Origin: an uncultured Ectothiorhodospiraceae bacterium | GTDB lineage: Bacteria; Pseudomonadota; Gammaproteobacteria; CAMYNG01 | NCBI GenBank assembly: GCA_947259765.1 | Contig: CAMYNG010000006.1 | Coordinates: 1 to 64,000 of the forward strand | Length of the DNA stretch: 64,000 bases | Direction of reading: 5' to 3' | Shown here: piece by piece, positions 1 to 64,000 of the stretch | Layout of the letters: each line of letters opens with the position of its first letter | Numbering within the stretch: the first letter of the stretch is position 1 | The notes under the pieces: generated by a model | Told to the model about the DNA's origin: nothing | The model's database searches: none | What the model saw: the letters and a program-made list of their open reading frames with translations, nothing else | Translations under genes and position numbers: made by a program

Positions 1-517
1 GCAACTCATTTTTCACCAGTTTTTCCGGCAGCGCCGGAAACACCACACTATCTGCCGGAAGCCCCAGCGCGGCCTCAATTCCCTGAGTAAAATTGCCTGA
101 CATGTCGATCATCCGCTGACGTTCCGCCGGATGCGTGATCAAACTCGCACCAACATCTTTGAATGCATCGTTGCCCATGAAACGGTGGGGTTGTGAGTTG
201 CTGTTGATTGCGTAGCGGATGGGCAGCGGTGTCACCTTTTTAATATGGGCAATCATTTCTCTCGCCATCTCCGGGGTATACCCGGTATCAACGACCGCCA
301 CCGATTTTTCACCAACAACGAACGCCATGTTCATACGAAACCCACGGTTTTCCTTGTTGGGACCTTCATAGGGCCCTATCCAGGCATAAACGTGCGGACT
401 GATTTTTTTCGGCGCCGGCAGGATAGGACCAGCCATGGATACGGACACAAAAGAGAAAATTACGACAACGACAGCAAAGCAACGTGCCATGCATGGCTGA
501 TTGGATTGCGCTAACAT
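1..517 (-). CDS. MBL-fold metallo-hydrolase with signal peptide (3' end outside the window)
   Basis: Reverse-strand reading frame open from ATG at 517 to the window edge: MLAQSNQPCMARCFAVVVVIFSFVSVSMAGPILPAPKKISPHVYAWIGPYEGPNKENRGFRMNMAFVVGEKSVAVVDTGYTPEMAREMIAHIKK...; resembles the N-terminal part of metallo-beta-lactamase-fold proteins. Absent from the ORF track because it has no stop in the window. Confidence 0.7.
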   Translation of the reverse strand, partial: MLAQSNQPCMARCFAVVVVIFSFVSVSMAGPILPAPKKISPHVYAWIGPYEGPNKENRGFRMNMAFVVGEKSVAVVDTGYTPEMAREMIAHIKKVTPLPIRYAINSNSQPHRFMGNDAFKDVGASLITHPAERQRMIDMSGNFTQGIEAALGLPADSVVFPALPEKLVKNEL

Positions 518-707
518 AAGGCCTCCCACAATGAAAATGCGTGGTAACTGGTGAGCAAGTATCGTGCCCGAACACAGCAACCTGGCATCACGGCATAAAC
601 CTCCCGGCTATTCCGTAGAACAATGCAGATTGCAGGAAACCGGGATGCATTGTGAACAGTTTTCAATGGTCACATTTCCGATTAACTAAAGCTAACTTTT
701 ACAGACG

Positions 708-2057
708 ATGACTCAACATTACGATTTAATCGCTATCGGTGGAGGCAGTGGTGGACTTTCCGCCGCCGAACGCGCCGCCGAGTACGGCATGAAAACCGCC
801 GTAGTGGAGAACAACAAACTGGGTGGGACCTGCGTCAACGTCGGTTGCGTACCGAAGAAAGTGATGTGGTTTGCTTCCGGCATTGCCGAAACTATAAAAG
901 CGGCATCCGGTTATGGTTTTGATGTTCAGCTCAACAACTTCGATTGGGGCAAGCTGGTTACGGCTCGCACGGACTATATACAAGGTATCCTTGACTGGTA
1001 CGGCAATTATCTGACCGATTCCAATATCGACCATATACAAGGTACGGCCCGATTTGTCGACGCCCGAACCCTGGAGGTCAACGGAAAACGATTTACTGCC
1101 GACCATATTGTCATTGCTCCCGGTGGTTACCCGATCGTTCCTGAGGTCGAAGGCAAAGAATTTCTAATGACGTCTGACGATTTTTTTGCCTTGAGCGAGC
1201 AACCAAAGCGGGTGGCCGTCGTCGGTGCCGGTTATATCGCTGTTGAACTTGCCGGCCTGCTTAACGGTCTCGGTAGCGAAGTTTCAATGCTGCTGCGCAA
1301 GGATCATTTTCTTGGCAGCTTCGATTCCATGCTGCGCGAGACCCTGATGGAAGAGATGCTTAATGCCGGTGTGAATATCATGCCACGGGTTACCGTCGAG
1401 CGAATTGAAAAACAAACCGACGGTACGTTGACAATCCACTGCGCCAGCGGCATCACACTCGAAGGTTATGACGCCTTGGTATGTGCCATTGGTCGGGCAC
1501 CCAATACAGCGCAGCTGGATCTCAATGCCGCCGGCGTAGACCATGACGACCAAGGCTATATTCCAACCGATGAATTTCAGAACACCAACGTTGATGGTAT
1601 TTACGCAGTCGGCGACGTTACGGGTCGAGCACAACTAACGCCTGTGGCTATTGCCGCCGCCCGACGACTTTCAGATCGATTGTTTAACAATATGCCCGAA
1701 CGGCGTCTGGAGTACGAAAACGTTCCAACCGTCATGTTCAGCCACCCGCCCATCGGCACCGTCGGCCTGACAGAGGAAGAGGCGCGCAAGATTCATGGCG
1801 ACGCCGTTAAGGTTTATCAAACCCGGTTTACCGCCATGTACCATTCGGTCGCCGCGGAGGAGCAATGCACTGCAATGAAACTGGTGTGCATAGGTGCGGA
1901 TGAAAAGGTGGTCGGTGTACACATCATCGGCATGGGCGCCGACGAGATGCTGCAGGGCTTTGCCGTTGCCGTTAAAATGGGCGCGACCAAGAAACAGTTC
2001 GACGACACGGTGGCGATTCATCCCACTAGCTCCGAAGAGCTGGTGACAATGCGTTAA
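708..2057 (+). CDS. gor: Glutathione-disulfide reductase
   Basis: 449 aa; GGGSGG FAD motif, [16 protein letters not shown] redox-active site, C-terminal [12 protein letters not shown]. Confidence 0.95.
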
Positions 2058-2104
2058 AACGTGGCCACGTAAATACGAAACACATACCCACGAGGTGGGT
2101 CAGA

Positions 2105-2202
2105 TCTCCCGTCCCCTGAGGCAAGGCACGCTGTAAATACATCCCTGTAAGCTTCACGGCAGCATCCCTGCTGCCGTGAAGCTTACCTCAGGGGACGGGA
2201 GA
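2105..2202. repeat. Nested long inverted repeat between gor and the carbonic anhydrase gene
   Basis: Outer 17-bp perfect arms tctcccgtcccctgagg (2105-2121) / cctcaggggacgggaga (2186-2202); inner 18-bp perfect arms gtaagcttcacggcagca (2147-2164) / tgctgccgtgaagcttac (2169-2186) with tccc loop. Confidence 0.9.
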
Positions 2203-2263
2203 CCTGGCCAGCCAGTACAGATTAAACGCGCTATCTAACGGCTTTTTCTGGAGACTAATCGCC

Positions 2264-2791
2264 GTGACCTTACGTCAATTTGAAACCACTCAACCCCGCA
2301 TGCACGCCAATGCCTGGGTAGACGAAACCGCGCTGGTAATCGGTAACGTGGAAATTGGTGCCGACAGTTCATTGTGGCCGTTTGTTGTGGCACGAGGTGA
2401 TGTCAATTCAATTCGTATCGGCGCACGCACGAACATTCAGGATCATTCGGTGCTGCATGTCACCCACGACGGCCCTCACAATCCGGGGGGTTATGCGCTG
2501 ACAATTGGCGATGAGGTTACTGTAGGGCACCGCGTAATCCTGCACGGCTGTACCGTGCACGATAGCTGCTTAATTGGCATGGGTGCGGTGGTGATGGACG
2601 GTGCTGTGATTCCGTCGCAAACTTTGTTGGCTGCGGGCAGTCTGGTTCCACCGGGCAAAGAACTTCAAGGCGGGCATATCTGGATGGGCAGTCCGGTGCG
2701 CAAAGGCCGGGCACTAACGCCCGAGGAAATTGAATCCATTGGCTATTCGAGTGAACATTATGTCCGGCTTAAGAATCGCCATGCACCTTAA
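2264..2791 (+). CDS. Gamma-class carbonic anhydrase family protein (YrdA-like, left-handed beta helix)
   Basis: 175 aa; hexapeptide repeats and histidines (TNIQDHSVLHVTHDG..., GHRVILHGCTV, IGMGAVVMDGAVI). Confidence 0.9.
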   Translation: MTLRQFETTQPRMHANAWVDETALVIGNVEIGADSSLWPFVVARGDVNSIRIGARTNIQDHSVLHVTHDGPHNPGGYALTIGDEVTVGHRVILHGCTVHDSCLIGMGAVVMDGAVIPSQTLLAAGSLVPPGKELQGGHIWMGSPVRKGRALTPEEIESIGYSSEHYVRLKNRHAP

Positions 2792-2827
2792 TAGCTTCCT
2801 GTTTTTTCACGTTTACACGGGAACAAA

Positions 2828-3337
2828 GTGACAACACTCTATTACCTTGCCTACGGTTCAAACCTACACCCGCTGCGTTTGCAGGCACGCGTGGACTCAG
2901 CACAACTGCTCGGCACCGTACAATTACCCGGCTACAAACTTCATTTCCACAAGGTCGGCGCAGACGGCTCCGGCAAGTGCAATATCCTCGCTTCCGAAAG
3001 GCATTCGGTACACGCGGCGCTATACAGCATGCATACACGGCACAAAACCATACTCGATGATTTTGAAGGTGCCGGTTACGAAAGTGTCGCCATGCAGGTC
3101 GACTTCGTGGGAGCTCGCTATCCGGCGTTTATATATCTTGCCGAAGATGATTATATTGATGATAGCGCTACGCCGTTTGACTGGTACAAGCAACTCGTCC
3201 TGTACGGAGCACACCATCATCGGCTGCCAGCAGACTACGTTGCCGCAATTGGCGAGGTTGATTCCGTACCGGATCCTGATGCCAAGCGCGATAGCCACCA
3301 CGCGGACTTAATTCGCCGAATGCTGGCATGGGACTAG
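2828..3337 (+). CDS. Gamma-glutamylcyclotransferase family protein
   Basis: 169 aa, GTG start; YLAYGSNLHPLRLQ motif typical of GGCT/AIG2-like fold. Confidence 0.8.
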   Translation: MTTLYYLAYGSNLHPLRLQARVDSAQLLGTVQLPGYKLHFHKVGADGSGKCNILASERHSVHAALYSMHTRHKTILDDFEGAGYESVAMQVDFVGARYPAFIYLAEDDYIDDSATPFDWYKQLVLYGAHHHRLPADYVAAIGEVDSVPDPDAKRDSHHADLIRRMLAWD

Positions 3338-3448
3338 AACTTCACAGCATCGCGGCTTCTGCGCATTAAAAACCTCAAATCCGATTGGCGAAGCGGATAT
3401 TTCATGCCTATAGTTTGAGCAGGATCACATGGGAACGGAGGTCTAGAC

Positions 3449-3841
3449 GTGGAACTTTTTGTTGGAGTTATTCCTCATAACGCCACCTTGCAAGACTTGA
3501 TGCTTTTCGCCGGCCCCTTCGCTGAAGACGTCCGCATCGATTTGATCAAGCACGATAAGGTGGATGCACCTTCAGTTTGTTACGGCTTGTTGCGCGTTCC
3601 ATCCGAGAGACAGGCACGTAAGGCTATTCGCAAGCTCAATGGCAGGGAGCTGGCGGGCCAAAAAGTTGCCGTGCGCGAATTCAGTCATCGGGCTTACAGT
3701 AATGACCGCCGCGCGATTAACTGGCGCAGCCAGCCCTGGTCGGCTTACGAACGGCGTCTGTGCGATCGACGTATTTCAGATCAGGTTGAGGAGGTCACAG
3801 CGTCACAGGAGTTTCGCAACAGACTCGGTGCCCAGGCCTGA
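3449..3841 (+). CDS. Small RNA-recognition-motif-like (RRM) protein
   Basis: 130 aa, GTG start; ELFVGVIPHNATLQDLMLFAGPF... YGLLRVPSERQARKAIRKLNGRELAGQKVAVREF resembles RNP2/RNP1 architecture. Confidence 0.6.
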   Translation: MELFVGVIPHNATLQDLMLFAGPFAEDVRIDLIKHDKVDAPSVCYGLLRVPSERQARKAIRKLNGRELAGQKVAVREFSHRAYSNDRRAINWRSQPWSAYERRLCDRRISDQVEEVTASQEFRNRLGAQA

Positions 3842-3851
3842 AAACCGCAAT

Positions 3852-4703
3852 TTATGCCGTCTGCATCTCGTGGCGTAACTTAGCGATCACCGGCGCAGTA
3901 TCCGGCCGCACACCGCGCCACAAATAAAACGACTCGGCGGCCTGTTCCACTAACATCCCCAGTCCGTCCAGCGCGGTGGTCGCTGTATGCTGGCGTGCCC
4001 AGTCCTGAAATGGCGTCGCGTTCGCGCCATACATCATGTCATAGCAAGTGGCATCGTCGGCCAACAACGTATCCGGCAGCGGCGGTAATTCACCGTGCAA
4101 ACTGGCGGAAGTCGCGTTGATTACCAGATCAAATTGCCGATCTCCCAGGGCGGGGTAACCGCAACCCCCAACCGGCCCCAGATCGTGGAACTGCGCGGCA
4201 AGCTCCACGGCACGATCGGGCGTGCGATTCACCACCACTAACTCGGCGGGTTTGCCCTCCAACAGCGGCCCGAGTACGCCACGCGCGGCGCCCCCGGCAC
4301 CCAGCAGCAACACCCGTTTGCCGGCAACGGCCAGATTATGATTGCGGAGATCGTTAATCAGCCCAACACCGTCTGTATTGTCGCCACGAAGGGCCCCGGC
4401 GTCGAAAATAATGGTATTGACCGCGCCGGCGCGCTCGGCCCGCGCACTGCGAGCCGTCACCAGTTCCCAAGCCTCCTGCTTGAAGGGCACGGTGATGTTT
4501 AATCCCTTGCCACCACTCGAATCAAAGTTGCCCACGGCCTGGGTAAACCCGCCGGCATCAACCTGGATGGCCTCATACTCCAATCGCTGACCGGTTTGTT
4601 CCGCAAACAGCCTGTGGATTCGCGGGGATTTACTGTGCGCGATGGGATTGCCCATAACGGCATAGCGGTCCACGCGTTGGGAAAAATCAAATAGATCGGT
4701 CAT
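3852..4703 (-). CDS. aroE: Shikimate dehydrogenase
   Basis: 283 aa; YAVMGNPIAHSKSPRIH, NITVPFKQEA, LLLGAGGAARGVLGPL, DGLGMLVEQAAESFYLW. Confidence 0.95.
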   Translation of the reverse strand: MTDLFDFSQRVDRYAVMGNPIAHSKSPRIHRLFAEQTGQRLEYEAIQVDAGGFTQAVGNFDSSGGKGLNITVPFKQEAWELVTARSARAERAGAVNTIIFDAGALRGDNTDGVGLINDLRNHNLAVAGKRVLLLGAGGAARGVLGPLLEGKPAELVVVNRTPDRAVELAAQFHDLGPVGGCGYPALGDRQFDLVINATSASLHGELPPLPDTLLADDATCYDMMYGANATPFQDWARQHTATTALDGLGMLVEQAAESFYLWRGVRPDTAPVIAKLRHEMQTA

Positions 4704-4770
4704 TTCGGATGTTTGGCGATAAGAAACATTTTCAAAAAATTGGGCGCTTGATAGATGTTTTGAACTTTCA

Positions 4771-4858
4771 GGCAGGATGGCCGAGAGCGACCGCGGCCCT
4801 CGAGCCTACATGGACGTACTTGCGGCGAGTCATGCTGGACGATGGCGGCCTTCCTGCC
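4771..4858. repeat. Inverted-repeat element sharing a 13-mer with the 15.5-kb element
   Basis: Arms ggcaggatggccg (4771-4783) / cggccttcctgcc (4846-4858), 12/13 pairing; internal tacatggacgtac (4807-4819) is the reverse complement of 15570-15582. Confidence 0.7.
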
Positions 4859-4875
4859 CCCACCAAAACCCAAAT

Positions 4876-5913
<1,038 letters not shown>

Positions 5914-6149
5914 TTACACGCCGCACCTCATTGCAACGCATATTTGTAAAAAACCGTGTAAAATCAGCCCCCAGAGCCGTCGGGGCTTGATTTTTTTCTT
6001 CACCTGCCGCTCTGTACCCAGGTCATGCCGGAACTTACACCGGATTTCATGGCCCTACTGCAAAGCGGACGGTTTACGAAACTATGAGCATAATAAGGTA
6101 TCGCAGGAGCGGATTGAACGCACATCGCGCCTTCATGGAGGAAAATTGT

Positions 6150-6821
6150 ATGTACAACGGACTGTTTCGGACGGCTCGCGCCGGATTCTGCGGCTTCGGG
6201 CTGATAATCGCCCTGCTGGTAAGTCCCATGCTGCTGGCGGCGGATGCGCCGGACGTGCTCCTGGATCGTGTTGCGAAGAATATGGTCACCTCCCTCAACA
6301 CGGAGCGCGATAAGATTCGCCAAAATCCCGCGCGACTTAACGAGATAGTTAGCGACATTCTGCTGCCACACCTGGATTTTGTCAGTGCGTCTAAATGGGT
6401 GCTTGGAAAACACTGGACCGACGCGAGCCGTGACCAGAAAAAACAGTTTATTCTGGAGTTTCGCAATCTTTTGGTGCGGTTCTATTCCACCGCGCTATCA
6501 GAATACCTGGCGGAAAATGAGGTCCGCGAGGAAATGATCCGCATTGTCCCGCTGCGCGCGCCACCGGAGAACAAATCGGTCACCGTTCGCTCGGAGGTAT
6601 TGCCACCCAACGGCAAGCCCATCCCCGTGCTTTATCACATGCACCTGCGACGCGACCGCTGGCGAATTTTCGACGTTTCGGTCGAGGGTGTGAGTATGGT
6701 ATCGACTTACCGCACAAGTTTTGACTCTGAAATTCGTCAGCACGGGCTGGACAACCTGATCGCCTCGCTGGCCCAGCGCAACGACGATTTGCTAAAGAAG
6801 ACCCAAACCCAGACGAATTGA
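6150..6821 (+). CDS. MlaC/Ttg2D family phospholipid-binding ABC transporter auxiliary protein
   Basis: Start MYNGLFRTARAGFCGFGLIIALLVSPMLLAAD after ggaggaaaattgt; body NEIVSDILLPHLDFVSASKWVLGKHWTDASRDQKKQFILEFRNLLVRFYSTAL is MlaC-like. Confidence 0.85.
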   Translation: MYNGLFRTARAGFCGFGLIIALLVSPMLLAADAPDVLLDRVAKNMVTSLNTERDKIRQNPARLNEIVSDILLPHLDFVSASKWVLGKHWTDASRDQKKQFILEFRNLLVRFYSTALSEYLAENEVREEMIRIVPLRAPPENKSVTVRSEVLPPNGKPIPVLYHMHLRRDRWRIFDVSVEGVSMVSTYRTSFDSEIRQHGLDNLIASLAQRNDDLLKKTQTQTN

Positions 6822-7103
6822 CGTTGGACAGGCGGCCCGTATTCTAAAACCCGCTTTTAGCACCTAAACACCACTTTTCCCGCCAGCGAGTGGTATCCAA
6901 TCTGATCCACGCTTTCGGAAGCAGGTTTCCGTATCTTTAACCGCTGTTTCCTGTCTCCTGGCTGGACATCCTGCCCTGTAGCAACTTTACTTTCCGCAGA
7001 GCGACCGCAAACGGCCGCGCCCCGTCTAATAAGGAAATCGCTACGTGGGTCGTTGCGGTGCCCGGGTGAACCTAACCCAGCCTGGGACGGAAAACAAAAA
7101 ACC

Positions 7104-10100
7104 ATGAATGTCGTCTATCTAGACATCGCTTACGCGATTATTTTAACTGCGGTTTTCATTGTGCTCTGGAAACAGGCACATCGAATTCCGGTCGGAATTC
7201 TGCCGGGTTATCGATTTTTCGTTGCCGGCTTCACACTGCTCTGTCTTACAGTATTGCTGGACGTCACCGTAAGTATATCCGGACTGACACAACCGGCTAC
7301 TACGGGTGAAATACCGCTTCAATTTCTTTTCAAAAACGTTTTTGGCTACCTGGGCGGTGTCATATTACTGCTACTGGGACTGCGCAGGTTTTTGCCCGCA
7401 ATTAACGGACTCATCAAAACACATGGTCGCGAACAAAAGCGCAACCAGGCACTGAATCGCCTTATCGAATCCAGTTCAGCAGTCCCGTGGGAAGCCGACG
7501 CCGGCGACTGGCGCTTTACCTATGTGGGACCACAGATTGAGCAAATACTCGGTTATCCGGTAACAAGTTGGTACCAGGAAAACTTTTGGGTGGACCATCT
7601 CCATCCTGACGACCGGCAGGCGACCCTTAACTATTGTACTTCTGCCAGTGAACAAGGCCGGGATCATGAGTTTGAGTACAGAATGATCGCTGCCGATGGT
7701 CGCATCGTTTGGATGCGAGATGACGTCAGGGTTGTCATGGACAGCGGTCGTGCCGTGAAACTTCAGGGATTCATGTTCGACGTGACGGAGCAACATCGGG
7801 CCGAGCTGCAATTACGCCAGAGTGAGGCGCGCCTGGCGGCGGCGCAACGTGTTGCCCATCTCGGTTCATGGGAACTCGACATTCGCTCAAGAAGGTGGTT
7901 CTGCTCAATCGAGACGTACCGCATATTCGAAATCGATCCAGGCACCGGCAGTGACTCCTTCGAGCTGTTTCTGCAACGGATTCATCCCGAAGATCGTCAA
8001 CGGGTTAAACGTACGTACTTGGATTCGGTGCGTAACAAAGCCCCGTACCGCAGTGAACATCGTCTTGTGATGCCTGACGCGCGTATCAAATATGTACTTG
8101 AGCTTTGCGAAACACACTATGATGCCGGCGGCGATCCAATACGCTCAATCGGCTCCGTACAGGACATCACGGAGCGGAAAGATGCTGAAGCGGTGCAACT
8201 CGAAAGCGAGCGTAAATATCGCACCTTGTTTGAAGCCGCCAACGACGCAATTTTCATCATGCAAGGTAACAAATTCATAGACTGCAACCCCAAGATACTT
8301 GAGATGTTCGCTTGTCGCCGTGAGGACATCATCGGCAATACACCCATCGCCTTCTCACCCCCCCGCCAGGCGAATGGACGAGTATCGCTTGAAGTTGCCC
8401 TGGAAAAAATCGATGCGGCCTATAGCGGCAAGCCGCAGTTTTTTGAATGGCAGCACACGCAACTTGATGGCACGCCGTTTGACGCGGAAGTCAGTCTCAA
8501 CCTGATTGAATTGGGCAATGAACCTTATCTGCAAGCGATCGTACGCGATATCACGCAGCGAAAATATGCAGAACGCGCGATTCGACATATTGCCGCGGGC
8601 GTGTCTGCGCAGACAGGCTCATCGTTCTTTGAACAGTTGGTGGTTCACCTCTCACAGTTGTTTCAGGCCGACTACGCCTTTATCGGATTACTCGACGAAG
8701 ACCAGGCTGACTACGTCAACACCGTTAGCGTCTGCGCGCATGGCAAGATTGTTGACAATATTTCTTACTCGCTATCCGGCACTCCCTGCGCCGGGGTGGT
8801 AGGCCATAAAACTTGCATGCATTCCGAGGGCGTTCAGGCGGAGTTTCCGCAAGACCGGTTACTTGTTGAAATGGGCGTCGATAGCTACATTGGCACACCG
8901 TTATTTAACAGTCATGGTCATCCCATGGGCCTGGTTGTCGTGCTGCACAGCGCACCGATGCAACACATCAAACAGCACGCTAAAGTGCTGGAGATATTTG
9001 CCGCGCGGGCGGGTGCTGAAATCGAACGTATTCATGCTGAGAAAGACCTTCGTAGCGCGCAACAACGCCTCGCCCTGCATGTCACTCAAACACCGTTGGG
9101 CGTTATCGAGTGGAACACCGACTTCGAGGTCACCGAGTGGAACCCCGCAGCAGAGAAAATTTTTGGTTTTCGTCGTGCCGAGGCGCTGGGGCGTCACGCA
9201 ATCGAATTAGTAGTACCCCCGGAGGCCGTACCGCATGTAGACAACATCTGGCAGGCGCTTCTGGCAAATCGGGGAGGCACACGCAGTACCAACAAAAATA
9301 TAACGCGTGACGGCCGAATAATCACCTGTGAGTGGTATAACACTCCTTTGGTCATAGAAAACGGCAAGGTCATTGGCGTTACTTCAACGGTCGCCGATGT
9401 GTCCGACCGCGAACAGGCACAGTCGGAACTCACACGTCACCGCGACCACCTGGAGGAGATGGTTCAGAGCCGCACCGCGGAGCTTACAGCGGTCAATAGC
9501 GAACTCGAATCCTTCAGTTACTCAGTATCTCACGACTTGCGTGCGCCATTACGCAGCATCGATGGCTTTTCTCAGGCGTTACTGGATGACTTTAGTGAGG
9601 TGCTCGATGAAATGGGCCGTGACTACCTCACCAGGATACGTACCAACACCCTGCGAATGTCAGAACTTATTGATGCCCTCCTGAACCTTTCACAGCTCGG
9701 GCGTATGCCAATCAATACCAGTTCGGTTGATATCAGTGCAATTTCCGCAGAAATCATTTCCAATCTGCAGGAAGTGGAACCGGAAAGAAGACTGGAATTC
9801 AACAATAACATCGATATGACGGTTCAATGTGACCCACAGCTATTGCGTATCGTAATGGAAAATCTTTTATCGAACGCCTGGAAGTACACTCGTCGCAGGG
9901 ACCTGGCTCGAATCGAAATAGGGATGCTACATAAAAATGAACAGCCGGTATTTTTTGTGCGTGATAATGGCGCCGGATTCGACATGCAGTTTACCGACAA
10001 GCTGTTTGGTGCATTTCAGCGTTTGCATTCACCAAAGGAATTTGAAGGCACCGGAATTGGTTTGGCTACCGTGGCACGGATAATCCATCGGCTAGGCGGT

Positions 10101-10211
10101 AAGGTGTGGGCCGAAGCCAAACCGGATGAGGGCGCAACGTTCTTTTTTACTGTTGCCGATCCTGCTGTGCGACTTACCGTTCCTTCTTCTGTTTCAGCCA
10201 GCGGGGGATAA
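7104..10211 (+). CDS. Membrane-associated multi-PAS/GAF sensor histidine kinase
   Basis: N-terminal hydrophobic helices; repeated PAS-PAC regions (..[11 protein letters not shown], ..[11 protein letters not shown], ..[11 protein letters not shown], ..[11 protein letters not shown]), GAF-like block, H-box [23 protein letters not shown] boxes [21 protein letters not shown]. Confidence 0.9.
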
Positions 10212-10213
10212 CA

Positions 10214-11083
10214 ATGCGCGTACTGTTATCCGGTATAATTCTGTTGTTCACCTGCATTACAATTGCGGCCTGCAGCAAGTCACCCGATGAAAAAGACAGC
10301 GGCAAGGTTTTACGTTTTTCCGTGCTACCCGATGAAGACCCCGCAAGCCTGCGCGCACGTTATGAAGGCCTTTTAGAATTTATCTCGCAGCGCACCGGTT
10401 TTCAATGCGAACTGGTTCTATCCAAAAATTATCAAGACCTGCTGGAACGTTTCGATCGTGGCGAAATCGATGTTGCGCGTTTCGGTGGATTTTCGTTTGT
10501 CCAGGCACAAAAAAAAAGCGGCGCTGTACCTTTGGTGATGCGTGACGTTGACACTCGCTTTGTCAGCTATTTCCTCGTCCCCGGTGCCAGTTCCGCAAAG
10601 TCACTGCATGACCTTAAGGGTATGCGATTCAGTTTCGGTTCCCGGCTATCCACGTCCGGTCACTTAATGCCTCGATATTTTCTGCAAAAGAGCGGTATAC
10701 AACCGGAGACTTTTTTTTCAGCCGTAAGTTACTCAGGCGCCCATGACCGTACCGCCGAGTGGGTCATGCAGGGAAAAATTGACGTAGGCGTTGCCAACAG
10801 CCTCGTAATCGATTCACTCTTTAAATCCAGCCAACTCAGCGTCGACCACATTCGTATACTTTCACGTACACCGCCGTACGCGGACTATGTTTGGGCGGCA
10901 CAGGACGAACTTTCGGAGCACACAGGCGCGCAACTGATTGACGCCTTTCTCGCACTTTCCACCGACAAACCTGCGACGGCTGCAATTCTTCGCACCCTGC
11001 AGGCCGAGTATTATGTACCCGCAACGCTTGAAGATTTTGCCGGTATCAACCGTACGGCACGTGAGCTCAATCTTCTTAACTAG
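10214..11083 (+). CDS. PhnD-like (phosphate/phosphonate-type) periplasmic substrate-binding lipoprotein
   Basis: Lipobox ITIAAC; LRFSVLPDEDPASLRARYEGLLEFISQRTGF...YQDLLERFDRGEIDVARFGGFSFVQAQ...; 2 bp after the kinase. Confidence 0.85.
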   Translation: MRVLLSGIILLFTCITIAACSKSPDEKDSGKVLRFSVLPDEDPASLRARYEGLLEFISQRTGFQCELVLSKNYQDLLERFDRGEIDVARFGGFSFVQAQKKSGAVPLVMRDVDTRFVSYFLVPGASSAKSLHDLKGMRFSFGSRLSTSGHLMPRYFLQKSGIQPETFFSAVSYSGAHDRTAEWVMQGKIDVGVANSLVIDSLFKSSQLSVDHIRILSRTPPYADYVWAAQDELSEHTGAQLIDAFLALSTDKPATAAILRTLQAEYYVPATLEDFAGINRTARELNLLN

Positions 11084-11087
11084 CGAT

Positions 11088-12506
11088 ATGAAACACAACT
11101 CGGAACTGGACAAACTGCCACGACTGGTTTACTCCATTGTGGTGGTTGGTTTTCTGGTTGTGGTTTTGAACACTGTTTTTCTGTATAAGCTCACGCGTGA
11201 TAATGCTGAGTTGGAGCAACGACTGAATCTTTTCCATCTGCCAAATGCAACCTTGCTCAGCAACGCACTGATTGAAATCGGACAGATTCGATTTATAAAC
11301 CGTTACGGTACCGGCAGTACAGGTCTGCCCGTAAGCCTGACAATGGAATCCCTTGACCAACATCGCTTCCTTATCGATGACACCATCAAGGCCGTACTTG
11401 ATGTGCAGAAACAATACGGTACGCCCACCTTTATTGCTCCAGTGCAACGTCTCAAGACTCGATTTGAGCGCTGGGTCATTTCTCTTGGCGGTACCAAGCA
11501 TGGAAGTCTTCCTGCGGACCTGCAAACCGACGCCCTTGAACGTCTCAAATACAGCGTCAAACAATTGCACCGTTTGCACCTTCGCGAACTTCGCAGCCTA
11601 TCCAGCGCGGTACAAAGCAACAACCAGCAGCAGGCATCACGCATCATGTTGGTGTCTTTCTTGAGTCTTTTGCTCGGAGGTGTGATTGTTTACCGCGTGT
11701 TTGGACATATTTTTTCCTCCATTCGCATACAGCGAAAAAATGAGCAAGACCTGCACGATTACCGTAACAACCTAGAAGAACTCGTCGAAGCACGTACCAC
11801 CGATCTGAAACAAATGATCCACGAGTCTGAGTCGTTCAGCTATTCCGTATCCCACGATTTACGCTCGCCGTTGCGCGCCATCGACGGTTTTAGCAAGGCG
11901 CTGCAAGAAGACTATCACGGTCAACTCGACGAACAGGCGAGCTCCTACCTGGATCGTATTCGTCGCGCGTCACAGCGTATGGGCGAATTAATCGACGATT
12001 TGCTGGCGCTGTCCCGGGTCAGTCGTCATGAGCTGGTACATCGTGACATCGACCTTTGCCAGCTGGCACACGAAATCGTGCACCAGTATCAATCCCGCCA
12101 TCCCGACGCGCATATTGAGTTTGACTGCGCGGCCTCTTGCACCGGCCGGGGTGACGAACGCCTGTTGCGCCTGGCACTGGACAATCTACTTACCAATGCA
12201 ATCAAATTCTCCCAAAAACAACCTGTCAGCCAGATCGAGTTTGGTCACTATGAGTACGATGAAGGACCGGTGTTTTTTGTACGTGATAACGGCGTCGGCT
12301 TTGATATGCAATACGTCGGGAAACTGTTTGGCGCTTTTCAGCGCCTGCACACTGACAAGGAATTTGAGGGTACCGGGATCGGATTGGCCACCGTCGAAAG
12401 AATTATTCACCGTCATCACGGCCGTATCTGGGCCGAGTCCAAGGCCGGCCAGGGTGCGAGCTTCTTTTTTACCCTGCACGAAAACACAGCAATTCGCCCC
12501 GACTAG
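11088..12506 (+). CDS. Sensor histidine kinase, two TM helices
   Basis: Start MKHNSELDKLPRL; H-box [59 protein letters not shown] segments near the N terminus and before the coiled coil. Confidence 0.9.
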   Translation: MKHNSELDKLPRLVYSIVVVGFLVVVLNTVFLYKLTRDNAELEQRLNLFHLPNATLLSNALIEIGQIRFINRYGTGSTGLPVSLTMESLDQHRFLIDDTIKAVLDVQKQYGTPTFIAPVQRLKTRFERWVISLGGTKHGSLPADLQTDALERLKYSVKQLHRLHLRELRSLSSAVQSNNQQQASRIMLVSFLSLLLGGVIVYRVFGHIFSSIRIQRKNEQDLHDYRNNLEELVEARTTDLKQMIHESESFSYSVSHDLRSPLRAIDGFSKALQEDYHGQLDEQASSYLDRIRRASQRMGELIDDLLALSRVSRHELVHRDIDLCQLAHEIVHQYQSRHPDAHIEFDCAASCTGRGDERLLRLALDNLLTNAIKFSQKQPVSQIEFGHYEYDEGPVFFVRDNGVGFDMQYVGKLFGAFQRLHTDKEFEGTGIGLATVERIIHRHHGRIWAESKAGQGASFFFTLHENTAIRPD

Positions 12507-12779
12507 TCCTGGCGGACGCTTGAAATTCACCCAACACGCAGTTTTTCGATAGTACCAAACGGCTATTCAACGAGGCGCCCGACCTACCAACTCACGCCTA
12601 AACCTCTGAATTTTATAACCATACTGTCTGAAACGTAATGCGGCTTGAATTTCCGAGCTCACCTACGAGCCTAAAGCTGTGCACGAAAACATCCGATATC
12701 TAGTTGGTATTCCGGGCCTTGGCAAGGTACTCGCCTTTTCCCGGCGGTCGATAATCGCAAACAATAAGCTAGGTTGTAC

Positions 12780-15395
12780 ATGCAACGCATTCTGCTCATC
12801 GAGCCTTCGGCCACCCTGCGCCACGCCGTTGACCGGCATTTACGTAACAGCGGCTACAGCCTGGATATCGAGTCCGATTTTGGCGCGGGTATGGCGCGCC
12901 TTGTCAACGAACCTGAATTCACCTATGCCGCCGTAGTTCTCGGCTGGCCGAGCCAGACCCACTCCGCAAGTGACGAACTACTGGCTAACCTGACTGAACC
13001 ACCCTATACCGATCTCGCCGTGATCGTGATGGCCCATGACGGCGATTCGTCAAAGCTGGCCTGGGTCGGGGGCCGGCCGCACACTGCGTTTGTAATGTGG
13101 GACAACTTTCAGGAGATCGAGCACTCGCTGGATCGTCTGCTCGCGTTGGACCCGGTACACGGCGCCGGCATAGATTTCATCACCGACGCGCCCATCAGCG
13201 TGCTGCTGGTGGACGACTCGCCCACCGCTCGGGTGAAATTTCGCCGCTTGCTCGACAGTGCGGGTTACACGACTGAAACCGTATCCTGTCCCGAAGAGGC
13301 GCTGGCGGTGGCGCAGTCGAAGACATTCGATATTGCCATAATCGATTACTTCATGCCCAACATGACTGGCGACCAGTTGTGTCGAAAGTTGAATGAGTCG
13401 CCGCATACTGCGTCCATAATGAGTGCAATCCTGACCAGCACCTATTCGGACAAGGTCATCAGCGGTTCTCTTGCGGCCGGTGCCGTTGAATGCATGTTCA
13501 AAAACGAATCCGACGATTTGTTCCTCACGCGCGTGTCGGCCATGAGCCGCTCGGTGCAGTTCACCCGACGTATCGAGACGGAGCGCCAACGCCTTGATGG
13601 CATCCTGTCTTCGGTTGGCGACGGTGTCTACGGCATTAATCAGGAATGCGTCATCACCTTTGTCAATCCGGCGGCATTACGTATTTTGGGTTTTCGTAAC
13701 GCAGAAGACGTGCTGGGCAAGAAGCCGGATGAGTTGTTTCATAAATCGTTCTCGCACCATCCGTCACAGGAAATGGATGCAAGCTATCTCTACAAATGCA
13801 TTCGCAAGGGAGAGAACATGCATTCGGTAGAGTCCACGTTCTACCGCGCCGATGAAAAATTGATCCAGGTAGAACTAACGGTCTATCCGTTGCGTATCGA
13901 AGGCCATCAGGAAGGCGCGGTCGTCGCGTTTCGTGATATCACCGAGCGCAAACTTCTGGAAGAGGAACTCAAATGGCAGGTCAATCACGATTCACTGACC
14001 AAGCTTCTCAACCGCAAGTTCTTTGAAGATGCCCTGGACCAGGAGGTTCGCCGCCTGAAACGCTCGGACGAACACAGTGCGCTTATTTATCTTGATCTGG
14101 ATCGATTCAAGTATGTAAATGACACGGCAGGCCACGCGGTCGGCGACCAGATGCTAATCGAGGTAGGACATCTGTTGCGCTCGCGCCTGCGGCAAGCGGA
14201 TCTGCTTGCGCGTTTAGGTGGCGATGAATTTGCAATCATTTTGCGCAACGTCAAGGGCAAAGACCCGCAGGTCTGCGCCGACGAGTTCCGTGCGCAATTG
14301 AGCGGCTTTGATTTCGTGCAAAACAACCGGGTGTATAAAATCGGTGCAAGTGTCGGTGTCGTTCTCATGGACAAGAACACGCTGTCACCGGGCGAGGCAC
14401 TGGCCAACGCGGACATCGCCTGTCATCTTGCCAAACAATCCGGTCGCAACCAGACTCATCTTTATGCCGCCGACACGGACGACAAAACGGCAATGGACAT
14501 GGAGCTGGGCTGGTCAACACGTCTGCGCAACGCGCTGGAACACAATGCCTTCGCGCTGCACTACCAGCCCATATTGCCGTTGGCCGCCATTGAACCTGAA
14601 AGCCTCAATGAGGAAAATCCCGCCATATGGGCTGACATGGTTAACAAAGGTATCCCACGGGACACGCTTTACGAGGTGTTATTGCGGCTCCCCGACAGTC
14701 AGAAAAAACCCATCGCACCCGGTGCATTCCTGCCGACTGCGGAGCGCTTTAACCTGATGCCCGAGATCGACTACTGGGTGGTGGAGAATGCGCTGGCCTA
14801 TCAGGCGCGCTTGCATAACGCAGGCATCCACGCCGGCCTGTCAGTCAACCTGTCTGCACAGAGCCTGGATAGTGACAACATAATTAAGTTGGTAAAAGAG
14901 GGTCTTAAAAATTACCAACTCGATCCCTCTACCCTGGTGTTTGAAATTACCGAGACCAGCGCGATTTACAATATCGAATCGGCGCAACGGGTTATCGGCG
15001 AACTCAGTCAGCACGGCTGTCGCTTCGCATTGGATGATTTTGGTAGCGGTTACTGTTCGTTTTCACATTTGAAGAACCTGCCGGTCGAAATCATCAAGAT
15101 CGACGGCATGTTTATCGCCGACCTGGTAAACGACCCCATGGACATGGCCATCATTCGTTCCATTAACGATATCGCGCATTCGCTGGGCAAGAAAACAGTC
15201 GCGGAATGTGTAGAAAACGCGGCTGCACTGCGTTTGCTACAGGAGTGCGGCGTTGATTATGTGCAAGGCTATTACATCTCCCGTCCGTTGGACCTGGTAC
15301 CAAAATCGGAAGCAGAGGTCCGGCAGGATCCCTTTGCCAGTGGCCTGATGTCGCTGGACCAGGACTTCTTCAAGAATCCGCCTTTTTCGGCCTGA
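12780..15395 (+). CDS. REC(degenerate)-REC-PAS-GGDEF-EAL cyclic-di-GMP regulator
   Basis: Second REC intact (SVLLVDDSPTARVKFR...DIAIIDYFMPNMTGD), PAS ending FRDITERKLLEEEL, LARLGGDEFAIIL, EAL-type motifs YEVLLR, SVNLSAQSL, FEITETSAI, ALDDFGSGYCSFSHLK, VAECVENAA, VQGYYISRPL. Confidence 0.95.
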   Translation: MQRILLIEPSATLRHAVDRHLRNSGYSLDIESDFGAGMARLVNEPEFTYAAVVLGWPSQTHSASDELLANLTEPPYTDLAVIVMAHDGDSSKLAWVGGRPHTAFVMWDNFQEIEHSLDRLLALDPVHGAGIDFITDAPISVLLVDDSPTARVKFRRLLDSAGYTTETVSCPEEALAVAQSKTFDIAIIDYFMPNMTGDQLCRKLNESPHTASIMSAILTSTYSDKVISGSLAAGAVECMFKNESDDLFLTRVSAMSRSVQFTRRIETERQRLDGILSSVGDGVYGINQECVITFVNPAALRILGFRNAEDVLGKKPDELFHKSFSHHPSQEMDASYLYKCIRKGENMHSVESTFYRADEKLIQVELTVYPLRIEGHQEGAVVAFRDITERKLLEEELKWQVNHDSLTKLLNRKFFEDALDQEVRRLKRSDEHSALIYLDLDRFKYVNDTAGHAVGDQMLIEVGHLLRSRLRQADLLARLGGDEFAIILRNVKGKDPQVCADEFRAQLSGFDFVQNNRVYKIGASVGVVLMDKNTLSPGEALANADIACHLAKQSGRNQTHLYAADTDDKTAMDMELGWSTRLRNALEHNAFALHYQPILPLAAIEPESLNEENPAIWADMVNKGIPRDTLYEVLLRLPDSQKKPIAPGAFLPTAERFNLMPEIDYWVVENALAYQARLHNAGIHAGLSVNLSAQSLDSDNIIKLVKEGLKNYQLDPSTLVFEITETSAIYNIESAQRVIGELSQHGCRFALDDFGSGYCSFSHLKNLPVEIIKIDGMFIADLVNDPMDMAIIRSINDIAHSLGKKTVAECVENAAALRLLQECGVDYVQGYYISRPLDLVPKSEAEVRQDPFASGLMSLDQDFFKNPPFSA

Positions 15396-15484
15396 CTACA
15401 GCGATTGCCGGCCACGTCTTTTCAAGATAGCAGGGGCTCTTGAGCGCCCTTTATTTTCCTATCGACCAAAAGGGCCTGGATGTA

Positions 15485-15731
15485 GGCAAGGTCACCAGAC
15501 CCCCACGGCGAAACACGCCGTGAATACTTTCTTTGCTACGCATCCAGCTCCACAAAGAAAGTCCAGGGCGTACGTCCATGTACGCCCGTTCATTTCGGGG
15601 CCACCGAAACTCACCCCTGTAGGCTTCACGGCAGCATCCCTCGGCAACTGCGTCCTGCGTTGCTCTACCTCCTGCATCCCTGCAGTCGTGCTGCCGAAAG
15701 AGTCTCGCCATGGGGGCCTGGTGACCTTGCC
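15485..15731. repeat. 247-bp hairpin-rich element bounded by about 29-bp terminal inverted repeats
   Basis: Left ggcaaggtcaccagacccccacggcgaaa (15485-15513); right arm reverse complement ggcaaggtcaccaggcccccatggcgaga (15703-15731), 26/29 match; interior contains several further perfect hairpins. Confidence 0.85.
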
Positions 15732-15899
15732 GCTGGAATTTAACAGGGCTCCGGCTTCCCACCGGCTCTTCGAAAAGCAATATAAACAACAAGTTACTAG
15801 CCCTCAAGGTGTCTCGGTGTAATGCTTACTCCATACCCTGTTGCCTTTGTGGCGTTGGTGTAAAATGCCCTCCCTTGCGAATAAACCGGGAGCGGGTTT

Positions 15900-16445
15900 T
15901 TGGAACAATATCGTGGTACTACCGTGGTCTCTGTCCGGCGTGGCAACCACGTGGTTATAGGTGGAGACGGCCAGGTCACCCTGGGTGACACTATAATGAA
16001 GGGAAATGCGCGTAAGGTGCGCCGCCTGTATCACGACCAGGTGATTGCCGGTTTCGCCGGTGGCACGGCTGATGCCTTTACCCTGTTTGAGCGCTTTGAG
16101 GGCCAACTGGAAAAACATTCCGGTAACCTGGTACGCGCCGCCGTTGAACTCGCCAAAGACTGGCGTACCGATCGCATGTTGCGCCGTTTGGAGGCATTGC
16201 TTGCCGTTGCGGATCAACAAAGTTCCCTGATTATTTCCGGTAACGGCGATGTCATCGAACCGGAAGGCGGACTTATCGCCATCGGTTCCGGTGGCCCCTA
16301 CGCACAGTCTGCCGCCCGGGTATTACTCGAAAATACCGAGCTGGATGCACGCAGCGTGGCCGAGAAAGCACTGTCAATGGCCGCTGATATTTGTATCTAC
16401 ACCAATCACAATCTCGTGTTTGAAGAACTGACCACCCAGGAATGA
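15900..16445 (+). CDS. hslV: ATP-dependent protease subunit HslV
   Basis: TTG start; [43 protein letters not shown], threonine protease. Confidence 0.97.
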
Positions 16446-16452
16446 ATTACTG

Positions 16453-17799
16453 ATGACCCGCATGACGCCCCGTGAAATCGTTCACGAACTGGACAAGCAC
16501 ATCATCGGCCAGGATGCCGCCAAACGCGCCGTGGCTATTGCCTTGCGTAATCGCTGGCGACGTAGCTGTGTTGATGAAGAGCTGCGAAATGAAATCACAC
16601 CGAAGAATATTTTGATGATTGGACCTACCGGCGTGGGCAAGACCGAAATCGCCCGGCGCCTGGCTCGACTTGCCGACGCACCCTTTATAAAGGTAGAGGC
16701 GACAAAGTTCACCGAGGTCGGTTATGTGGGCCGTGACGTGGAGTCCATCATTCGCGATCTGGTAGACGTGTCCATAAAAATGACACGCGAAAAAGCGATG
16801 GAGAAAGTGCGTCACCGCGCTTTGGATGCTGCCGAAGAGCGCGTGCTGGATATCCTGATTCCGCGCGCACGTACTTTCAGTTTCGGTACCGACGATGAAG
16901 CCGAGGAAGAAGAGGAAGACAACAGCGGCACGCGACAGAAATTCCGCAAGAAGCTGCGCGAAGGTGAGCTCGACGATAAAGAAATCGAAGTTGAACTGGC
17001 GGCGCCCAATGTTGGCGTGGAAATTATGGCACCGCCGGGCATGGAGGACATGACCAACCAGTTGCAAAGCATGTTCCAGAATATGTCGGGCGGTAAGAAA
17101 CAAACCCGCAAGTTACCAATCCGCGAGGCCATGAAACAGCTTACCGACGAGGAAGCCGCCCGCCTGATCAACGATGACGAGACCAAATCACGTGCTGTCG
17201 AGAACGTTGAGCAACACGGCATTGTATTTCTCGACGAAATGGACAAGATCAGCAAGCGCGGTGAAAGCTCCGGACCCGATGTGTCCCGTGAGGGCGTGCA
17301 ACGCGATCTGCTACCGCTGGTGGAAGGCTCAACAGTGAGCACCAAGTTCGGCATGGTTAAAACCGATCATATTCTGTTTATTGCTTCGGGGGCGTTTCAT
17401 GTCGCCAAACCGTCTGATTTGATCCCGGAATTACAGGGCCGTTTTCCCATCCGCGTTGAGCTCGGTCCACTCGGCGCAGAAGAGTTCGTGCGTATTCTCA
17501 CCGAACCCGACGCCTCGTTAACCGAGCAGTACCGCGCCCTACTGAATACAGAAAACGTCGAATTAAAGTTTACCGAAGATGGCATCCGGCGAATTGCAGA
17601 AGTTGCCTGGCAGGTGAACGAGCGCACCGAGAATATTGGTGCCCGCCGCTTGCACACGGTACTTGAGCGCCTGCTTGAAGAGATTTCCTACTCGGCTGCA
17701 GACAGCGACGGTGAGACCCTTACGATTGATACGGATTACGTAAATAAACAGCTGGAAAACCTCGTCGAGGACGAGGACTTAAGCCGTTATATTTTGTAG
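16453..17799 (+). CDS. hslU: ATP-dependent protease ATPase subunit HslU
   Basis: 448 aa; [33 protein letters not shown], Walker [18 protein letters not shown]. Confidence 0.97.
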
Positions 17800-17935
17800 G
17801 AGATAGGTTCGAGATCGTGGCGGTTTAAGCCGGTAAATACGCTGTATTTTCAAAACATGCTTTGCCGGTCTGCGCCGAACCCTGTAACTTACACACGTTA
17901 AAATAATTAACCTACCCGGATAATGATATTCAGCC

Positions 17936-18298
17936 ATGTCAGATACACCCAAACCAACAGAAATTAATCTTCACCAGCAATCACGCGTCCTTGAAATTGC
18001 CTTTGATGACGGCGGTCACTTTAACTTGCCGTGCGAGTTTCTGCGTGTTTATTCACCGTCAGCGGAAGTGCAGGGCCATGGTCCCGGTCAGGGTGTTTTG
18101 CAAGTCGGCAAGGAAGATGTCAACATCGAGAAAATCGAACAAGTCGGCAACTACGCCCTGCAGTTCTATTTTGATGACAACCACAACACCGGCATCTATT
18201 CCTACGAGACCCTGTACAAATTTGGCAAGAACTATGACGAGTTATGGCAGGATTATCTGCAGCGCCTTAAAGAAGCGGGTCACGAACACAAGGGCTAG
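17936..18298 (+). CDS. DUF971 (gamma-butyrobetaine hydroxylase N-terminal-like) protein
   Basis: 120 aa; INLHQQSRVLEIAFDDGGHFNLPCEFLRVYSPSAEVQGHG...; position between hslU and ubiE. Confidence 0.85.
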   Translation: MSDTPKPTEINLHQQSRVLEIAFDDGGHFNLPCEFLRVYSPSAEVQGHGPGQGVLQVGKEDVNIEKIEQVGNYALQFYFDDNHNTGIYSYETLYKFGKNYDELWQDYLQRLKEAGHEHKG

Positions 18299-18419
18299 AA
18301 GCGCCCCGAACGCCAATTTAATTGAGCACTGTTGAAATACTTTCATGTTTCGTTTGTGGACAGCAATACGGCTGTTTGGTAGTGATTAAATTTTTAAGTA
18401 GCACGACCTTGAGAAAATC

Positions 18420-19166
18420 ATGAGCGACAAGACGACACATTTCGGTTATCAGGAAGTCCCGTTTACCGACAAGGTGAAACACGTTGCCGACGTGTTTCAT
18501 TCGGTTGCCGGTAAATACGACCTCATGAACGATCTGATGTCGTTGGGCGTTCATCGCCTGTGGAAACGTTACACCCTTGAGTTATGTGGCGTACGCCCCG
18601 GCCAGAAGGTTTTGGATCTCGCCGGTGGTACTGGCGATCTCGCGGCGGCCTTCGCACCATTGGTCGGCCCTGGGGGCGAAGTGGTGCTGGCCGATATCAA
18701 CGAATCCATGATCAAGGTAGGCCGGGAACGCCTGGTCGACAAAGGCATTGTTGGCAACGTCGCCTACGTACAAGCCAATGCCGAAGAACTGCCGTTTCCC
18801 GACAACCATTTCGACCGCGTAACTATCGCCTTTGGTTTGCGCAACGTGACAGACAAGGACCGGGCACTACGTTCCATTTTTCGCGTTTTAAAACCCGGTG
18901 GCGCACTATTGGTACTGGAATTTTCAAAGCCAACGGATAACACCATACGCCAACTGTACGACAAGTACTCGTTTCATATCCTGCCACGGCTTGGCAAATT
19001 GATTACCAATGATGCTGAAAGCTATCGTTACCTGGCCGAGTCCATTCGCATGCATCCGGATCAGGACACCTTGCTCGGTATGCTGGAAAGCGCGGGCTAC
19101 GAGAAGTGTGAGTACTTTAATCTGTCGACCGGGATCGTCGCCTTGCATCGTGGGTACAAGTTCTAA
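18420..19166 (+). CDS. ubiE: Ubiquinone/menaquinone biosynthesis C-methyltransferase
   Basis: 248 aa; [75 protein letters not shown]. Confidence 0.97.
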
Positions 19167-19663
19167 TGCGGTCCGCCCCCGTTAAACGGGCGGCGTTTCT
19201 TGGCCGGCGGTTGCTGGCGGTGGTGCTTGACAGCCTGCTTTACTCAGCCGCCCTGTTTCCTGTCATGTATGCGGTATTTGGCGCCGACTACTTCAATTCC
19301 CAAAGGCTATCATCACTTTCTCCGTTCTCGCTTGACGGCCTGATACTCATTGCCTTTGATGATCTCATACCGGCTCTGCTGCTGGTATTTTGCTGGTTTC
19401 GCTGGGGCGCAACGCCCGGTAAATTTCTTATGGGCCTGCGCGTGATTGATGCTAACAGCGGTGGTCCCATTAGCCTGGGCCAGAGCGTGGCCCGCTTGTT
19501 CGGCTACATAGTCAGCATGCTGGCATTGTTTCTGGGATTTGCCTGGGCAATTTGGGACAAACGCTGCCGTGGCTGGCATGACTACATCGCACGGACACTA
19601 GTAGTGGACGAAGCAGGTTATGAGTCTCTCTCACTGAAACAACTTGTCGAGGGTGAACGATGA
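19166..19663 (+). CDS. RDD family membrane protein
   Basis: 165 aa; AAFLGRRLLAVVLDSLLYSAALF, WGATPGKFLMGLRVID, WHDYIARTLVV; 1-nt overlap with ubiE stop (taatg). Confidence 0.85.
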   Translation: MRSAPVKRAAFLGRRLLAVVLDSLLYSAALFPVMYAVFGADYFNSQRLSSLSPFSLDGLILIAFDDLIPALLLVFCWFRWGATPGKFLMGLRVIDANSGGPISLGQSVARLFGYIVSMLALFLGFAWAIWDKRCRGWHDYIARTLVVDEAGYESLSLKQLVEGER

Positions 19664-20307
19664 CGCAAAACACCTCACGCGATCACCTGCTCCCGGAATT
19701 GGACAGTGCCTTTTCGGCGGCGGTTGAGACTGCGCTGAATGCTTGGCTGCGAATGGATCCTGAGGGAACCGGTCGTCTGACACCGTTTGTCGACAAGGTG
19801 ATCGCACTGGAACTCCGCGGCACGGGGCGCACCCTTTTTATGCTGCCGTGGGCAGGCGGGATTCGCGTTCACAGCCACTTTGATGCGGAGGCGGACACCG
19901 TGATTTCCGGCACGCCGCTGGGATTGCTGAAAATGCGCCTGAATCCACAGGATCAACGCGATGTGCTGGCCGGTGAAATCACCATCGCCGGGGATGTCGA
20001 GCTGGGACAGAAGTTCAGCGCCATGCTCGAGGCCGTCGATCCTGACTGGGAAGAGCAAGTCGCCGGGCTTACCGGCGATGTGACCGCGCACCGGCTGGGC
20101 AGCCTCGTGCGCGGCTTAACCGGGTGGGCACGTGACGCAGCAACGGTTCTGGTGGAAAACGCCGCGGACTACCTGCAACAGGAGAGCCAATGGTCGCCGC
20201 CGGCAGAAACGGTCGATCCGTTTTTGAATAAAGTGGATGCCTTACGCGCAGATATCGATAGATTGGATGCCCGTATTAAACGCCTACAGGAAACAATCAC
20301 GCCCTAG
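19660..20307 (+). CDS. ubiJ: Ubiquinone biosynthesis accessory factor UbiJ (SCP2 domain)
   Basis: 215 aa; LNAWLRMDPEGTGRLTPFVDKVIALELRGTGRTLFM..., DVTAHRLGSLVRGLTGWARD; 4-nt ATGA overlap with RDD gene. Confidence 0.85.
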   Translation: MTQNTSRDHLLPELDSAFSAAVETALNAWLRMDPEGTGRLTPFVDKVIALELRGTGRTLFMLPWAGGIRVHSHFDAEADTVISGTPLGLLKMRLNPQDQRDVLAGEITIAGDVELGQKFSAMLEAVDPDWEEQVAGLTGDVTAHRLGSLVRGLTGWARDAATVLVENAADYLQQESQWSPPAETVDPFLNKVDALRADIDRLDARIKRLQETITP

Positions 20308-20453
20308 ATTACCACGCCGTTTGAGTACGCTCACAAAGGTGCAGACATGCAAATCCACCGGTGATGGAGTATGCTACGGCTCCCGATTTGAAACTCAAAT
20401 TACAAGTTTCCAGTTCAATGCTCCCGATCTGAACGTGAAATTGCAGAATGCCA

Positions 20454-20816
20454 ATGAGTACAATTCCTGACTTTTCCGATGAAGAATTCAACGTCGTGCG
20501 CGATACGGTTAAAGAGCGCTTCCGCCAGGACGTGCCGATTGAACCTGTCGATACAGAGTTACGTTTGTACAAGGACGACCGTGAGCTCACCGAATGTCCG
20601 GCACTCTATTGGCAGGTGGGAGAATGCCACTTCCTGTTAGCAAAAATGGGCGACAGCGTCTTTCATTGCCAGTTTTTCTACAGTGTGCGCGATCAATACG
20701 GTACCGGTATCGATCGCTTCGATGACATCCTCAACGCGGTCACCACACTTTTGCAGGTCCAGGCCGATCACGAGTCACAACGGCAGGATGAACCAAATAG
20801 CCAACCATCAGAATAA
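20454..20816 (+). CDS. Hypothetical protein
   Basis: ORF 20448-20816, likely start MSTIPDFSDEEFN; compact acidic soluble protein, no family recognised. Confidence 0.6.
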   Translation: MSTIPDFSDEEFNVVRDTVKERFRQDVPIEPVDTELRLYKDDRELTECPALYWQVGECHFLLAKMGDSVFHCQFFYSVRDQYGTGIDRFDDILNAVTTLLQVQADHESQRQDEPNSQPSE

Positions 20817-20890
20817 ATCGTCTCGCCACGGAACCGGATTCAACTCTTAAATACACTATTCAAAAAAAACCAAATGGAGGTCTTTTAATA

Positions 20891-22180
20891 ATGGCAGCGA
20901 AGAAAAAAACCGCGAAACCGGCGCCAAAGAATGCATTCTATGCACAATCGGGGGGTGTGACGGCCGTGATCAACGCCAGTGCCTGTGGCGTTATCGAAAC
21001 CGCCCGTAAACACAAGAACAAGATCGGCAAGGTCTACGCCGGACGCAATGGCATCATCGGTGCACTCACCGAAGACTTGATCGATACGAGCAAGGAGTCC
21101 GCGGCTTCCATTCGCGCGCTGCGTCATACTCCGTCAGGTGCATTTGGTTCGTGCCGCTACAAACTCAAAAGCCTTGAACAGAACCGCCGCGAATACGAGC
21201 GCCTGATCGAGGTCTTCGAGGCGCACAACATTGGCTACTTTTTCTATAACGGCGGTGGCGATTCCGCGGATACCTGCCACAAGGTGTCGCAACTTTCCGA
21301 ACAAACGGGTTACCCCATTCAGGCCATCCACGTCCCCAAGACCGTGGACAACGATCTGCCCATCACCGACAACTGTCCCGGTTTCGGCTCAGTGGCCAAG
21401 TACATCGCCGTATCCACGCGCGAGGCAAGCTTCGACGTCGCCTCCATGGCAAAAACGTCCACCAAGGTATTCGTATTGGAAGTCATGGGCCGTCACGCGG
21501 GTTGGATAGCGGCCGCAGGTGGCCTGGCTTCGGATAAGGACACGCCTATTCCCATCCTCATCCTGTTCCCTGAAGTGGAATTCGATCAGGCCAAGTTCCT
21601 CAAAAAGGTCGACGAGAATGTGAAGAAATTTGGTTACTGTACCGTGGTTGTTTCCGAAGGCACCCACTGGCCGGATGGCCGCTTCCTGGCCGAGACCGGT
21701 TTAAAGGATGCGTTTGGTCACAGCCAGTTGGGCGGCGCGGCACCGGTCGTCGCCAACATGATTCAGAGCGAGCTGGGACACAAGTATCACTGGGGCGTGG
21801 CGGATTACATGCAGCGCGCTGCGCGTCACATTGCATCCAAGACCGACGTTGACCAGGCCTATGCCATGGGTAAGGCGGCGGTACAGTTTGCGCTTAAGGG
21901 CGAGAACGCCATCATGCCGACCATCGATCGCAAATCCACCAAACCCTACAAATGGGCCGTGGGTAAGGCGCCGCTGTCCAAAGTCGCCAACGTTGAAAAG
22001 ATGATGCCCAACAACTTCATTACCAAGGATGGCTTTGGTATCACGCAGGCGTGTCGCAACTACCTGACGCCGTTAATCAAAGGCGAAGACTATCCACCCT
22101 ATAAGGACGGCCTGCCCAAGTACGTTCGGCTGAAGAACGTCGCCGTACCGAAAAAGCTGAAAAAGAAGTTTGAAGTCTAG
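20891..22180 (+). CDS. pfp: Pyrophosphate-dependent 6-phosphofructokinase
   Basis: 429 aa; NAFYAQSGGVTAVINASACGVIETAR, FFYNGGGDSADTCHK, PKTVDNDLPITDNCPGFGSVAKY, EVMGRHAGWIAA. Confidence 0.9.
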   Translation: MAAKKKTAKPAPKNAFYAQSGGVTAVINASACGVIETARKHKNKIGKVYAGRNGIIGALTEDLIDTSKESAASIRALRHTPSGAFGSCRYKLKSLEQNRREYERLIEVFEAHNIGYFFYNGGGDSADTCHKVSQLSEQTGYPIQAIHVPKTVDNDLPITDNCPGFGSVAKYIAVSTREASFDVASMAKTSTKVFVLEVMGRHAGWIAAAGGLASDKDTPIPILILFPEVEFDQAKFLKKVDENVKKFGYCTVVVSEGTHWPDGRFLAETGLKDAFGHSQLGGAAPVVANMIQSELGHKYHWGVADYMQRAARHIASKTDVDQAYAMGKAAVQFALKGENAIMPTIDRKSTKPYKWAVGKAPLSKVANVEKMMPNNFITKDGFGITQACRNYLTPLIKGEDYPPYKDGLPKYVRLKNVAVPKKLKKKFEV

Positions 22181-22204
22181 GGAACTTCTGACTAATTGCT
22201 TTCT

Positions 22205-22276
22205 CGTCACTCCGGCGAAAGCCGGAGTCCAGCAGAATGAGATCGCTTCTGGATTCTGGCTTTCGCCAGAATGACG
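22205..22276. repeat. Palindromic CATTCCGGCG-type repeat copy 1
   Basis: cgtcactccggcgaaagccggagtcca...tggattctggctttcgccagaatgacg, imperfect inverted symmetry end to end. Confidence 0.85.
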
Positions 22277-22377
22277 TGTTCAGCGCTTACCCGGATGACA
22301 AAAGGGCGGTTTAAAAACCGTCCTTTTTGTTCCACCGTCCGGTGCAACGAAAACCGGGACAAAGCCAAGTCAATACA

Positions 22378-22572
22378 ATGACTCTCGAAAGAGCACGCGA
22401 ACTTCTTCAACACCAGGTCGATTTCGGCAGCGGTTACAACCGCAATGCCGCGAAACTCATTCTGCACGAAATCCAGAAAGACCACGGCCAGGCAGGTGTG
22501 GATCAACTCATCCGCGATCTGGATTTGGAAACAGTTTTTGGCTTTAAGCCGGGCAAGAAAATTACTGTTTGA
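22378..22572 (+). CDS. Small hypothetical protein (64 aa)
   Basis: MTLERARELLQHQVDFGSGYNRNAAKLILHEIQKDHGQAGVDQLIRDLDLETVFGFKPGKKITV. Confidence 0.7.
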   Translation: MTLERARELLQHQVDFGSGYNRNAAKLILHEIQKDHGQAGVDQLIRDLDLETVFGFKPGKKITV

Positions 22573-22606
22573 ACTGCTACCGGCAACGCCTGTGCTTACG
22601 TGGCGA

Positions 22607-23785
22607 TCAAGGTACTACGTAACCGTCAGTTAGCGTCTTCAGAAACGCAACCAGGGCCGCTTCTTCATCCGGCGTCAGATCCAGAAAACCAACATCCGCG
22701 GTGATATCGTTGTCCACTTCGGGAGCCGGTGGGTCGTCAGTGTTGTAAAAATCCACCACCTCTTCAAGCGTCGCGAACACACCGTTATGCATATACGGTG
22801 CAGTCAGTTCAATATTTCGCAGGGTCGACGTTTTAAATTTGCCGTTTTTCGTTGCCACCTGCACCTCGGCGCCTAATCCATTATCGATAAAGCTCGCGCC
22901 ATCAGGATTAAATGCCATGTCTTGCGTATAGAATGGATTGTTAGGGTTTTTCGGTACGCCAAGATTGAAGTAACGGAAATCGGTAAAGGACGCCGGCGGG
23001 TCCATGGGTGCGGGTAAGGTTTCCGGAAGGAGATGACAGGTGGCACATTTACCTTTCTTTTGAAACACGTCAAGGCCGAGCGTTTCCTGCGCGTTCAAGG
23101 TCACCATTCCCTTTTGAAAGAAATCAAACTTGGAGCTAAACGGGTTTAGTTCCGGTGACTTTTCAAACTCCGCAATAGCCGTGGCAATATTGTCATAAGC
23201 GACCTCGCTGTCGGCAAAGGCGTCTGCACCGAACACGTAAACGAACTTACCCGCATACGCCGAGTTTCGAACCTTGTTCACCACCGCGGCCTTGTCCGGA
23301 TTCGCCATTTCGATGGGATTCAAAAACGGGCCCTTGGCCTGCTCAACCAGATCGGCGGCACGTCCGTCGAGAAACTGACCACCCACATAGAAAAACACAG
23401 CCGGGTCCACCGCCGGATCATTGGTAAACTCAAATACCGGCGACAAGGAAGCATAGGCGGCGGTCGGCGTATTGCGGCCACCAAAGCGGCCGGCCATAAC
23501 GCCCTCGGATGTAGGCATATCACTGTCGGGGTCGGCAAAGCCAGCGGCCGGGTCATGGCAGGTCGCGCAGGCCTGTCCGGCCGGCGAAGACAGGTTGGTA
23601 TCAAAAAACAGTTCACGTCCCAGCTCGCTCATGGTGGCCTGCTCGGGAACGATCGGTGTAGGTGTAGGTGGCGTTAGTACCGGCGGCGGAGGTGAGCCGG
23701 CCGGTGCCGGATCGTCTGAACCCCCGCCACAGGCAGAGACCAATAAACCTGCCAACAGCACCGCTGGCCAAATTAACTTTTGCAT
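22607..23785 (-). CDS. Di-heme cytochrome c peroxidase-like lipoprotein
   Basis: Lipobox LLVSACGGG; two CXXCH motifs (CATCHDPAAGF, CATCHLLPE); LGRELFFDTNLSSPAGQACATCH. Confidence 0.88.
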   Translation of the reverse strand: MQKLIWPAVLLAGLLVSACGGGSDDPAPAGSPPPPVLTPPTPTPIVPEQATMSELGRELFFDTNLSSPAGQACATCHDPAAGFADPDSDMPTSEGVMAGRFGGRNTPTAAYASLSPVFEFTNDPAVDPAVFFYVGGQFLDGRAADLVEQAKGPFLNPIEMANPDKAAVVNKVRNSAYAGKFVYVFGADAFADSEVAYDNIATAIAEFEKSPELNPFSSKFDFFQKGMVTLNAQETLGLDVFQKKGKCATCHLLPETLPAPMDPPASFTDFRYFNLGVPKNPNNPFYTQDMAFNPDGASFIDNGLGAEVQVATKNGKFKTSTLRNIELTAPYMHNGVFATLEEVVDFYNTDDPPAPEVDNDITADVGFLDLTPDEEAALVAFLKTLTDGYVVP

Positions 23786-24111
23786 ACCATCCTCACAACA
23801 GACTTCGAATCGTTCACAACCGGGATGGGTAGTCCAAACCTGCATTGCGCCTAAAAGACATTACAGGTTAAGAGTTATTCAGATGGAAACGACTGGACGT
23901 GACCTGGATCAATCTATGAAAAAGATTTGCGTGCTCAATGTGTGGATATGTGAACCTATTCACGATCATTTCAGATGTCACAACTGGGTAAACGGGTATT
24001 TGCACACACAACATGACGGTGCGTCATGAGATTGAAAACAGATCGATTCTGAAAAAATGTTTTCAGACCAAGTTAGTCTGAATTAGGGAAACTCTGATTA
24101 ATTTCTTTGTT

Positions 24112-24277
24112 GTCATTCCGGCGCGCGACTCCATGGATGGAGGAGTTAGAGCGACGCACGAGCCCATGGATGGGCGAAAGTAGAACAATGCAGGAGCAAT
24201 TGTCGAGGATGCCAATGCCGAGGCCGGAATCCAGTGAAATCTGATCGCTCCTGGATTCTGGCATTCGCCAGAATGAC
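24112..24277. repeat. CATTCCGGCG-type repeat copy 2 with internal insertion
   Basis: gtcattccggcg...gccggaatccagtgaaatctgatcgctcctggattctggcattcgccagaatgac; shares long segment and upstream leader with copy 1. Confidence 0.8.
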
Positions 24278-24293
24278 ATCAATCGAAGCTTCC

Positions 24294-25619
24294 TTAGCGA
24301 AGGAACTTTGCGATCAAACCAAGATCATCGCCCGGTTTTTCCATCCCGATGTGCACGGTATGTCCGCCGCCCGGAACTTCGTGAAGTGCCACGCCGTCTG
24401 CATCCTGCATGGACTGTAATTCGAAAATTTGATTACCGCTGGGTAAAATCAGTTCCAGTTTGTCACCGACGGCGAATTTGTTTTTCACCGCGACTTCGGC
24501 TAGTTGTGTTTTTTCGTCATACGCGACGATTTCTCCTACGAAACGTTGGCCCGCGCTATCGGAGCGATTCTCTTCGTAGTTCTGATAGTTTTCGCTCGGA
24601 TGGCGTTGTAAGAACCCTTCGGTGTAACCGCGATTGGCGAGATTTTCCAATACGCCAAGTAGACTCTGATCAAACGGTCTGCCGGCGACAGCGTCATCAA
24701 TTGCTTGCCGGTAGGCCTGCGTACTGCGTGCAGCATAGTAGTGGGATTTGGTTCTGCCTTCGATTTTAAAACTGTCGACACCGATCCGCACCAGACGCTC
24801 GATATGCTGCACGGCACGCAGGTCCTTTGAATTCATTATATAGGTGCCGTGCTCGTCCTCTTCAACGGGCATAAATTCACCAGGCCGTTCACGTTCCTCA
24901 AGCAAGTAAACGCGCTGCGACTCTGCATGTCGTTCACCCTGGCCAATACTGGCCGACTTTACTTGCTCGGGAACGACATCACCGGCGTCGTCCGGTTTTG
25001 CCGAATGCACGTTGTACTCCCAACGGCAGGAGTTGGTGCAGGTTCCCTGATTGGCATCACGATGGTTGAAGTAACCCGAGAGCAGACAACGACCGGAATA
25101 CGCGATGCAAAGTGCGCCGTGCACAAACACTTCCAGCTCCATCTCCGGGCACTGTTGGCGGATTTCCTCAATTTCGTCGATAGATAATTCGCGCGACAGA
25201 ATTATTCGGCTAACCCCCAGTGACTGCCAGAATTTAACCGCAGCGTAGTTGACGGTGTTGGCCTGCACCGAAAGATGCACGGGTAACTCGGGCCAGCGTT
25301 CGCGCACCATCATGATCAGGCCCGGATCAGCCATGATCAGCGCATCGGGCTTAAGTGCAATAACCGGCGCGATGTCTTCGATGAAGGTTTTTACCTTGGC
25401 ATTATGTGGCAGCACGTTGCAGGCAAGGAAAAACTTTTTACCCAATGTATGCGCTTCGTTAATACCTGCCGCAAGATTGGGCAAGCGTACAAAATCGTTT
25501 TCACGTACGCGCAGACTATAGCGGGGCATACCTGCGTAGACGGCGTCGGCGCCAAAGGCAAACGCATAGCGCAATTTCGTGAGGGTGCCGGCTGGGGCAA
25601 GTAATTCTGGGTCACGCAT
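24294..25619 (-). CDS. trhP: Peptidase U32 family protein, tRNA hydroxylation (TrhP/YegQ-like)
   Basis: MRDPELLAPAGTLTKLRYAFAFGADAVYAGMPRYSLRVRENDF, ELEVFVHGALCIAYSGRCLLSGYFNHRDANQGTCTNSCRWEY. Confidence 0.9.
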   Translation of the reverse strand: MRDPELLAPAGTLTKLRYAFAFGADAVYAGMPRYSLRVRENDFVRLPNLAAGINEAHTLGKKFFLACNVLPHNAKVKTFIEDIAPVIALKPDALIMADPGLIMMVRERWPELPVHLSVQANTVNYAAVKFWQSLGVSRIILSRELSIDEIEEIRQQCPEMELEVFVHGALCIAYSGRCLLSGYFNHRDANQGTCTNSCRWEYNVHSAKPDDAGDVVPEQVKSASIGQGERHAESQRVYLLEERERPGEFMPVEEDEHGTYIMNSKDLRAVQHIERLVRIGVDSFKIEGRTKSHYYAARSTQAYRQAIDDAVAGRPFDQSLLGVLENLANRGYTEGFLQRHPSENYQNYEENRSDSAGQRFVGEIVAYDEKTQLAEVAVKNKFAVGDKLELILPSGNQIFELQSMQDADGVALHEVPGGGHTVHIGMEKPGDDLGLIAKFLR

Positions 25620-25874
25620 TGTGGCTGTTACCGGGTTCCAAGCCGCACAACTTTCAGGCATGGCCAGGTCGTACAGATTAATGACGAATAAGATCCGGCT
25701 ATTTTACTTCCAAATAGGCTTGCAGGTACATACTACCCCCAGATGCGGTGGGTAGTCCCCTGGTTACCCCGATCCCACCAACACGGCGGGATGAAACAAG
25801 CGTTCGCGCTGACTATATTCAGTATAGAGGTGAATGCACCGTATTTTTGTGCGGTTTTTACCGGGAGGTGTTTG

Positions 25875-26612
25875 ATGCACACCAGATTCAGTACTGTGTT
25901 GTCAGGGCTGGCTGTACTTTGCTTGTGCCTGACTAACGCGGTGGCAAACCAGGACTTTGATGCGCAGCGGCGGACGTTGGTTAAGGAAATTGAGGCAGAT
26001 GTTACCGAAACCAGCCTGTATATCGGTCGAACCCGTCTCAATGATCGGGTCCTGGCGGCGATGGCGGAAGTACCACGACATGAGTTCGTACCGAAGAATG
26101 TTCGGGAGCAGGCTTATCTGAATAGGCCGTTGCCTATCGGCTACAGCCAGACGATCTCGCAACCTTACATTGTTGCGTTAATGACGGACCTGCTTGATGT
26201 GGATGCCAGCAGTCGCGTGCTGGAAGTCGGCACTGGCTCCGGTTATCAAGCCGCAATACTTGCCCGCTTATGCCGGTCGGTGTTCAGTATCGAGATCATC
26301 GAGCCATTGGGTAAGCGCGCCAAAGGCACGCTTAAAACCCTTGGTTATGGAAACGTCGAAGTGCGGATTGGTGACGGATATTACGGCTGGCAGGAACATG
26401 CGCCCTACGACGCGATTGTCGTTACTGCGGCCGCAAACCACGTGCCGCCCCCATTAGTTCGTCAGCTCAAACCGGGTGGACGAATGATTATTCCTGTAGG
26501 CGGCCGTTTCGCCGTTCAACACCTGGTGCTTGTTCGCAAGAATCAGCACGGTGAAGTAACAAGCAAACAAATTCTGCCGGTACGGTTTGTCCCCCTGACT
26601 GGCGGGCATTGA
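25875..26612 (+). CDS. Protein-L-isoaspartate O-methyltransferase family protein with N-terminal signal-like sequence
   Basis: MHTRFSTVLSGLAVLCLCLTNAVANQDFD then PRHEFVPKNVREQAYLNRPLPIGYSQTISQPYIVALMTDLLDV, VLEVGTGSGYQAAILA. Confidence 0.88.
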   Translation: MHTRFSTVLSGLAVLCLCLTNAVANQDFDAQRRTLVKEIEADVTETSLYIGRTRLNDRVLAAMAEVPRHEFVPKNVREQAYLNRPLPIGYSQTISQPYIVALMTDLLDVDASSRVLEVGTGSGYQAAILARLCRSVFSIEIIEPLGKRAKGTLKTLGYGNVEVRIGDGYYGWQEHAPYDAIVVTAAANHVPPPLVRQLKPGGRMIIPVGGRFAVQHLVLVRKNQHGEVTSKQILPVRFVPLTGGH

Positions 26613-26616
26613 TCAC

Positions 26617-29085
26617 GTGCTCCCGACGCGGCCGCCGCTGTTTGCCATTGTTCTGGTCTCGGCCAGTGCGTTGGCGTATGAAGTGTTACTGCTACGCCTG
26701 TTTTCAATCATTCAATGGCATAACTTTGCCTACATGGTCATAAGCCTGGCCCTGCTGGGCTATGCAGCGAGTGGGACATTTCTTTCCCTGACACAGCAGC
26801 GCTGGCGTAAGGATTTTCCGCGAATATTCACGGCAAACATTGTTTTGTTCAGCCTTTCGGCCGTAGTCTGTTTTTTACTGGCGCAGCAAATACCGTTCAA
26901 TCCCGAACAGGTTTTGTGGGATACCACTCAACCGCTGTATCTAACGCTAATTTATCTGCTCCTCACTGTACCGTTTTTTTTTGCCGCTAACTGTATTGCT
27001 TTGAGCCTGGCCTGTTTTGGCCGTGATATCGCTCGCGTTTATGCAATGGATCTTCTGGGTGCAGGCTTGGGTAGTCTTGCCGTTATTGGCCTGCTGTTCA
27101 TTGCTTTCCCTAACACTGTTCTAGTTCTAATAAGTGTATTGGCGTTGCTTGCGGCGATAGTGGGCCAATGGGAGATGCGACAAGCGCGCTTCGTTAGCGT
27201 GATACCCGTTGCCTTGCTGGCGGGTGTTTTACTCACGCTTCCAGACAATTGGACGTCACTGAACATGTCGCCCTATAAATCACTTTCGCAGGCCTTGCAC
27301 GTATCCGGGACGCGTATTAGTGAGCAGCGCTCCAGTCCGTTGGGGTTGCTCAGTATTGTCGAAAGTCCCAACGTACCCTGGCGTTTTGCGCCGGGGCTCA
27401 GTTTCCACGCCACCACCGAACCACCGAAACAGCTTGGTGTGTTTACCGATGGCGACGCCATGACTGCAATTACTCACTACAACAACAACCCACTAACTTT
27501 AAGTTATCTTGCTCAGCAAACCTCTGCCTTACCTTATAGCCTCAGTACGCCTCGTCATGTCCTTGTACCCGGGGCAGGCGGAGGCGCCGGTCTGCTGCAG
27601 GCGCATTATTTCGGCGCCGAAAAAATCGAGGGTATCGAATTCAATCCACAATTGGTGAAAATGCTAACCCGTGACTATGCCGATTTTACCGGCAGATTTT
27701 TTACGCGGGAGGATGTCTCGTTGCATGTCAGCGAAGCACGCGGCTTTATCAGGTCCAGCGGAAAAAAATACGACCTGATACAACTTGCGTTCCTGGATTC
27801 CTTCGGCGCTTCATCGGCGGGGTTGTATTCTCTGAATGAAAATTACCTGTACACACAGGAATCAGTTCGTGATTTTGTGCGCCATCTGAAACCAAATGGA
27901 TACCTGGCAATTAGCCTGTGGGTCAAGGTGCCACCACGTGATATGCCGCGACTATTTACCACCGCAGTAGACGCTCTTGAACAACTCGGCACCGACGCCG
28001 AACAACAACTGATATTGATCCGTAGTTGGCAGACCAGCACTTTGCTAATAAAAAATGGAAACATAACAGGTTTGGAAATTAAAAATGCCCGGCGCTTTTG
28101 CAAACAAAATGGTTTCGACCTGGCATACTTCCCCGGCATAACACAAGATGATGCCAATCATTTTAATATACTTAACGAACCGTATTTTTTTAACGCGGCC
28201 ACAGCAATTCTGGGCAATGAACGTGAAGCGTATTTGCGCAACTACAAGTTTGATATACAGCCTACCACCGACGACCGGCCCTATTTCTTTCATACCTTAA
28301 AATGGTCAAGCCTGCGCGAGATTTTTCAGTTGCGTTACAAGGGCGGCATCGGCCTGATGGAATGGGGTTATGTGACGTTACTTGCAACCCTGTTACAAGC
28401 CGTTATCGCAAGCGTAGTATTTATTCTTTTACCGTTATGGTTTTTCAACCGTCGCCAGGCTGATCGCCACCCGGCAAGCAGCAACGCCCGCTACAAGTTG
28501 AAAGTGTTCGGCTATTTTTTTTCCATTGGGCTCGCCTTTTTATTCACCGAAATTGCGTTTATTCAAAAATTCATTCTGTTTTTACATCATCCGCTGTATG
28601 CCGCGGCAGTTGCACTGGCGAGTTTTCTCCTGTTTGCCGGTTTAGGCAGCGCTTATAGCCGCCGTTTCGTGGATCAACCAGATACCTGTCGTGCAACTAT
28701 TCGCATAATCCGCCGCGTGGTCCTTTTGATCGGCTTGGTCACAATGATTTACCTGCTCATGTTGGGGTCGGTATTCGAGGCATTGATCGCACTCCCCGTT
28801 TGGCAAAAGGCACTATTGGCGGTTTCCTTAATCGCACCGCTGGCTTTCTTGATGGGAATACCATTCCCGCTGGCGTTGTGCCAGGTAAGCGCGCAAGATA
28901 ACGCGCTTGTACCGTGGGCCTGGGCCATTAACGGTTGCGCCTCCGTGATCAGCGCGGTGCTCGCAACACTGTTTGCAATTCATTTCGGAATCTCGGTTGT
29001 TATTCTCCTGGCGTTTGGCTTGTATCTGCTTGCGTCTCTGCTCTTTCCCGAAAGTTCAAAACGGGCACGTATAGCGCCTTCCTGA
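26617..29085 (+). CDS. Polytopic membrane protein with spermidine synthase-like domain
   Basis: 822 aa, GTG start; N-terminal TM helices (ALAYEVLLLRLFSIIQWHNFAYMVISLALLGY), central VLVPGAGGGAGLLQAHYFGAEKIEGIEFNPQLV..., C-terminal TM block. Confidence 0.8.
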   Translation: MLPTRPPLFAIVLVSASALAYEVLLLRLFSIIQWHNFAYMVISLALLGYAASGTFLSLTQQRWRKDFPRIFTANIVLFSLSAVVCFLLAQQIPFNPEQVLWDTTQPLYLTLIYLLLTVPFFFAANCIALSLACFGRDIARVYAMDLLGAGLGSLAVIGLLFIAFPNTVLVLISVLALLAAIVGQWEMRQARFVSVIPVALLAGVLLTLPDNWTSLNMSPYKSLSQALHVSGTRISEQRSSPLGLLSIVESPNVPWRFAPGLSFHATTEPPKQLGVFTDGDAMTAITHYNNNPLTLSYLAQQTSALPYSLSTPRHVLVPGAGGGAGLLQAHYFGAEKIEGIEFNPQLVKMLTRDYADFTGRFFTREDVSLHVSEARGFIRSSGKKYDLIQLAFLDSFGASSAGLYSLNENYLYTQESVRDFVRHLKPNGYLAISLWVKVPPRDMPRLFTTAVDALEQLGTDAEQQLILIRSWQTSTLLIKNGNITGLEIKNARRFCKQNGFDLAYFPGITQDDANHFNILNEPYFFNAATAILGNEREAYLRNYKFDIQPTTDDRPYFFHTLKWSSLREIFQLRYKGGIGLMEWGYVTLLATLLQAVIASVVFILLPLWFFNRRQADRHPASSNARYKLKVFGYFFSIGLAFLFTEIAFIQKFILFLHHPLYAAAVALASFLLFAGLGSAYSRRFVDQPDTCRATIRIIRRVVLLIGLVTMIYLLMLGSVFEALIALPVWQKALLAVSLIAPLAFLMGIPFPLALCQVSAQDNALVPWAWAINGCASVISAVLATLFAIHFGISVVILLAFGLYLLASLLFPESSKRARIAPS

Positions 29086-29255
29086 ATGTCGTATACCCGA
29101 CATTAACGCGCTTGAAACATACCGCTGGTAGTCTGTGCGCGGTTTAAATTTCAGATTTGTGCGCGATTTGGTAGAAACTTCCCACGCCGGTCAATATCTT
29201 GTAGACTGCGCGGCGCGGGAAGCGCGGTGTACACAAAAAACATGGAGAAGGGACT

Positions 29256-29432
29256 ATGAGTACAAGCAGTGGAGCATGGGAACGCACAGCAATTATTTTT
29301 TTGGCGGTATTTACAGTCGGCGTAGTAACAGCCTCCTACGATGAAGAACCGACCTATGAAGAACCAACCTCGGTTCAGTCAGGTTCTACGGGTAAAGTTG
29401 AAACCAACCCGTCTGACAGTCTCGGGGGGTAA
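29256..29432 (+). CDS. Small (58 aa) predicted membrane/exported protein
   Basis: Read directly: MSTSSGAWERTAIIFLAVFTVGVVTASYDEEPTYEEPTSVQSGSTGKVETNPSDSLGG*; preceded by gagaaggg; below ORF-track length cut-off. Confidence 0.5.
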   Translation: MSTSSGAWERTAIIFLAVFTVGVVTASYDEEPTYEEPTSVQSGSTGKVETNPSDSLGG

Positions 29433-29511
29433 CCTCGCCAGTCAACGAAACTCCAATTACTAAAATACATAATCAGTCGCAATAGCAGCCCGAATCGAGT
29501 TTTTAGGGCCT

Positions 29512-29541
29512 GACCGAGAGATCCACTCGGATCTCTCGGTC
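29512..29541. terminator. Perfect hairpin, possible bidirectional transcription stop between convergent genes
   Basis: gaccgagagatcc-actc-ggatctctcggtc, 13-bp perfect stem; no adjacent T-run so intrinsic terminator function is uncertain. Confidence 0.45.
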
Positions 29542-29579
29542 GCTACTCTCGCGTAAACTGCCAAATCCTTGACCGCGCC

Positions 29580-30008
29580 TTAGGGCCGCCAGTACTTATA
29601 TCCCTGCATTTGTAAACGAATCGCCTCCGGCGCACCGGCTGGTACGTAATCAACTTCCAGCGGAAATTGGTTTTCCTTCAGGTCCCAGGCTCGCATGCTG
29701 ATGCGGCAGGCCTTAAAGATCACGCCGCGGTTAGCCAGCTTCACAAGCAATTGTGACGTCTCCTTGTTGTTCGCCAGCAAGGCATGAATGCCCGCTTCAT
29801 AGGCCACCACTTCAATACGTAATTTGTCCTCACCGATATCATCCAGCACTTTGTCAATTTGCATGAAGGCACGTCGGTGACCGTAGTTATCGCCGCTGCG
29901 CGTTAGCTGCATGACGAAGGGCACGGACTCTTGGCCGGACTTTACGGACGGCGCAAGACCCGCAAGTAATGCGATGGACAATAGAAATACAAAAACTTGT
30001 GGTTTCAC
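29580..30008 (-). CDS. Exported DsrE-like family protein
   Basis: Signal sequence MKPQVFVFLLSIALLAGLAPSVKSG; MQIDKVLDDIGEDKLRIEVVAYEAGIHALLANN...LANRGVIFKACRISM resembles DsrE/DsrF-like fold. Confidence 0.75.
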   Translation of the reverse strand: MKPQVFVFLLSIALLAGLAPSVKSGQESVPFVMQLTRSGDNYGHRRAFMQIDKVLDDIGEDKLRIEVVAYEAGIHALLANNKETSQLLVKLANRGVIFKACRISMRAWDLKENQFPLEVDYVPAGAPEAIRLQMQGYKYWRP

Positions 30009-30199
30009 CCTAAATTCCTCGTGTTGGCAATAGTCGCTTAAACCGCTATTTCTAAGTCCGCGTAGGAACTAAAAACGCAGGCGATGCCAATTCGACGTGC
30101 GCATTGGCAAAAAGTTTTGTCGCTATTGTAACCAAGCTCGAACCTTGCTCGTCTCTTTCCCCGGGTGCAACGCGATTTAATTTAAAACAGGGGATAAGC

Positions 30200-31486
30200 A
30201 TGCGTAATCTAAACACTTTTTTGATTGTTTCATTAACCGGTCTGCTGCTGGCCGCTTGTGGGGGCGGGGGTGATGGCGATCCGCCGCCCATCGCCGGCCC
30301 AGACAACCCGCCGGTGACCACGCCACCGGACGGAATCTCAGGGGTCGTGGTCGCACCGGACAGCCTCACCCCGGTGGCTGGTGCGACGATTTTTGTTGCC
30401 GTGAACGAGGCCACGGCCCAGGACTTGACGGCCACCTCAGGATTAGCTTCCAAGGCAATGTCGGCCGCGATCGAGATTGCCTGCCCACCGCCAACTGAGA
30501 ATTACCTCGTTTACACCTGCTCCAAATCCGACGGCAGTTTTGTGCTGGACACCAAAGATCTATCGGCAACCGAGATGACTTTAAGCATTAAAAAGAGCTT
30601 CTTCAGCAAAACGGTTCCTGTCACGCTTGAGAACGGTATTGCCGCGCTGGGTAATGTTGCCCTGCCCGCCGACCCGGCAGCCGGGGCCGCCCGCTTTGCG
30701 GTAGTGCAGGGTTTGTTTGACCGCATGGAAGACATTTTAGCGAAAATGGGCATGGGTCAGTTGGATATGACCACGTATCAATTGGTGCCCGGCAGCGAAA
30801 CTTTTGCCCTGCTGGCAGACATGACGCCGCTGTTCATGGATGCCGATGCCGATGGTAAACCGGACATCTATCAGTTTGATGTGGTGTTTATCAACTGTGG
30901 CCAAATAAGTGAAATCGAAATTCTCGCTAACGCCACCTACCGTCAAGTGCTTGCGGATTACGTAACTCAAGGCGGTGTGTTGTATGTAACCGACCAGGCC
31001 TATGATTTTGTCGAGCAGGTGTTTCCGGATTATATCGATTTTCTTGGCGAAGATGCGGTACCCGCAAACACACCTGAGGGCTTGAACCAGGCACAACTGG
31101 GATTTGGCAACATTAACGTCACTGCAAATGTCGGAAATTCTCTACTCAGTCAGTGGTTGGCAACCGTAACCTGTACCGACGGCCCGTGCGTAAATCCGGA
31201 CGGCACCGTCGCCATCGCCGGGTTCCTGTCCGCCTGGACGGTCTTCAACGGCAGTCATGCCGCACAATCCGCCAATGTTACGAGCTGGGTCAATGGACCG
31301 GTAAGCTGGTTTAATATTCTTGACCCTACCTCACCGAATACACAGGGCGACAAGCCGTTAACCGTGACCCTGAAAATCGGCAACGGCAAGGTGCTATTTT
31401 CCTCGTATCACACCGACGAACTGCTACCGAGTGCCGGCTTTCACCCGCAAGAACGCATTCTGCAGTACTTGGTATTTGAATTGTAA
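30200..31486 (+). CDS. Lipoprotein with carboxypeptidase-regulatory-like N-terminal domain
   Basis: MRNLNTFLIVSLTGLLLAACGGGGDGD lipobox; GISGVVVAPDSLTPVAGATIFVAVNE; DGKPDIYQFDVVFINCGQ..., YVTQGGVLYVTDQAYDFVEQ. Confidence 0.75.
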   Translation: MRNLNTFLIVSLTGLLLAACGGGGDGDPPPIAGPDNPPVTTPPDGISGVVVAPDSLTPVAGATIFVAVNEATAQDLTATSGLASKAMSAAIEIACPPPTENYLVYTCSKSDGSFVLDTKDLSATEMTLSIKKSFFSKTVPVTLENGIAALGNVALPADPAAGAARFAVVQGLFDRMEDILAKMGMGQLDMTTYQLVPGSETFALLADMTPLFMDADADGKPDIYQFDVVFINCGQISEIEILANATYRQVLADYVTQGGVLYVTDQAYDFVEQVFPDYIDFLGEDAVPANTPEGLNQAQLGFGNINVTANVGNSLLSQWLATVTCTDGPCVNPDGTVAIAGFLSAWTVFNGSHAAQSANVTSWVNGPVSWFNILDPTSPNTQGDKPLTVTLKIGNGKVLFSSYHTDELLPSAGFHPQERILQYLVFEL

Positions 31487-31512
31487 AACGCTAGGGTAAG
31501 GCGGGATGGATT

Positions 31513-31542
31513 CCTGCCCGGTTCTTTCGGGCAGGACGTTTT
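31513..31542 (+). terminator. Hairpin with following T-rich stretch
   Basis: cctgcccg-gttcttt-cgggcagg followed by acgtttt. Confidence 0.55.
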
Positions 31543-31565
31543 AAATCAGTAGGGACTTTCCGATT

Positions 31566-34142
31566 ATGGCTAATAACAAACGTTCTGCGCTCGAAGTACT
31601 TTATATCGAATACAAGGACCACATTTACAACTATATATATAGACTGTGCAGCAACCCGGATCTCGCGCAGGATGTGGTGCAGCAAACGTTTCTGAAGCTA
31701 ATGCATGATCCGAATCTTGGTTCCCTGAGCCACCCCAAGGCCTACCTGTTTACCATCGCACGCAACACCCTGTACGACCAGTGGAAGAAAAAACGCGAGG
31801 TGTTACTTGCGAACGACGATCAGGAGGAGACCGGTCGCATGGTCGATGATATAAATCCATCACCACAGGAACAGGTACAGGAATCCGACCTGCAGAAAAA
31901 GGTCGCCGGCTACATTAATTCACTACCGGAAAAATCCCGCGAGCTAATGGTATTGCGCTATACCGAAGACATGTCCGTCAAAGAAATCTCTCATGTTACC
32001 GGCCGCAGTCTCTCGGATGTCAAGGTCAATTTACACCGCGCACGTCTTCGCTTTGATCAAGGTTTTACCCAGCACATGTATGCCAAGGTGGCGGCCTCGC
32101 GCGATAATTGCCGGGAACTTACGGCTTTGTTAGCACCCTATGACGATGAACTACCGGCCGATCAATTACCGCTGGTGGAACAACATTTGGTGTCTTGCAG
32201 CGTTTGCGCGGAAGACGCACAAGAAATGAAGCGCGCGCGCCAACTTTTCGCAACGCTACCCCTTATTGCGGCACCGCTCGCCCTGGATGCCGCCTTTAAC
32301 AAGGCCGTTGCGGCCGAGCTTGGCACCGCAGTTGGAAGTGCTGTGGGTACTACCGTCGGTGGTACGGCTTCCGGCGGCGCTGCGGTTACCAGTACTTCGG
32401 CGGCGGTCGGCAAAACCCTGGGCACCAAGGTAGCCGCCGGTGTTCTGGTCGCGGCTCTTGGCGGAGGGGCAGCCTACCTGGCAACAAAACCGGAGATTGA
32501 AAACGGCAGTGCCACACCGACCGAGGTTGCCGGTACAAACACCGCCGTCGGTCAGGCCGGCAGTGTGCCGATCAGGACGGCTGCACGCCTCACAGCAAAT
32601 GATGAAAAACTGGCAAGCGGTGTACACTGGACAGCCCATCGGCTGGACGCATCGCCGGACAGTCCGGCAACACCGAAGTGGGTCACCTCCAGCAACTCCT
32701 CGGAGCCAGTTTTCAAACTGGCGCCGGGACAATACCTGCTTACGGCACGCTATGGTGAGGCCCAGCAACAGAAACTTATTACGGTTGATAGCGACACACC
32801 ACAAGAACTGGATTTTGTACTCGGTGCCGGATTTTTACAGACAACGACACGCCTTAGTCCGGATTCTCAACCCTTGGACAGCGGCGTTAGATATACCGTG
32901 CATGAGGCCTTGCCCGACAAAGACGGCAAGTACAAGTATGTCACCGCGATTTCAACTAATTCCGGCGCCTCCCGGCTACCTGCCGGTCGTTACCGGATCA
33001 CTGCCCGCACGGCCAACAACGCAGAAACCAGCCAGGAGTTTGAAGTGCTTGCGGGTAAACGTACCGACGTCGATCTCGTATTGCAGTCAGGTTATCTTCA
33101 GTTGGGTGCACGCCTGACTCCAAAAGGCCCACTGCTGGAACAAGGCGTGAAGTTCAACATCTACAGCGCTGAGCCGGATTCACAGGGCAAATACACGTAT
33201 ATAACTCAAACCCGTCCAAACAGCCCAGCAGTCAGCCTCGCGGCAGGCCACTATCGCATTGAAACAAGCTACGGCCGTAACAGCAAAAATGTTGTTGGCG
33301 ATCTGGAAGTAAAGGCCGGTGAACGTACCGTACATGACGATATCGTTTTGGGCAGCGGGTTTCTCCAGCTCGGTGCTCGTCTGGCGCAAGGCGCGCCATT
33401 GCTAAAAAGTAAGGTAAAGTTCAATGTCTACCATGCCGAGCAAAAACCGGATGGCAAATTCGATTATGTCACTCAGCTCTATCCTAACAGCGGTCCCGTT
33501 AGTTTGGCGGCAGGACACTACCGCGTTGAATCAAGTTTCGGTCGCAACGGTAAACATCTTGTGGAAGATCTGGAAGTCAAGGCCGGAGAAAAAACCGAGT
33601 ATAACGATATTGTGCTCAACAGCGGCTTCCTTGAGCTTGGTGCACGTCTGGCGCCCGGCGGTCCGTTACTTAACAAAGACGTCAAGTTCAATATCTACTA
33701 TGCAAAACCGGAGGTAACCGGCAAGTACAAATACATCGCCCAGCTTTATCACAACAGTGGGCCCGTCAGTTTTGCGGCGAATCGTTATCGGGTTGAGGCG
33801 GTTTATGGCACTAACGGCAAGCAGACAACTGAGGTCACGGTCACTCCCGGCAAAAAAACCACGCAAAAAAATATTGTTTTGAACGCCGGTTTATTAAAGT
33901 TGAGTGCCTTTTCGAAAGGTCAAAAAACCGAATTGAAAAAGGATGTGAAATTCAACATATATTCTGACAGCACCGACGCAGCCGGCAAACGCAAATATCT
34001 GGCGCAGACCTATCCGGGCAGGAAACCGGCAAAACTTGCTGCGGGTACCTATTACATTACGGCTATCCAAAAAGACAAGCAGGTTAGCAAGCAGGTGACA
34101 GTGAAGGCGGGTAAAACCGTTGATGTTAAGCTGATGCTTTAG
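31566..34142 (+). CDS. ECF sigma factor / zf-HC2-like / TM / tandem-repeat fusion protein
   Basis: One 858-aa ORF: sigma-70 region 2 (YIEYKDHIYNYIYRLCSNPDLAQDVVQQTFLKLM) and region 4 (SLPEKSRELMVLRYTEDMSVKEISHVTGRSLSDVKVNLHRARLRF), HLVSCSVC (HX3CX2C), hydrophobic VAAGVLVAALGGGAAYLA, then six related ~87-aa units. Confidence 0.9.
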   Translation: MANNKRSALEVLYIEYKDHIYNYIYRLCSNPDLAQDVVQQTFLKLMHDPNLGSLSHPKAYLFTIARNTLYDQWKKKREVLLANDDQEETGRMVDDINPSPQEQVQESDLQKKVAGYINSLPEKSRELMVLRYTEDMSVKEISHVTGRSLSDVKVNLHRARLRFDQGFTQHMYAKVAASRDNCRELTALLAPYDDELPADQLPLVEQHLVSCSVCAEDAQEMKRARQLFATLPLIAAPLALDAAFNKAVAAELGTAVGSAVGTTVGGTASGGAAVTSTSAAVGKTLGTKVAAGVLVAALGGGAAYLATKPEIENGSATPTEVAGTNTAVGQAGSVPIRTAARLTANDEKLASGVHWTAHRLDASPDSPATPKWVTSSNSSEPVFKLAPGQYLLTARYGEAQQQKLITVDSDTPQELDFVLGAGFLQTTTRLSPDSQPLDSGVRYTVHEALPDKDGKYKYVTAISTNSGASRLPAGRYRITARTANNAETSQEFEVLAGKRTDVDLVLQSGYLQLGARLTPKGPLLEQGVKFNIYSAEPDSQGKYTYITQTRPNSPAVSLAAGHYRIETSYGRNSKNVVGDLEVKAGERTVHDDIVLGSGFLQLGARLAQGAPLLKSKVKFNVYHAEQKPDGKFDYVTQLYPNSGPVSLAAGHYRVESSFGRNGKHLVEDLEVKAGEKTEYNDIVLNSGFLELGARLAPGGPLLNKDVKFNIYYAKPEVTGKYKYIAQLYHNSGPVSFAANRYRVEAVYGTNGKQTTEVTVTPGKKTTQKNIVLNAGLLKLSAFSKGQKTELKKDVKFNIYSDSTDAAGKRKYLAQTYPGRKPAKLAAGTYYITAIQKDKQVSKQVTVKAGKTVDVKLML
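32565..34139 (+). repeat. Six tandem protein-coding repeats of 86-89 aa
   Basis: Units begin about 32565, 32823, 33084, 33351, 33618, 33882; consensus xSGFLxLGARLxPxxPLLxxxVKFNIYxAxPxxxGKYxYxxQxxxNSxPVSLAAGHYRVExxYGxNxK...VKAGxKTxxxDIVL. Confidence 0.9.
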
Positions 34143-34156
34143 CGCTGCCCGGAACA

Positions 34157-34230
34157 CGTCATTCTGGCGCATGCTAAAAACCAGTCTGTTTCTGTTTAAT
34201 TAGTGGACTCCGGCATTCGCCGGAGTAACG
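34157..34230. repeat. CATTCCGGCG-type repeat copy 3
   Basis: cgtcattctggcgcatgc...gtggactccggcattcgccggagtaacg. Confidence 0.65.
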
Positions 34231-34396
34231 AACCGGAGCTTAGCCGGCAGTATCTTGGCAGCGGCATAGATCTGGTTACGTCGTTCCGAAGTAAAATCCC
34301 TCTTTATACAAAGGGTCTCTGTTTGTTCACAGCGCAAATTGGTCCATAATGGCGCACACTTGTTTACCACACCAAAACGAACTGGCTGGAAATTTT

Positions 34397-35209
34397 ATGA
34401 CCGCGCCTGCACTAAAACCGGAAGAGTATTTTATAAAGGAAGAGCCCTATTACGAGCCCGTTGGCGACGAAATAGAAATCTTTCAGGCGGCTTTTGAGCA
34501 AAAGCTACCCGTATTACTCAAAGGGCCAACCGGTTGTGGCAAAACCCGTTTTATGGAACATATGGCCTGGCGGCTGAAAAAGCCGCTGATCACGGTATCT
34601 TGTCATGATGACCTGACAGCGTCTGATCTGGTAGGACGTTTTTTGGTCAAAGGTGGTGAGACGATCTGGGTCGACGGACCACTTACCCGCGCCGCCCGCA
34701 GCGGTGCGATTTGTTATCTGGATGAGGTCGTTGAGGCGCGCAAAGACACCACCGTGGTGATTCATCCGCTGGCCGACGACCGCCGTGTACTACCGATAGA
34801 AAAGCTCGGTGAAATTGTAGAGGCGCCGGACGATTTTTGTTTGGCCATTTCCTATAACCCGGGCTACCAGAGCGTGCTAAAGGATTTAAAACAAAGTACC
34901 CGCCAACGTTTCGTTGCGCTGGAGTTTGACTACCCGGCGGCGGAACTCGAAACCAATATTGTCGCGCGTGAAACCGGCGTCAGTCACGAAATTGCGGCAA
35001 AACTGGTCAAATTTGCCGGCATGACGCGAAATCTCAAAGGCAGCGGCCTTGAAGAAGGCGCCAGCACTCGCTTACTGGTCCACGCAGCAAAACTGATCGG
35101 TACCGGTGTCTCTCCTGTCGCGGCGTGCCAATCAGCCATTGCACAGGCACTTACCGATGATACCGAAATGTTGGCTGCGGTGAGCGAACTCTCCTCATCC
35201 TTGTTCTAG
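34397..35209 (+). CDS. cbbQ: CbbQ/NirQ/NorQ-type MoxR AAA+ ATPase
   Basis: [86 protein letters not shown]. Confidence 0.85.
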
Positions 35210-35269
35210 CTAAACAGGCAATCGTTATTCATTTTTGCTGAACCAGGAAACAACCCGACGATTGCGCCT

Positions 35270-37393
35270 ATGGCCCGGACCCGACTCACGTTTGACAAAA
35301 TATGTGCCACGCTGGATCGTTGCCTTGATGTCGAATTTTCGTTTTTAAAAACTGAGCAACCGGCGGCGATTATCGCGGAGCTTGATTCAGATCAGCAGGG
35401 CTATATTCTGGAGTGGGTGCAACGTGTCGCCAGCACCAATATCCAATTGTCATATCAATTCATCACCCAGGCCACGGCCGTACTGGATCGCATGGATCGC
35501 GGCATCATCGAAGCGTGGGCGTTACATGCAATGGATATGTACGATCAATCCGGATTGCATGCCGCACTCAACGTGATCAAAAGCGTTGACAAATTTGTTC
35601 AACTAAGCCATGAACGTACTGCGGGTGCGGTATTTGAAGACAACGTCGGGGTTCTTTCACATTTTGTTCACGGTCTATCTGGCCGCCAACTCAAACTGGC
35701 AGAGGCCGACTGTGTATATACCGATACCGAGACGCTTTTTTTACCTCCGGTGATCGCGCAACTACAAACCACACAGGAAAATTTCCTGCTGTATAAAATA
35801 ATGGTTGCATACCTGTGGGCGCAAACACGCTTTGGAACTTTTCGTGAATCCGTGAGCGAAGCACTGCAGGAAGAATCCGATCCGCAACAGTTTCTGGATC
35901 TTTTTCATGCGCTTGACAGTGTTCGACTTGAGGCGTGTATCGAGCGTGAATTACCGGGACTGCATCGAGAACTTAATCGAATTAAAGCCACGCTTCAGGC
36001 TGACTGCTCTACCGACCCGAGCTGGGCGACTCAGGTTGAAGAACTATGCGCGCCCGATTGTGATGTTGCTACGGTTTTGCGATTGACCCGAACCGCCAAG
36101 GGTAAAGATTCTCCTCCAAGGACCTTGTTCTATCATGGTGTCCTCGATATCGAGGCGGTAGAAACAGTAATGGCTCAGCGGCTGGAGAAGGAAAAGGCGC
36201 AGTTGCGTTCTGTGCTTCGGCAAATTGCCGAGGATATGCAAGACGGTGAAGCGGAAGATTCTACCGAACAAAAGCAGTTTGAAGCCAATAAAAAAGCCGA
36301 CCCATCACAACCGGAAGGTTTTACGATTGAGTTGACTCTACAGGATCAACCAGTACCGATCCCTGAAGTCGTTAATCGCCTGACGACCTCTATCGTACAA
36401 GATCTGGGCGATATTCCCGACGACTACCTGCAAGCCGCGGGCGAGGGTGAATATGATCCGGCCTTGTTCCTTGAGAAAGAGGTCGATCCGGACGACGTAT
36501 GGAAAGGCACGTACCACGAGGAAGGTGCTTTTTTATACAACGAATGGGATTTTCGCCGCCAACACTACCGCAAAAGCTGGTGTGCGGTACGCGAAAAAGA
36601 CATCACTCCCGTGCACGATGATTTTGTGCGCGCTACGCTGGGAAAGTATAGCGGCTTTATTAAACAATTACGCAAGACCTTTGAGGCCATGCGCGATGAA
36701 GATCGATTGCTAAAACGGCAGGTCCACGGCGATGGAATTGATATAGACGCCCTGGTAGAAGCACTGGCCGACGCACGCGACGGCAGCGAAATGTCTGATC
36801 GTTTGTTCACCCGCATGCATCGCACCGAACGCAACATCGCAGTATGTTTCATGGTGGACATGAGCGGTTCAACCAAAGGCTGGATTAACGATGCCGAACG
36901 CGAATCGTTGATACTGCTGGCTGAAACATTGGAGACTCTGGGCGATCGTTACGCGATTTACGGCTTTTCCGGCATGGCGCGCAAGAAGTGTGAAATCTAT
37001 CGTATTAAGGAGTTTGACGAGCAGTACGACAGTGAGGTGCGCGCGCGCATCAGCGGTATTACACCGCAGGACTATACCCGTATGGGATTTGCCATCCGCC
37101 ATTTAACACAGAAACTTCTGGAAACCGAAGCACGCACACGCATCCTGATTACGCTTTCAGACGGCAAGCCGGACGACTACGACAATTATCGCGGTGAATA
37201 CGGTATCGAGGATACGCGCCGTGCCCTGGTTGAGTCCCGGCGTGCCGGCATACACCCGTACTGCATCACGATCGATCGTGAAGCGCGTGACTACTTACCC
37301 CATATGTATGGCGCCGCCGGCTACACGGTTATAGATGCGGTTTACAAGCTACCGCTCAAGGTCTCGGATATCTACCGCCGACTTACAACCTAA
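35270..37393 (+). CDS. cbbO: CbbO/NorD-type VWA-domain protein
   Basis: 707 aa; C-terminal VWA with MIDAS FMVDMSGSTKGW; adjacent to CbbQ-type ATPase. Confidence 0.8.
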   Translation: MARTRLTFDKICATLDRCLDVEFSFLKTEQPAAIIAELDSDQQGYILEWVQRVASTNIQLSYQFITQATAVLDRMDRGIIEAWALHAMDMYDQSGLHAALNVIKSVDKFVQLSHERTAGAVFEDNVGVLSHFVHGLSGRQLKLAEADCVYTDTETLFLPPVIAQLQTTQENFLLYKIMVAYLWAQTRFGTFRESVSEALQEESDPQQFLDLFHALDSVRLEACIERELPGLHRELNRIKATLQADCSTDPSWATQVEELCAPDCDVATVLRLTRTAKGKDSPPRTLFYHGVLDIEAVETVMAQRLEKEKAQLRSVLRQIAEDMQDGEAEDSTEQKQFEANKKADPSQPEGFTIELTLQDQPVPIPEVVNRLTTSIVQDLGDIPDDYLQAAGEGEYDPALFLEKEVDPDDVWKGTYHEEGAFLYNEWDFRRQHYRKSWCAVREKDITPVHDDFVRATLGKYSGFIKQLRKTFEAMRDEDRLLKRQVHGDGIDIDALVEALADARDGSEMSDRLFTRMHRTERNIAVCFMVDMSGSTKGWINDAERESLILLAETLETLGDRYAIYGFSGMARKKCEIYRIKEFDEQYDSEVRARISGITPQDYTRMGFAIRHLTQKLLETEARTRILITLSDGKPDDYDNYRGEYGIEDTRRALVESRRAGIHPYCITIDREARDYLPHMYGAAGYTVIDAVYKLPLKVSDIYRRLTT

Positions 37394-37537
37394 GTATGTG
37401 ATTCGGTTTTAGAATCAGCCCAGCTTTTGGTTCTGCCTTATAGTTTGTATGTTCCCAAACGATCTACTGAGCAATCTACTGTTTGCGACGCTAATTTGGC
37501 ACCAATCACAATCAAAGCATAGCTACACTCGTACATT

Positions 37538-39250
37538 GTGCGTAAAATCAGGCACATGCGTGGGGTCAATGATGTAATCCGATTAATGGTGATCAGCCGG
37601 GTGTTACTGCGGCACGGCCTGGATGAACTGGTGCTTAAAACGCACTTGTTTCGCCCGGTACGCTGGGTAAATCGCTTGTTACCCTGGAACTGGGTTCCGC
37701 GAACACAGCGGGCACGCGGCGAACGCATTCGCAACGCGCTTGAGGATCTTGGACCAATTTTCGTCAAGTTGGGACAGATCCTGTCCACCCGTCGCGACTT
37801 GCTTCCGGATGATATTGCCGAGGAGTTGGCCAAGCTACAGGATCAGGTACCGCCGTTTCCCGGCGAACTGGCCATCAAGATAATTGAAGACGCTTACGGC
37901 CACTCACTGTATGACGATTTTGCCGAATTCGATCCGGAACCCTTTGCTTCGGCCTCTATCGCCCAAGTGCACGGCGCACGTCTGCATAACGGGGCCGAAG
38001 TCGTCGTAAAAGTGTTACGTCCGGGTATCGCCAAAGTCATCCAGCGCGATATTGGTTTGATGTACCAAATCGCGCAAAAAATGGAGCGTTATTGGGCAGA
38101 TGGACGCCGGTTACGACCTGTAGAAGTGGTTGCCGAATTTGAAAAAACCATTTTTGATGAGCTGGACCTGCTGCGAGAGGCGGCCAACGCGAGTCAACTA
38201 CGGCGCAACTTTCTCGATTCTCCGTTGCTGTATGTTCCCGAGATCTACTGGGAATGCTCACGCGAAAATGTGCTCGTTATGGAGCGGATTTTTGGCATTC
38301 CCGTGGGCGATACCGAGACCCTGGCCCAGGCCGGTATAGATTTCAAACGACTGGCAGAGAGTGGTGTGGAAATATTCTTCGCCCAGGTATTTCGCGACAG
38401 TTTTTTCCATGCCGATATGCACCCCGGAAATATTTTCGTTGCCGATGACGGCCAGTACATTGCGGTGGATTTTGGCATCATGGGTACGCTTAATCCTTCC
38501 GACCAGCGTTATCTGGCAGAGAACTTCCTTGCCTTTTTTAATCGTGACTATCGCAGGGTTGCGCAGTTGCATCTCGATTCGGGATGGGTGAGCCCTGATA
38601 CGCGAATTGACGAATTCGAGGCCGCAATTCGCACAGTGTGTGAGCCCATTTTTGACAAACCTTTGAAGGAGATCTCCTTCGGTCAGTTTTTACTCAGGCT
38701 GTTCCAAACCGCCCGGCGGTTTAACATGGAAGTGCAGCCGCAACTGGTGCTTCTGCAAAAAACCCTGCTTAACATCGAAGGTCTTGGCCGACAGCTTTAT
38801 CCGGAGCTTGATCTTTGGCAAACGGCCAAACCGTTTTTACAACGCTGGATGACACAACAAGTGGGGCCACAGTCTTTTCTGCGCCACTTACGTGAGCAGG
38901 GACCACGCTGGTTCGAGAATTTACCGCGACTGCCAAACCTCATGCACGACTACCTGCGTAAAGCGCGCGATGGTGAACTCAATGTTCAAATCAGCCCTCA
39001 GCAACTGAATGAGATTAGGCAGCAGATTCGACGTGCGAATCGACGCACGTTCGGCGCGGTGGTCGGCAGCAGCCTGGTTATTTCAGCCGCGCTCGTTTTT
39101 GCGCTCGACGGCTACGGTAAGTCCATGCTGTCAGATATCTGGTTTTTTGAAATACTTGGCCCGCTCGCGAACGCCCCCGTTACCACCTGGATTCTGGGCG
39201 TGGTGGGCGGCATTACATTACTCTCCGTCTGGCCGCGCGACCGCCACTGA
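37538..39250 (+). CDS. ubiB: Ubiquinone biosynthesis regulatory kinase-like protein UbiB (ABC1/ADCK family)
   Basis: 570 aa, GTG start; [63 protein letters not shown], two C-terminal TM segments. Confidence 0.95.
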
Positions 39251-39374
39251 CTCCTACGGCATCAACGGCCCATTACCTCGCCATCCTTGCCGGGCAACTT
39301 CCATAAAAAGCCGTAAAAACAGCCTGTTATTTGCAGGAAAAAAGCCTAAAGCGATACCGTACCTGGACGATAAG

Positions 39375-39396
39375 AATATAAGCAATTACTTATATT
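39375..39396. promoter_or_regulatory. AT-rich perfect palindrome upstream of rhodanese-like gene
   Basis: aatataag-caatta-cttatatt, 8-bp perfect arms, 25 bp before the ATG at 39421. Confidence 0.4.
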
Positions 39397-39420
39397 AACT
39401 AATCAATCCGGGAGTTTTCT

Positions 39421-39837
39421 ATGTGGGGTCAATTTTCAAGGGCGGGATTCGTGTTGCTGTTAGTGGTGTCTTTTCTGCTGGTATCGCTGGATTCAGTTGC
39501 GGCACAGGCCAAGGTCCAGATCGCGTCAGCGGAAAAGGTGATTCAACTTTCCGACGAAGATGAGGAAATGGTGGTGCTGGATGCACGCGGCGCCAAGGAC
39601 CGTCGCACCGGCCATATCCGCTGGTCACAAGGCATAACGAGCAAACAACTCAACGGTGCATTTCTTGAAAACGTCGTCGCGAGCAAGAATACAGTGGTCG
39701 TGTTCTACGGAGACCGAGACAGTAAACTCGCTGCAACCGGCGCAAAGATTGCCATACAGGCCGGCTACACAGATGTGTATTGGTTAAAAGGCGGCTGGCA
39801 GGAATGGCAATCTAAAGGCCTACGCCTGGATCAATAG
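39421..39837 (+). CDS. Exported rhodanese-like domain protein lacking the usual catalytic Cys
   Basis: Signal peptide AGFVLLLVVSFLLVSLDSVAAQA; EMVVLDARGAKDRRTGHIRWSQGI...NTVVVFYGDRDSKLAATGAKIAIQAGYTDVYWLKGGWQEW. Confidence 0.8.
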   Translation: MWGQFSRAGFVLLLVVSFLLVSLDSVAAQAKVQIASAEKVIQLSDEDEEMVVLDARGAKDRRTGHIRWSQGITSKQLNGAFLENVVASKNTVVVFYGDRDSKLAATGAKIAIQAGYTDVYWLKGGWQEWQSKGLRLDQ

Positions 39838-39915
39838 AAATTCCGGGTAAATGTGCAGTGGCTTGCCCGGGTTTGTTAGCCCAGGCACTTAATGTCGGCG
39901 TTTTCTCAAAGCCAC

Positions 39916-40902
39916 TTAGCCGCCCAAAAATCTTTGGCGCAGCATTACGGTAATAGTCAACAAAACCAGCAGCACAAGCCATATCACCGTATACAACGTC
40001 ACCGACTGGCGGGCCTTTTTTCTCTCCAACCAGGTGCGCGGCTTAACGCCTTTAAAAAGAAATACCAACTTGGCGGCAAGATTGACGCAAACAATATTGA
40101 CGGCCAGAAGCAGCAACGCACCCAGCGCGAAATCGGGCTGGCGCGCTGCCAACATCAGGCCCACCGTTACCGTAGGCGGCAGGATCGCCACCGCAACCAT
40201 CACGCCAACCAACGCACTTGAAATACCGGACGTCAACGACAATACAGCTGCGGCCCCAGAAGCCAACGCTAGAACAATACCCGCAATACCCACATCGGTG
40301 CGCGCAACAATTTCTTCGCTGTTTAAATTAAAATGCCAAACGAGACCCACCAGTGCCGATAATCCAAATGCTATGAACACACCGGTCAGGTTCGTTCTTA
40401 AGGCAGACCAAAACAGCTGTGAATCACCAATTGATGATGCGAATGCCAGCGCAATATTGGGCCCCAGCAAGGGCGCGATCACCATCGCGCCAATCACCAC
40501 GGCGACGCTGTTTTCAATAAGGCCGATCGCCGCTACGATCGTGGACAGGATGACCAGCAAGTAGAAGTTACTATCCCGTCGCGCACCAAAGGCAATATTC
40601 TGATACAGCTCCTCACGGGTGCGAACCACCGAAGCCGCTTTCTCGTTTTCGTCTTCAACCGGCCGGGGTATTGTCGCGTCAACGGGTAGAATCACAATGC
40701 GTGACGTTTCAATTTTACCGAGAGCGGTTTGGATTGAATCAATAACGGCCTGCTGTTTTGCCGGACGCACCAGCAGACGTATGGTGCATCGCCCGTCCTC
40801 GCCTGCCGGCGTCATCCAGTAATCGAGAATTTCATGCTGATCGGCGATACCCTTAACGGTATCGAGGTGCCCATGATCGGTAACTACTTCAATAACTCGC
40901 AT
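39916..40902 (-). CDS. DUF389 / TIGR00341 family membrane protein
   Basis: 328 aa; MRVIEVVTDHGHLDTVKGIADQHEILDYW..., SVAVVIGAMVIAPLLGPNIALAFA. Confidence 0.85.
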   Translation of the reverse strand: MRVIEVVTDHGHLDTVKGIADQHEILDYWMTPAGEDGRCTIRLLVRPAKQQAVIDSIQTALGKIETSRIVILPVDATIPRPVEDENEKAASVVRTREELYQNIAFGARRDSNFYLLVILSTIVAAIGLIENSVAVVIGAMVIAPLLGPNIALAFASSIGDSQLFWSALRTNLTGVFIAFGLSALVGLVWHFNLNSEEIVARTDVGIAGIVLALASGAAAVLSLTSGISSALVGVMVAVAILPPTVTVGLMLAARQPDFALGALLLLAVNIVCVNLAAKLVFLFKGVKPRTWLERKKARQSVTLYTVIWLVLLVLLTITVMLRQRFLGG

Positions 40903-40914
40903 AAAATTTTTGCG

Positions 40915-41472
40915 TCAGGCAGCGGGACGCTGCAGCGGCGCTTCAACTTCATCCCGCTTCTGCTTTCCTAGCAGACTTTCAACAAGCGTTAGCGCAAAGT
41001 CCATCGCGGTGCCCGGTCCACGAGAAGTAATCACAAGATTATCAATCACCACCGGTTCTTCAACATAAGTCAGGCCACTTATTGCTGCTATATCAATAGA
41101 GCCGGGAAAACTTGTTGCGCGGTGATTGTCGAGCAGACCGGCCGCGGCCAAGGCTCTCGGTGCGGCGCATATCGCCGCGACGTAGCGCCGTTCTGTTACG
41201 TTTTTGATAAGCATTTCACGCAATCGTAAATCGTCCCGCAAGTGATCCGCGCCCGGCAGTCCACCGGGCAAAACGATCATGTCAAAGGTATTTTCACGAA
41301 CCGCGTCTAGCTCCGTGTCCGGAATCAGCACGGTACCACGACTGGCTCGCACCGGTTGATCATCGAGTCCCGCCGTTACAACATCAACACCTGCACGGCG
41401 CAGAATATCAATTACGGTGACGGCTTCGAGCTCCTCGCAGCCTTGGGCGAGGGGGATAAGGACGCTTGCCAT
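40915..41472 (-). CDS. DJ-1/PfpI family protein
   Basis: MASVLIPLAQGCEELEAVTVIDILRRAGVDVVTAG, VLPGGLPGADHLRDD, VAAICAAPRALAAAGLL. Confidence 0.92.
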   Translation of the reverse strand: MASVLIPLAQGCEELEAVTVIDILRRAGVDVVTAGLDDQPVRASRGTVLIPDTELDAVRENTFDMIVLPGGLPGADHLRDDLRLREMLIKNVTERRYVAAICAAPRALAAAGLLDNHRATSFPGSIDIAAISGLTYVEEPVVIDNLVITSRGPGTAMDFALTLVESLLGKQKRDEVEAPLQRPAA

Positions 41473-42248
41473 GTTCGGGCCCTCCATTCTCTTAAGTTAA
41501 TTAAGGTAGACACTGTCACCAGGCTTATTCCTTTATAGTCCAGCTCGGCCAGGCGTGCCTCCAGAATTTCCAGCGTTACCGGGTACGGGTGTGCGATGGC
41601 CAGCACAGATCCGTGTGACTCGGTTTTATGCAACATGTTATCAAACTGTGCATTAATCATGTTGGCATCTTCCTCGGGATCCAGAAAAATGTCTCGCCGT
41701 GCTGCAGGGACGCCACGCTGCTTAGCAGTTTCCAAAGCAACACTTTGTGCAGTAGTACGACTATCGACGAAAAACAGTCCGCTATTTTTGTGTAGCGCGT
41801 CCATGAACCATTGCATGGAAACAAGCTGGCGCGTCAACAAGCTTCCCATATGATTATTGACACCGGTGGCGAAGGGGATAGAACGAATATTTTCCTGAAC
41901 AACGGCATGCATCTGCGCCCGTGACATGCCCTGCGTTAAGCCACCGGGGCCTAAGGCCTTACCGTTGTTTGCCTGCATTGGCAGGTGCAACAACACTTCC
42001 TTTTTGAGCTCATGGGCGCGCTTCGCCAGCCGTTCTGCGTAAGGTGTTCGTGGCAGAAACGATAACGATACCGGCCAATTCAATTCGACGGCACGTTGGC
42101 CTTCCGCCCAGCGGTCGCCAACATCATCGATGATGATGCTGACGACAGGGACCTGTGTACGGGGGGTAAAACGCTCTGCGGCGCTCGAACCCGGTACGCC
42201 GCATAAGATTAATACCAAGATAATCCATGTTCTTAACAGAACGGTCAT
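41412..42248 (-). CDS. Divergent polysaccharide deacetylase family protein (YibQ-like)
   Basis: 278 aa; VPVVSIIIDDVGDRWAEGQRAVELNWPVSLSFLPRTPYAERLAKRAHELKKEVLLHLPMQ; downstream of ctpA. Confidence 0.9.
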   Translation of the reverse strand: MTVLLRTWIILVLILCGVPGSSAAERFTPRTQVPVVSIIIDDVGDRWAEGQRAVELNWPVSLSFLPRTPYAERLAKRAHELKKEVLLHLPMQANNGKALGPGGLTQGMSRAQMHAVVQENIRSIPFATGVNNHMGSLLTRQLVSMQWFMDALHKNSGLFFVDSRTTAQSVALETAKQRGVPAARRDIFLDPEEDANMINAQFDNMLHKTESHGSVLAIAHPYPVTLEILEARLAELDYKGISLVTVSTLINLREWRARTWQASLSPSPKAARSSKPSP

Positions 42249-42263
42249 CCTGGTAATGGAATG

Positions 42264-43610
42264 TTAACGTGCGCTTAGCAAATGCATTCCTTTCAGCACA
42301 TTGATGGCCTCGTATAGGAAGTAGTCAGATGCCGCAAGCGGCTCTTCCTTTTCCTTTGTGGCGCCATCTTTCTTTTTGCCACCGTCCGGCTTCTTGGATT
42401 GGCCCTTACTTCCGGATTTCTTGCCGCCGTTATCAAGGTGCCCGGTCAGATCACTTTCCTTAAGAAGACCCAAACCGTCATCATCGCGTATATCCACTTT
42501 TAGATTGTCGAGTTTGATATCCGGCGTAATGCCTTCCGCCTGAATAGAACGACCGGAAGGGGTGTAATAACGCGCGGTGGTCAATTTAAGCGCGGTATTG
42601 TTGCCCAGGGGCACCACAGTTTGTACAGAGCCTTTACCGAATGTTTGTTTGCCCATAACAATAGCGCGCTTGTGATCCTGCAGAGCACCGGCGACGATTT
42701 CCGACGCCGAGGCGGAACCGCCGTTAACCAGCACGACCATGGGGATTGAATTGATCATATCCGTGGGATTCGCCTGATGCTTGAGTTGATTTTCGTCACT
42801 ACGTCCCTTGACGCTGACGATCATTCCGTTGGTAAGAAAGACGTCGGAGACGGCGACTGCGGCATCCAAAAGTCCACCCGGGTTATTTCGCAGATCCAAT
42901 ACCATGCCGCGAAGACCATCCTTGTTTTCCTTTTTTAGTTTTTTAATGGCGTCTTTCAGTTCACTGCCGGTGCGTTCCTGAAACTGAGTAATGCGAATAT
43001 AACCATATCCGTCTTCAATAGTGCGCGATTTGACACTTTTAACCCGAATGCGATCACGCGTAATGCTGATTTTGAGTGGCTTCTCTGCGCCTTCGCGAAC
43101 TACGGTCAGGGTAATTTCCGATCCAGGCTTGCCGCGCATCATTTTCACTGCGTCGTCCAGAGTCATGCCCTTCACCGGTGTTTCGTCGAGACGAATGATG
43201 AGATCCCCCGCCTTGATCCCGGCCCGGTCTGCCGGCGTGTCATCTATCGGCGACACGACTTTAACAAAGCCGTCTTCCATTCCAACCACGATTCCCAGGC
43301 CACCGAATTCGCCGGTCGTACCCACGCGCAGTTCCTGGAAGGCTTCCTTATCCAAATAACTTGAATGGGGATCGAGTCCGGTCAACATGCCACGAATGGC
43401 GTTTTCCAGGAGCGTGCTGTCTTTGACGTCCTCAACGTAGTTTTCCTTAATTTTGCCGAAAACCTCACTCAGACTGCGAACTTCTTCTAAGGGCAGGGTT
43501 GAAAACCGCGCATTGTTACGGTCTGCAAGCACGCCATGGCCAATCGCAAGGAATAAGCCTAATAGCAGGCCCGTGAAAAGAATTGATACGTTTCGCAAAG
43601 AGGGTTTCAT
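42264..43610 (-). CDS. ctpA: S41 family carboxy-terminal processing peptidase
   Basis: 448 aa; PDZ (GGLGIVVGMEDGFVKVVSPIDDTPADRAGIKAGD), catalytic VLVNGGSASASEIVAGALQDHKRA. Confidence 0.95.
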   Translation of the reverse strand: MKPSLRNVSILFTGLLLGLFLAIGHGVLADRNNARFSTLPLEEVRSLSEVFGKIKENYVEDVKDSTLLENAIRGMLTGLDPHSSYLDKEAFQELRVGTTGEFGGLGIVVGMEDGFVKVVSPIDDTPADRAGIKAGDLIIRLDETPVKGMTLDDAVKMMRGKPGSEITLTVVREGAEKPLKISITRDRIRVKSVKSRTIEDGYGYIRITQFQERTGSELKDAIKKLKKENKDGLRGMVLDLRNNPGGLLDAAVAVSDVFLTNGMIVSVKGRSDENQLKHQANPTDMINSIPMVVLVNGGSASASEIVAGALQDHKRAIVMGKQTFGKGSVQTVVPLGNNTALKLTTARYYTPSGRSIQAEGITPDIKLDNLKVDIRDDDGLGLLKESDLTGHLDNGGKKSGSKGQSKKPDGGKKKDGATKEKEEPLAASDYFLYEAINVLKGMHLLSAR

Positions 43611-43798
43611 TTCGGTGACAGCTCCAGGGCAAAGCCGGCTCCAGCGGGCTGCCCGATTAATCGTAAGGGATTGATATTAGCGTAATTCGTATGTGGTCAC
43701 ACTATATAATAATAGACGCCGCTGTGCCGATAAGTTCCCGATACCTTTCCGCTTGGCACGTTGTGCGGTCGTTTTTGAGGCCGTTAAGCCGGCCTCCA

Positions 43799-44992
43799 CT
43801 AGCTTTTTCGGCACCATTTCGCAGGATTTGAGGGTTGACCGTTGTGACGGATCTCAAAATACAAGCCGGCTGTATCTCGACCGCCACTTTTACCCACGGC
43901 CGCCAGGACCTCTCCGGCTTCCACCCAATCTCCGGTTTCCTTATACAGGCTTTGATTATGCCCATACAAACTCATAAAACCATCACCGTGATCAACAATA
44001 ATAAGCAGGCCATAGCCACGCAGCCAATCGGCAAATGCCACCCGACCGCGTGACACCGCACGTACGTTGTTGCCTTCTTTGGCATTTATCAGCACGCCGT
44101 TCCAGGTCACTCGGCCTCCGGCCCGCTTTTTTCCGAACAGGCGATTCACACGCCCCTGCGCCGGCCAGGTTAATTTACCCTTCAGGCTTGAAAATGACCT
44201 TTGTTCGCCTGCCTCGGCAGGTATATCCGCGAGCATTTCGCGAATGGCATTCAGAAGTTTTTCCAGCTGCTGCTCATCTTCTACCAGACGGCTCAGCTCT
44301 TCGCCCTTGGCCAGTATTTCGGTCTTGAGCTGTGCCACAAGCAACCTTCGCGCACGCACGGTGTTGTCAAGCGCGGCCTTGTCGCGATGTTTCTGTTTCT
44401 GCAGTTGGCGCAGGGTGGTGGATTCGGTCTCAATATCTTGCTCCACCACGGCCAGTTCCTGGATGGACAGCATCGCCTTGTCGATCCGCGCGCTGCGTGC
44501 CTGATTAAAATAGCGATAGTAGGTGAACACGCGACCGGCGAGCGCCGGACTTTCCTGATTAAGTACCAGCTTAAGATACTCTTGCCGACCGATAACATAG
44601 GCAGCGTGTACCTGTTCAGCAAGCAGCTGGCGTTGCTGTCCGACTTCTCTGTTCAGGCGCGCGCGATCGCGCTGTAAAACTTCAAGCCGACGCTCCTGTT
44701 TGCGCAGCTGGGATTTGAGCCGCCGTAGTTTTTGTACGAGTTTACCGATTCGACTTTCGGTGTTACGTAATTCAGTACTGGCTTTCTCGTGTTCACCCTG
44801 CACTGAAAGCAGGTCGTTGCGGACAGACTCGATACGTTGTTTAAGCTGCTCCAGTTCCGCGGTTTTCGCGCGGCGTTCGCTGTCACTCAGGCCCGCTTGT
44901 ACTCCTGCAACGCAGGCTAGAAAAACGAGTGCTGAAAAAACAACAACGGACAGAGGCTGAATCAAGACGCGCAGGAAAATAGAATTCAGCAT
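43799..44992 (-). CDS. envC: Murein hydrolase activator EnvC (LytM/M23 domain)
   Basis: 397 aa; coiled-coil N-terminal half, LTWPAQGRVNRLFGKKRAGGRVTWNGVLINAKEGNNVRAVSRGRVAFADWLRGYGLLIIVDHGDGFMSLYGHNQ. Confidence 0.93.
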   Translation of the reverse strand: MLNSIFLRVLIQPLSVVVFSALVFLACVAGVQAGLSDSERRAKTAELEQLKQRIESVRNDLLSVQGEHEKASTELRNTESRIGKLVQKLRRLKSQLRKQERRLEVLQRDRARLNREVGQQRQLLAEQVHAAYVIGRQEYLKLVLNQESPALAGRVFTYYRYFNQARSARIDKAMLSIQELAVVEQDIETESTTLRQLQKQKHRDKAALDNTVRARRLLVAQLKTEILAKGEELSRLVEDEQQLEKLLNAIREMLADIPAEAGEQRSFSSLKGKLTWPAQGRVNRLFGKKRAGGRVTWNGVLINAKEGNNVRAVSRGRVAFADWLRGYGLLIIVDHGDGFMSLYGHNQSLYKETGDWVEAGEVLAAVGKSGGRDTAGLYFEIRHNGQPSNPAKWCRKS

Positions 44993-45005
44993 CCGCAGAC
45001 TGGGT

Positions 45006-46574
45006 TCATGCGCTTTCCTTGATGTCCTCGGAAAAGGAAATCAGCGAGCGGCCATTCATTTCATTAGGTTGCTCCAGGCCCATTAGAAACAGCATGCTGG
45101 GAGCAACATCCGACAATGCGCCTGAAGCCGCCATTTGCGCCGGCCGACCGACATAGAGCAGTGGAACCGTATTTGACGTGTGTGCCGTGTGCGCCTGTCC
45201 AGTTGAGGCATTACTCATTTGTTCTGCATTACCGTGGTCAGCCGTAATAAGCACTTCACCGCCGGCCTGCTGTATTGCCTCTACAGCACGCCCTATACAA
45301 CCATCAAGGAATTCGATTGCTTTAACCGTCGCATCAAAGTTTCCGGTATGACCGACCATATCAGGGTTCGCGAAGTTACAAATAATGACGTCGTACTTAC
45401 TGCTTTCGACTGCAGCTACCAGCTTGTCGGTCACCTCTCCCGCGCTCATCTCGGGCCGCTCATCGTAAGTGGTAATGTCACTGGGTGATGGAACCAGTAC
45501 CCGATCTTCAAATTCAAACGGCACTTCACGACCGCCGTTGAAGAAGAACGTAACATGCGCGTATTTCTCGGTCTCGGCAATGCGCAATTGCTGCAGTCCA
45601 AGGTGGGAAACGTACTCGCCAAACACGTTTTGTAATCGGTCTGGAGGATAGGCGACGGGCACATCGAACTCGGCGTTGTATTCAGTCAGGCTGACAAACG
45701 CACCCAGCTTGGGGACTGACTCACGCACGAAGCCGTCAAAGTCCGGCTCAATAAACGGCCGGGTGATCTGCCGCGCTCTGTCTGAGCGGTAATTCATGAA
45801 GACCAAAACATCACCATCTTCCATGCATACCGGCTTGTCATCGGCGGCGACGATCGCGGTGGCCTTAACAAACTCATCCGTCTCGCCGCGATTGTAGGCC
45901 ATTCCGAGCGCAGTCATCGCGTCCGGCGCGGAAAACTCCGCCTTGCCTTGTGTGATCAGATCATAGGCTGCCTGCACGCGCGGCCAGCGATGATCCCGGT
46001 CCATTGCATAAAACCGGCCTATTACCGAGGAAAACGATCCACAGCCGAGCTCGTCGAACTTGGCCTGCATCTTTTTTAAAGACTCGGCGGCACTTTTGGG
46101 CGCCGTGTCGCGGCCATCCAGAAAGGCGTGCAGGTAAATCCTTTGGGCGCCGCGTTTGGCTGCCAACTCGACCATCGCATGAATATGGTCTTCGTGACTG
46201 TGCACCCCACCCGGAGATAACAAGCCGAGAACGTGCACAGCCTTATTTGTTCCAATCGCCTTATCGACGGCATCCGTCAGCGTTTGGTTATTGAAAAACG
46301 AGCCGGTCTTAATGGACCTGTTAACCCGGGTAAACTCCTGGTAAACCACCCGACCGGCACCAAGATTGAGATGTCCCACCTCTGAATTGCCCATTTGACC
46401 CGACGGCAGACCGACTTCAGCACCAGAACCGCGGATCAGGGTGTGAGGGTATGTATTCCACAATCGATCCCAGTTGGGTTTGTTGGCGGCAAGAATCGCG
46501 TTGCCGGTGGAGTCTTCAGAGTAACCCCAACCATCCAGAATGATCAGTGTAATAGGTTTTAAATTCAATGACAT
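45006..46574 (-). CDS. gpmI: 2,3-bisphosphoglycerate-independent phosphoglycerate mutase
   Basis: 522 aa; [76 protein letters not shown]. Confidence 0.97.
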
Positions 46575-46853
46575 AGAAAATTTTTCGAACTTTTCGTGAA
46601 ACGAGTTTGCTTACTGATTTAGACGTATTCTAATCCCATTTGCCCAAGAGGATCATGTGCACCGCTCGCTGTTCCGGCACTTTATGTGCACAACCGAGCA
46701 AAAAATAGCACTTGTAGGGTTTTTTTCCTTCTCAAACGGTAGATTATTGTATAATGTTTTAGTAATAAATGGCACGCATCAACGCCCCGGACACAATGTC
46801 CAAATGGTTAGATTTCTCTTACAACGTTCGATTTGACGTGCATAGGCCGAACC

Positions 46854-47174
46854 ATGATGAATCAGCTTGAAACGGCAATATTACTTACGCGGGACGAGGA
46901 CATCGATCGCGCTTCCCGCTCACTGAAAGCAATGTCTCATCCCCTGCGCTTGAAGATTCTCTGCACCTTGGGAGATCGCGAAATAAGCGTGCAAGACATT
47001 GTAGATTCCGTCGGGACTTCGCAAAGTAATATTTCCCAGCATCTGGCTATACTTCGTGACAAGGGAATTCTTGCATCACGCAAGGATGCCAACCGTGTGT
47101 ATTACCGGGTAGGCGATTCGCGCACCCTGCGCTTGATCGATATGATGCGCGAAGTTTTCTGCAACACCCTCTGA
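46854..47174 (+). CDS. ArsR-family HTH transcriptional regulator
   Basis: RASRSLKAMSHPLRLKILCTLGDREISVQDIVDSVGTSQSNISQHLAILRDKGILASRKDANRVYYRV. Confidence 0.88.
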   Translation: MMNQLETAILLTRDEDIDRASRSLKAMSHPLRLKILCTLGDREISVQDIVDSVGTSQSNISQHLAILRDKGILASRKDANRVYYRVGDSRTLRLIDMMREVFCNTL

Positions 47175-47322
47175 ACGGATTCTTTAACTACGGTAGTACC
47201 CTGAAAGATGACGCCGTGTCTCGCGGTATCAACGACGAGTAGTGATATTTAGAGAATACTCGTAATATCTGACCACATTTTGCAGCAAACACAAAGAAGC
47301 TCACTCGACCACGTTCAAGGCT

Positions 47323-47748
47323 ATGGACCAATATATTGAATTTGTAAGTAACCATTTAATGCTGAGCGCCGCACTGCTGGTGATCACAATCATGCTGGTT
47401 TACACTTTTGTCGCGCCCTATTTGCGCGCCTGGAAAAGCGTCACCCCCCAAGAAGCCACTCGGTTAATTAACCACGATCAAGCTGTAATTCTTGATATAC
47501 GTGAAGACCGAGAATTCCAGGGCGGACATATCGTTAACTCCATTCACATACCCATGGGGATGGTGAACAAACGGCTCGCTGATCTCGAAAAACATAAAGA
47601 CAAACCCATTATTGTTGGTTGTCGTTCCGGCAGTCGATCAGCAAGTACTTGCAATGTGCTCAGTAAAAACGGATTTGAAAAAGTGTATAACCTTGGTGGC
47701 GGAATCATGGCCTGGGAAGGCGCCAGTCTGCCACTTAGCAAAAAGTAA
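47323..47748 (+). CDS. Membrane-anchored rhodanese-like protein (YibN-like)
   Basis: 141 aa; N-terminal TM, ATRLINHDQAVILDIREDREFQGGHIVNSIHIPMG, IIVGCRSGSRSASTCNVL with catalytic Cys. Confidence 0.9.
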   Translation: MDQYIEFVSNHLMLSAALLVITIMLVYTFVAPYLRAWKSVTPQEATRLINHDQAVILDIREDREFQGGHIVNSIHIPMGMVNKRLADLEKHKDKPIIVGCRSGSRSASTCNVLSKNGFEKVYNLGGGIMAWEGASLPLSKK

Positions 47749-47768
47749 CAACTACAAGGAGGCGTCGT

Positions 47769-48050
47769 ATGACTAATGTTGTAATGTACAGTTCCCCGTG
47801 GTGTCCATATTGCACCCGTGCACGTGCGCTCTTGCAGCAAAAGGGTGTCGACTTTGAGGAAATCATGGTGGATCGCGAACCACAGCTTCGCGCTGAAATG
47901 GTTGAACGAAGCGGCGGTGTTACCAGCGTGCCACAAATTTTTATCGGTGATCTGCATGTAGGTGGCTGCGACGATATGTTTGCCCTTGAGGCCAAGGGCG
48001 AATTGGATGCCTTGCTGAATCCTCAACCGCAAGCCCGTACCTCAGGCTAG
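47769..48050 (+). CDS. grxC: Glutaredoxin 3
   Basis: 93 aa; VVMYSSPWCPYCTRARALLQQKGVDFEEIMVD, TSVPQIFIGDLHVGGCDDMFAL. Confidence 0.95.
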   Translation: MTNVVMYSSPWCPYCTRARALLQQKGVDFEEIMVDREPQLRAEMVERSGGVTSVPQIFIGDLHVGGCDDMFALEAKGELDALLNPQPQARTSG

Positions 48051-48209
48051 CTCACCTGTTCGCGGGGCCGTATCCCACTGGATAAAACGCGCAGCCCCCC
48101 ATCTCTCCCCCCCGTGAAATACTAAGTCCACAAATGCGGTGGCCGAGCCATTTCTGCTAACATAGGCGGCCCGTTTCCAAGTGGAAACCGAACGACCCAG
48201 GAAAACGTA

Positions 48210-48695
48210 ATGACAGACACCGAACCAAAATCCACTGCTGGCGCAAACGCGGAAGCCGCGCAGCCCGCCCAGCAATTCCAGATCCAGAAGATCTACATAA
48301 AGGATCTTTCCTTCGAGTCACCCAATGCACCCGGGATGTTCACGGATTCCTTTCAGCCGAATGTTGATTTTGAGATGAATACCGAAGGTAACAGTCTCGG
48401 CGACGATCTCTACGATGTGACCCTGACCATTACGGTTACTGCAAAGCACAATGACAATACGGCGTTTCTTGTAGAGATCAAACAGTCAGGTGTATTCAGC
48501 ATCAGCGGTTTTGACCAGGATCAACTTGGTCATATGTTGGGCAGCTACTGCCCGAATATTCTTTTCCCCTATGCACGTGAGGCCGTCTCGGACCTTGTGA
48601 CTCGCGGCGGTTTCCCGCCCCTGTTACTCGCCCCGGTCAACTTTGATGCCCTCTATGCCCAACACTTGCAACAACAGGCCCAGCAGGCATCTTGA
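48210..48695 (+). CDS. secB: Protein-export chaperone SecB
   Basis: 161 aa; FQIQKIYIKDLSFESPNAPGMF, GMF/FPYAREAVSDLVTRGGFPPLLLAPVNFDALY. Confidence 0.97.
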   Translation: MTDTEPKSTAGANAEAAQPAQQFQIQKIYIKDLSFESPNAPGMFTDSFQPNVDFEMNTEGNSLGDDLYDVTLTITVTAKHNDNTAFLVEIKQSGVFSISGFDQDQLGHMLGSYCPNILFPYAREAVSDLVTRGGFPPLLLAPVNFDALYAQHLQQQAQQAS

Positions 48696-48761
48696 ATCCG
48701 GTCAATTCAGCCGGCACGGTCAACTCACGCGAGCGGACCCTGCCACTTGGCAAGTTCTAGA

Positions 48762-49775
48762 ATGACTGAGCAGATTAAAGCACCGATTGCGGTACTCGGT
48801 GCCGGCGCTTGGGGTACCGCGCTGGCCGTGCATCTTGGCCGCAACGGTTTTCCTGTCCGGCTTTGGGCCCATCGTCCGGAGCACATCGCACAAATGTCGG
48901 CCGAGCGGTGTAATACACGTTCGTTGCCGGGTGTTGATTTTCCTGCCGGCCTGCAGCCGGAAAGCAATTTGGCCGTCGCGCTGGAAAACTGTTCGCTGGT
49001 TTTGTTGGTGGTTCCAAGTCAGGTCTTTCGTGAAACACTAAACGCCATCAAGCCCTACCTTGATCCCAAACAACGCCTGGCGTGGGGCACCAAAGGCATG
49101 GAGCGCGGTAGTAACAAGCTCCTGCACCAGTTGGTCAGCGAAGAGCTTGGCGAAAACGTGGACACGGCATGCATTTCCGGCCCGACCTTTGCTGCCGAAG
49201 TCGGCAGGGGCCTGCCCGGCGCGGTCACCGTCGCTTCGCGCAATTCGGCTTTTGCCACAGAGGTTGCCGAAATTCTTTGCAATCCGCATTTTAGAGCCTA
49301 TACGAGTGATGACATCGTCGGTGTGGAACTGGGCGGCGCACTCAAGAACGTACTGGCCATTGCCGCCGGGATCGCCGACGGACTGGGGTTTGGTGCAAAT
49401 ACCCGGGCAGCCTTGATCACACGCGGTCTGCACGAGCTCATGCGCCTGGGTAAAACGCTCGGCGGGCAGGCCGAAACCTTCATGGGGCTCGCCGGCCTGG
49501 GCGATCTCATTTTGACCTGCACCGATAACCAATCCCGCAATCGTCGCTTTGGCCTCGCTATCGGCAAGGGTGAAAACATGGACAAAGCTATTAATGACAT
49601 CGGCCAGGTGGTGGAGGGCGTACATTCTGCCGCCGAAGCCTGGGCCCTGGCACAACAACATCACATCGACATGCCCATCGCCGGTCAGGTCTACAAAGTA
49701 TTATACGAAAACGAAGATCCGCATGATGCCGTGCGTGACTTGCTTGATCGGGACGTGAAACCTGAAATCGCCTGA
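48762..49775 (+). CDS. gpsA: Glycerol-3-phosphate dehydrogenase [NAD(P)+]
   Basis: APIAVLGAGAWGTALAVHLGRNG, WGTKGMERGSNKLLHQLVSEELG, GALKNVLAIAAGIADGLGFGANTRAALITRGLHE. Confidence 0.97.
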   Translation: MTEQIKAPIAVLGAGAWGTALAVHLGRNGFPVRLWAHRPEHIAQMSAERCNTRSLPGVDFPAGLQPESNLAVALENCSLVLLVVPSQVFRETLNAIKPYLDPKQRLAWGTKGMERGSNKLLHQLVSEELGENVDTACISGPTFAAEVGRGLPGAVTVASRNSAFATEVAEILCNPHFRAYTSDDIVGVELGGALKNVLAIAAGIADGLGFGANTRAALITRGLHELMRLGKTLGGQAETFMGLAGLGDLILTCTDNQSRNRRFGLAIGKGENMDKAINDIGQVVEGVHSAAEAWALAQQHHIDMPIAGQVYKVLYENEDPHDAVRDLLDRDVKPEIA

Positions 49776-49976
49776 CCTTCGTCACCACCACCGAACTATA
49801 CTGTGATACTCATTTTCGTTCGTTGAATACCGATTCAGCACTAAACATCTCTGGTACATATTGTGCTTTTTTCTATTTGGTAATATTCACATTGACTGCT
49901 CAAAGAATTTTCTCTATTTAATGTAATACACCACTCTAGTTTGTTGTCTCAGGTGGGTCGCAAGGAGGTGATCGTA

Positions 49977-50288
49977 ATGCCGGCGGATCTCAACCCATCC
50001 CAGGTCTTGGGTAGCTGGTTTCATTCTCATGAGGAGGATGAGCCGGGACGCAAGATTTACCGATCTGCAGGTTTTCCTTTTCCTCCCTCACGCGGCCGAA
50101 CCGGCTTCACCATTGAAGCCAACGGAGATGTCGTAATTAATCAACCCGGCATGGACGATCGAACAACGACGAACCCGGGGACTTGGTCCCTTGATGGCAA
50201 CATACTTACCATCACCTCAACAACCTGGTCGGGTTCCTTCGAGGTTGTAAAGACGATCGAGGATTCGTACGTCCTGCGCCAACGCTGA
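49977..50288 (+). CDS. Small lipocalin-like/hypothetical protein (about 103 aa)
   Basis: SD aaggaggtg before ATG 49977; [103 protein letters not shown]. Confidence 0.65.
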
Positions 50289-50301
50289 CAAGGAGTCAAA
50301 A

Positions 50302-52035
50302 ATGGCTGAGAAAGGAAAAGACAAGGAAAAAGAGAATAAACCCCCTATTCGGCGCGGCTGCGGCACCATGCAGGTGCACGAGCGAATGCTACGCACCGTC
50401 CGAGGCTACCGTGAGGCTCGCGATTCATGCGAAAACCACGCCTGGCGCGCCGCGTTTTCGCCGTATGTCGGGCGCACCGGCTGTACCAAGATACCGGTTG
50501 TAGTCCATGTAGTTTATAAAACCAGTGCACAAAATATTTCAGATGCACAGGTTAAGAGTCAAATCGATGTACTCAACGCTGACTTCCGAAAAAAGAACCC
50601 GGACACCAGCACAGTACCCGCCCCGTTCCAGCCTCTCGTTGATGATGCGCGCATTGAATTTGAACTCGCGACTGTTGATCCTGATGGTAATCCCACGGAC
50701 GGCATTGACCGTGTCAGCACAACCAACAACTCGTTTACCGATGACGACGGAGTGAAATCTACCGCTAGTGGTGGCGCCGATCCCTGGCCCAGCGACCGTT
50801 ATCTCAATATATGGGTGTGCCAACTGGCAAGTTTTTTGGGGTATGCACAGTTTCCCGGCGGGCCCGCAGCCACGGATGGCGTGGTTATCCTGCATTCAGC
50901 TTTCGGTACCACTGGCACTGCGGCTGCGCCTTTCGATCTTGGTCGCACCGCGACCCACGAAATTGGCCACTGGTTAAATCTTCGTCATATTTGGGGCGAC
51001 GATGGAAACGGCTGCTCGGGAAGTGACTTTGTGGCCGATACACCCAATCAAGCCGGTCCAAACTACGGCACGCCGGCGTTTCCAAGCGTCAGTTGCAGCA
51101 ACGGGCCCAACGGCGACATGTTCATGAACTACATGGACTATGTTGATGATGTGGCGATGGTCATGTTCTCACAGGGCCAGGTTAATCGGATGCAAGCCAC
51201 GCTTGATGGTACGAGAAGCAGTATCGGTACAAGCACTCCGTGCGGAAAAATTCTCCCGAAGGAATTTCCTAAAGATGGTCCAAAAGAGTTTCCCAAGGAA
51301 TTTCCTAAAGACTTGCCGAAAGAGTGGCCTAAAGAATTTCCTAAGGAGGGGCCCAAAGATTTTCCAAAAGAGTTCCCGAAGGAATTTCCCAAGGATGGAC
51401 CCAAAGAATTTCCGAAGGACGGGCCCAAAGATTTTCCAAAGGAGTTCCCAAAGGAATTTCCCAAGGACGGACCCAAAGAATTTCCGAAGGACGGGCCCAA
51501 AGATTTTCCAAAAGAGTTCCCAAAGGAATTTCCCAAGGATGGACCCAAAGAATTTCCGAAAGAGTTCCCCAAGGATGGACCAAAAGAACTCCCCAAAGAC
51601 GGGCCCAAGGACTTTCCTAAAGAACCCGTTAAGGATGGTCCAAAGGATGGCCCAAAGGATTTCCCCAAAGATCCTGCGCTTGAGCCACCCAAGAATCCCG
51701 TTGCCGATCCACCGAAGGGACCATCCGATCTTCCCAAGGGTTTGCTTGATCCGCCCAAATCGTTCCTGGAACCACCCATTAATTTTCCAACGATCCCAAG
51801 CCAACCGTTTGGTACGGGTGGATTACCGTTTGTGCTGGCAACACCGGCGACGGGTGGCGCATATCATTCGACTGGCCAACCACCAAGTGACCTTGCAAGC
51901 ACCTATTTGCAGCTGATGTCACATTATGCCCAACTTCACTCACAAGGAATGCTCGACGCCGCGGGCCTTGAGGCCTGGAAAAATGCGGCTGCAGCCTATC
52001 AGCAACTTGTGGGTGGTGGGGGCGCAAGCTGTTAA
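50302..52035 (+). CDS. M43 (pappalysin-like) zinc metalloprotease with long Lys/Pro/Asp/Glu tandem-repeat tail
   Basis: 577 aa; [21 protein letters not shown] (HEXXHXXXXRH), Met-turn MNYMDY; tail [19 protein letters not shown]... over ~160 residues. Confidence 0.88.
51349..51564 (+). repeat. Three near-identical 72-nt coding tandem repeats inside the M43 protease tail
   Basis: Units 51349-51420, 51421-51492, 51493-51564: gggcccaaagattttccaaa[ag]gagttccc[ga]aaggaatttcccaagga[tc]ggacccaaagaatttccgaa[ag]ga[cg]; encode [23 protein letters not shown][DE]. Confidence 0.92.
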
Positions 52036-52062
52036 ACCTTTCATATGTTGAAGAACACGATA

Positions 52063-52091
52063 GCGGGACCGGTAATGTATCCCGGTCCCGC
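52063..52091 (+). promoter_or_regulatory. Perfect 10-bp hairpin between the metalloprotease and ATP-grasp genes
   Basis: gcgggaccgg-taatgtatc-ccggtcccgc, no T-run; candidate attenuator/processing hairpin. Confidence 0.5.
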
Positions 52092-52144
52092 GTAAGAAGT
52101 TCCTCGCCAAATTTTCGAACCTGTTTGTATAGGAGTACAGCAAA

Positions 52145-53092
52145 GTGATTTTAATTGTGAGTTTTGAGAACAATGAGCACGTCGATAAGGTGCGAGAGCA
52201 TTTAACTCGTCCATCGGCGATTGTAGACACTGCGTGGTTTCCAGCCTCGTTGGCCCTGGACTCCAGGTGCTGTGACGAAGCCGAGAGCCTGCAACTCTCT
52301 CTTCCCGACGGCCGTAAAATTAACCTTGCCGAAGTGGGTGCGGTCTGGAACAGGCGTATCCGGCCATTCGATCTGCATGACGATTTGACCGACAACACCG
52401 CCCGCTTGTTTGCTTGGTCGGAATCCAATGAAGCACTACAGGGCGTATGGTACTCGCTCGACTGTTTCTGGATGAATCCGCCCACAGCCGATGAGGTATC
52501 ACAAAGAAAAATTCGCCAGCTCCAAGTCGCGCGACGGGTCGGTCTATCGGTACCCGACACCGTCGTGACGAATGATCCAGAAGTGGCTCGTGAATTTGTC
52601 GAGACTCGCGGCACCGGTAATGTGATCCGTAAAGCGTTTCGCAATATTGAGCAGGCACCCCGAGAGACCAGTCGTGTCAGCGAAGCCGACCTGGCTCTGT
52701 TGGATTCGGTACGTTACGCACCTGTTATTTTTCAACAGTTTGTTCCCGCCGATATCGATCTTCGTATTACCGTTATTGAAGACGATATCTATGCGGCTGC
52801 TATCTATTCTAAACCAGACTATGAGGCCGATTATCGACTCGGGCTGGGCAGCGCAACGGTTGTTCCTTATGAACTTCCCCCGGAAATCGGTGCAAAACTA
52901 ATTGAGTTGATGGAAATATTCGAGATTAAATACGGCGCCATTGATATGCGCGTAACCCCGGAGGGAGAGCACGTGTTTCTAGAGGTGAATCCGGCGGGTG
53001 AATATTTGTTTATTAGCGAACGCACTCAGCAACCGATACCAGCCGCTATCGCCGCTTCCCTCGAGCGACACGATCGTACAGTACTAAACTGA
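52145..53092 (+). CDS. ATP-grasp ligase resembling MvdC/MvdD-type (graspetide) peptide maturases
   Basis: 315 aa, GTG start; SQRKIRQLQVARRVGLSVPDTVVTNDPEVAREF, VIFQQFVPADIDLRITVIEDDIYAAAI, KYGAIDMRVTPEGEHVFLEVNPAGEYLFISERTQQPIPAAIAASL. Confidence 0.8.
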   Translation: MILIVSFENNEHVDKVREHLTRPSAIVDTAWFPASLALDSRCCDEAESLQLSLPDGRKINLAEVGAVWNRRIRPFDLHDDLTDNTARLFAWSESNEALQGVWYSLDCFWMNPPTADEVSQRKIRQLQVARRVGLSVPDTVVTNDPEVAREFVETRGTGNVIRKAFRNIEQAPRETSRVSEADLALLDSVRYAPVIFQQFVPADIDLRITVIEDDIYAAAIYSKPDYEADYRLGLGSATVVPYELPPEIGAKLIELMEIFEIKYGAIDMRVTPEGEHVFLEVNPAGEYLFISERTQQPIPAAIAASLERHDRTVLN

Positions 53093-53138
53093 ACGCCGAA
53101 CTGGACGGGCGCGCAAAAGGCTAACGTGCTTACACCGG

Positions 53139-53732
53139 TCAGGCATCAATCACGGCGTTCGAAGTGTGTTTGTAAAACACATCCTTGTTTGCAGACAAAA
53201 CAACGATCAGTAAAACAATATCAATCACAATACTGATCACGTTGCCGGGGAGCTGTGCGACGAGCATTGTGCTTTCACTCATACTGAAGATAACACTCAG
53301 CGCGATGGCCCACAGAATTGAGAAACTAATTGCAGCGTAACATAGACGAATCGCTATCGGTTTAGTCATGAGCATAAGCACACCCGCAAATAGGTAAAAA
53401 CCGGCAACCAACAATGAGACAGCTCCTATTGCCGGCGACCAGGTTTTAAACCATTCCGGAAAATTCATTAGTTCATCAAACGCGCCGTATATGTTTTCGG
53501 TGTCCAACGGCTCCTCATCCGGAGACGCTTGATAACCCTCTTCCCGGCTTTGCTTAATTACAAACTCGGACATTTCACCAATTAGCACTTTTTGCATCTC
53601 CACCATTTGTGGCATCACCATTTGCTGTGCTCCATGCAGAATGCCAAGTGCACCAAACACAATCAACAGTACGCCAACAATGGTGACCCAGGTGGGTGTG
53701 CGGGACTTTTGTTTCGGGGAAGTGCTGCTCAT
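53139..53732 (-). CDS. Hypothetical membrane protein, about four TM helices
   Basis: MSSTSPKQKSRTPTWVTIVGVLLIVFGALGILHGAQQM..., AIGAVSLLVAGFYLFAGVLMLMT, LCYAAISFSILWAIALSVIF, VISIVIDIVLLIVVLSAN. Confidence 0.7.
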   Translation of the reverse strand: MSSTSPKQKSRTPTWVTIVGVLLIVFGALGILHGAQQMVMPQMVEMQKVLIGEMSEFVIKQSREEGYQASPDEEPLDTENIYGAFDELMNFPEWFKTWSPAIGAVSLLVAGFYLFAGVLMLMTKPIAIRLCYAAISFSILWAIALSVIFSMSESTMLVAQLPGNVISIVIDIVLLIVVLSANKDVFYKHTSNAVIDA

Positions 53733-53854
53733 TATTCGGCTTCTTACGGTGGCCTGATGCGGAAAATTTGCTTGCATCAAGCATAGCGCACCTGTGTCAG
53801 GATTGCCGGGACGAGGATTTTTGGAATGCTGCAGGCGAGTTTAACGGTCTTGGT

Positions 53855-54031
53855 TCAGTCAGTCACATCCGGCGATATCAATTCCTCACGCAGCACAGCC
53901 ATGCCTTCCGGGGTATTAATGCCCAGGTGAACTCGCCCATTGTTACTTTTCAGGACGACGATACGAATTTCCTCGCCCTGCTCGGTAAAGACCGAGATCG
54001 CCTCCAGTTCCTTTCGTTGTAAAATCTGCAT
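53855..54031 (-). CDS. Divergent CsrA/RsmA-like protein (58 aa)
   Basis: Read directly on minus strand: MQILQRKELEAISVFTEQGEEIRIVVLKSNNGRVHLGINTPEGMAVLREELISPDVTD*; compare CsrA signature (MLILxR...V.V....G..VRIGI.AP....V.REEI). Below ORF-track length cut-off. Confidence 0.75.
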   Translation of the reverse strand: MQILQRKELEAISVFTEQGEEIRIVVLKSNNGRVHLGINTPEGMAVLREELISPDVTD

Positions 54032-54182
54032 TCCGACCTGCTTGCCGTGCGGTTAAAGCTCAAGACGGACGATTGCGAAATTACGCACCGCCAACGGTTT
54101 ACGGTAACGCGATAGCGGCTCACTGTCTGTCAGATAAATGCACTTTTTTTTGTAGGATTTTTCCTACAAAGAAACGCCAGTG

Positions 54183-54647
54183 TCAGCCCGCACCATCGAG
54201 GCCTTGCTGCCGCCACGCCTCGTAGATCACCACCGCTACCGCATTAGATAAGTTTAGACTGCGATTGCCATGACGCATGGGGATGCGGATCACTTGTGGT
54301 TGCGGTAGGTCATCCAGGACAACCTGCGGTAGGCCGCGCGTTTCCGGCCCGAACAGAAACGCATCACCGGATTGATAAGTGTTGTTATATAAGGAGCGTT
54401 TACCGCGGGTGGAAATAGCAAAAAGACGAGCAGGGGATACGCTGTCAACAAACGCGGCGAGACTGGCATGTTCCTGCACCGTGGCGTATTCACGGTAGTC
54501 GAGGCCGGCACGTTTGAGTCGCGCATCGTCCAACTCAAAACCCAGTGGATGAATCAAATGTAGCTGCGATCCCGTGTTCGCACACAAACGAATGATGTTG
54601 CCGGTGTTGGGCGGAATTTCAGGTTCGAACAGTACGACGTGAAACAT
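54183..54647 (-). CDS. trmL: tRNA (cytidine(34)-2'-O)-methyltransferase
   Basis: 154 aa SPOUT; FHVVLFEPEIPPNTGNIIRLCANTGSQLHLIHPLGFELDDARLKRAGLDYREYA, LFGPETRGLP, IPMRHGNRSLNLSNAVAVVIYEAWRQ. Confidence 0.97.
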   Translation of the reverse strand: MFHVVLFEPEIPPNTGNIIRLCANTGSQLHLIHPLGFELDDARLKRAGLDYREYATVQEHASLAAFVDSVSPARLFAISTRGKRSLYNNTYQSGDAFLFGPETRGLPQVVLDDLPQPQVIRIPMRHGNRSLNLSNAVAVVIYEAWRQQGLDGAG

Positions 54648-54914
54648 AGGTATTGGTGTCGATTACAAAAGTCGGCCTGTAAGGGTAGCCGGTAAACCTG
54701 TTTATAGTAAACCGGGTTTAAGTTGATTACTTTTTTCATGACGGTAACTGGTGCCAACGAAGTAAATGAAACTACAGAGTTCACGGAGAACTCATTTAAA
54801 AACTTTCTCTGTGTCCAGAGTGAGTTTGGTGATTAAGCAGGTCGGTAGAATATACCGAGCACCTCGCCCGCCAGTCTATTTATCTATAGAATACCCGCAG
54901 ATACCGGATTCCCG

Positions 54915-55865
54915 ATGACACAGCAACCCGACGAACGACTTCAAGTTGAATTTTGCGGCATGCCGTTTAGCTCACCGCTCGTGTTGCTGTCCGGCTGCGT
55001 AGGCTTCGGCGAGGAATACACCCGTGTGGTGGGTTTCTCAAACCGCGACGTGGGCGCGGTGTGTTTGAAGGGCACCACCCTGGAACCCCGGCTTGGCAAC
55101 CCACCGCACCGGGTGATGGAAACGCCTGCCGGTATGCTCAACGCCATCGGTCTGCAAAATCCCGGCGCACACCACGTGGTAGATAACATACTTCCCAGTC
55201 TGGATTTCGATGAGACTCGTTTTATCGCCAATCTTTCAGGCTCCACAGTCGAGGAGTACGCGGAGGTCGCACGGATATTCGACGACTCACCCATCGACGC
55301 GATGGAAATCAACATCTCCTGCCCGAACGTCAAAGAGGGCGGCGTGGCATTTGGCAATGATCCGGATATGTCGGCACGCGTCGTGGCGGCTTGCCGCGCA
55401 GTGACGGAAAAACCCCTGATCACCAAACTCTCGCCAAATCAGACGGATATCGCCGAAAATACGCGTCGCTGCCTGGAGGCCGGCAGCGATGCCTTTGCCG
55501 TCATCAACACCCTGATGGGCATGGCCATCGACATCGAGTCACGCACGCCCGTGATCGGTAACAATCAGGGCGGATTGTCCGGCCCGGCCATCAAGCCCAT
55601 CGCGCTGCTCAAGGTCAACCAGGTGTACCAGGTGTGCCGCGACCACGGCATCCCCATAATTGGCCAGGGAGGCGTGACCACCGCCGACGATGCACTGGAG
55701 TTCCTCATTGCTGGCGCATCAACCGTTGGCGTCGGTACCGCCTTATTCTATGACCCGCTGGTTTGTAGCAAAATCAATAATGTAATTGTGGAATATATGG
55801 ACCGCCACGGTCTCGCCAACGTCGCCCAACTCACCGGCAGCGTGGTGCTGAATACGCCCGGGTAG
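54915..55865 (+). CDS. pyrD: Dihydroorotate dehydrogenase (class 1-type)
   Basis: 316 aa; LQNPGAHHVVDNILPSL, MEINISCPNVKEGGVAFGNDPDMSARVVAACRAVTEKPLITKLSPNQTDI, IIGQGGVTTADDALEFLIAGASTVGVGTALFYDPL. Confidence 0.92.
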   Translation: MTQQPDERLQVEFCGMPFSSPLVLLSGCVGFGEEYTRVVGFSNRDVGAVCLKGTTLEPRLGNPPHRVMETPAGMLNAIGLQNPGAHHVVDNILPSLDFDETRFIANLSGSTVEEYAEVARIFDDSPIDAMEINISCPNVKEGGVAFGNDPDMSARVVAACRAVTEKPLITKLSPNQTDIAENTRRCLEAGSDAFAVINTLMGMAIDIESRTPVIGNNQGGLSGPAIKPIALLKVNQVYQVCRDHGIPIIGQGGVTTADDALEFLIAGASTVGVGTALFYDPLVCSKINNVIVEYMDRHGLANVAQLTGSVVLNTPG

Positions 55866-55919
55866 AAGGCCTGTGGAAATTAAACCTTTCACCACAGCGG
55901 CACAGAGAACCCGTACTCC

Positions 55920-56010
55920 CGCCATTCCGGCGCATTCCGGAACGCGAAAGGTCATTGAAACCTCTGGATGCCGGCCTGCGCCGGGATGACGGGATCCGGG
56001 TACATTTTTC
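55920..56010. repeat. CATTCCGGCG-type repeat copy 4
   Basis: gccattccggcgcattccggaacgcgaaaggtcattgaaacctctggatgccggcctgcgccgggatgacgggatccggg. Confidence 0.7.
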
Positions 56011-56087
56011 GGATTCATGGGTGGACGAGCGCGAGTTATTGATTTTTCAGTGTTTTATATAGCTATCCCAACTCCGCGCGCCCTCCA

Positions 56088-56225
56088 CCGCCATTCCGGC
56101 GGGGGCCGGAACCCAGTAAGTCATTGAAACCTCTGAATCTTGGCTTTGGCTTTGACATCCGGCATCCCACAACCTCCTCCATCCCTAGAGTCGCGCGCCG
56201 GGTTGACGGAATCCGGGAACATTAT
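56088..56225. repeat. CATTCCGGCG-type repeat copy 5 (direct repeat of copy 4)
   Basis: ccgccattccggcgggggccggaacccagtaagtcattgaaacctctgaat...cgcgccgggttgacggaatccgggaacatt; shares gtcattgaaacctctg and gacggRatccggg with copy 4. Confidence 0.7.
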
Positions 56226-56510
56226 CAGGTTTATGGTTGGATGCTAGCTGTTGATTTTAATTGTTTTTTCGGTAGTCTCGGCCCCAAACCGCCGCGACCG
56301 CATCACCCGCTATTTCTCCCCTAGCGCCTCGTCGCTCCTCACTGGTCCCTAATCCAGTCCGCGCAAGCCGCCGCGACTAGCCTAGCCGATCCGCTCTATA
56401 AAGTCGGGCGTCTCCGCCGACGCTAAATAAATGGAGCAACATAGCGTACGCGGGATTTTGTGCACGGAAATTGCAGTCGTACTAAGCAGATACGCGTGAG
56501 TGACGGATTT

Positions 56511-58289
56511 ATGACGCAAACGAACCGAAAAAAGATACGTTTGGGCGACCTGTTGGTCGAGAACGGCCTGATCACAGACGCCCAGCTCAAGCAGGCACTG
56601 GCGGCTCAGAAACAGTCCGGCCACAAGCTGGGCCGTACGCTGATCGAGCAGGGCTTTGTCTCTGAAGAAAAGATGCTTGAGGTACTGTCGCGGCAGCTTC
56701 AATTGCCTTACATCAATCTCAAGACCTATAAGTTCGAGCCGGAGACCGTACGCATCGTTCCGGAGACCTTCGCGCGCCGCTACCGTGCCATTGCGTTGAA
56801 GGAAAATACCGACGGCAGCGTGCTCATTGGCATGGCGGACCCGACCGATATTTTCGGTTACGATGAAATTGCCAAGCTACTCAAACGCAATATTCAGCAG
56901 GCCGTAGTGCGTGAGGCCGACCTGCTGTCGACTATCGACCTGGTCTACCGCCGCAGCGCAGAAATTAACGATTTGGCCGAGGAGCTGGGTGACGAACTGG
57001 CCGACACCGACTTTGATGTCGCGCAAATGGTGGAAGGCGAAGACCTCGCCAATGCGCCGGTAGTCAAACTTTTGCAAACCTTGTTCGAGGATGCCGTGCA
57101 AGTCGGCGCCTCAGACATTCATATCGAACCGGATGAACAGGTTTTGCGTGTACGCCAGCGTGTTGATGGCGTGTTGCAGGAACAGGTCATGCCGGAAAAA
57201 CGTATTGCCGCGGCAGTGGTGTCACGGCTGAAACTCATGGCCGGACTGAATATTTCCGAGCGGCGCGTGCCGCAGGACGGGCGCTTTAACATGCGCGTGC
57301 GCAATCGTTCCATCGATGTACGTCTGTCGACCATGCCGATACAACACGGCGAGTCTGTGGTTATGCGACTGCTCGATCAGAGTGGCGACATGCTGGATCT
57401 CGATCAACTTGGCATGCCCGCGGATATACTCACGCATTTCCGTAAAAACATTCACCGCCCGCACGGCCTGGTACTGGTGACCGGACCTACCGGTAGCGGT
57501 AAGACCACTACACTGTATGCAGCACTGTCGGAACTGAATCAGCCGGAAAAGAAAATCATCACGGTCGAAGATCCGGTGGAATACAGACTACCGCGAATCA
57601 ATCAGGTACAAGTCAACAGCAAGATCGACCTGACGTTTGCGAGCGTATTACGCTCGGCGTTACGCCAGGATCCGGACATTGTGCTCGTCGGTGAAATGCG
57701 CGATCAGGAAACCGCCGAGATTGGCCTGCGTGCGGCCATGACCGGTCACATGGTCATGTCTACCTTACATACCAACGACGCCATTTCCTCCGTCAATCGC
57801 CTGATGGATTTGGGTGCCGAGGGTTACCTGGTAGCCACCTCGCTGCAGGCGATTGTCGCCCAACGTTTGGTGCGCAAGATCTGCAGCAGCTGTAAAGAAG
57901 ATTACGAGCCTGACGTGCACGAACTGGCCTGGCTCTACAACCTGGCGGGTGGCGCAACGGAAAGTCTGGAATTCCAGCACGGTGCCGGTTGCCCGCACTG
58001 TAACAACACCGGCTACGCAGGCCGGGTCGGCGTGTTTGAAATGCTCGAACTCAATCACGAACTGGCCGACGATCTGCGCCGCGGCGATACCGCAGCGTTT
58101 GCTAGTCATGCCCGTGAACACAGCGGGTTCCGCCCATTTTCGCGCCATGCGCTCGATTACGCCAGACAGGGTGTCACCAGTCTGGAAGAAGTCATGCGCA
58201 TTACCAGCAGCATTGATGAGCTGCCGTTGCCGGAGGTCGACGAACCCGTCCCTCTTTCCGGCCCCCGGGCAGTAGTTAAAGCCAACTGA
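56511..58289 (+). CDS. mshE: MSHA pilus assembly ATPase MshE (GspE/PilB family)
   Basis: MTQTNRKKIRLGDLLVENGLITDAQLKQALAAQKQSGHKLG; Walker A GPTGSGKTTTLYA; CSSCKEDYEP...CPHCNNTGYAGRVGVFEML zinc-binding. Confidence 0.93.
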   Translation: MTQTNRKKIRLGDLLVENGLITDAQLKQALAAQKQSGHKLGRTLIEQGFVSEEKMLEVLSRQLQLPYINLKTYKFEPETVRIVPETFARRYRAIALKENTDGSVLIGMADPTDIFGYDEIAKLLKRNIQQAVVREADLLSTIDLVYRRSAEINDLAEELGDELADTDFDVAQMVEGEDLANAPVVKLLQTLFEDAVQVGASDIHIEPDEQVLRVRQRVDGVLQEQVMPEKRIAAAVVSRLKLMAGLNISERRVPQDGRFNMRVRNRSIDVRLSTMPIQHGESVVMRLLDQSGDMLDLDQLGMPADILTHFRKNIHRPHGLVLVTGPTGSGKTTTLYAALSELNQPEKKIITVEDPVEYRLPRINQVQVNSKIDLTFASVLRSALRQDPDIVLVGEMRDQETAEIGLRAAMTGHMVMSTLHTNDAISSVNRLMDLGAEGYLVATSLQAIVAQRLVRKICSSCKEDYEPDVHELAWLYNLAGGATESLEFQHGAGCPHCNNTGYAGRVGVFEMLELNHELADDLRRGDTAAFASHAREHSGFRPFSRHALDYARQGVTSLEEVMRITSSIDELPLPEVDEPVPLSGPRAVVKAN

Positions 58290-58290
58290 G

Positions 58291-59517
58291 ATGCCCCTGT
58301 TTACTTACAAGGCCCGTAATACCCGGGGTGAGGCTATTGAAGGTCGCCTTGAGGCGGGCAGTGCCGATCTGGTTGCCAGCCAGCTGGCCAGCAACGGCAT
58401 GACGCCGGTGGATATTACCGAGTTTCAGGAAAGTGACGACACGTGGACGGAGCTGAAAGAAAAACTCACCGCCCGCAAACCGGATCTGGATGATCTGATC
58501 CTGTTGTCACGGCAAATGTATTCGCTGCTTAAGGCAGGCGTGCCGATCATTCGCGCCATTACCGGTCTGGCGGAAAACACCCGCAACCCTGTACTGGTTA
58601 AAGTGCTGCGCGATCTGAACAGCCAACTTGAATCCGGCCGACAGCTTTCCGTCGCCTTAAATCAACATCCCAAGGTATTTAGCAGCCTGTTTGTCAGCAT
58701 GATTCAGGTAGGCGAAACCACCGGTCGTGTCGACGAGGCGTTCTTACAGTTGTCGCGTTACCTGGAGAGTGAAAAGGAAATTCGTGATCGCATTAAGTCC
58801 GCCCTGCGTTATCCGCTGACGGTTATTGGTTTCGTCGCGGTGGCGATTACCATTATGAACATTTATGTCATTCCGCAGTTCGCCAACCTGTTTAAAAGCT
58901 TCAAGGCCGAGCTGCCGATACCGACGCAGATCCTCATGGCCACGTCAGATTTTTTCGTTAACTACGGCACGTTCATGTTGGTCGCGCTTGTTGGTCTATC
59001 CTTCGGTCTGTTTCGTTATGTGAAAACCGAAAACGGCCGACTAATGTGGGATCGATTCAAGTTGCGTATTCCGTACGTGGGCAGCATCGTCACGCGCGCA
59101 ACCCTGGCGCGGTTTTCACGTGCGTTCGCGCTTTCGCTGCGCGCCGGCGTGCCGCTGACCCAGGCCTTGAACGTGGTTTCACTGGCGGTGGACAACCACT
59201 TCATTGGCAAGCACGTGCGTGAAATGCGCACCGGCGTCGAACGCGGTGACACGCTCACCCGTACTGCGAACGCCACCGAGCTGTTCACACCGCTAGTGTT
59301 ACAAATGCTGGCGGTCGGTGAGGAAACCGGTCAGGTGGATGAACTGCTGATCGAAGTCGCCGATTTCTACGAACGTGAAGTGGACTACGATCTCAAGCGG
59401 CTGTCGTCCGCCATCGAGCCGGTAATGATTGTCCTCATTGGTGCCATGGTGCTGGTGCTGGCCTTGGGTATTTTCCTTCCAATGTGGGAACTGGTGGACG
59501 CGGTCAAGCACGGCTAA
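58291..59517 (+). CDS. mshG: MSHA/type II secretion inner-membrane platform protein MshG (GspF family)
   Basis: 408 aa; LILLSRQMYSLLKAGVPIIRAITGLAE, FVSMIQVGETTGRVDEAFLQLSRYLE, VGEETGQVDELLIEVADFYEREVDYDLKRL. Confidence 0.93.
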   Translation: MPLFTYKARNTRGEAIEGRLEAGSADLVASQLASNGMTPVDITEFQESDDTWTELKEKLTARKPDLDDLILLSRQMYSLLKAGVPIIRAITGLAENTRNPVLVKVLRDLNSQLESGRQLSVALNQHPKVFSSLFVSMIQVGETTGRVDEAFLQLSRYLESEKEIRDRIKSALRYPLTVIGFVAVAITIMNIYVIPQFANLFKSFKAELPIPTQILMATSDFFVNYGTFMLVALVGLSFGLFRYVKTENGRLMWDRFKLRIPYVGSIVTRATLARFSRAFALSLRAGVPLTQALNVVSLAVDNHFIGKHVREMRTGVERGDTLTRTANATELFTPLVLQMLAVGEETGQVDELLIEVADFYEREVDYDLKRLSSAIEPVMIVLIGAMVLVLALGIFLPMWELVDAVKHG

Positions 59518-59542
59518 TTTCGCTTTCCGTTTCAATCCGACC

Positions 59543-60106
59543 ATGTTCACAGCAGCGCAAATCTCCGCCAAACGGCAACGGGGCTTCACCTATCTGGAGA
59601 TGGTGTTCGTCATCATCCTGATTTCACTGCTGTATGTACTCGGCATCGACAAGCTGCTCAAGCTGCGTGCCGACGCCGAAGCGGCGAGCCTGGCGTATAC
59701 GATTTCCGGCCTGCAAGGGGCTTTGTCACTGCAGATGGCGGAAATGGTCGCGCGCGGCGACATGCAAAAGTTACCCGTACTGGCCGGCCAGAATCCCGTG
59801 GACTGGCTGTTACAGGCACCGGAAGGCTACGTCGGTAAGCGCTCACCTCAGGATGCAACCACGGTGGAACCCGGCCAGTGGTACTTCGACGATGGCAGTC
59901 GTGAGCTGGTTTACCGAGTGCGTTTTCATCGCTATTTCCAAACGGATCAGGGACATAACCCGGAAGTGCGACTCAAGATCGGGATCGTGTACGCCGATAA
60001 AGACCGTAACGGCCGGTTTGAGCGTCAAAAGGATGACATCCAGGGCGTACGGTTACAGCCGGTTAACGGCTACCGGTGGCTAGACGAGCCGAAAAATACC
60101 GTTTAA
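59543..60106 (+). CDS. Prepilin-like MSHA cluster protein (MshF-position)
   Basis: RQRGFTYLEMVFVIILISLLYVLGIDKLLKLRADAEAASL: GFT..E prepilin-type N-terminus. Confidence 0.75.
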   Translation: MFTAAQISAKRQRGFTYLEMVFVIILISLLYVLGIDKLLKLRADAEAASLAYTISGLQGALSLQMAEMVARGDMQKLPVLAGQNPVDWLLQAPEGYVGKRSPQDATTVEPGQWYFDDGSRELVYRVRFHRYFQTDQGHNPEVRLKIGIVYADKDRNGRFERQKDDIQGVRLQPVNGYRWLDEPKNTV

Positions 60107-60208
60107 TTAATTAGTTAAAACGTTTTTGTAGAAGTTGGATCGAGTTTTGCAGTACTCGGTGCAGAGTTGAACCAAGTAACAGCTTTCTGGCAGCGAGGAG
60201 CCATTAAA

Positions 60209-60688
60209 ATGAAACGTAATCAAGCAGGTTTTACCTTAATCGAACTTATTGTCGTGATCGTGGTGTTGGGCATTCTGGCCGCCACCGTGGTTCCACGCTT
60301 TGCAAATGTACAAACTGAAGCGCGAGCAGCCGTTCTCCAGGGACTTGAAGCCAGTGTGCGCTCATCCAATTCAATGTACCACGGTATTAAACTCGCGCTT
60401 GGAACCCCAGCCGCAACCGCGGTTCCAGCTAACCGATTTGAAAACGTTGGTGCCGCCGTAGCTGACGTTGGTCTTTACCCTGCGGGTACAACTGCAGGGA
60501 TAGTTGCGCTGATAGATGATTCAAGCAACGACTTTACAGGAGCCGGCAGTCCGTCATGCGCAGCAGGCGTATGTACCTGGCAACACCAGGGTACCTCAGG
60601 CACCTGTACAGTCACCTACACACAAGCGGATACGTCGGCGACACCTGTTACCCCTCCGCAAATTGCAGTTGACTCGTCGGGTTGTTAG
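60209..60688 (+). CDS. mshA: Type IV pilin, MshA-like major/minor pilin
   Basis: MKRNQAGFTLIELIVVIVVLGILAATVVPRFANVQTEARAAVLQGLEASVRSSNSMYHG; C-terminal Cys residues. Confidence 0.85.
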   Translation: MKRNQAGFTLIELIVVIVVLGILAATVVPRFANVQTEARAAVLQGLEASVRSSNSMYHGIKLALGTPAATAVPANRFENVGAAVADVGLYPAGTTAGIVALIDDSSNDFTGAGSPSCAAGVCTWQHQGTSGTCTVTYTQADTSATPVTPPQIAVDSSGC

Positions 60689-60718
60689 TTACACGCGAAT
60701 AGGTGCTGCCAGTAGATG

Positions 60719-60755
60719 AAAAGGGGTGTTGCCAGCAACACCCCTTTTCTTCTTT
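60719..60755 (+). terminator. Strong Rho-independent terminator after the pilin gene
   Basis: aaaaggggtgttg-ccag-caacacccctttt followed by tcttctttt. Confidence 0.9.
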
Positions 60756-60854
60756 TACACTCGTAATTCCACGCGTCTCTCGCCGCACGACCGCGTTTGC
60801 GTTCTATACCCTGTGCTCCATCTGTTAGAAACAAACACACGTAGAGGTTTAGGT

Positions 60855-61241
60855 ATGAAACTGAATTTCGTTTTTATACTTGTTATTGTCTTCCTGACGG
60901 CGTGTTCCACCACCTATCAACCTCTTGGCACGACCGGGGGGTATCAGGATAAAAAAACATCCGAGGATACTTACTGGATACTTTTTGAAGGAAATGGTCA
61001 TACAGATCTAAAAACTGTAGAGGCGCATTGGAATACACGAGCCTCAGAACTCTGTGGACCAAACGGATATACTTCTGAAGATTTTGAAGTTGACTACGAA
61101 ATGGTAGATAGCGTCGACTTATCTGGAATCGCTTTCGGTATTGCTTCCCCAAGCGTAACTCATTATCCCTATGCGGTTGGCCATGCACAATGTAATACAA
61201 CTGCTTCTATCAAACCCGTCAAACCGACTTCGAGCCGCTAG
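60855..61241 (+). CDS. Small lipoprotein
   Basis: MKLNFVFILVIVFLTACSTTYQPLGTTGGYQDKKTSEDTYWILFEGNGHTDLKTVEAHWNTRASELCGPNGY...; lipobox LTAC. Confidence 0.75.
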   Translation: MKLNFVFILVIVFLTACSTTYQPLGTTGGYQDKKTSEDTYWILFEGNGHTDLKTVEAHWNTRASELCGPNGYTSEDFEVDYEMVDSVDLSGIAFGIASPSVTHYPYAVGHAQCNTTASIKPVKPTSSR

Positions 61242-61280
61242 AGGTTTATGGGTAAACGATGTGCCCGGTAATTGTCTCCG

Positions 61281-61760
61281 ATGAGAAGTACAACTCCAAT
61301 CCCCAAACGAGCTTACTCTGGCTTCACGTTGGTCGAACTCATTGCCGTAATCATCGTTTTGGGTATTCTGGCCGCCACCATTACGCCGCGTTTGACACAA
61401 CGGGGTGGCTTCGATGAGCGCGTTTTTCTCGATGAACTAATCAGCACCGCACGCTATGCGCAGCAACAGGCCATGATGCGTGGTAATAATTTTGTGGTAC
61501 GGATGATCATCGACAACGCCGCGGGTAGTTACGGAATTGAGGTCGACGACGGTGGCGGTTTTCAGTGGATCAACCATGCCAACACCCGCGCCTTTCCGAT
61601 CAACTTCCCAGGCGGAGTCGCTACCGCGCCCGGCTCGGTTGCCGTAACCTACAACGCGCTCGGTCATGTGACCACCAACTCCGCGACCGCTGTGACGGTT
61701 AATGGTGCGCAAAACTTTTGCATTCAGGCTACCGGCTATGCACATCGTGGCGGTTGTTAG
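61281..61760 (+). CDS. mshC: Prepilin MshC-like
   Basis: YSGFTLVELIAVIIVLGILAATITPRLTQRGGFDERVFLDELISTARYAQQQAMMRG. Confidence 0.85.
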   Translation: MRSTTPIPKRAYSGFTLVELIAVIIVLGILAATITPRLTQRGGFDERVFLDELISTARYAQQQAMMRGNNFVVRMIIDNAAGSYGIEVDDGGGFQWINHANTRAFPINFPGGVATAPGSVAVTYNALGHVTTNSATAVTVNGAQNFCIQATGYAHRGGC

Positions 61761-61776
61761 TACAGGGGCGCAGCGC

Positions 61777-62307
61777 ATGTATGGCAAACAACGACGGGGT
61801 AACTCCGGTTTCACGCTGATAGAAATCATTGTGTTGATCGTGTTTGTTTCCATCGCCATGGTCGGTGTGCTCGCCGCCTATCAACACGCCATGACTACTG
61901 CGGCGGACCCGCTGCACAATACCCGTGCCTTGAAATTGGCCCAGGCGATGATGGAAGAGATCATTGCCAAACGCTTTGATGAATTCTCCACGCAGGGTGG
62001 GGTGCCGCCGTGTACTCCCGCAGGTCCGCCAGCCTGTTCAGCTGGTCTAGGCCCGGACGTGGGTGAAACCTTTCGCCGGCAATTTGATGATGTTGACGAC
62101 TTTAACGGCCTGAACCTATTTCCACCAAAAGATATAAACGATAGCGATCTAACCGGATACGCAGGTTACCGCCTTCAAGTCGCGGTAAGTAACGCGGGTA
62201 CCGAGTTGGTCGGCCTCAATGCCGCCGACGCCAAACGCATCGACGTCACCGTCACCACGCCACGGGGCTATGACTTTGTTTTTAGCGCCTATCGGGTGAA
62301 CTTCTGA
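61777..62307 (+). CDS. mshD: Prepilin MshD-like
   Basis: MYGKQRRGNSGFTLIEIIVLIVFVSIAMVGVLAAYQHAMTTAADPLHNTRALKLAQAMMEEI. Confidence 0.85.
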   Translation: MYGKQRRGNSGFTLIEIIVLIVFVSIAMVGVLAAYQHAMTTAADPLHNTRALKLAQAMMEEIIAKRFDEFSTQGGVPPCTPAGPPACSAGLGPDVGETFRRQFDDVDDFNGLNLFPPKDINDSDLTGYAGYRLQVAVSNAGTELVGLNAADAKRIDVTVTTPRGYDFVFSAYRVNF

Positions 62308-63185
62308 TGTGGCGCCATTCCAGTCAATCCGGCTTTACCCTGATCGAATTGATCGTCGTGATCGTGTTGCTCGGCGTGATTGCCGCCATGACCACACGCT
62401 TTTTTGGCGACACCGTGCAAGGTTATGTCGATACCTCGCTTCGCGACAGCCTGACCCGCACCGGCCGCGTGGCGATTGAACGCGTGAATCGAGAATTGCG
62501 TAACGCCGTACCCAATACCATCCGCGTCAGCGGTGCGTGTATCGAGTACCTGCCTATGTTGGCCTCGGCCAGCTATCAGGACCAGGCGATCACCTATGTG
62601 GCCACCGGCACCAACTCGGCGCCGCTGCCGGTGAACGGCATGTCTGCTCCGAGCAATCTACTGGATGTGTTTAATCTGAATTTCACACCGGCAGCCGGAA
62701 GTTTCGTTATTGTTTATCCGTATGGTCCCGGCGGCAACGCCGGTGACCCCTATCGGGCACAGAACCCGGGACCGTTAGCCTCCTTTGCCAGCTTTAACAC
62801 CGCCACCGCCTTACCGGCCGGTGTGCGCCGTATACAAACTACCGCGGCGCACCGTTTTTTACGCCAGTCGCCACAACGTCGTCTGTTTATCGCCGGCAGT
62901 CCGGTAAGTTTCTGCATTAGTGGCACACGCTTGATTCGCTATAGCGGCTACCTGATGACAGCCGCCCAACCGAGCCCTCCCGCCGGAGGCGGCCAAACAC
63001 TGGCGGAGTACATTCAGAACGTCGACCCGATTATTCCGTTCGTAGCACCATTCACATACACCGGCAGTACGTTAGTGCGCAACGCGGTGGTCAATCTGGA
63101 TTTCCGTTTCATGCGCACCGACCACCTGGGTAACGACAACTGGGTTCGTCTTTATCACGAGGTACAGATCCGAAATGTCCCTTAA
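62307..63185 (+). CDS. mshO: Prepilin MshO-like
   Basis: QSGFTLIELIVVIVLLGVIAAMTTRFFGDTVQGYVDTSLRDSLTRTGRVAIERVNRELRNAVPNTIRVS. Confidence 0.88.
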   Translation: MWRHSSQSGFTLIELIVVIVLLGVIAAMTTRFFGDTVQGYVDTSLRDSLTRTGRVAIERVNRELRNAVPNTIRVSGACIEYLPMLASASYQDQAITYVATGTNSAPLPVNGMSAPSNLLDVFNLNFTPAAGSFVIVYPYGPGGNAGDPYRAQNPGPLASFASFNTATALPAGVRRIQTTAAHRFLRQSPQRRLFIAGSPVSFCISGTRLIRYSGYLMTAAQPSPPAGGGQTLAEYIQNVDPIIPFVAPFTYTGSTLVRNAVVNLDFRFMRTDHLGNDNWVRLYHEVQIRNVP

Positions 63186-63606
63186 GGCACGAAACACACG
63201 GAGCATGCGGTCTTTGCACCGTCAGGCGGGATTAAGCCTGCCGGCCGTGATCGTTATTGTTGTGATCCTTGGCATTGTTGGCGCAGGTCTGGTCAACCTC
63301 ACGGCAACGTCCAATGTCGCTGTGGGTAACGAAGTACTGTCTATCCGCGCATTCATGGCCGCGGAATCGGGTGCACAAAATGGCATGGCACGTCTGTTTC
63401 CACTGGGTGGTGGTGCCGCGCAATGCAATACGTTGAACGTTAATTTTAACAACGCAGGACTGATAGGCTGTTCTGCCAGCATAACCTGCACCGGGCCCGT
63501 GAGTATCGGCGGTCATGATATGTACACGCTGACCAGCACCGGCCAGTGCGGCAGCGGCGAATCGGTGGCCTCGCGCACGCTGCGCGTCGGTGCAAGGACA
63601 TTGTAG
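63175..63606 (+). CDS. mshP: MshP-like biogenesis protein
   Basis: RQAGLSLPAVIVIVVILGIVGAGLVNLTATSNVAVGNEVLSIRAFMAAESGAQNGMARL; overlaps mshO by 11 nt. Confidence 0.8.
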   Translation: MSLKARNTRSMRSLHRQAGLSLPAVIVIVVILGIVGAGLVNLTATSNVAVGNEVLSIRAFMAAESGAQNGMARLFPLGGGAAQCNTLNVNFNNAGLIGCSASITCTGPVSIGGHDMYTLTSTGQCGSGESVASRTLRVGARTL

Positions 63607-63619
63607 TGGCGCTGTGAAA

Positions 63620-64000
63620 ATGATGCGCTGCAATGTAACCAAAGAGCCGACGCCGTTGTGTGTACAAGGTTCTCGCCAGCTCGGTAACGGGTTGTTGATC
63701 GTATTGTTGCTTGCTGTGGGCGTGTTGTTGAGTACACCCGCCTGGTCGGCCACCTACGCGACGGCGGCGGAACCGTTCGCTTGGATCGATCCCGCCACGC
63801 ACACCAATGTCGCCTGGCTTAATGGCTCCGGCTGTAGTGGCGGGTCGGCGGCAGTCGATGATGATCACAGTGCGGAACTACCATTGGGTTTCACATTTAA
63901 TTTTGGCGGCGTGGATTACACCACGGTACGCGTGCAGTCCAACGGCCGGTTGCAGTTCAATAACAGCTTCTGCGGTTTCGGCTCCGCCAACAGTGGCACG
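63620..64000 (+). CDS. mshQ: MshQ-like protein, 5' part only (runs off window)
   Basis: Frame open to window edge: MMRCNVTKEPTPLCVQGSRQLGNGLLIVLLLAVGVLLSTPAWSATYATAAEPFAWIDPATHTNVAWLNGSGCSGGSAAVDDDHSAELPLGFTFNFGGVDYTTVRVQSNGRLQFNNSFCGFGSANSGT; position downstream of mshP. Confidence 0.75.
   Translation, partial: MMRCNVTKEPTPLCVQGSRQLGNGLLIVLLLAVGVLLSTPAWSATYATAAEPFAWIDPATHTNVAWLNGSGCSGGSAAVDDDHSAELPLGFTFNFGGVDYTTVRVQSNGRLQFNNSFCGFGSANSGT

Follow-up and report, generated by a model that had tools for sequence, protein, structure and literature searches.

A single open reading frame from an uncultured Ectothiorhodospiraceae bacterium raises the question of whether a sigma factor, its inhibitor and a sensor can be carried across the membrane by one polypeptide, and how such a protein might be activated. 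We analysed a 64,000-nucleotide stretch of contig CAMYNG010000006.1 (the window), in which a sequence-only reading had claimed an uninterrupted frame encoding a fused protein of 858 residues. Translation bore this out, giving one frame of 858 codons with only 7 codons between the upstream in-frame stop and the ATG. A domain search placed both of the sigma-70 regions named in that reading, 2 and 4, above their Pfam cut-offs (Table 1), and NCBIfam TIGR02937 matched at 83.3 bits (cut-off, 42.9). With regions 2 and 4 as its only sigma-70 regions, the protein is of the ECF type. The feature positions given beforehand were correct to within a few residues.

The segment following the sigma part had been taken for a zf-HC2 anti-sigma domain because of an HX3CX2C motif. 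This motif is present, with an upstream Cys ligand as expected for a class I ZAS domain, in the arrangement C182-x24-H207-x3-C211-x2-C214, and all four ligands are invariant in 5 of 5 aligned family members (window protein included). The Pfam assignment, however, did not hold: the zf-HC2 match at residues 182–215, lying exactly over C182 to C214, reached 12.1 bits against a gathering cut-off of 22.2, and every member reported stayed below that value (12.1–15.5 bits), although class I ZAS domains are also expected to exceed it. A four-ligand pattern of this kind arose in 0 of 20,000 shuffles of the protein, whose only four cysteines are the three zinc-motif ligands and C28. When hhalign was used to compare a 144-residue region with five stand-alone anti-sigma factors of the same taxonomic class, the alignment spanned the C/H/C/C motif with 95.9% probability (E 6e-9). 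As this profile comparison is strong, reading the region as a fused anti-sigma domain is independent of the sub-threshold Pfam match. No anti-sigma gene was found among the genes adjacent to the frame.

A hydrophobic, Gly/Ala-rich segment had been proposed around residues 289–306. We found it at residues 289–307, the top-scoring hydrophobic 19-mer of the protein (Kyte–Doolittle 1.74). By score it is a marginal transmembrane segment, with a weak summed apolarity of +5.1; its position is kept in homologues (Kyte–Doolittle 1.62–2.34), and the low-complexity linkers on either side vary freely among them. The transmembrane hydropathy of two fused Streptomyces proteins described below (1.69–1.75) is close to that of the window protein. 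Beyond this segment, the claim of six repeats of about 87 residues agreed with autocorrelation (maximum at 87–89 residues), alignment (six copies of 86–89 residues each) and a repeat HMM, which was built partly from copies 2–6 themselves; copy 1 was excluded from it and matches weakly. A single repeat was modelled as a seven-stranded sandwich (pLDDT 94.6), with transthyretins and the transthyretin-like domain of carboxypeptidase D as structural neighbours at a TM-score of ∼0.6 and weak E-values, and the repeats thus model as transthyretin/CarboxypepD_reg-like domains. A PDB sequence search for relatives of the repeat gave none that were significant. The full-length structure model is good for the repeats and poor for most of residues 77–331, so that contacts between the sigma and zinc domains are invisible in it.

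Counting the window's own genome, 8 of 369 genomes searched from the class contained matches to the repeat HMM. Four of these, all outside the family (G006, G039, G094 and G163), were inspected, and there the repeats come after a hydrophobic signal-like N-terminus and a VWA domain. Because VWA proteins with such N-termini carry the repeats, an extracytoplasmic place is the best guess here as well, and the repeats most likely sit in the periplasm, which supports the topology proposed in the sequence-only reading. These VWA proteins are encoded at L024 7099–9150, L026 423–2639 (−), L068 304–2259 and L025 7911–10738 (−); at L025 (G039), the VWA protein and the remaining repeat array lie in two overlapping frames.

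Table 1. Features of the fused sigma factor gene and its upstream neighbour (window coordinates)
Feature	Position	Strand	Evidence
Fused ECF sigma / zinc anti-sigma / TM / repeat protein, 858 aa	31566..34142	+	Open translation; homologues L027/L021, L028/L022+L023, L029, L030, L004
Sigma-70 region 2, residues 12-77	31599..31796	+	Pfam PF04542 (Sigma70_r2), E 1e-12, above cut-off
Sigma-70 region 4, residues 116-162	31911..32051	+	Pfam PF08281 (Sigma70_r4_2), E 2.2e-12, above cut-off
ZAS / zf-HC2-like motif C182-H207-C211-C214	32109..32207	+	Invariant in 5 aligned members; hhalign 95.9%; zf-HC2 sub-threshold
Probable transmembrane helix, residues 289-307	32430..32486	+	Best KD19 window here and in homologues; Streptomyces/Thermomicrobium fusions similar
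Repeat 1, divergent	32571..32804	+	Repeat HMM E 1.6e-7
Repeat 2	32823..33086	+	Repeat HMM E 1e-31
Repeat 3, modelled transthyretin-like beta-sandwich, pLDDT 94.6	33087..33350	+	Repeat HMM and single-repeat model
Repeat 4	33351..33617	+	Repeat HMM E 2e-34
Repeat 5	33618..33881	+	Repeat HMM E 1.5e-36
Repeat 6	33882..34139	+	Repeat HMM E 5e-30
Predicted lipoprotein, lipobox LLLAACGGGG, candidate partner	30104..31486	+	57% identical homologue upstream of fused sigma in L029
Terminator-like hairpin between lipoprotein and sigma genes	31512..31536	+	8 such sites in region vs 5.5 expected by chance

Because the DNA comes from a fragmented draft assembly in 50 contigs (72.6% complete), we considered that sequencing or assembly had joined two genes by mistake. 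However, the two parts are joined in the same way in independently assembled MAGs, at 32–49% overall identity. Such divergent, separately assembled genomes cannot share an assembly error, and we therefore reject an artefact, leaving it a practically negligible probability. Among 95 genomes searched, G005 (L027) encodes a protein 49% identical over residues 2–689 that stays open until the contig end, and fragments were found in G003 and G001. The G003 gene is split over two contigs that share an exact 127-base end inside the gene, and these therefore very probably carry the halves of a single gene; in G001, the part with the repeats is all that is visible, from a contig end onwards. A pattern scan of GTDB species genomes yielded two further MAGs with complete fusions (L029, 671 aa; L030, 686 aa). 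The family totals six genomes (G000, G001, G003, G005, G750 and G751), and the homologous MAGs belong to the Gammaproteobacteria/Chromatiales.

Beyond the window's own family and the two new MAGs, no fused form turned up in overlapping samples that covered 369 genomes from the class, 399 from the phylum and 115 related to one of these MAGs. The remaining sigma matches either stop at about residue 165 or continue past a stop codon into the next, separate gene, which encodes an anti-sigma factor in the loci inspected. The sigma domains of the family form one clade (support 100/94). The tree places the gammaproteobacterial and actinobacterial fusions on one side of a branch, as a shared origin would, but long branches meet at that point. 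A viral origin was rejected, as viral contigs held no relatives. This rare gammaproteobacterial clade, with its different sensor part, appears to be new.

The fusion itself is less surprising than the sequence-only reading had implied, because the plan is already known from ECF48, ECF52, ECF53 and IutY (PMC8999054, PMC5826349, PMC5411451). Actinobacterial ECF48, ECF52 and ECF53 are fused membrane ECFs with a zinc domain and one or two transmembrane helices (PMC8999054); SCO4117 (ECF52) has the same domain order as the window protein, and its truncation data were read as consistent with release (PMC5826349). These groups share with the window protein an ECF sigma factor, zinc finger, transmembrane segment and extracytoplasmic extension in one polypeptide (PMC5826349, PMC8999054), but their ends are carbohydrate-binding (AbfB, ricin-type lectin) or proline-rich, whereas the window protein ends in six transthyretin-like repeats. 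ECF52 has been described as exclusive to Actinobacteria, with a carbohydrate-binding domain and a proline-rich extension. As the window protein contains no carbohydrate-binding Pfam family and its homologous MAGs are gammaproteobacterial, we do not file it as ECF52, although, judged by its sequence, it would work like an ECF52-type protein.

A survey for other fusions found sigma–zinc–transmembrane proteins encoded on plasmids of Thermomicrobium and Streptomyces, with the four zinc ligands of the window protein in place, and the domain order originally claimed is therefore seen both in the homologues and in fused sigma factors of other phyla. The Streptomyces proteins, from S. globosus (524 aa, AbfB end) and Streptomyces sp. 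NBC_00334 (554 aa, ricin-lectin end), have this order and the same C/H/C/C columns, and are 23% identical to the window protein in a joint alignment. With the Thermomicrobium and Streptomyces fusions aligned together, only 13 columns are invariant, C182, H207, C211 and C214 among them. TRD_RS13910 of Thermomicrobium roseum (436 aa) likewise joins sigma, C/H/C/C motif and transmembrane segment, but has a short C-terminal region without a repeat array. This fusion (L110 2923–4233), from outside Actinobacteria and Proteobacteria, is annotated only as RNA polymerase sigma factor.

Within the Gammaproteobacteria, IutY of Pseudomonas putida (ECF243) is also a membrane-spanning fusion of sigma and anti-sigma factor, and Prc and then RseP activate it (PMC5411451). 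IutY differs in having a CSS (FecR-type) anti-sigma part and in working with a TonB-dependent receptor. A Pfam scan found no FecR domain in the 858-residue protein, which is therefore not IutY-like, and no receptor gene was seen adjacent to it. RpoE–RseA–RseB of the same genome (names assigned from the sequences) similarly places an ECF sigma factor under a membrane anti-sigma factor, but through three separate genes and with a sigma domain elsewhere in the tree.

Among the neighbouring genes, the upstream lipoprotein is a candidate partner only. In L029, a gap of 15 bp separates its homologue from the fused sigma gene that follows; none was found in G001–G005, and the neighbour is clearly common to the window and L029 only. 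The lipoprotein has a poly-Gly stretch behind its lipobox and no Pfam family, and the N-terminal region of a MauG-type dihaem peroxidase (22607–23845, −) resembles its own (41% over ∼80 aa). Downstream (34349–37393, +) lies a pair of the MoxR/VWA type, a CbbQ/NorQ-type AAA+ ATPase followed by a protein that weakly matches a CobT-like VWA family; we rejected this pair as a conserved partner, because it is not beside the sigma gene in L029, L030 or G003. L029 (8043–8840, 265 aa) and L030 (5666–6442, 258 aa) encode similar signal-peptide proteins about 11 bases after the fused sigma gene, which are likely co-transcribed with it and possibly its partner or target. The upstream regions of the homologues were too different for a conserved autoregulatory promoter to be picked out by eye, a sigma-70 promoter scan gave nothing above chance, and an Rfam scan of the window gave no match. 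The genome encodes RseP (391 bits) and the window an S41 (Prc-family) peptidase at 42264–43610; both are common genes and prove nothing specific here.

How, then, might the protein work? Established directly are the domain order, the retention of the fusion and its zinc ligands, the repeat fold (as a model) and the protease genes; we infer the topology, an inhibitory role of the zinc domain, a signal from the periplasm and proteolytic release. Probably, the whole is a transmembrane ECF signalling protein made of one polypeptide. In the cytoplasm, the sigma domain (residues 1–170) would be kept inactive by the adjoining zinc anti-sigma domain (about 180–240), and one membrane helix (about 289–307) would place the array of six transthyretin-like domains in the periplasm, where it would serve as sensor or anchor. 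Activation would most likely start from a signal in the envelope or from a partner protein, for instance the lipoprotein encoded upstream. Site-1 cleavage followed by RseP-type intramembrane cleavage, the most likely route of release, would then free a fragment of sigma and zinc domain, whose activity would await degradation or opening of the zinc domain.

The signal could instead be cytoplasmic: the C/H/C/C motif would be a switch of the RsrA type, responding to redox state or zinc, and the repeats would serve as mere anchor or scaffold. Redox zinc anti-sigma factors, RsrA among them, have a spacing similar to C-x24/25-H-x3-C-x2-C, and the protein has no cysteines other than C28 and the three that act as ligands. 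However, class I anti-sigma factors that carry this motif are in many cases not redox switches, and the repeat region is retained in every member whose C-terminal part is seen, which suggests that the repeats matter; we consider a cytoplasmic signal improbable. By analogy with IutY, regulated proteolytic release and tethered transcription are both plausible. In the latter, the sigma factor would stay membrane-bound and be switched by a conformational change through the helix, without proteolysis. Conformational activation is known in the fused ECF41 and ECF238 (PMC8999054), and as the zinc domain is covalently joined to the sigma domain, membrane release alone would not part them. Nonetheless, IutY, the membrane-spanning fused ECF whose activation has been worked out, relies on proteolysis, which is also predicted for ECF48, ECF52 and ECF53 (PMC8999054), so that tethered transcription seems unlikely here. 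Proteolytic release from a zinc-inhibited state remains our preferred reading. A more specific form of it, in which this is a gammaproteobacterial one-component surface signalling system whose transthyretin-like array reads an envelope partner (for example, the lipoprotein) and controls its own sigma factor by intramembrane proteolysis, independently of a TonB receptor, is a speculative and rather doubtful proposal.

Overall, these data extend the membrane-tethered zinc-type ECF fusion to the Gammaproteobacteria, where the sensor part differs. As a single gene carries sensor, inhibitor and sigma factor together, the relief of a covalently attached anti-sigma domain could be tested in a Gram-negative laboratory host for which Prc and RseP mutants are known.
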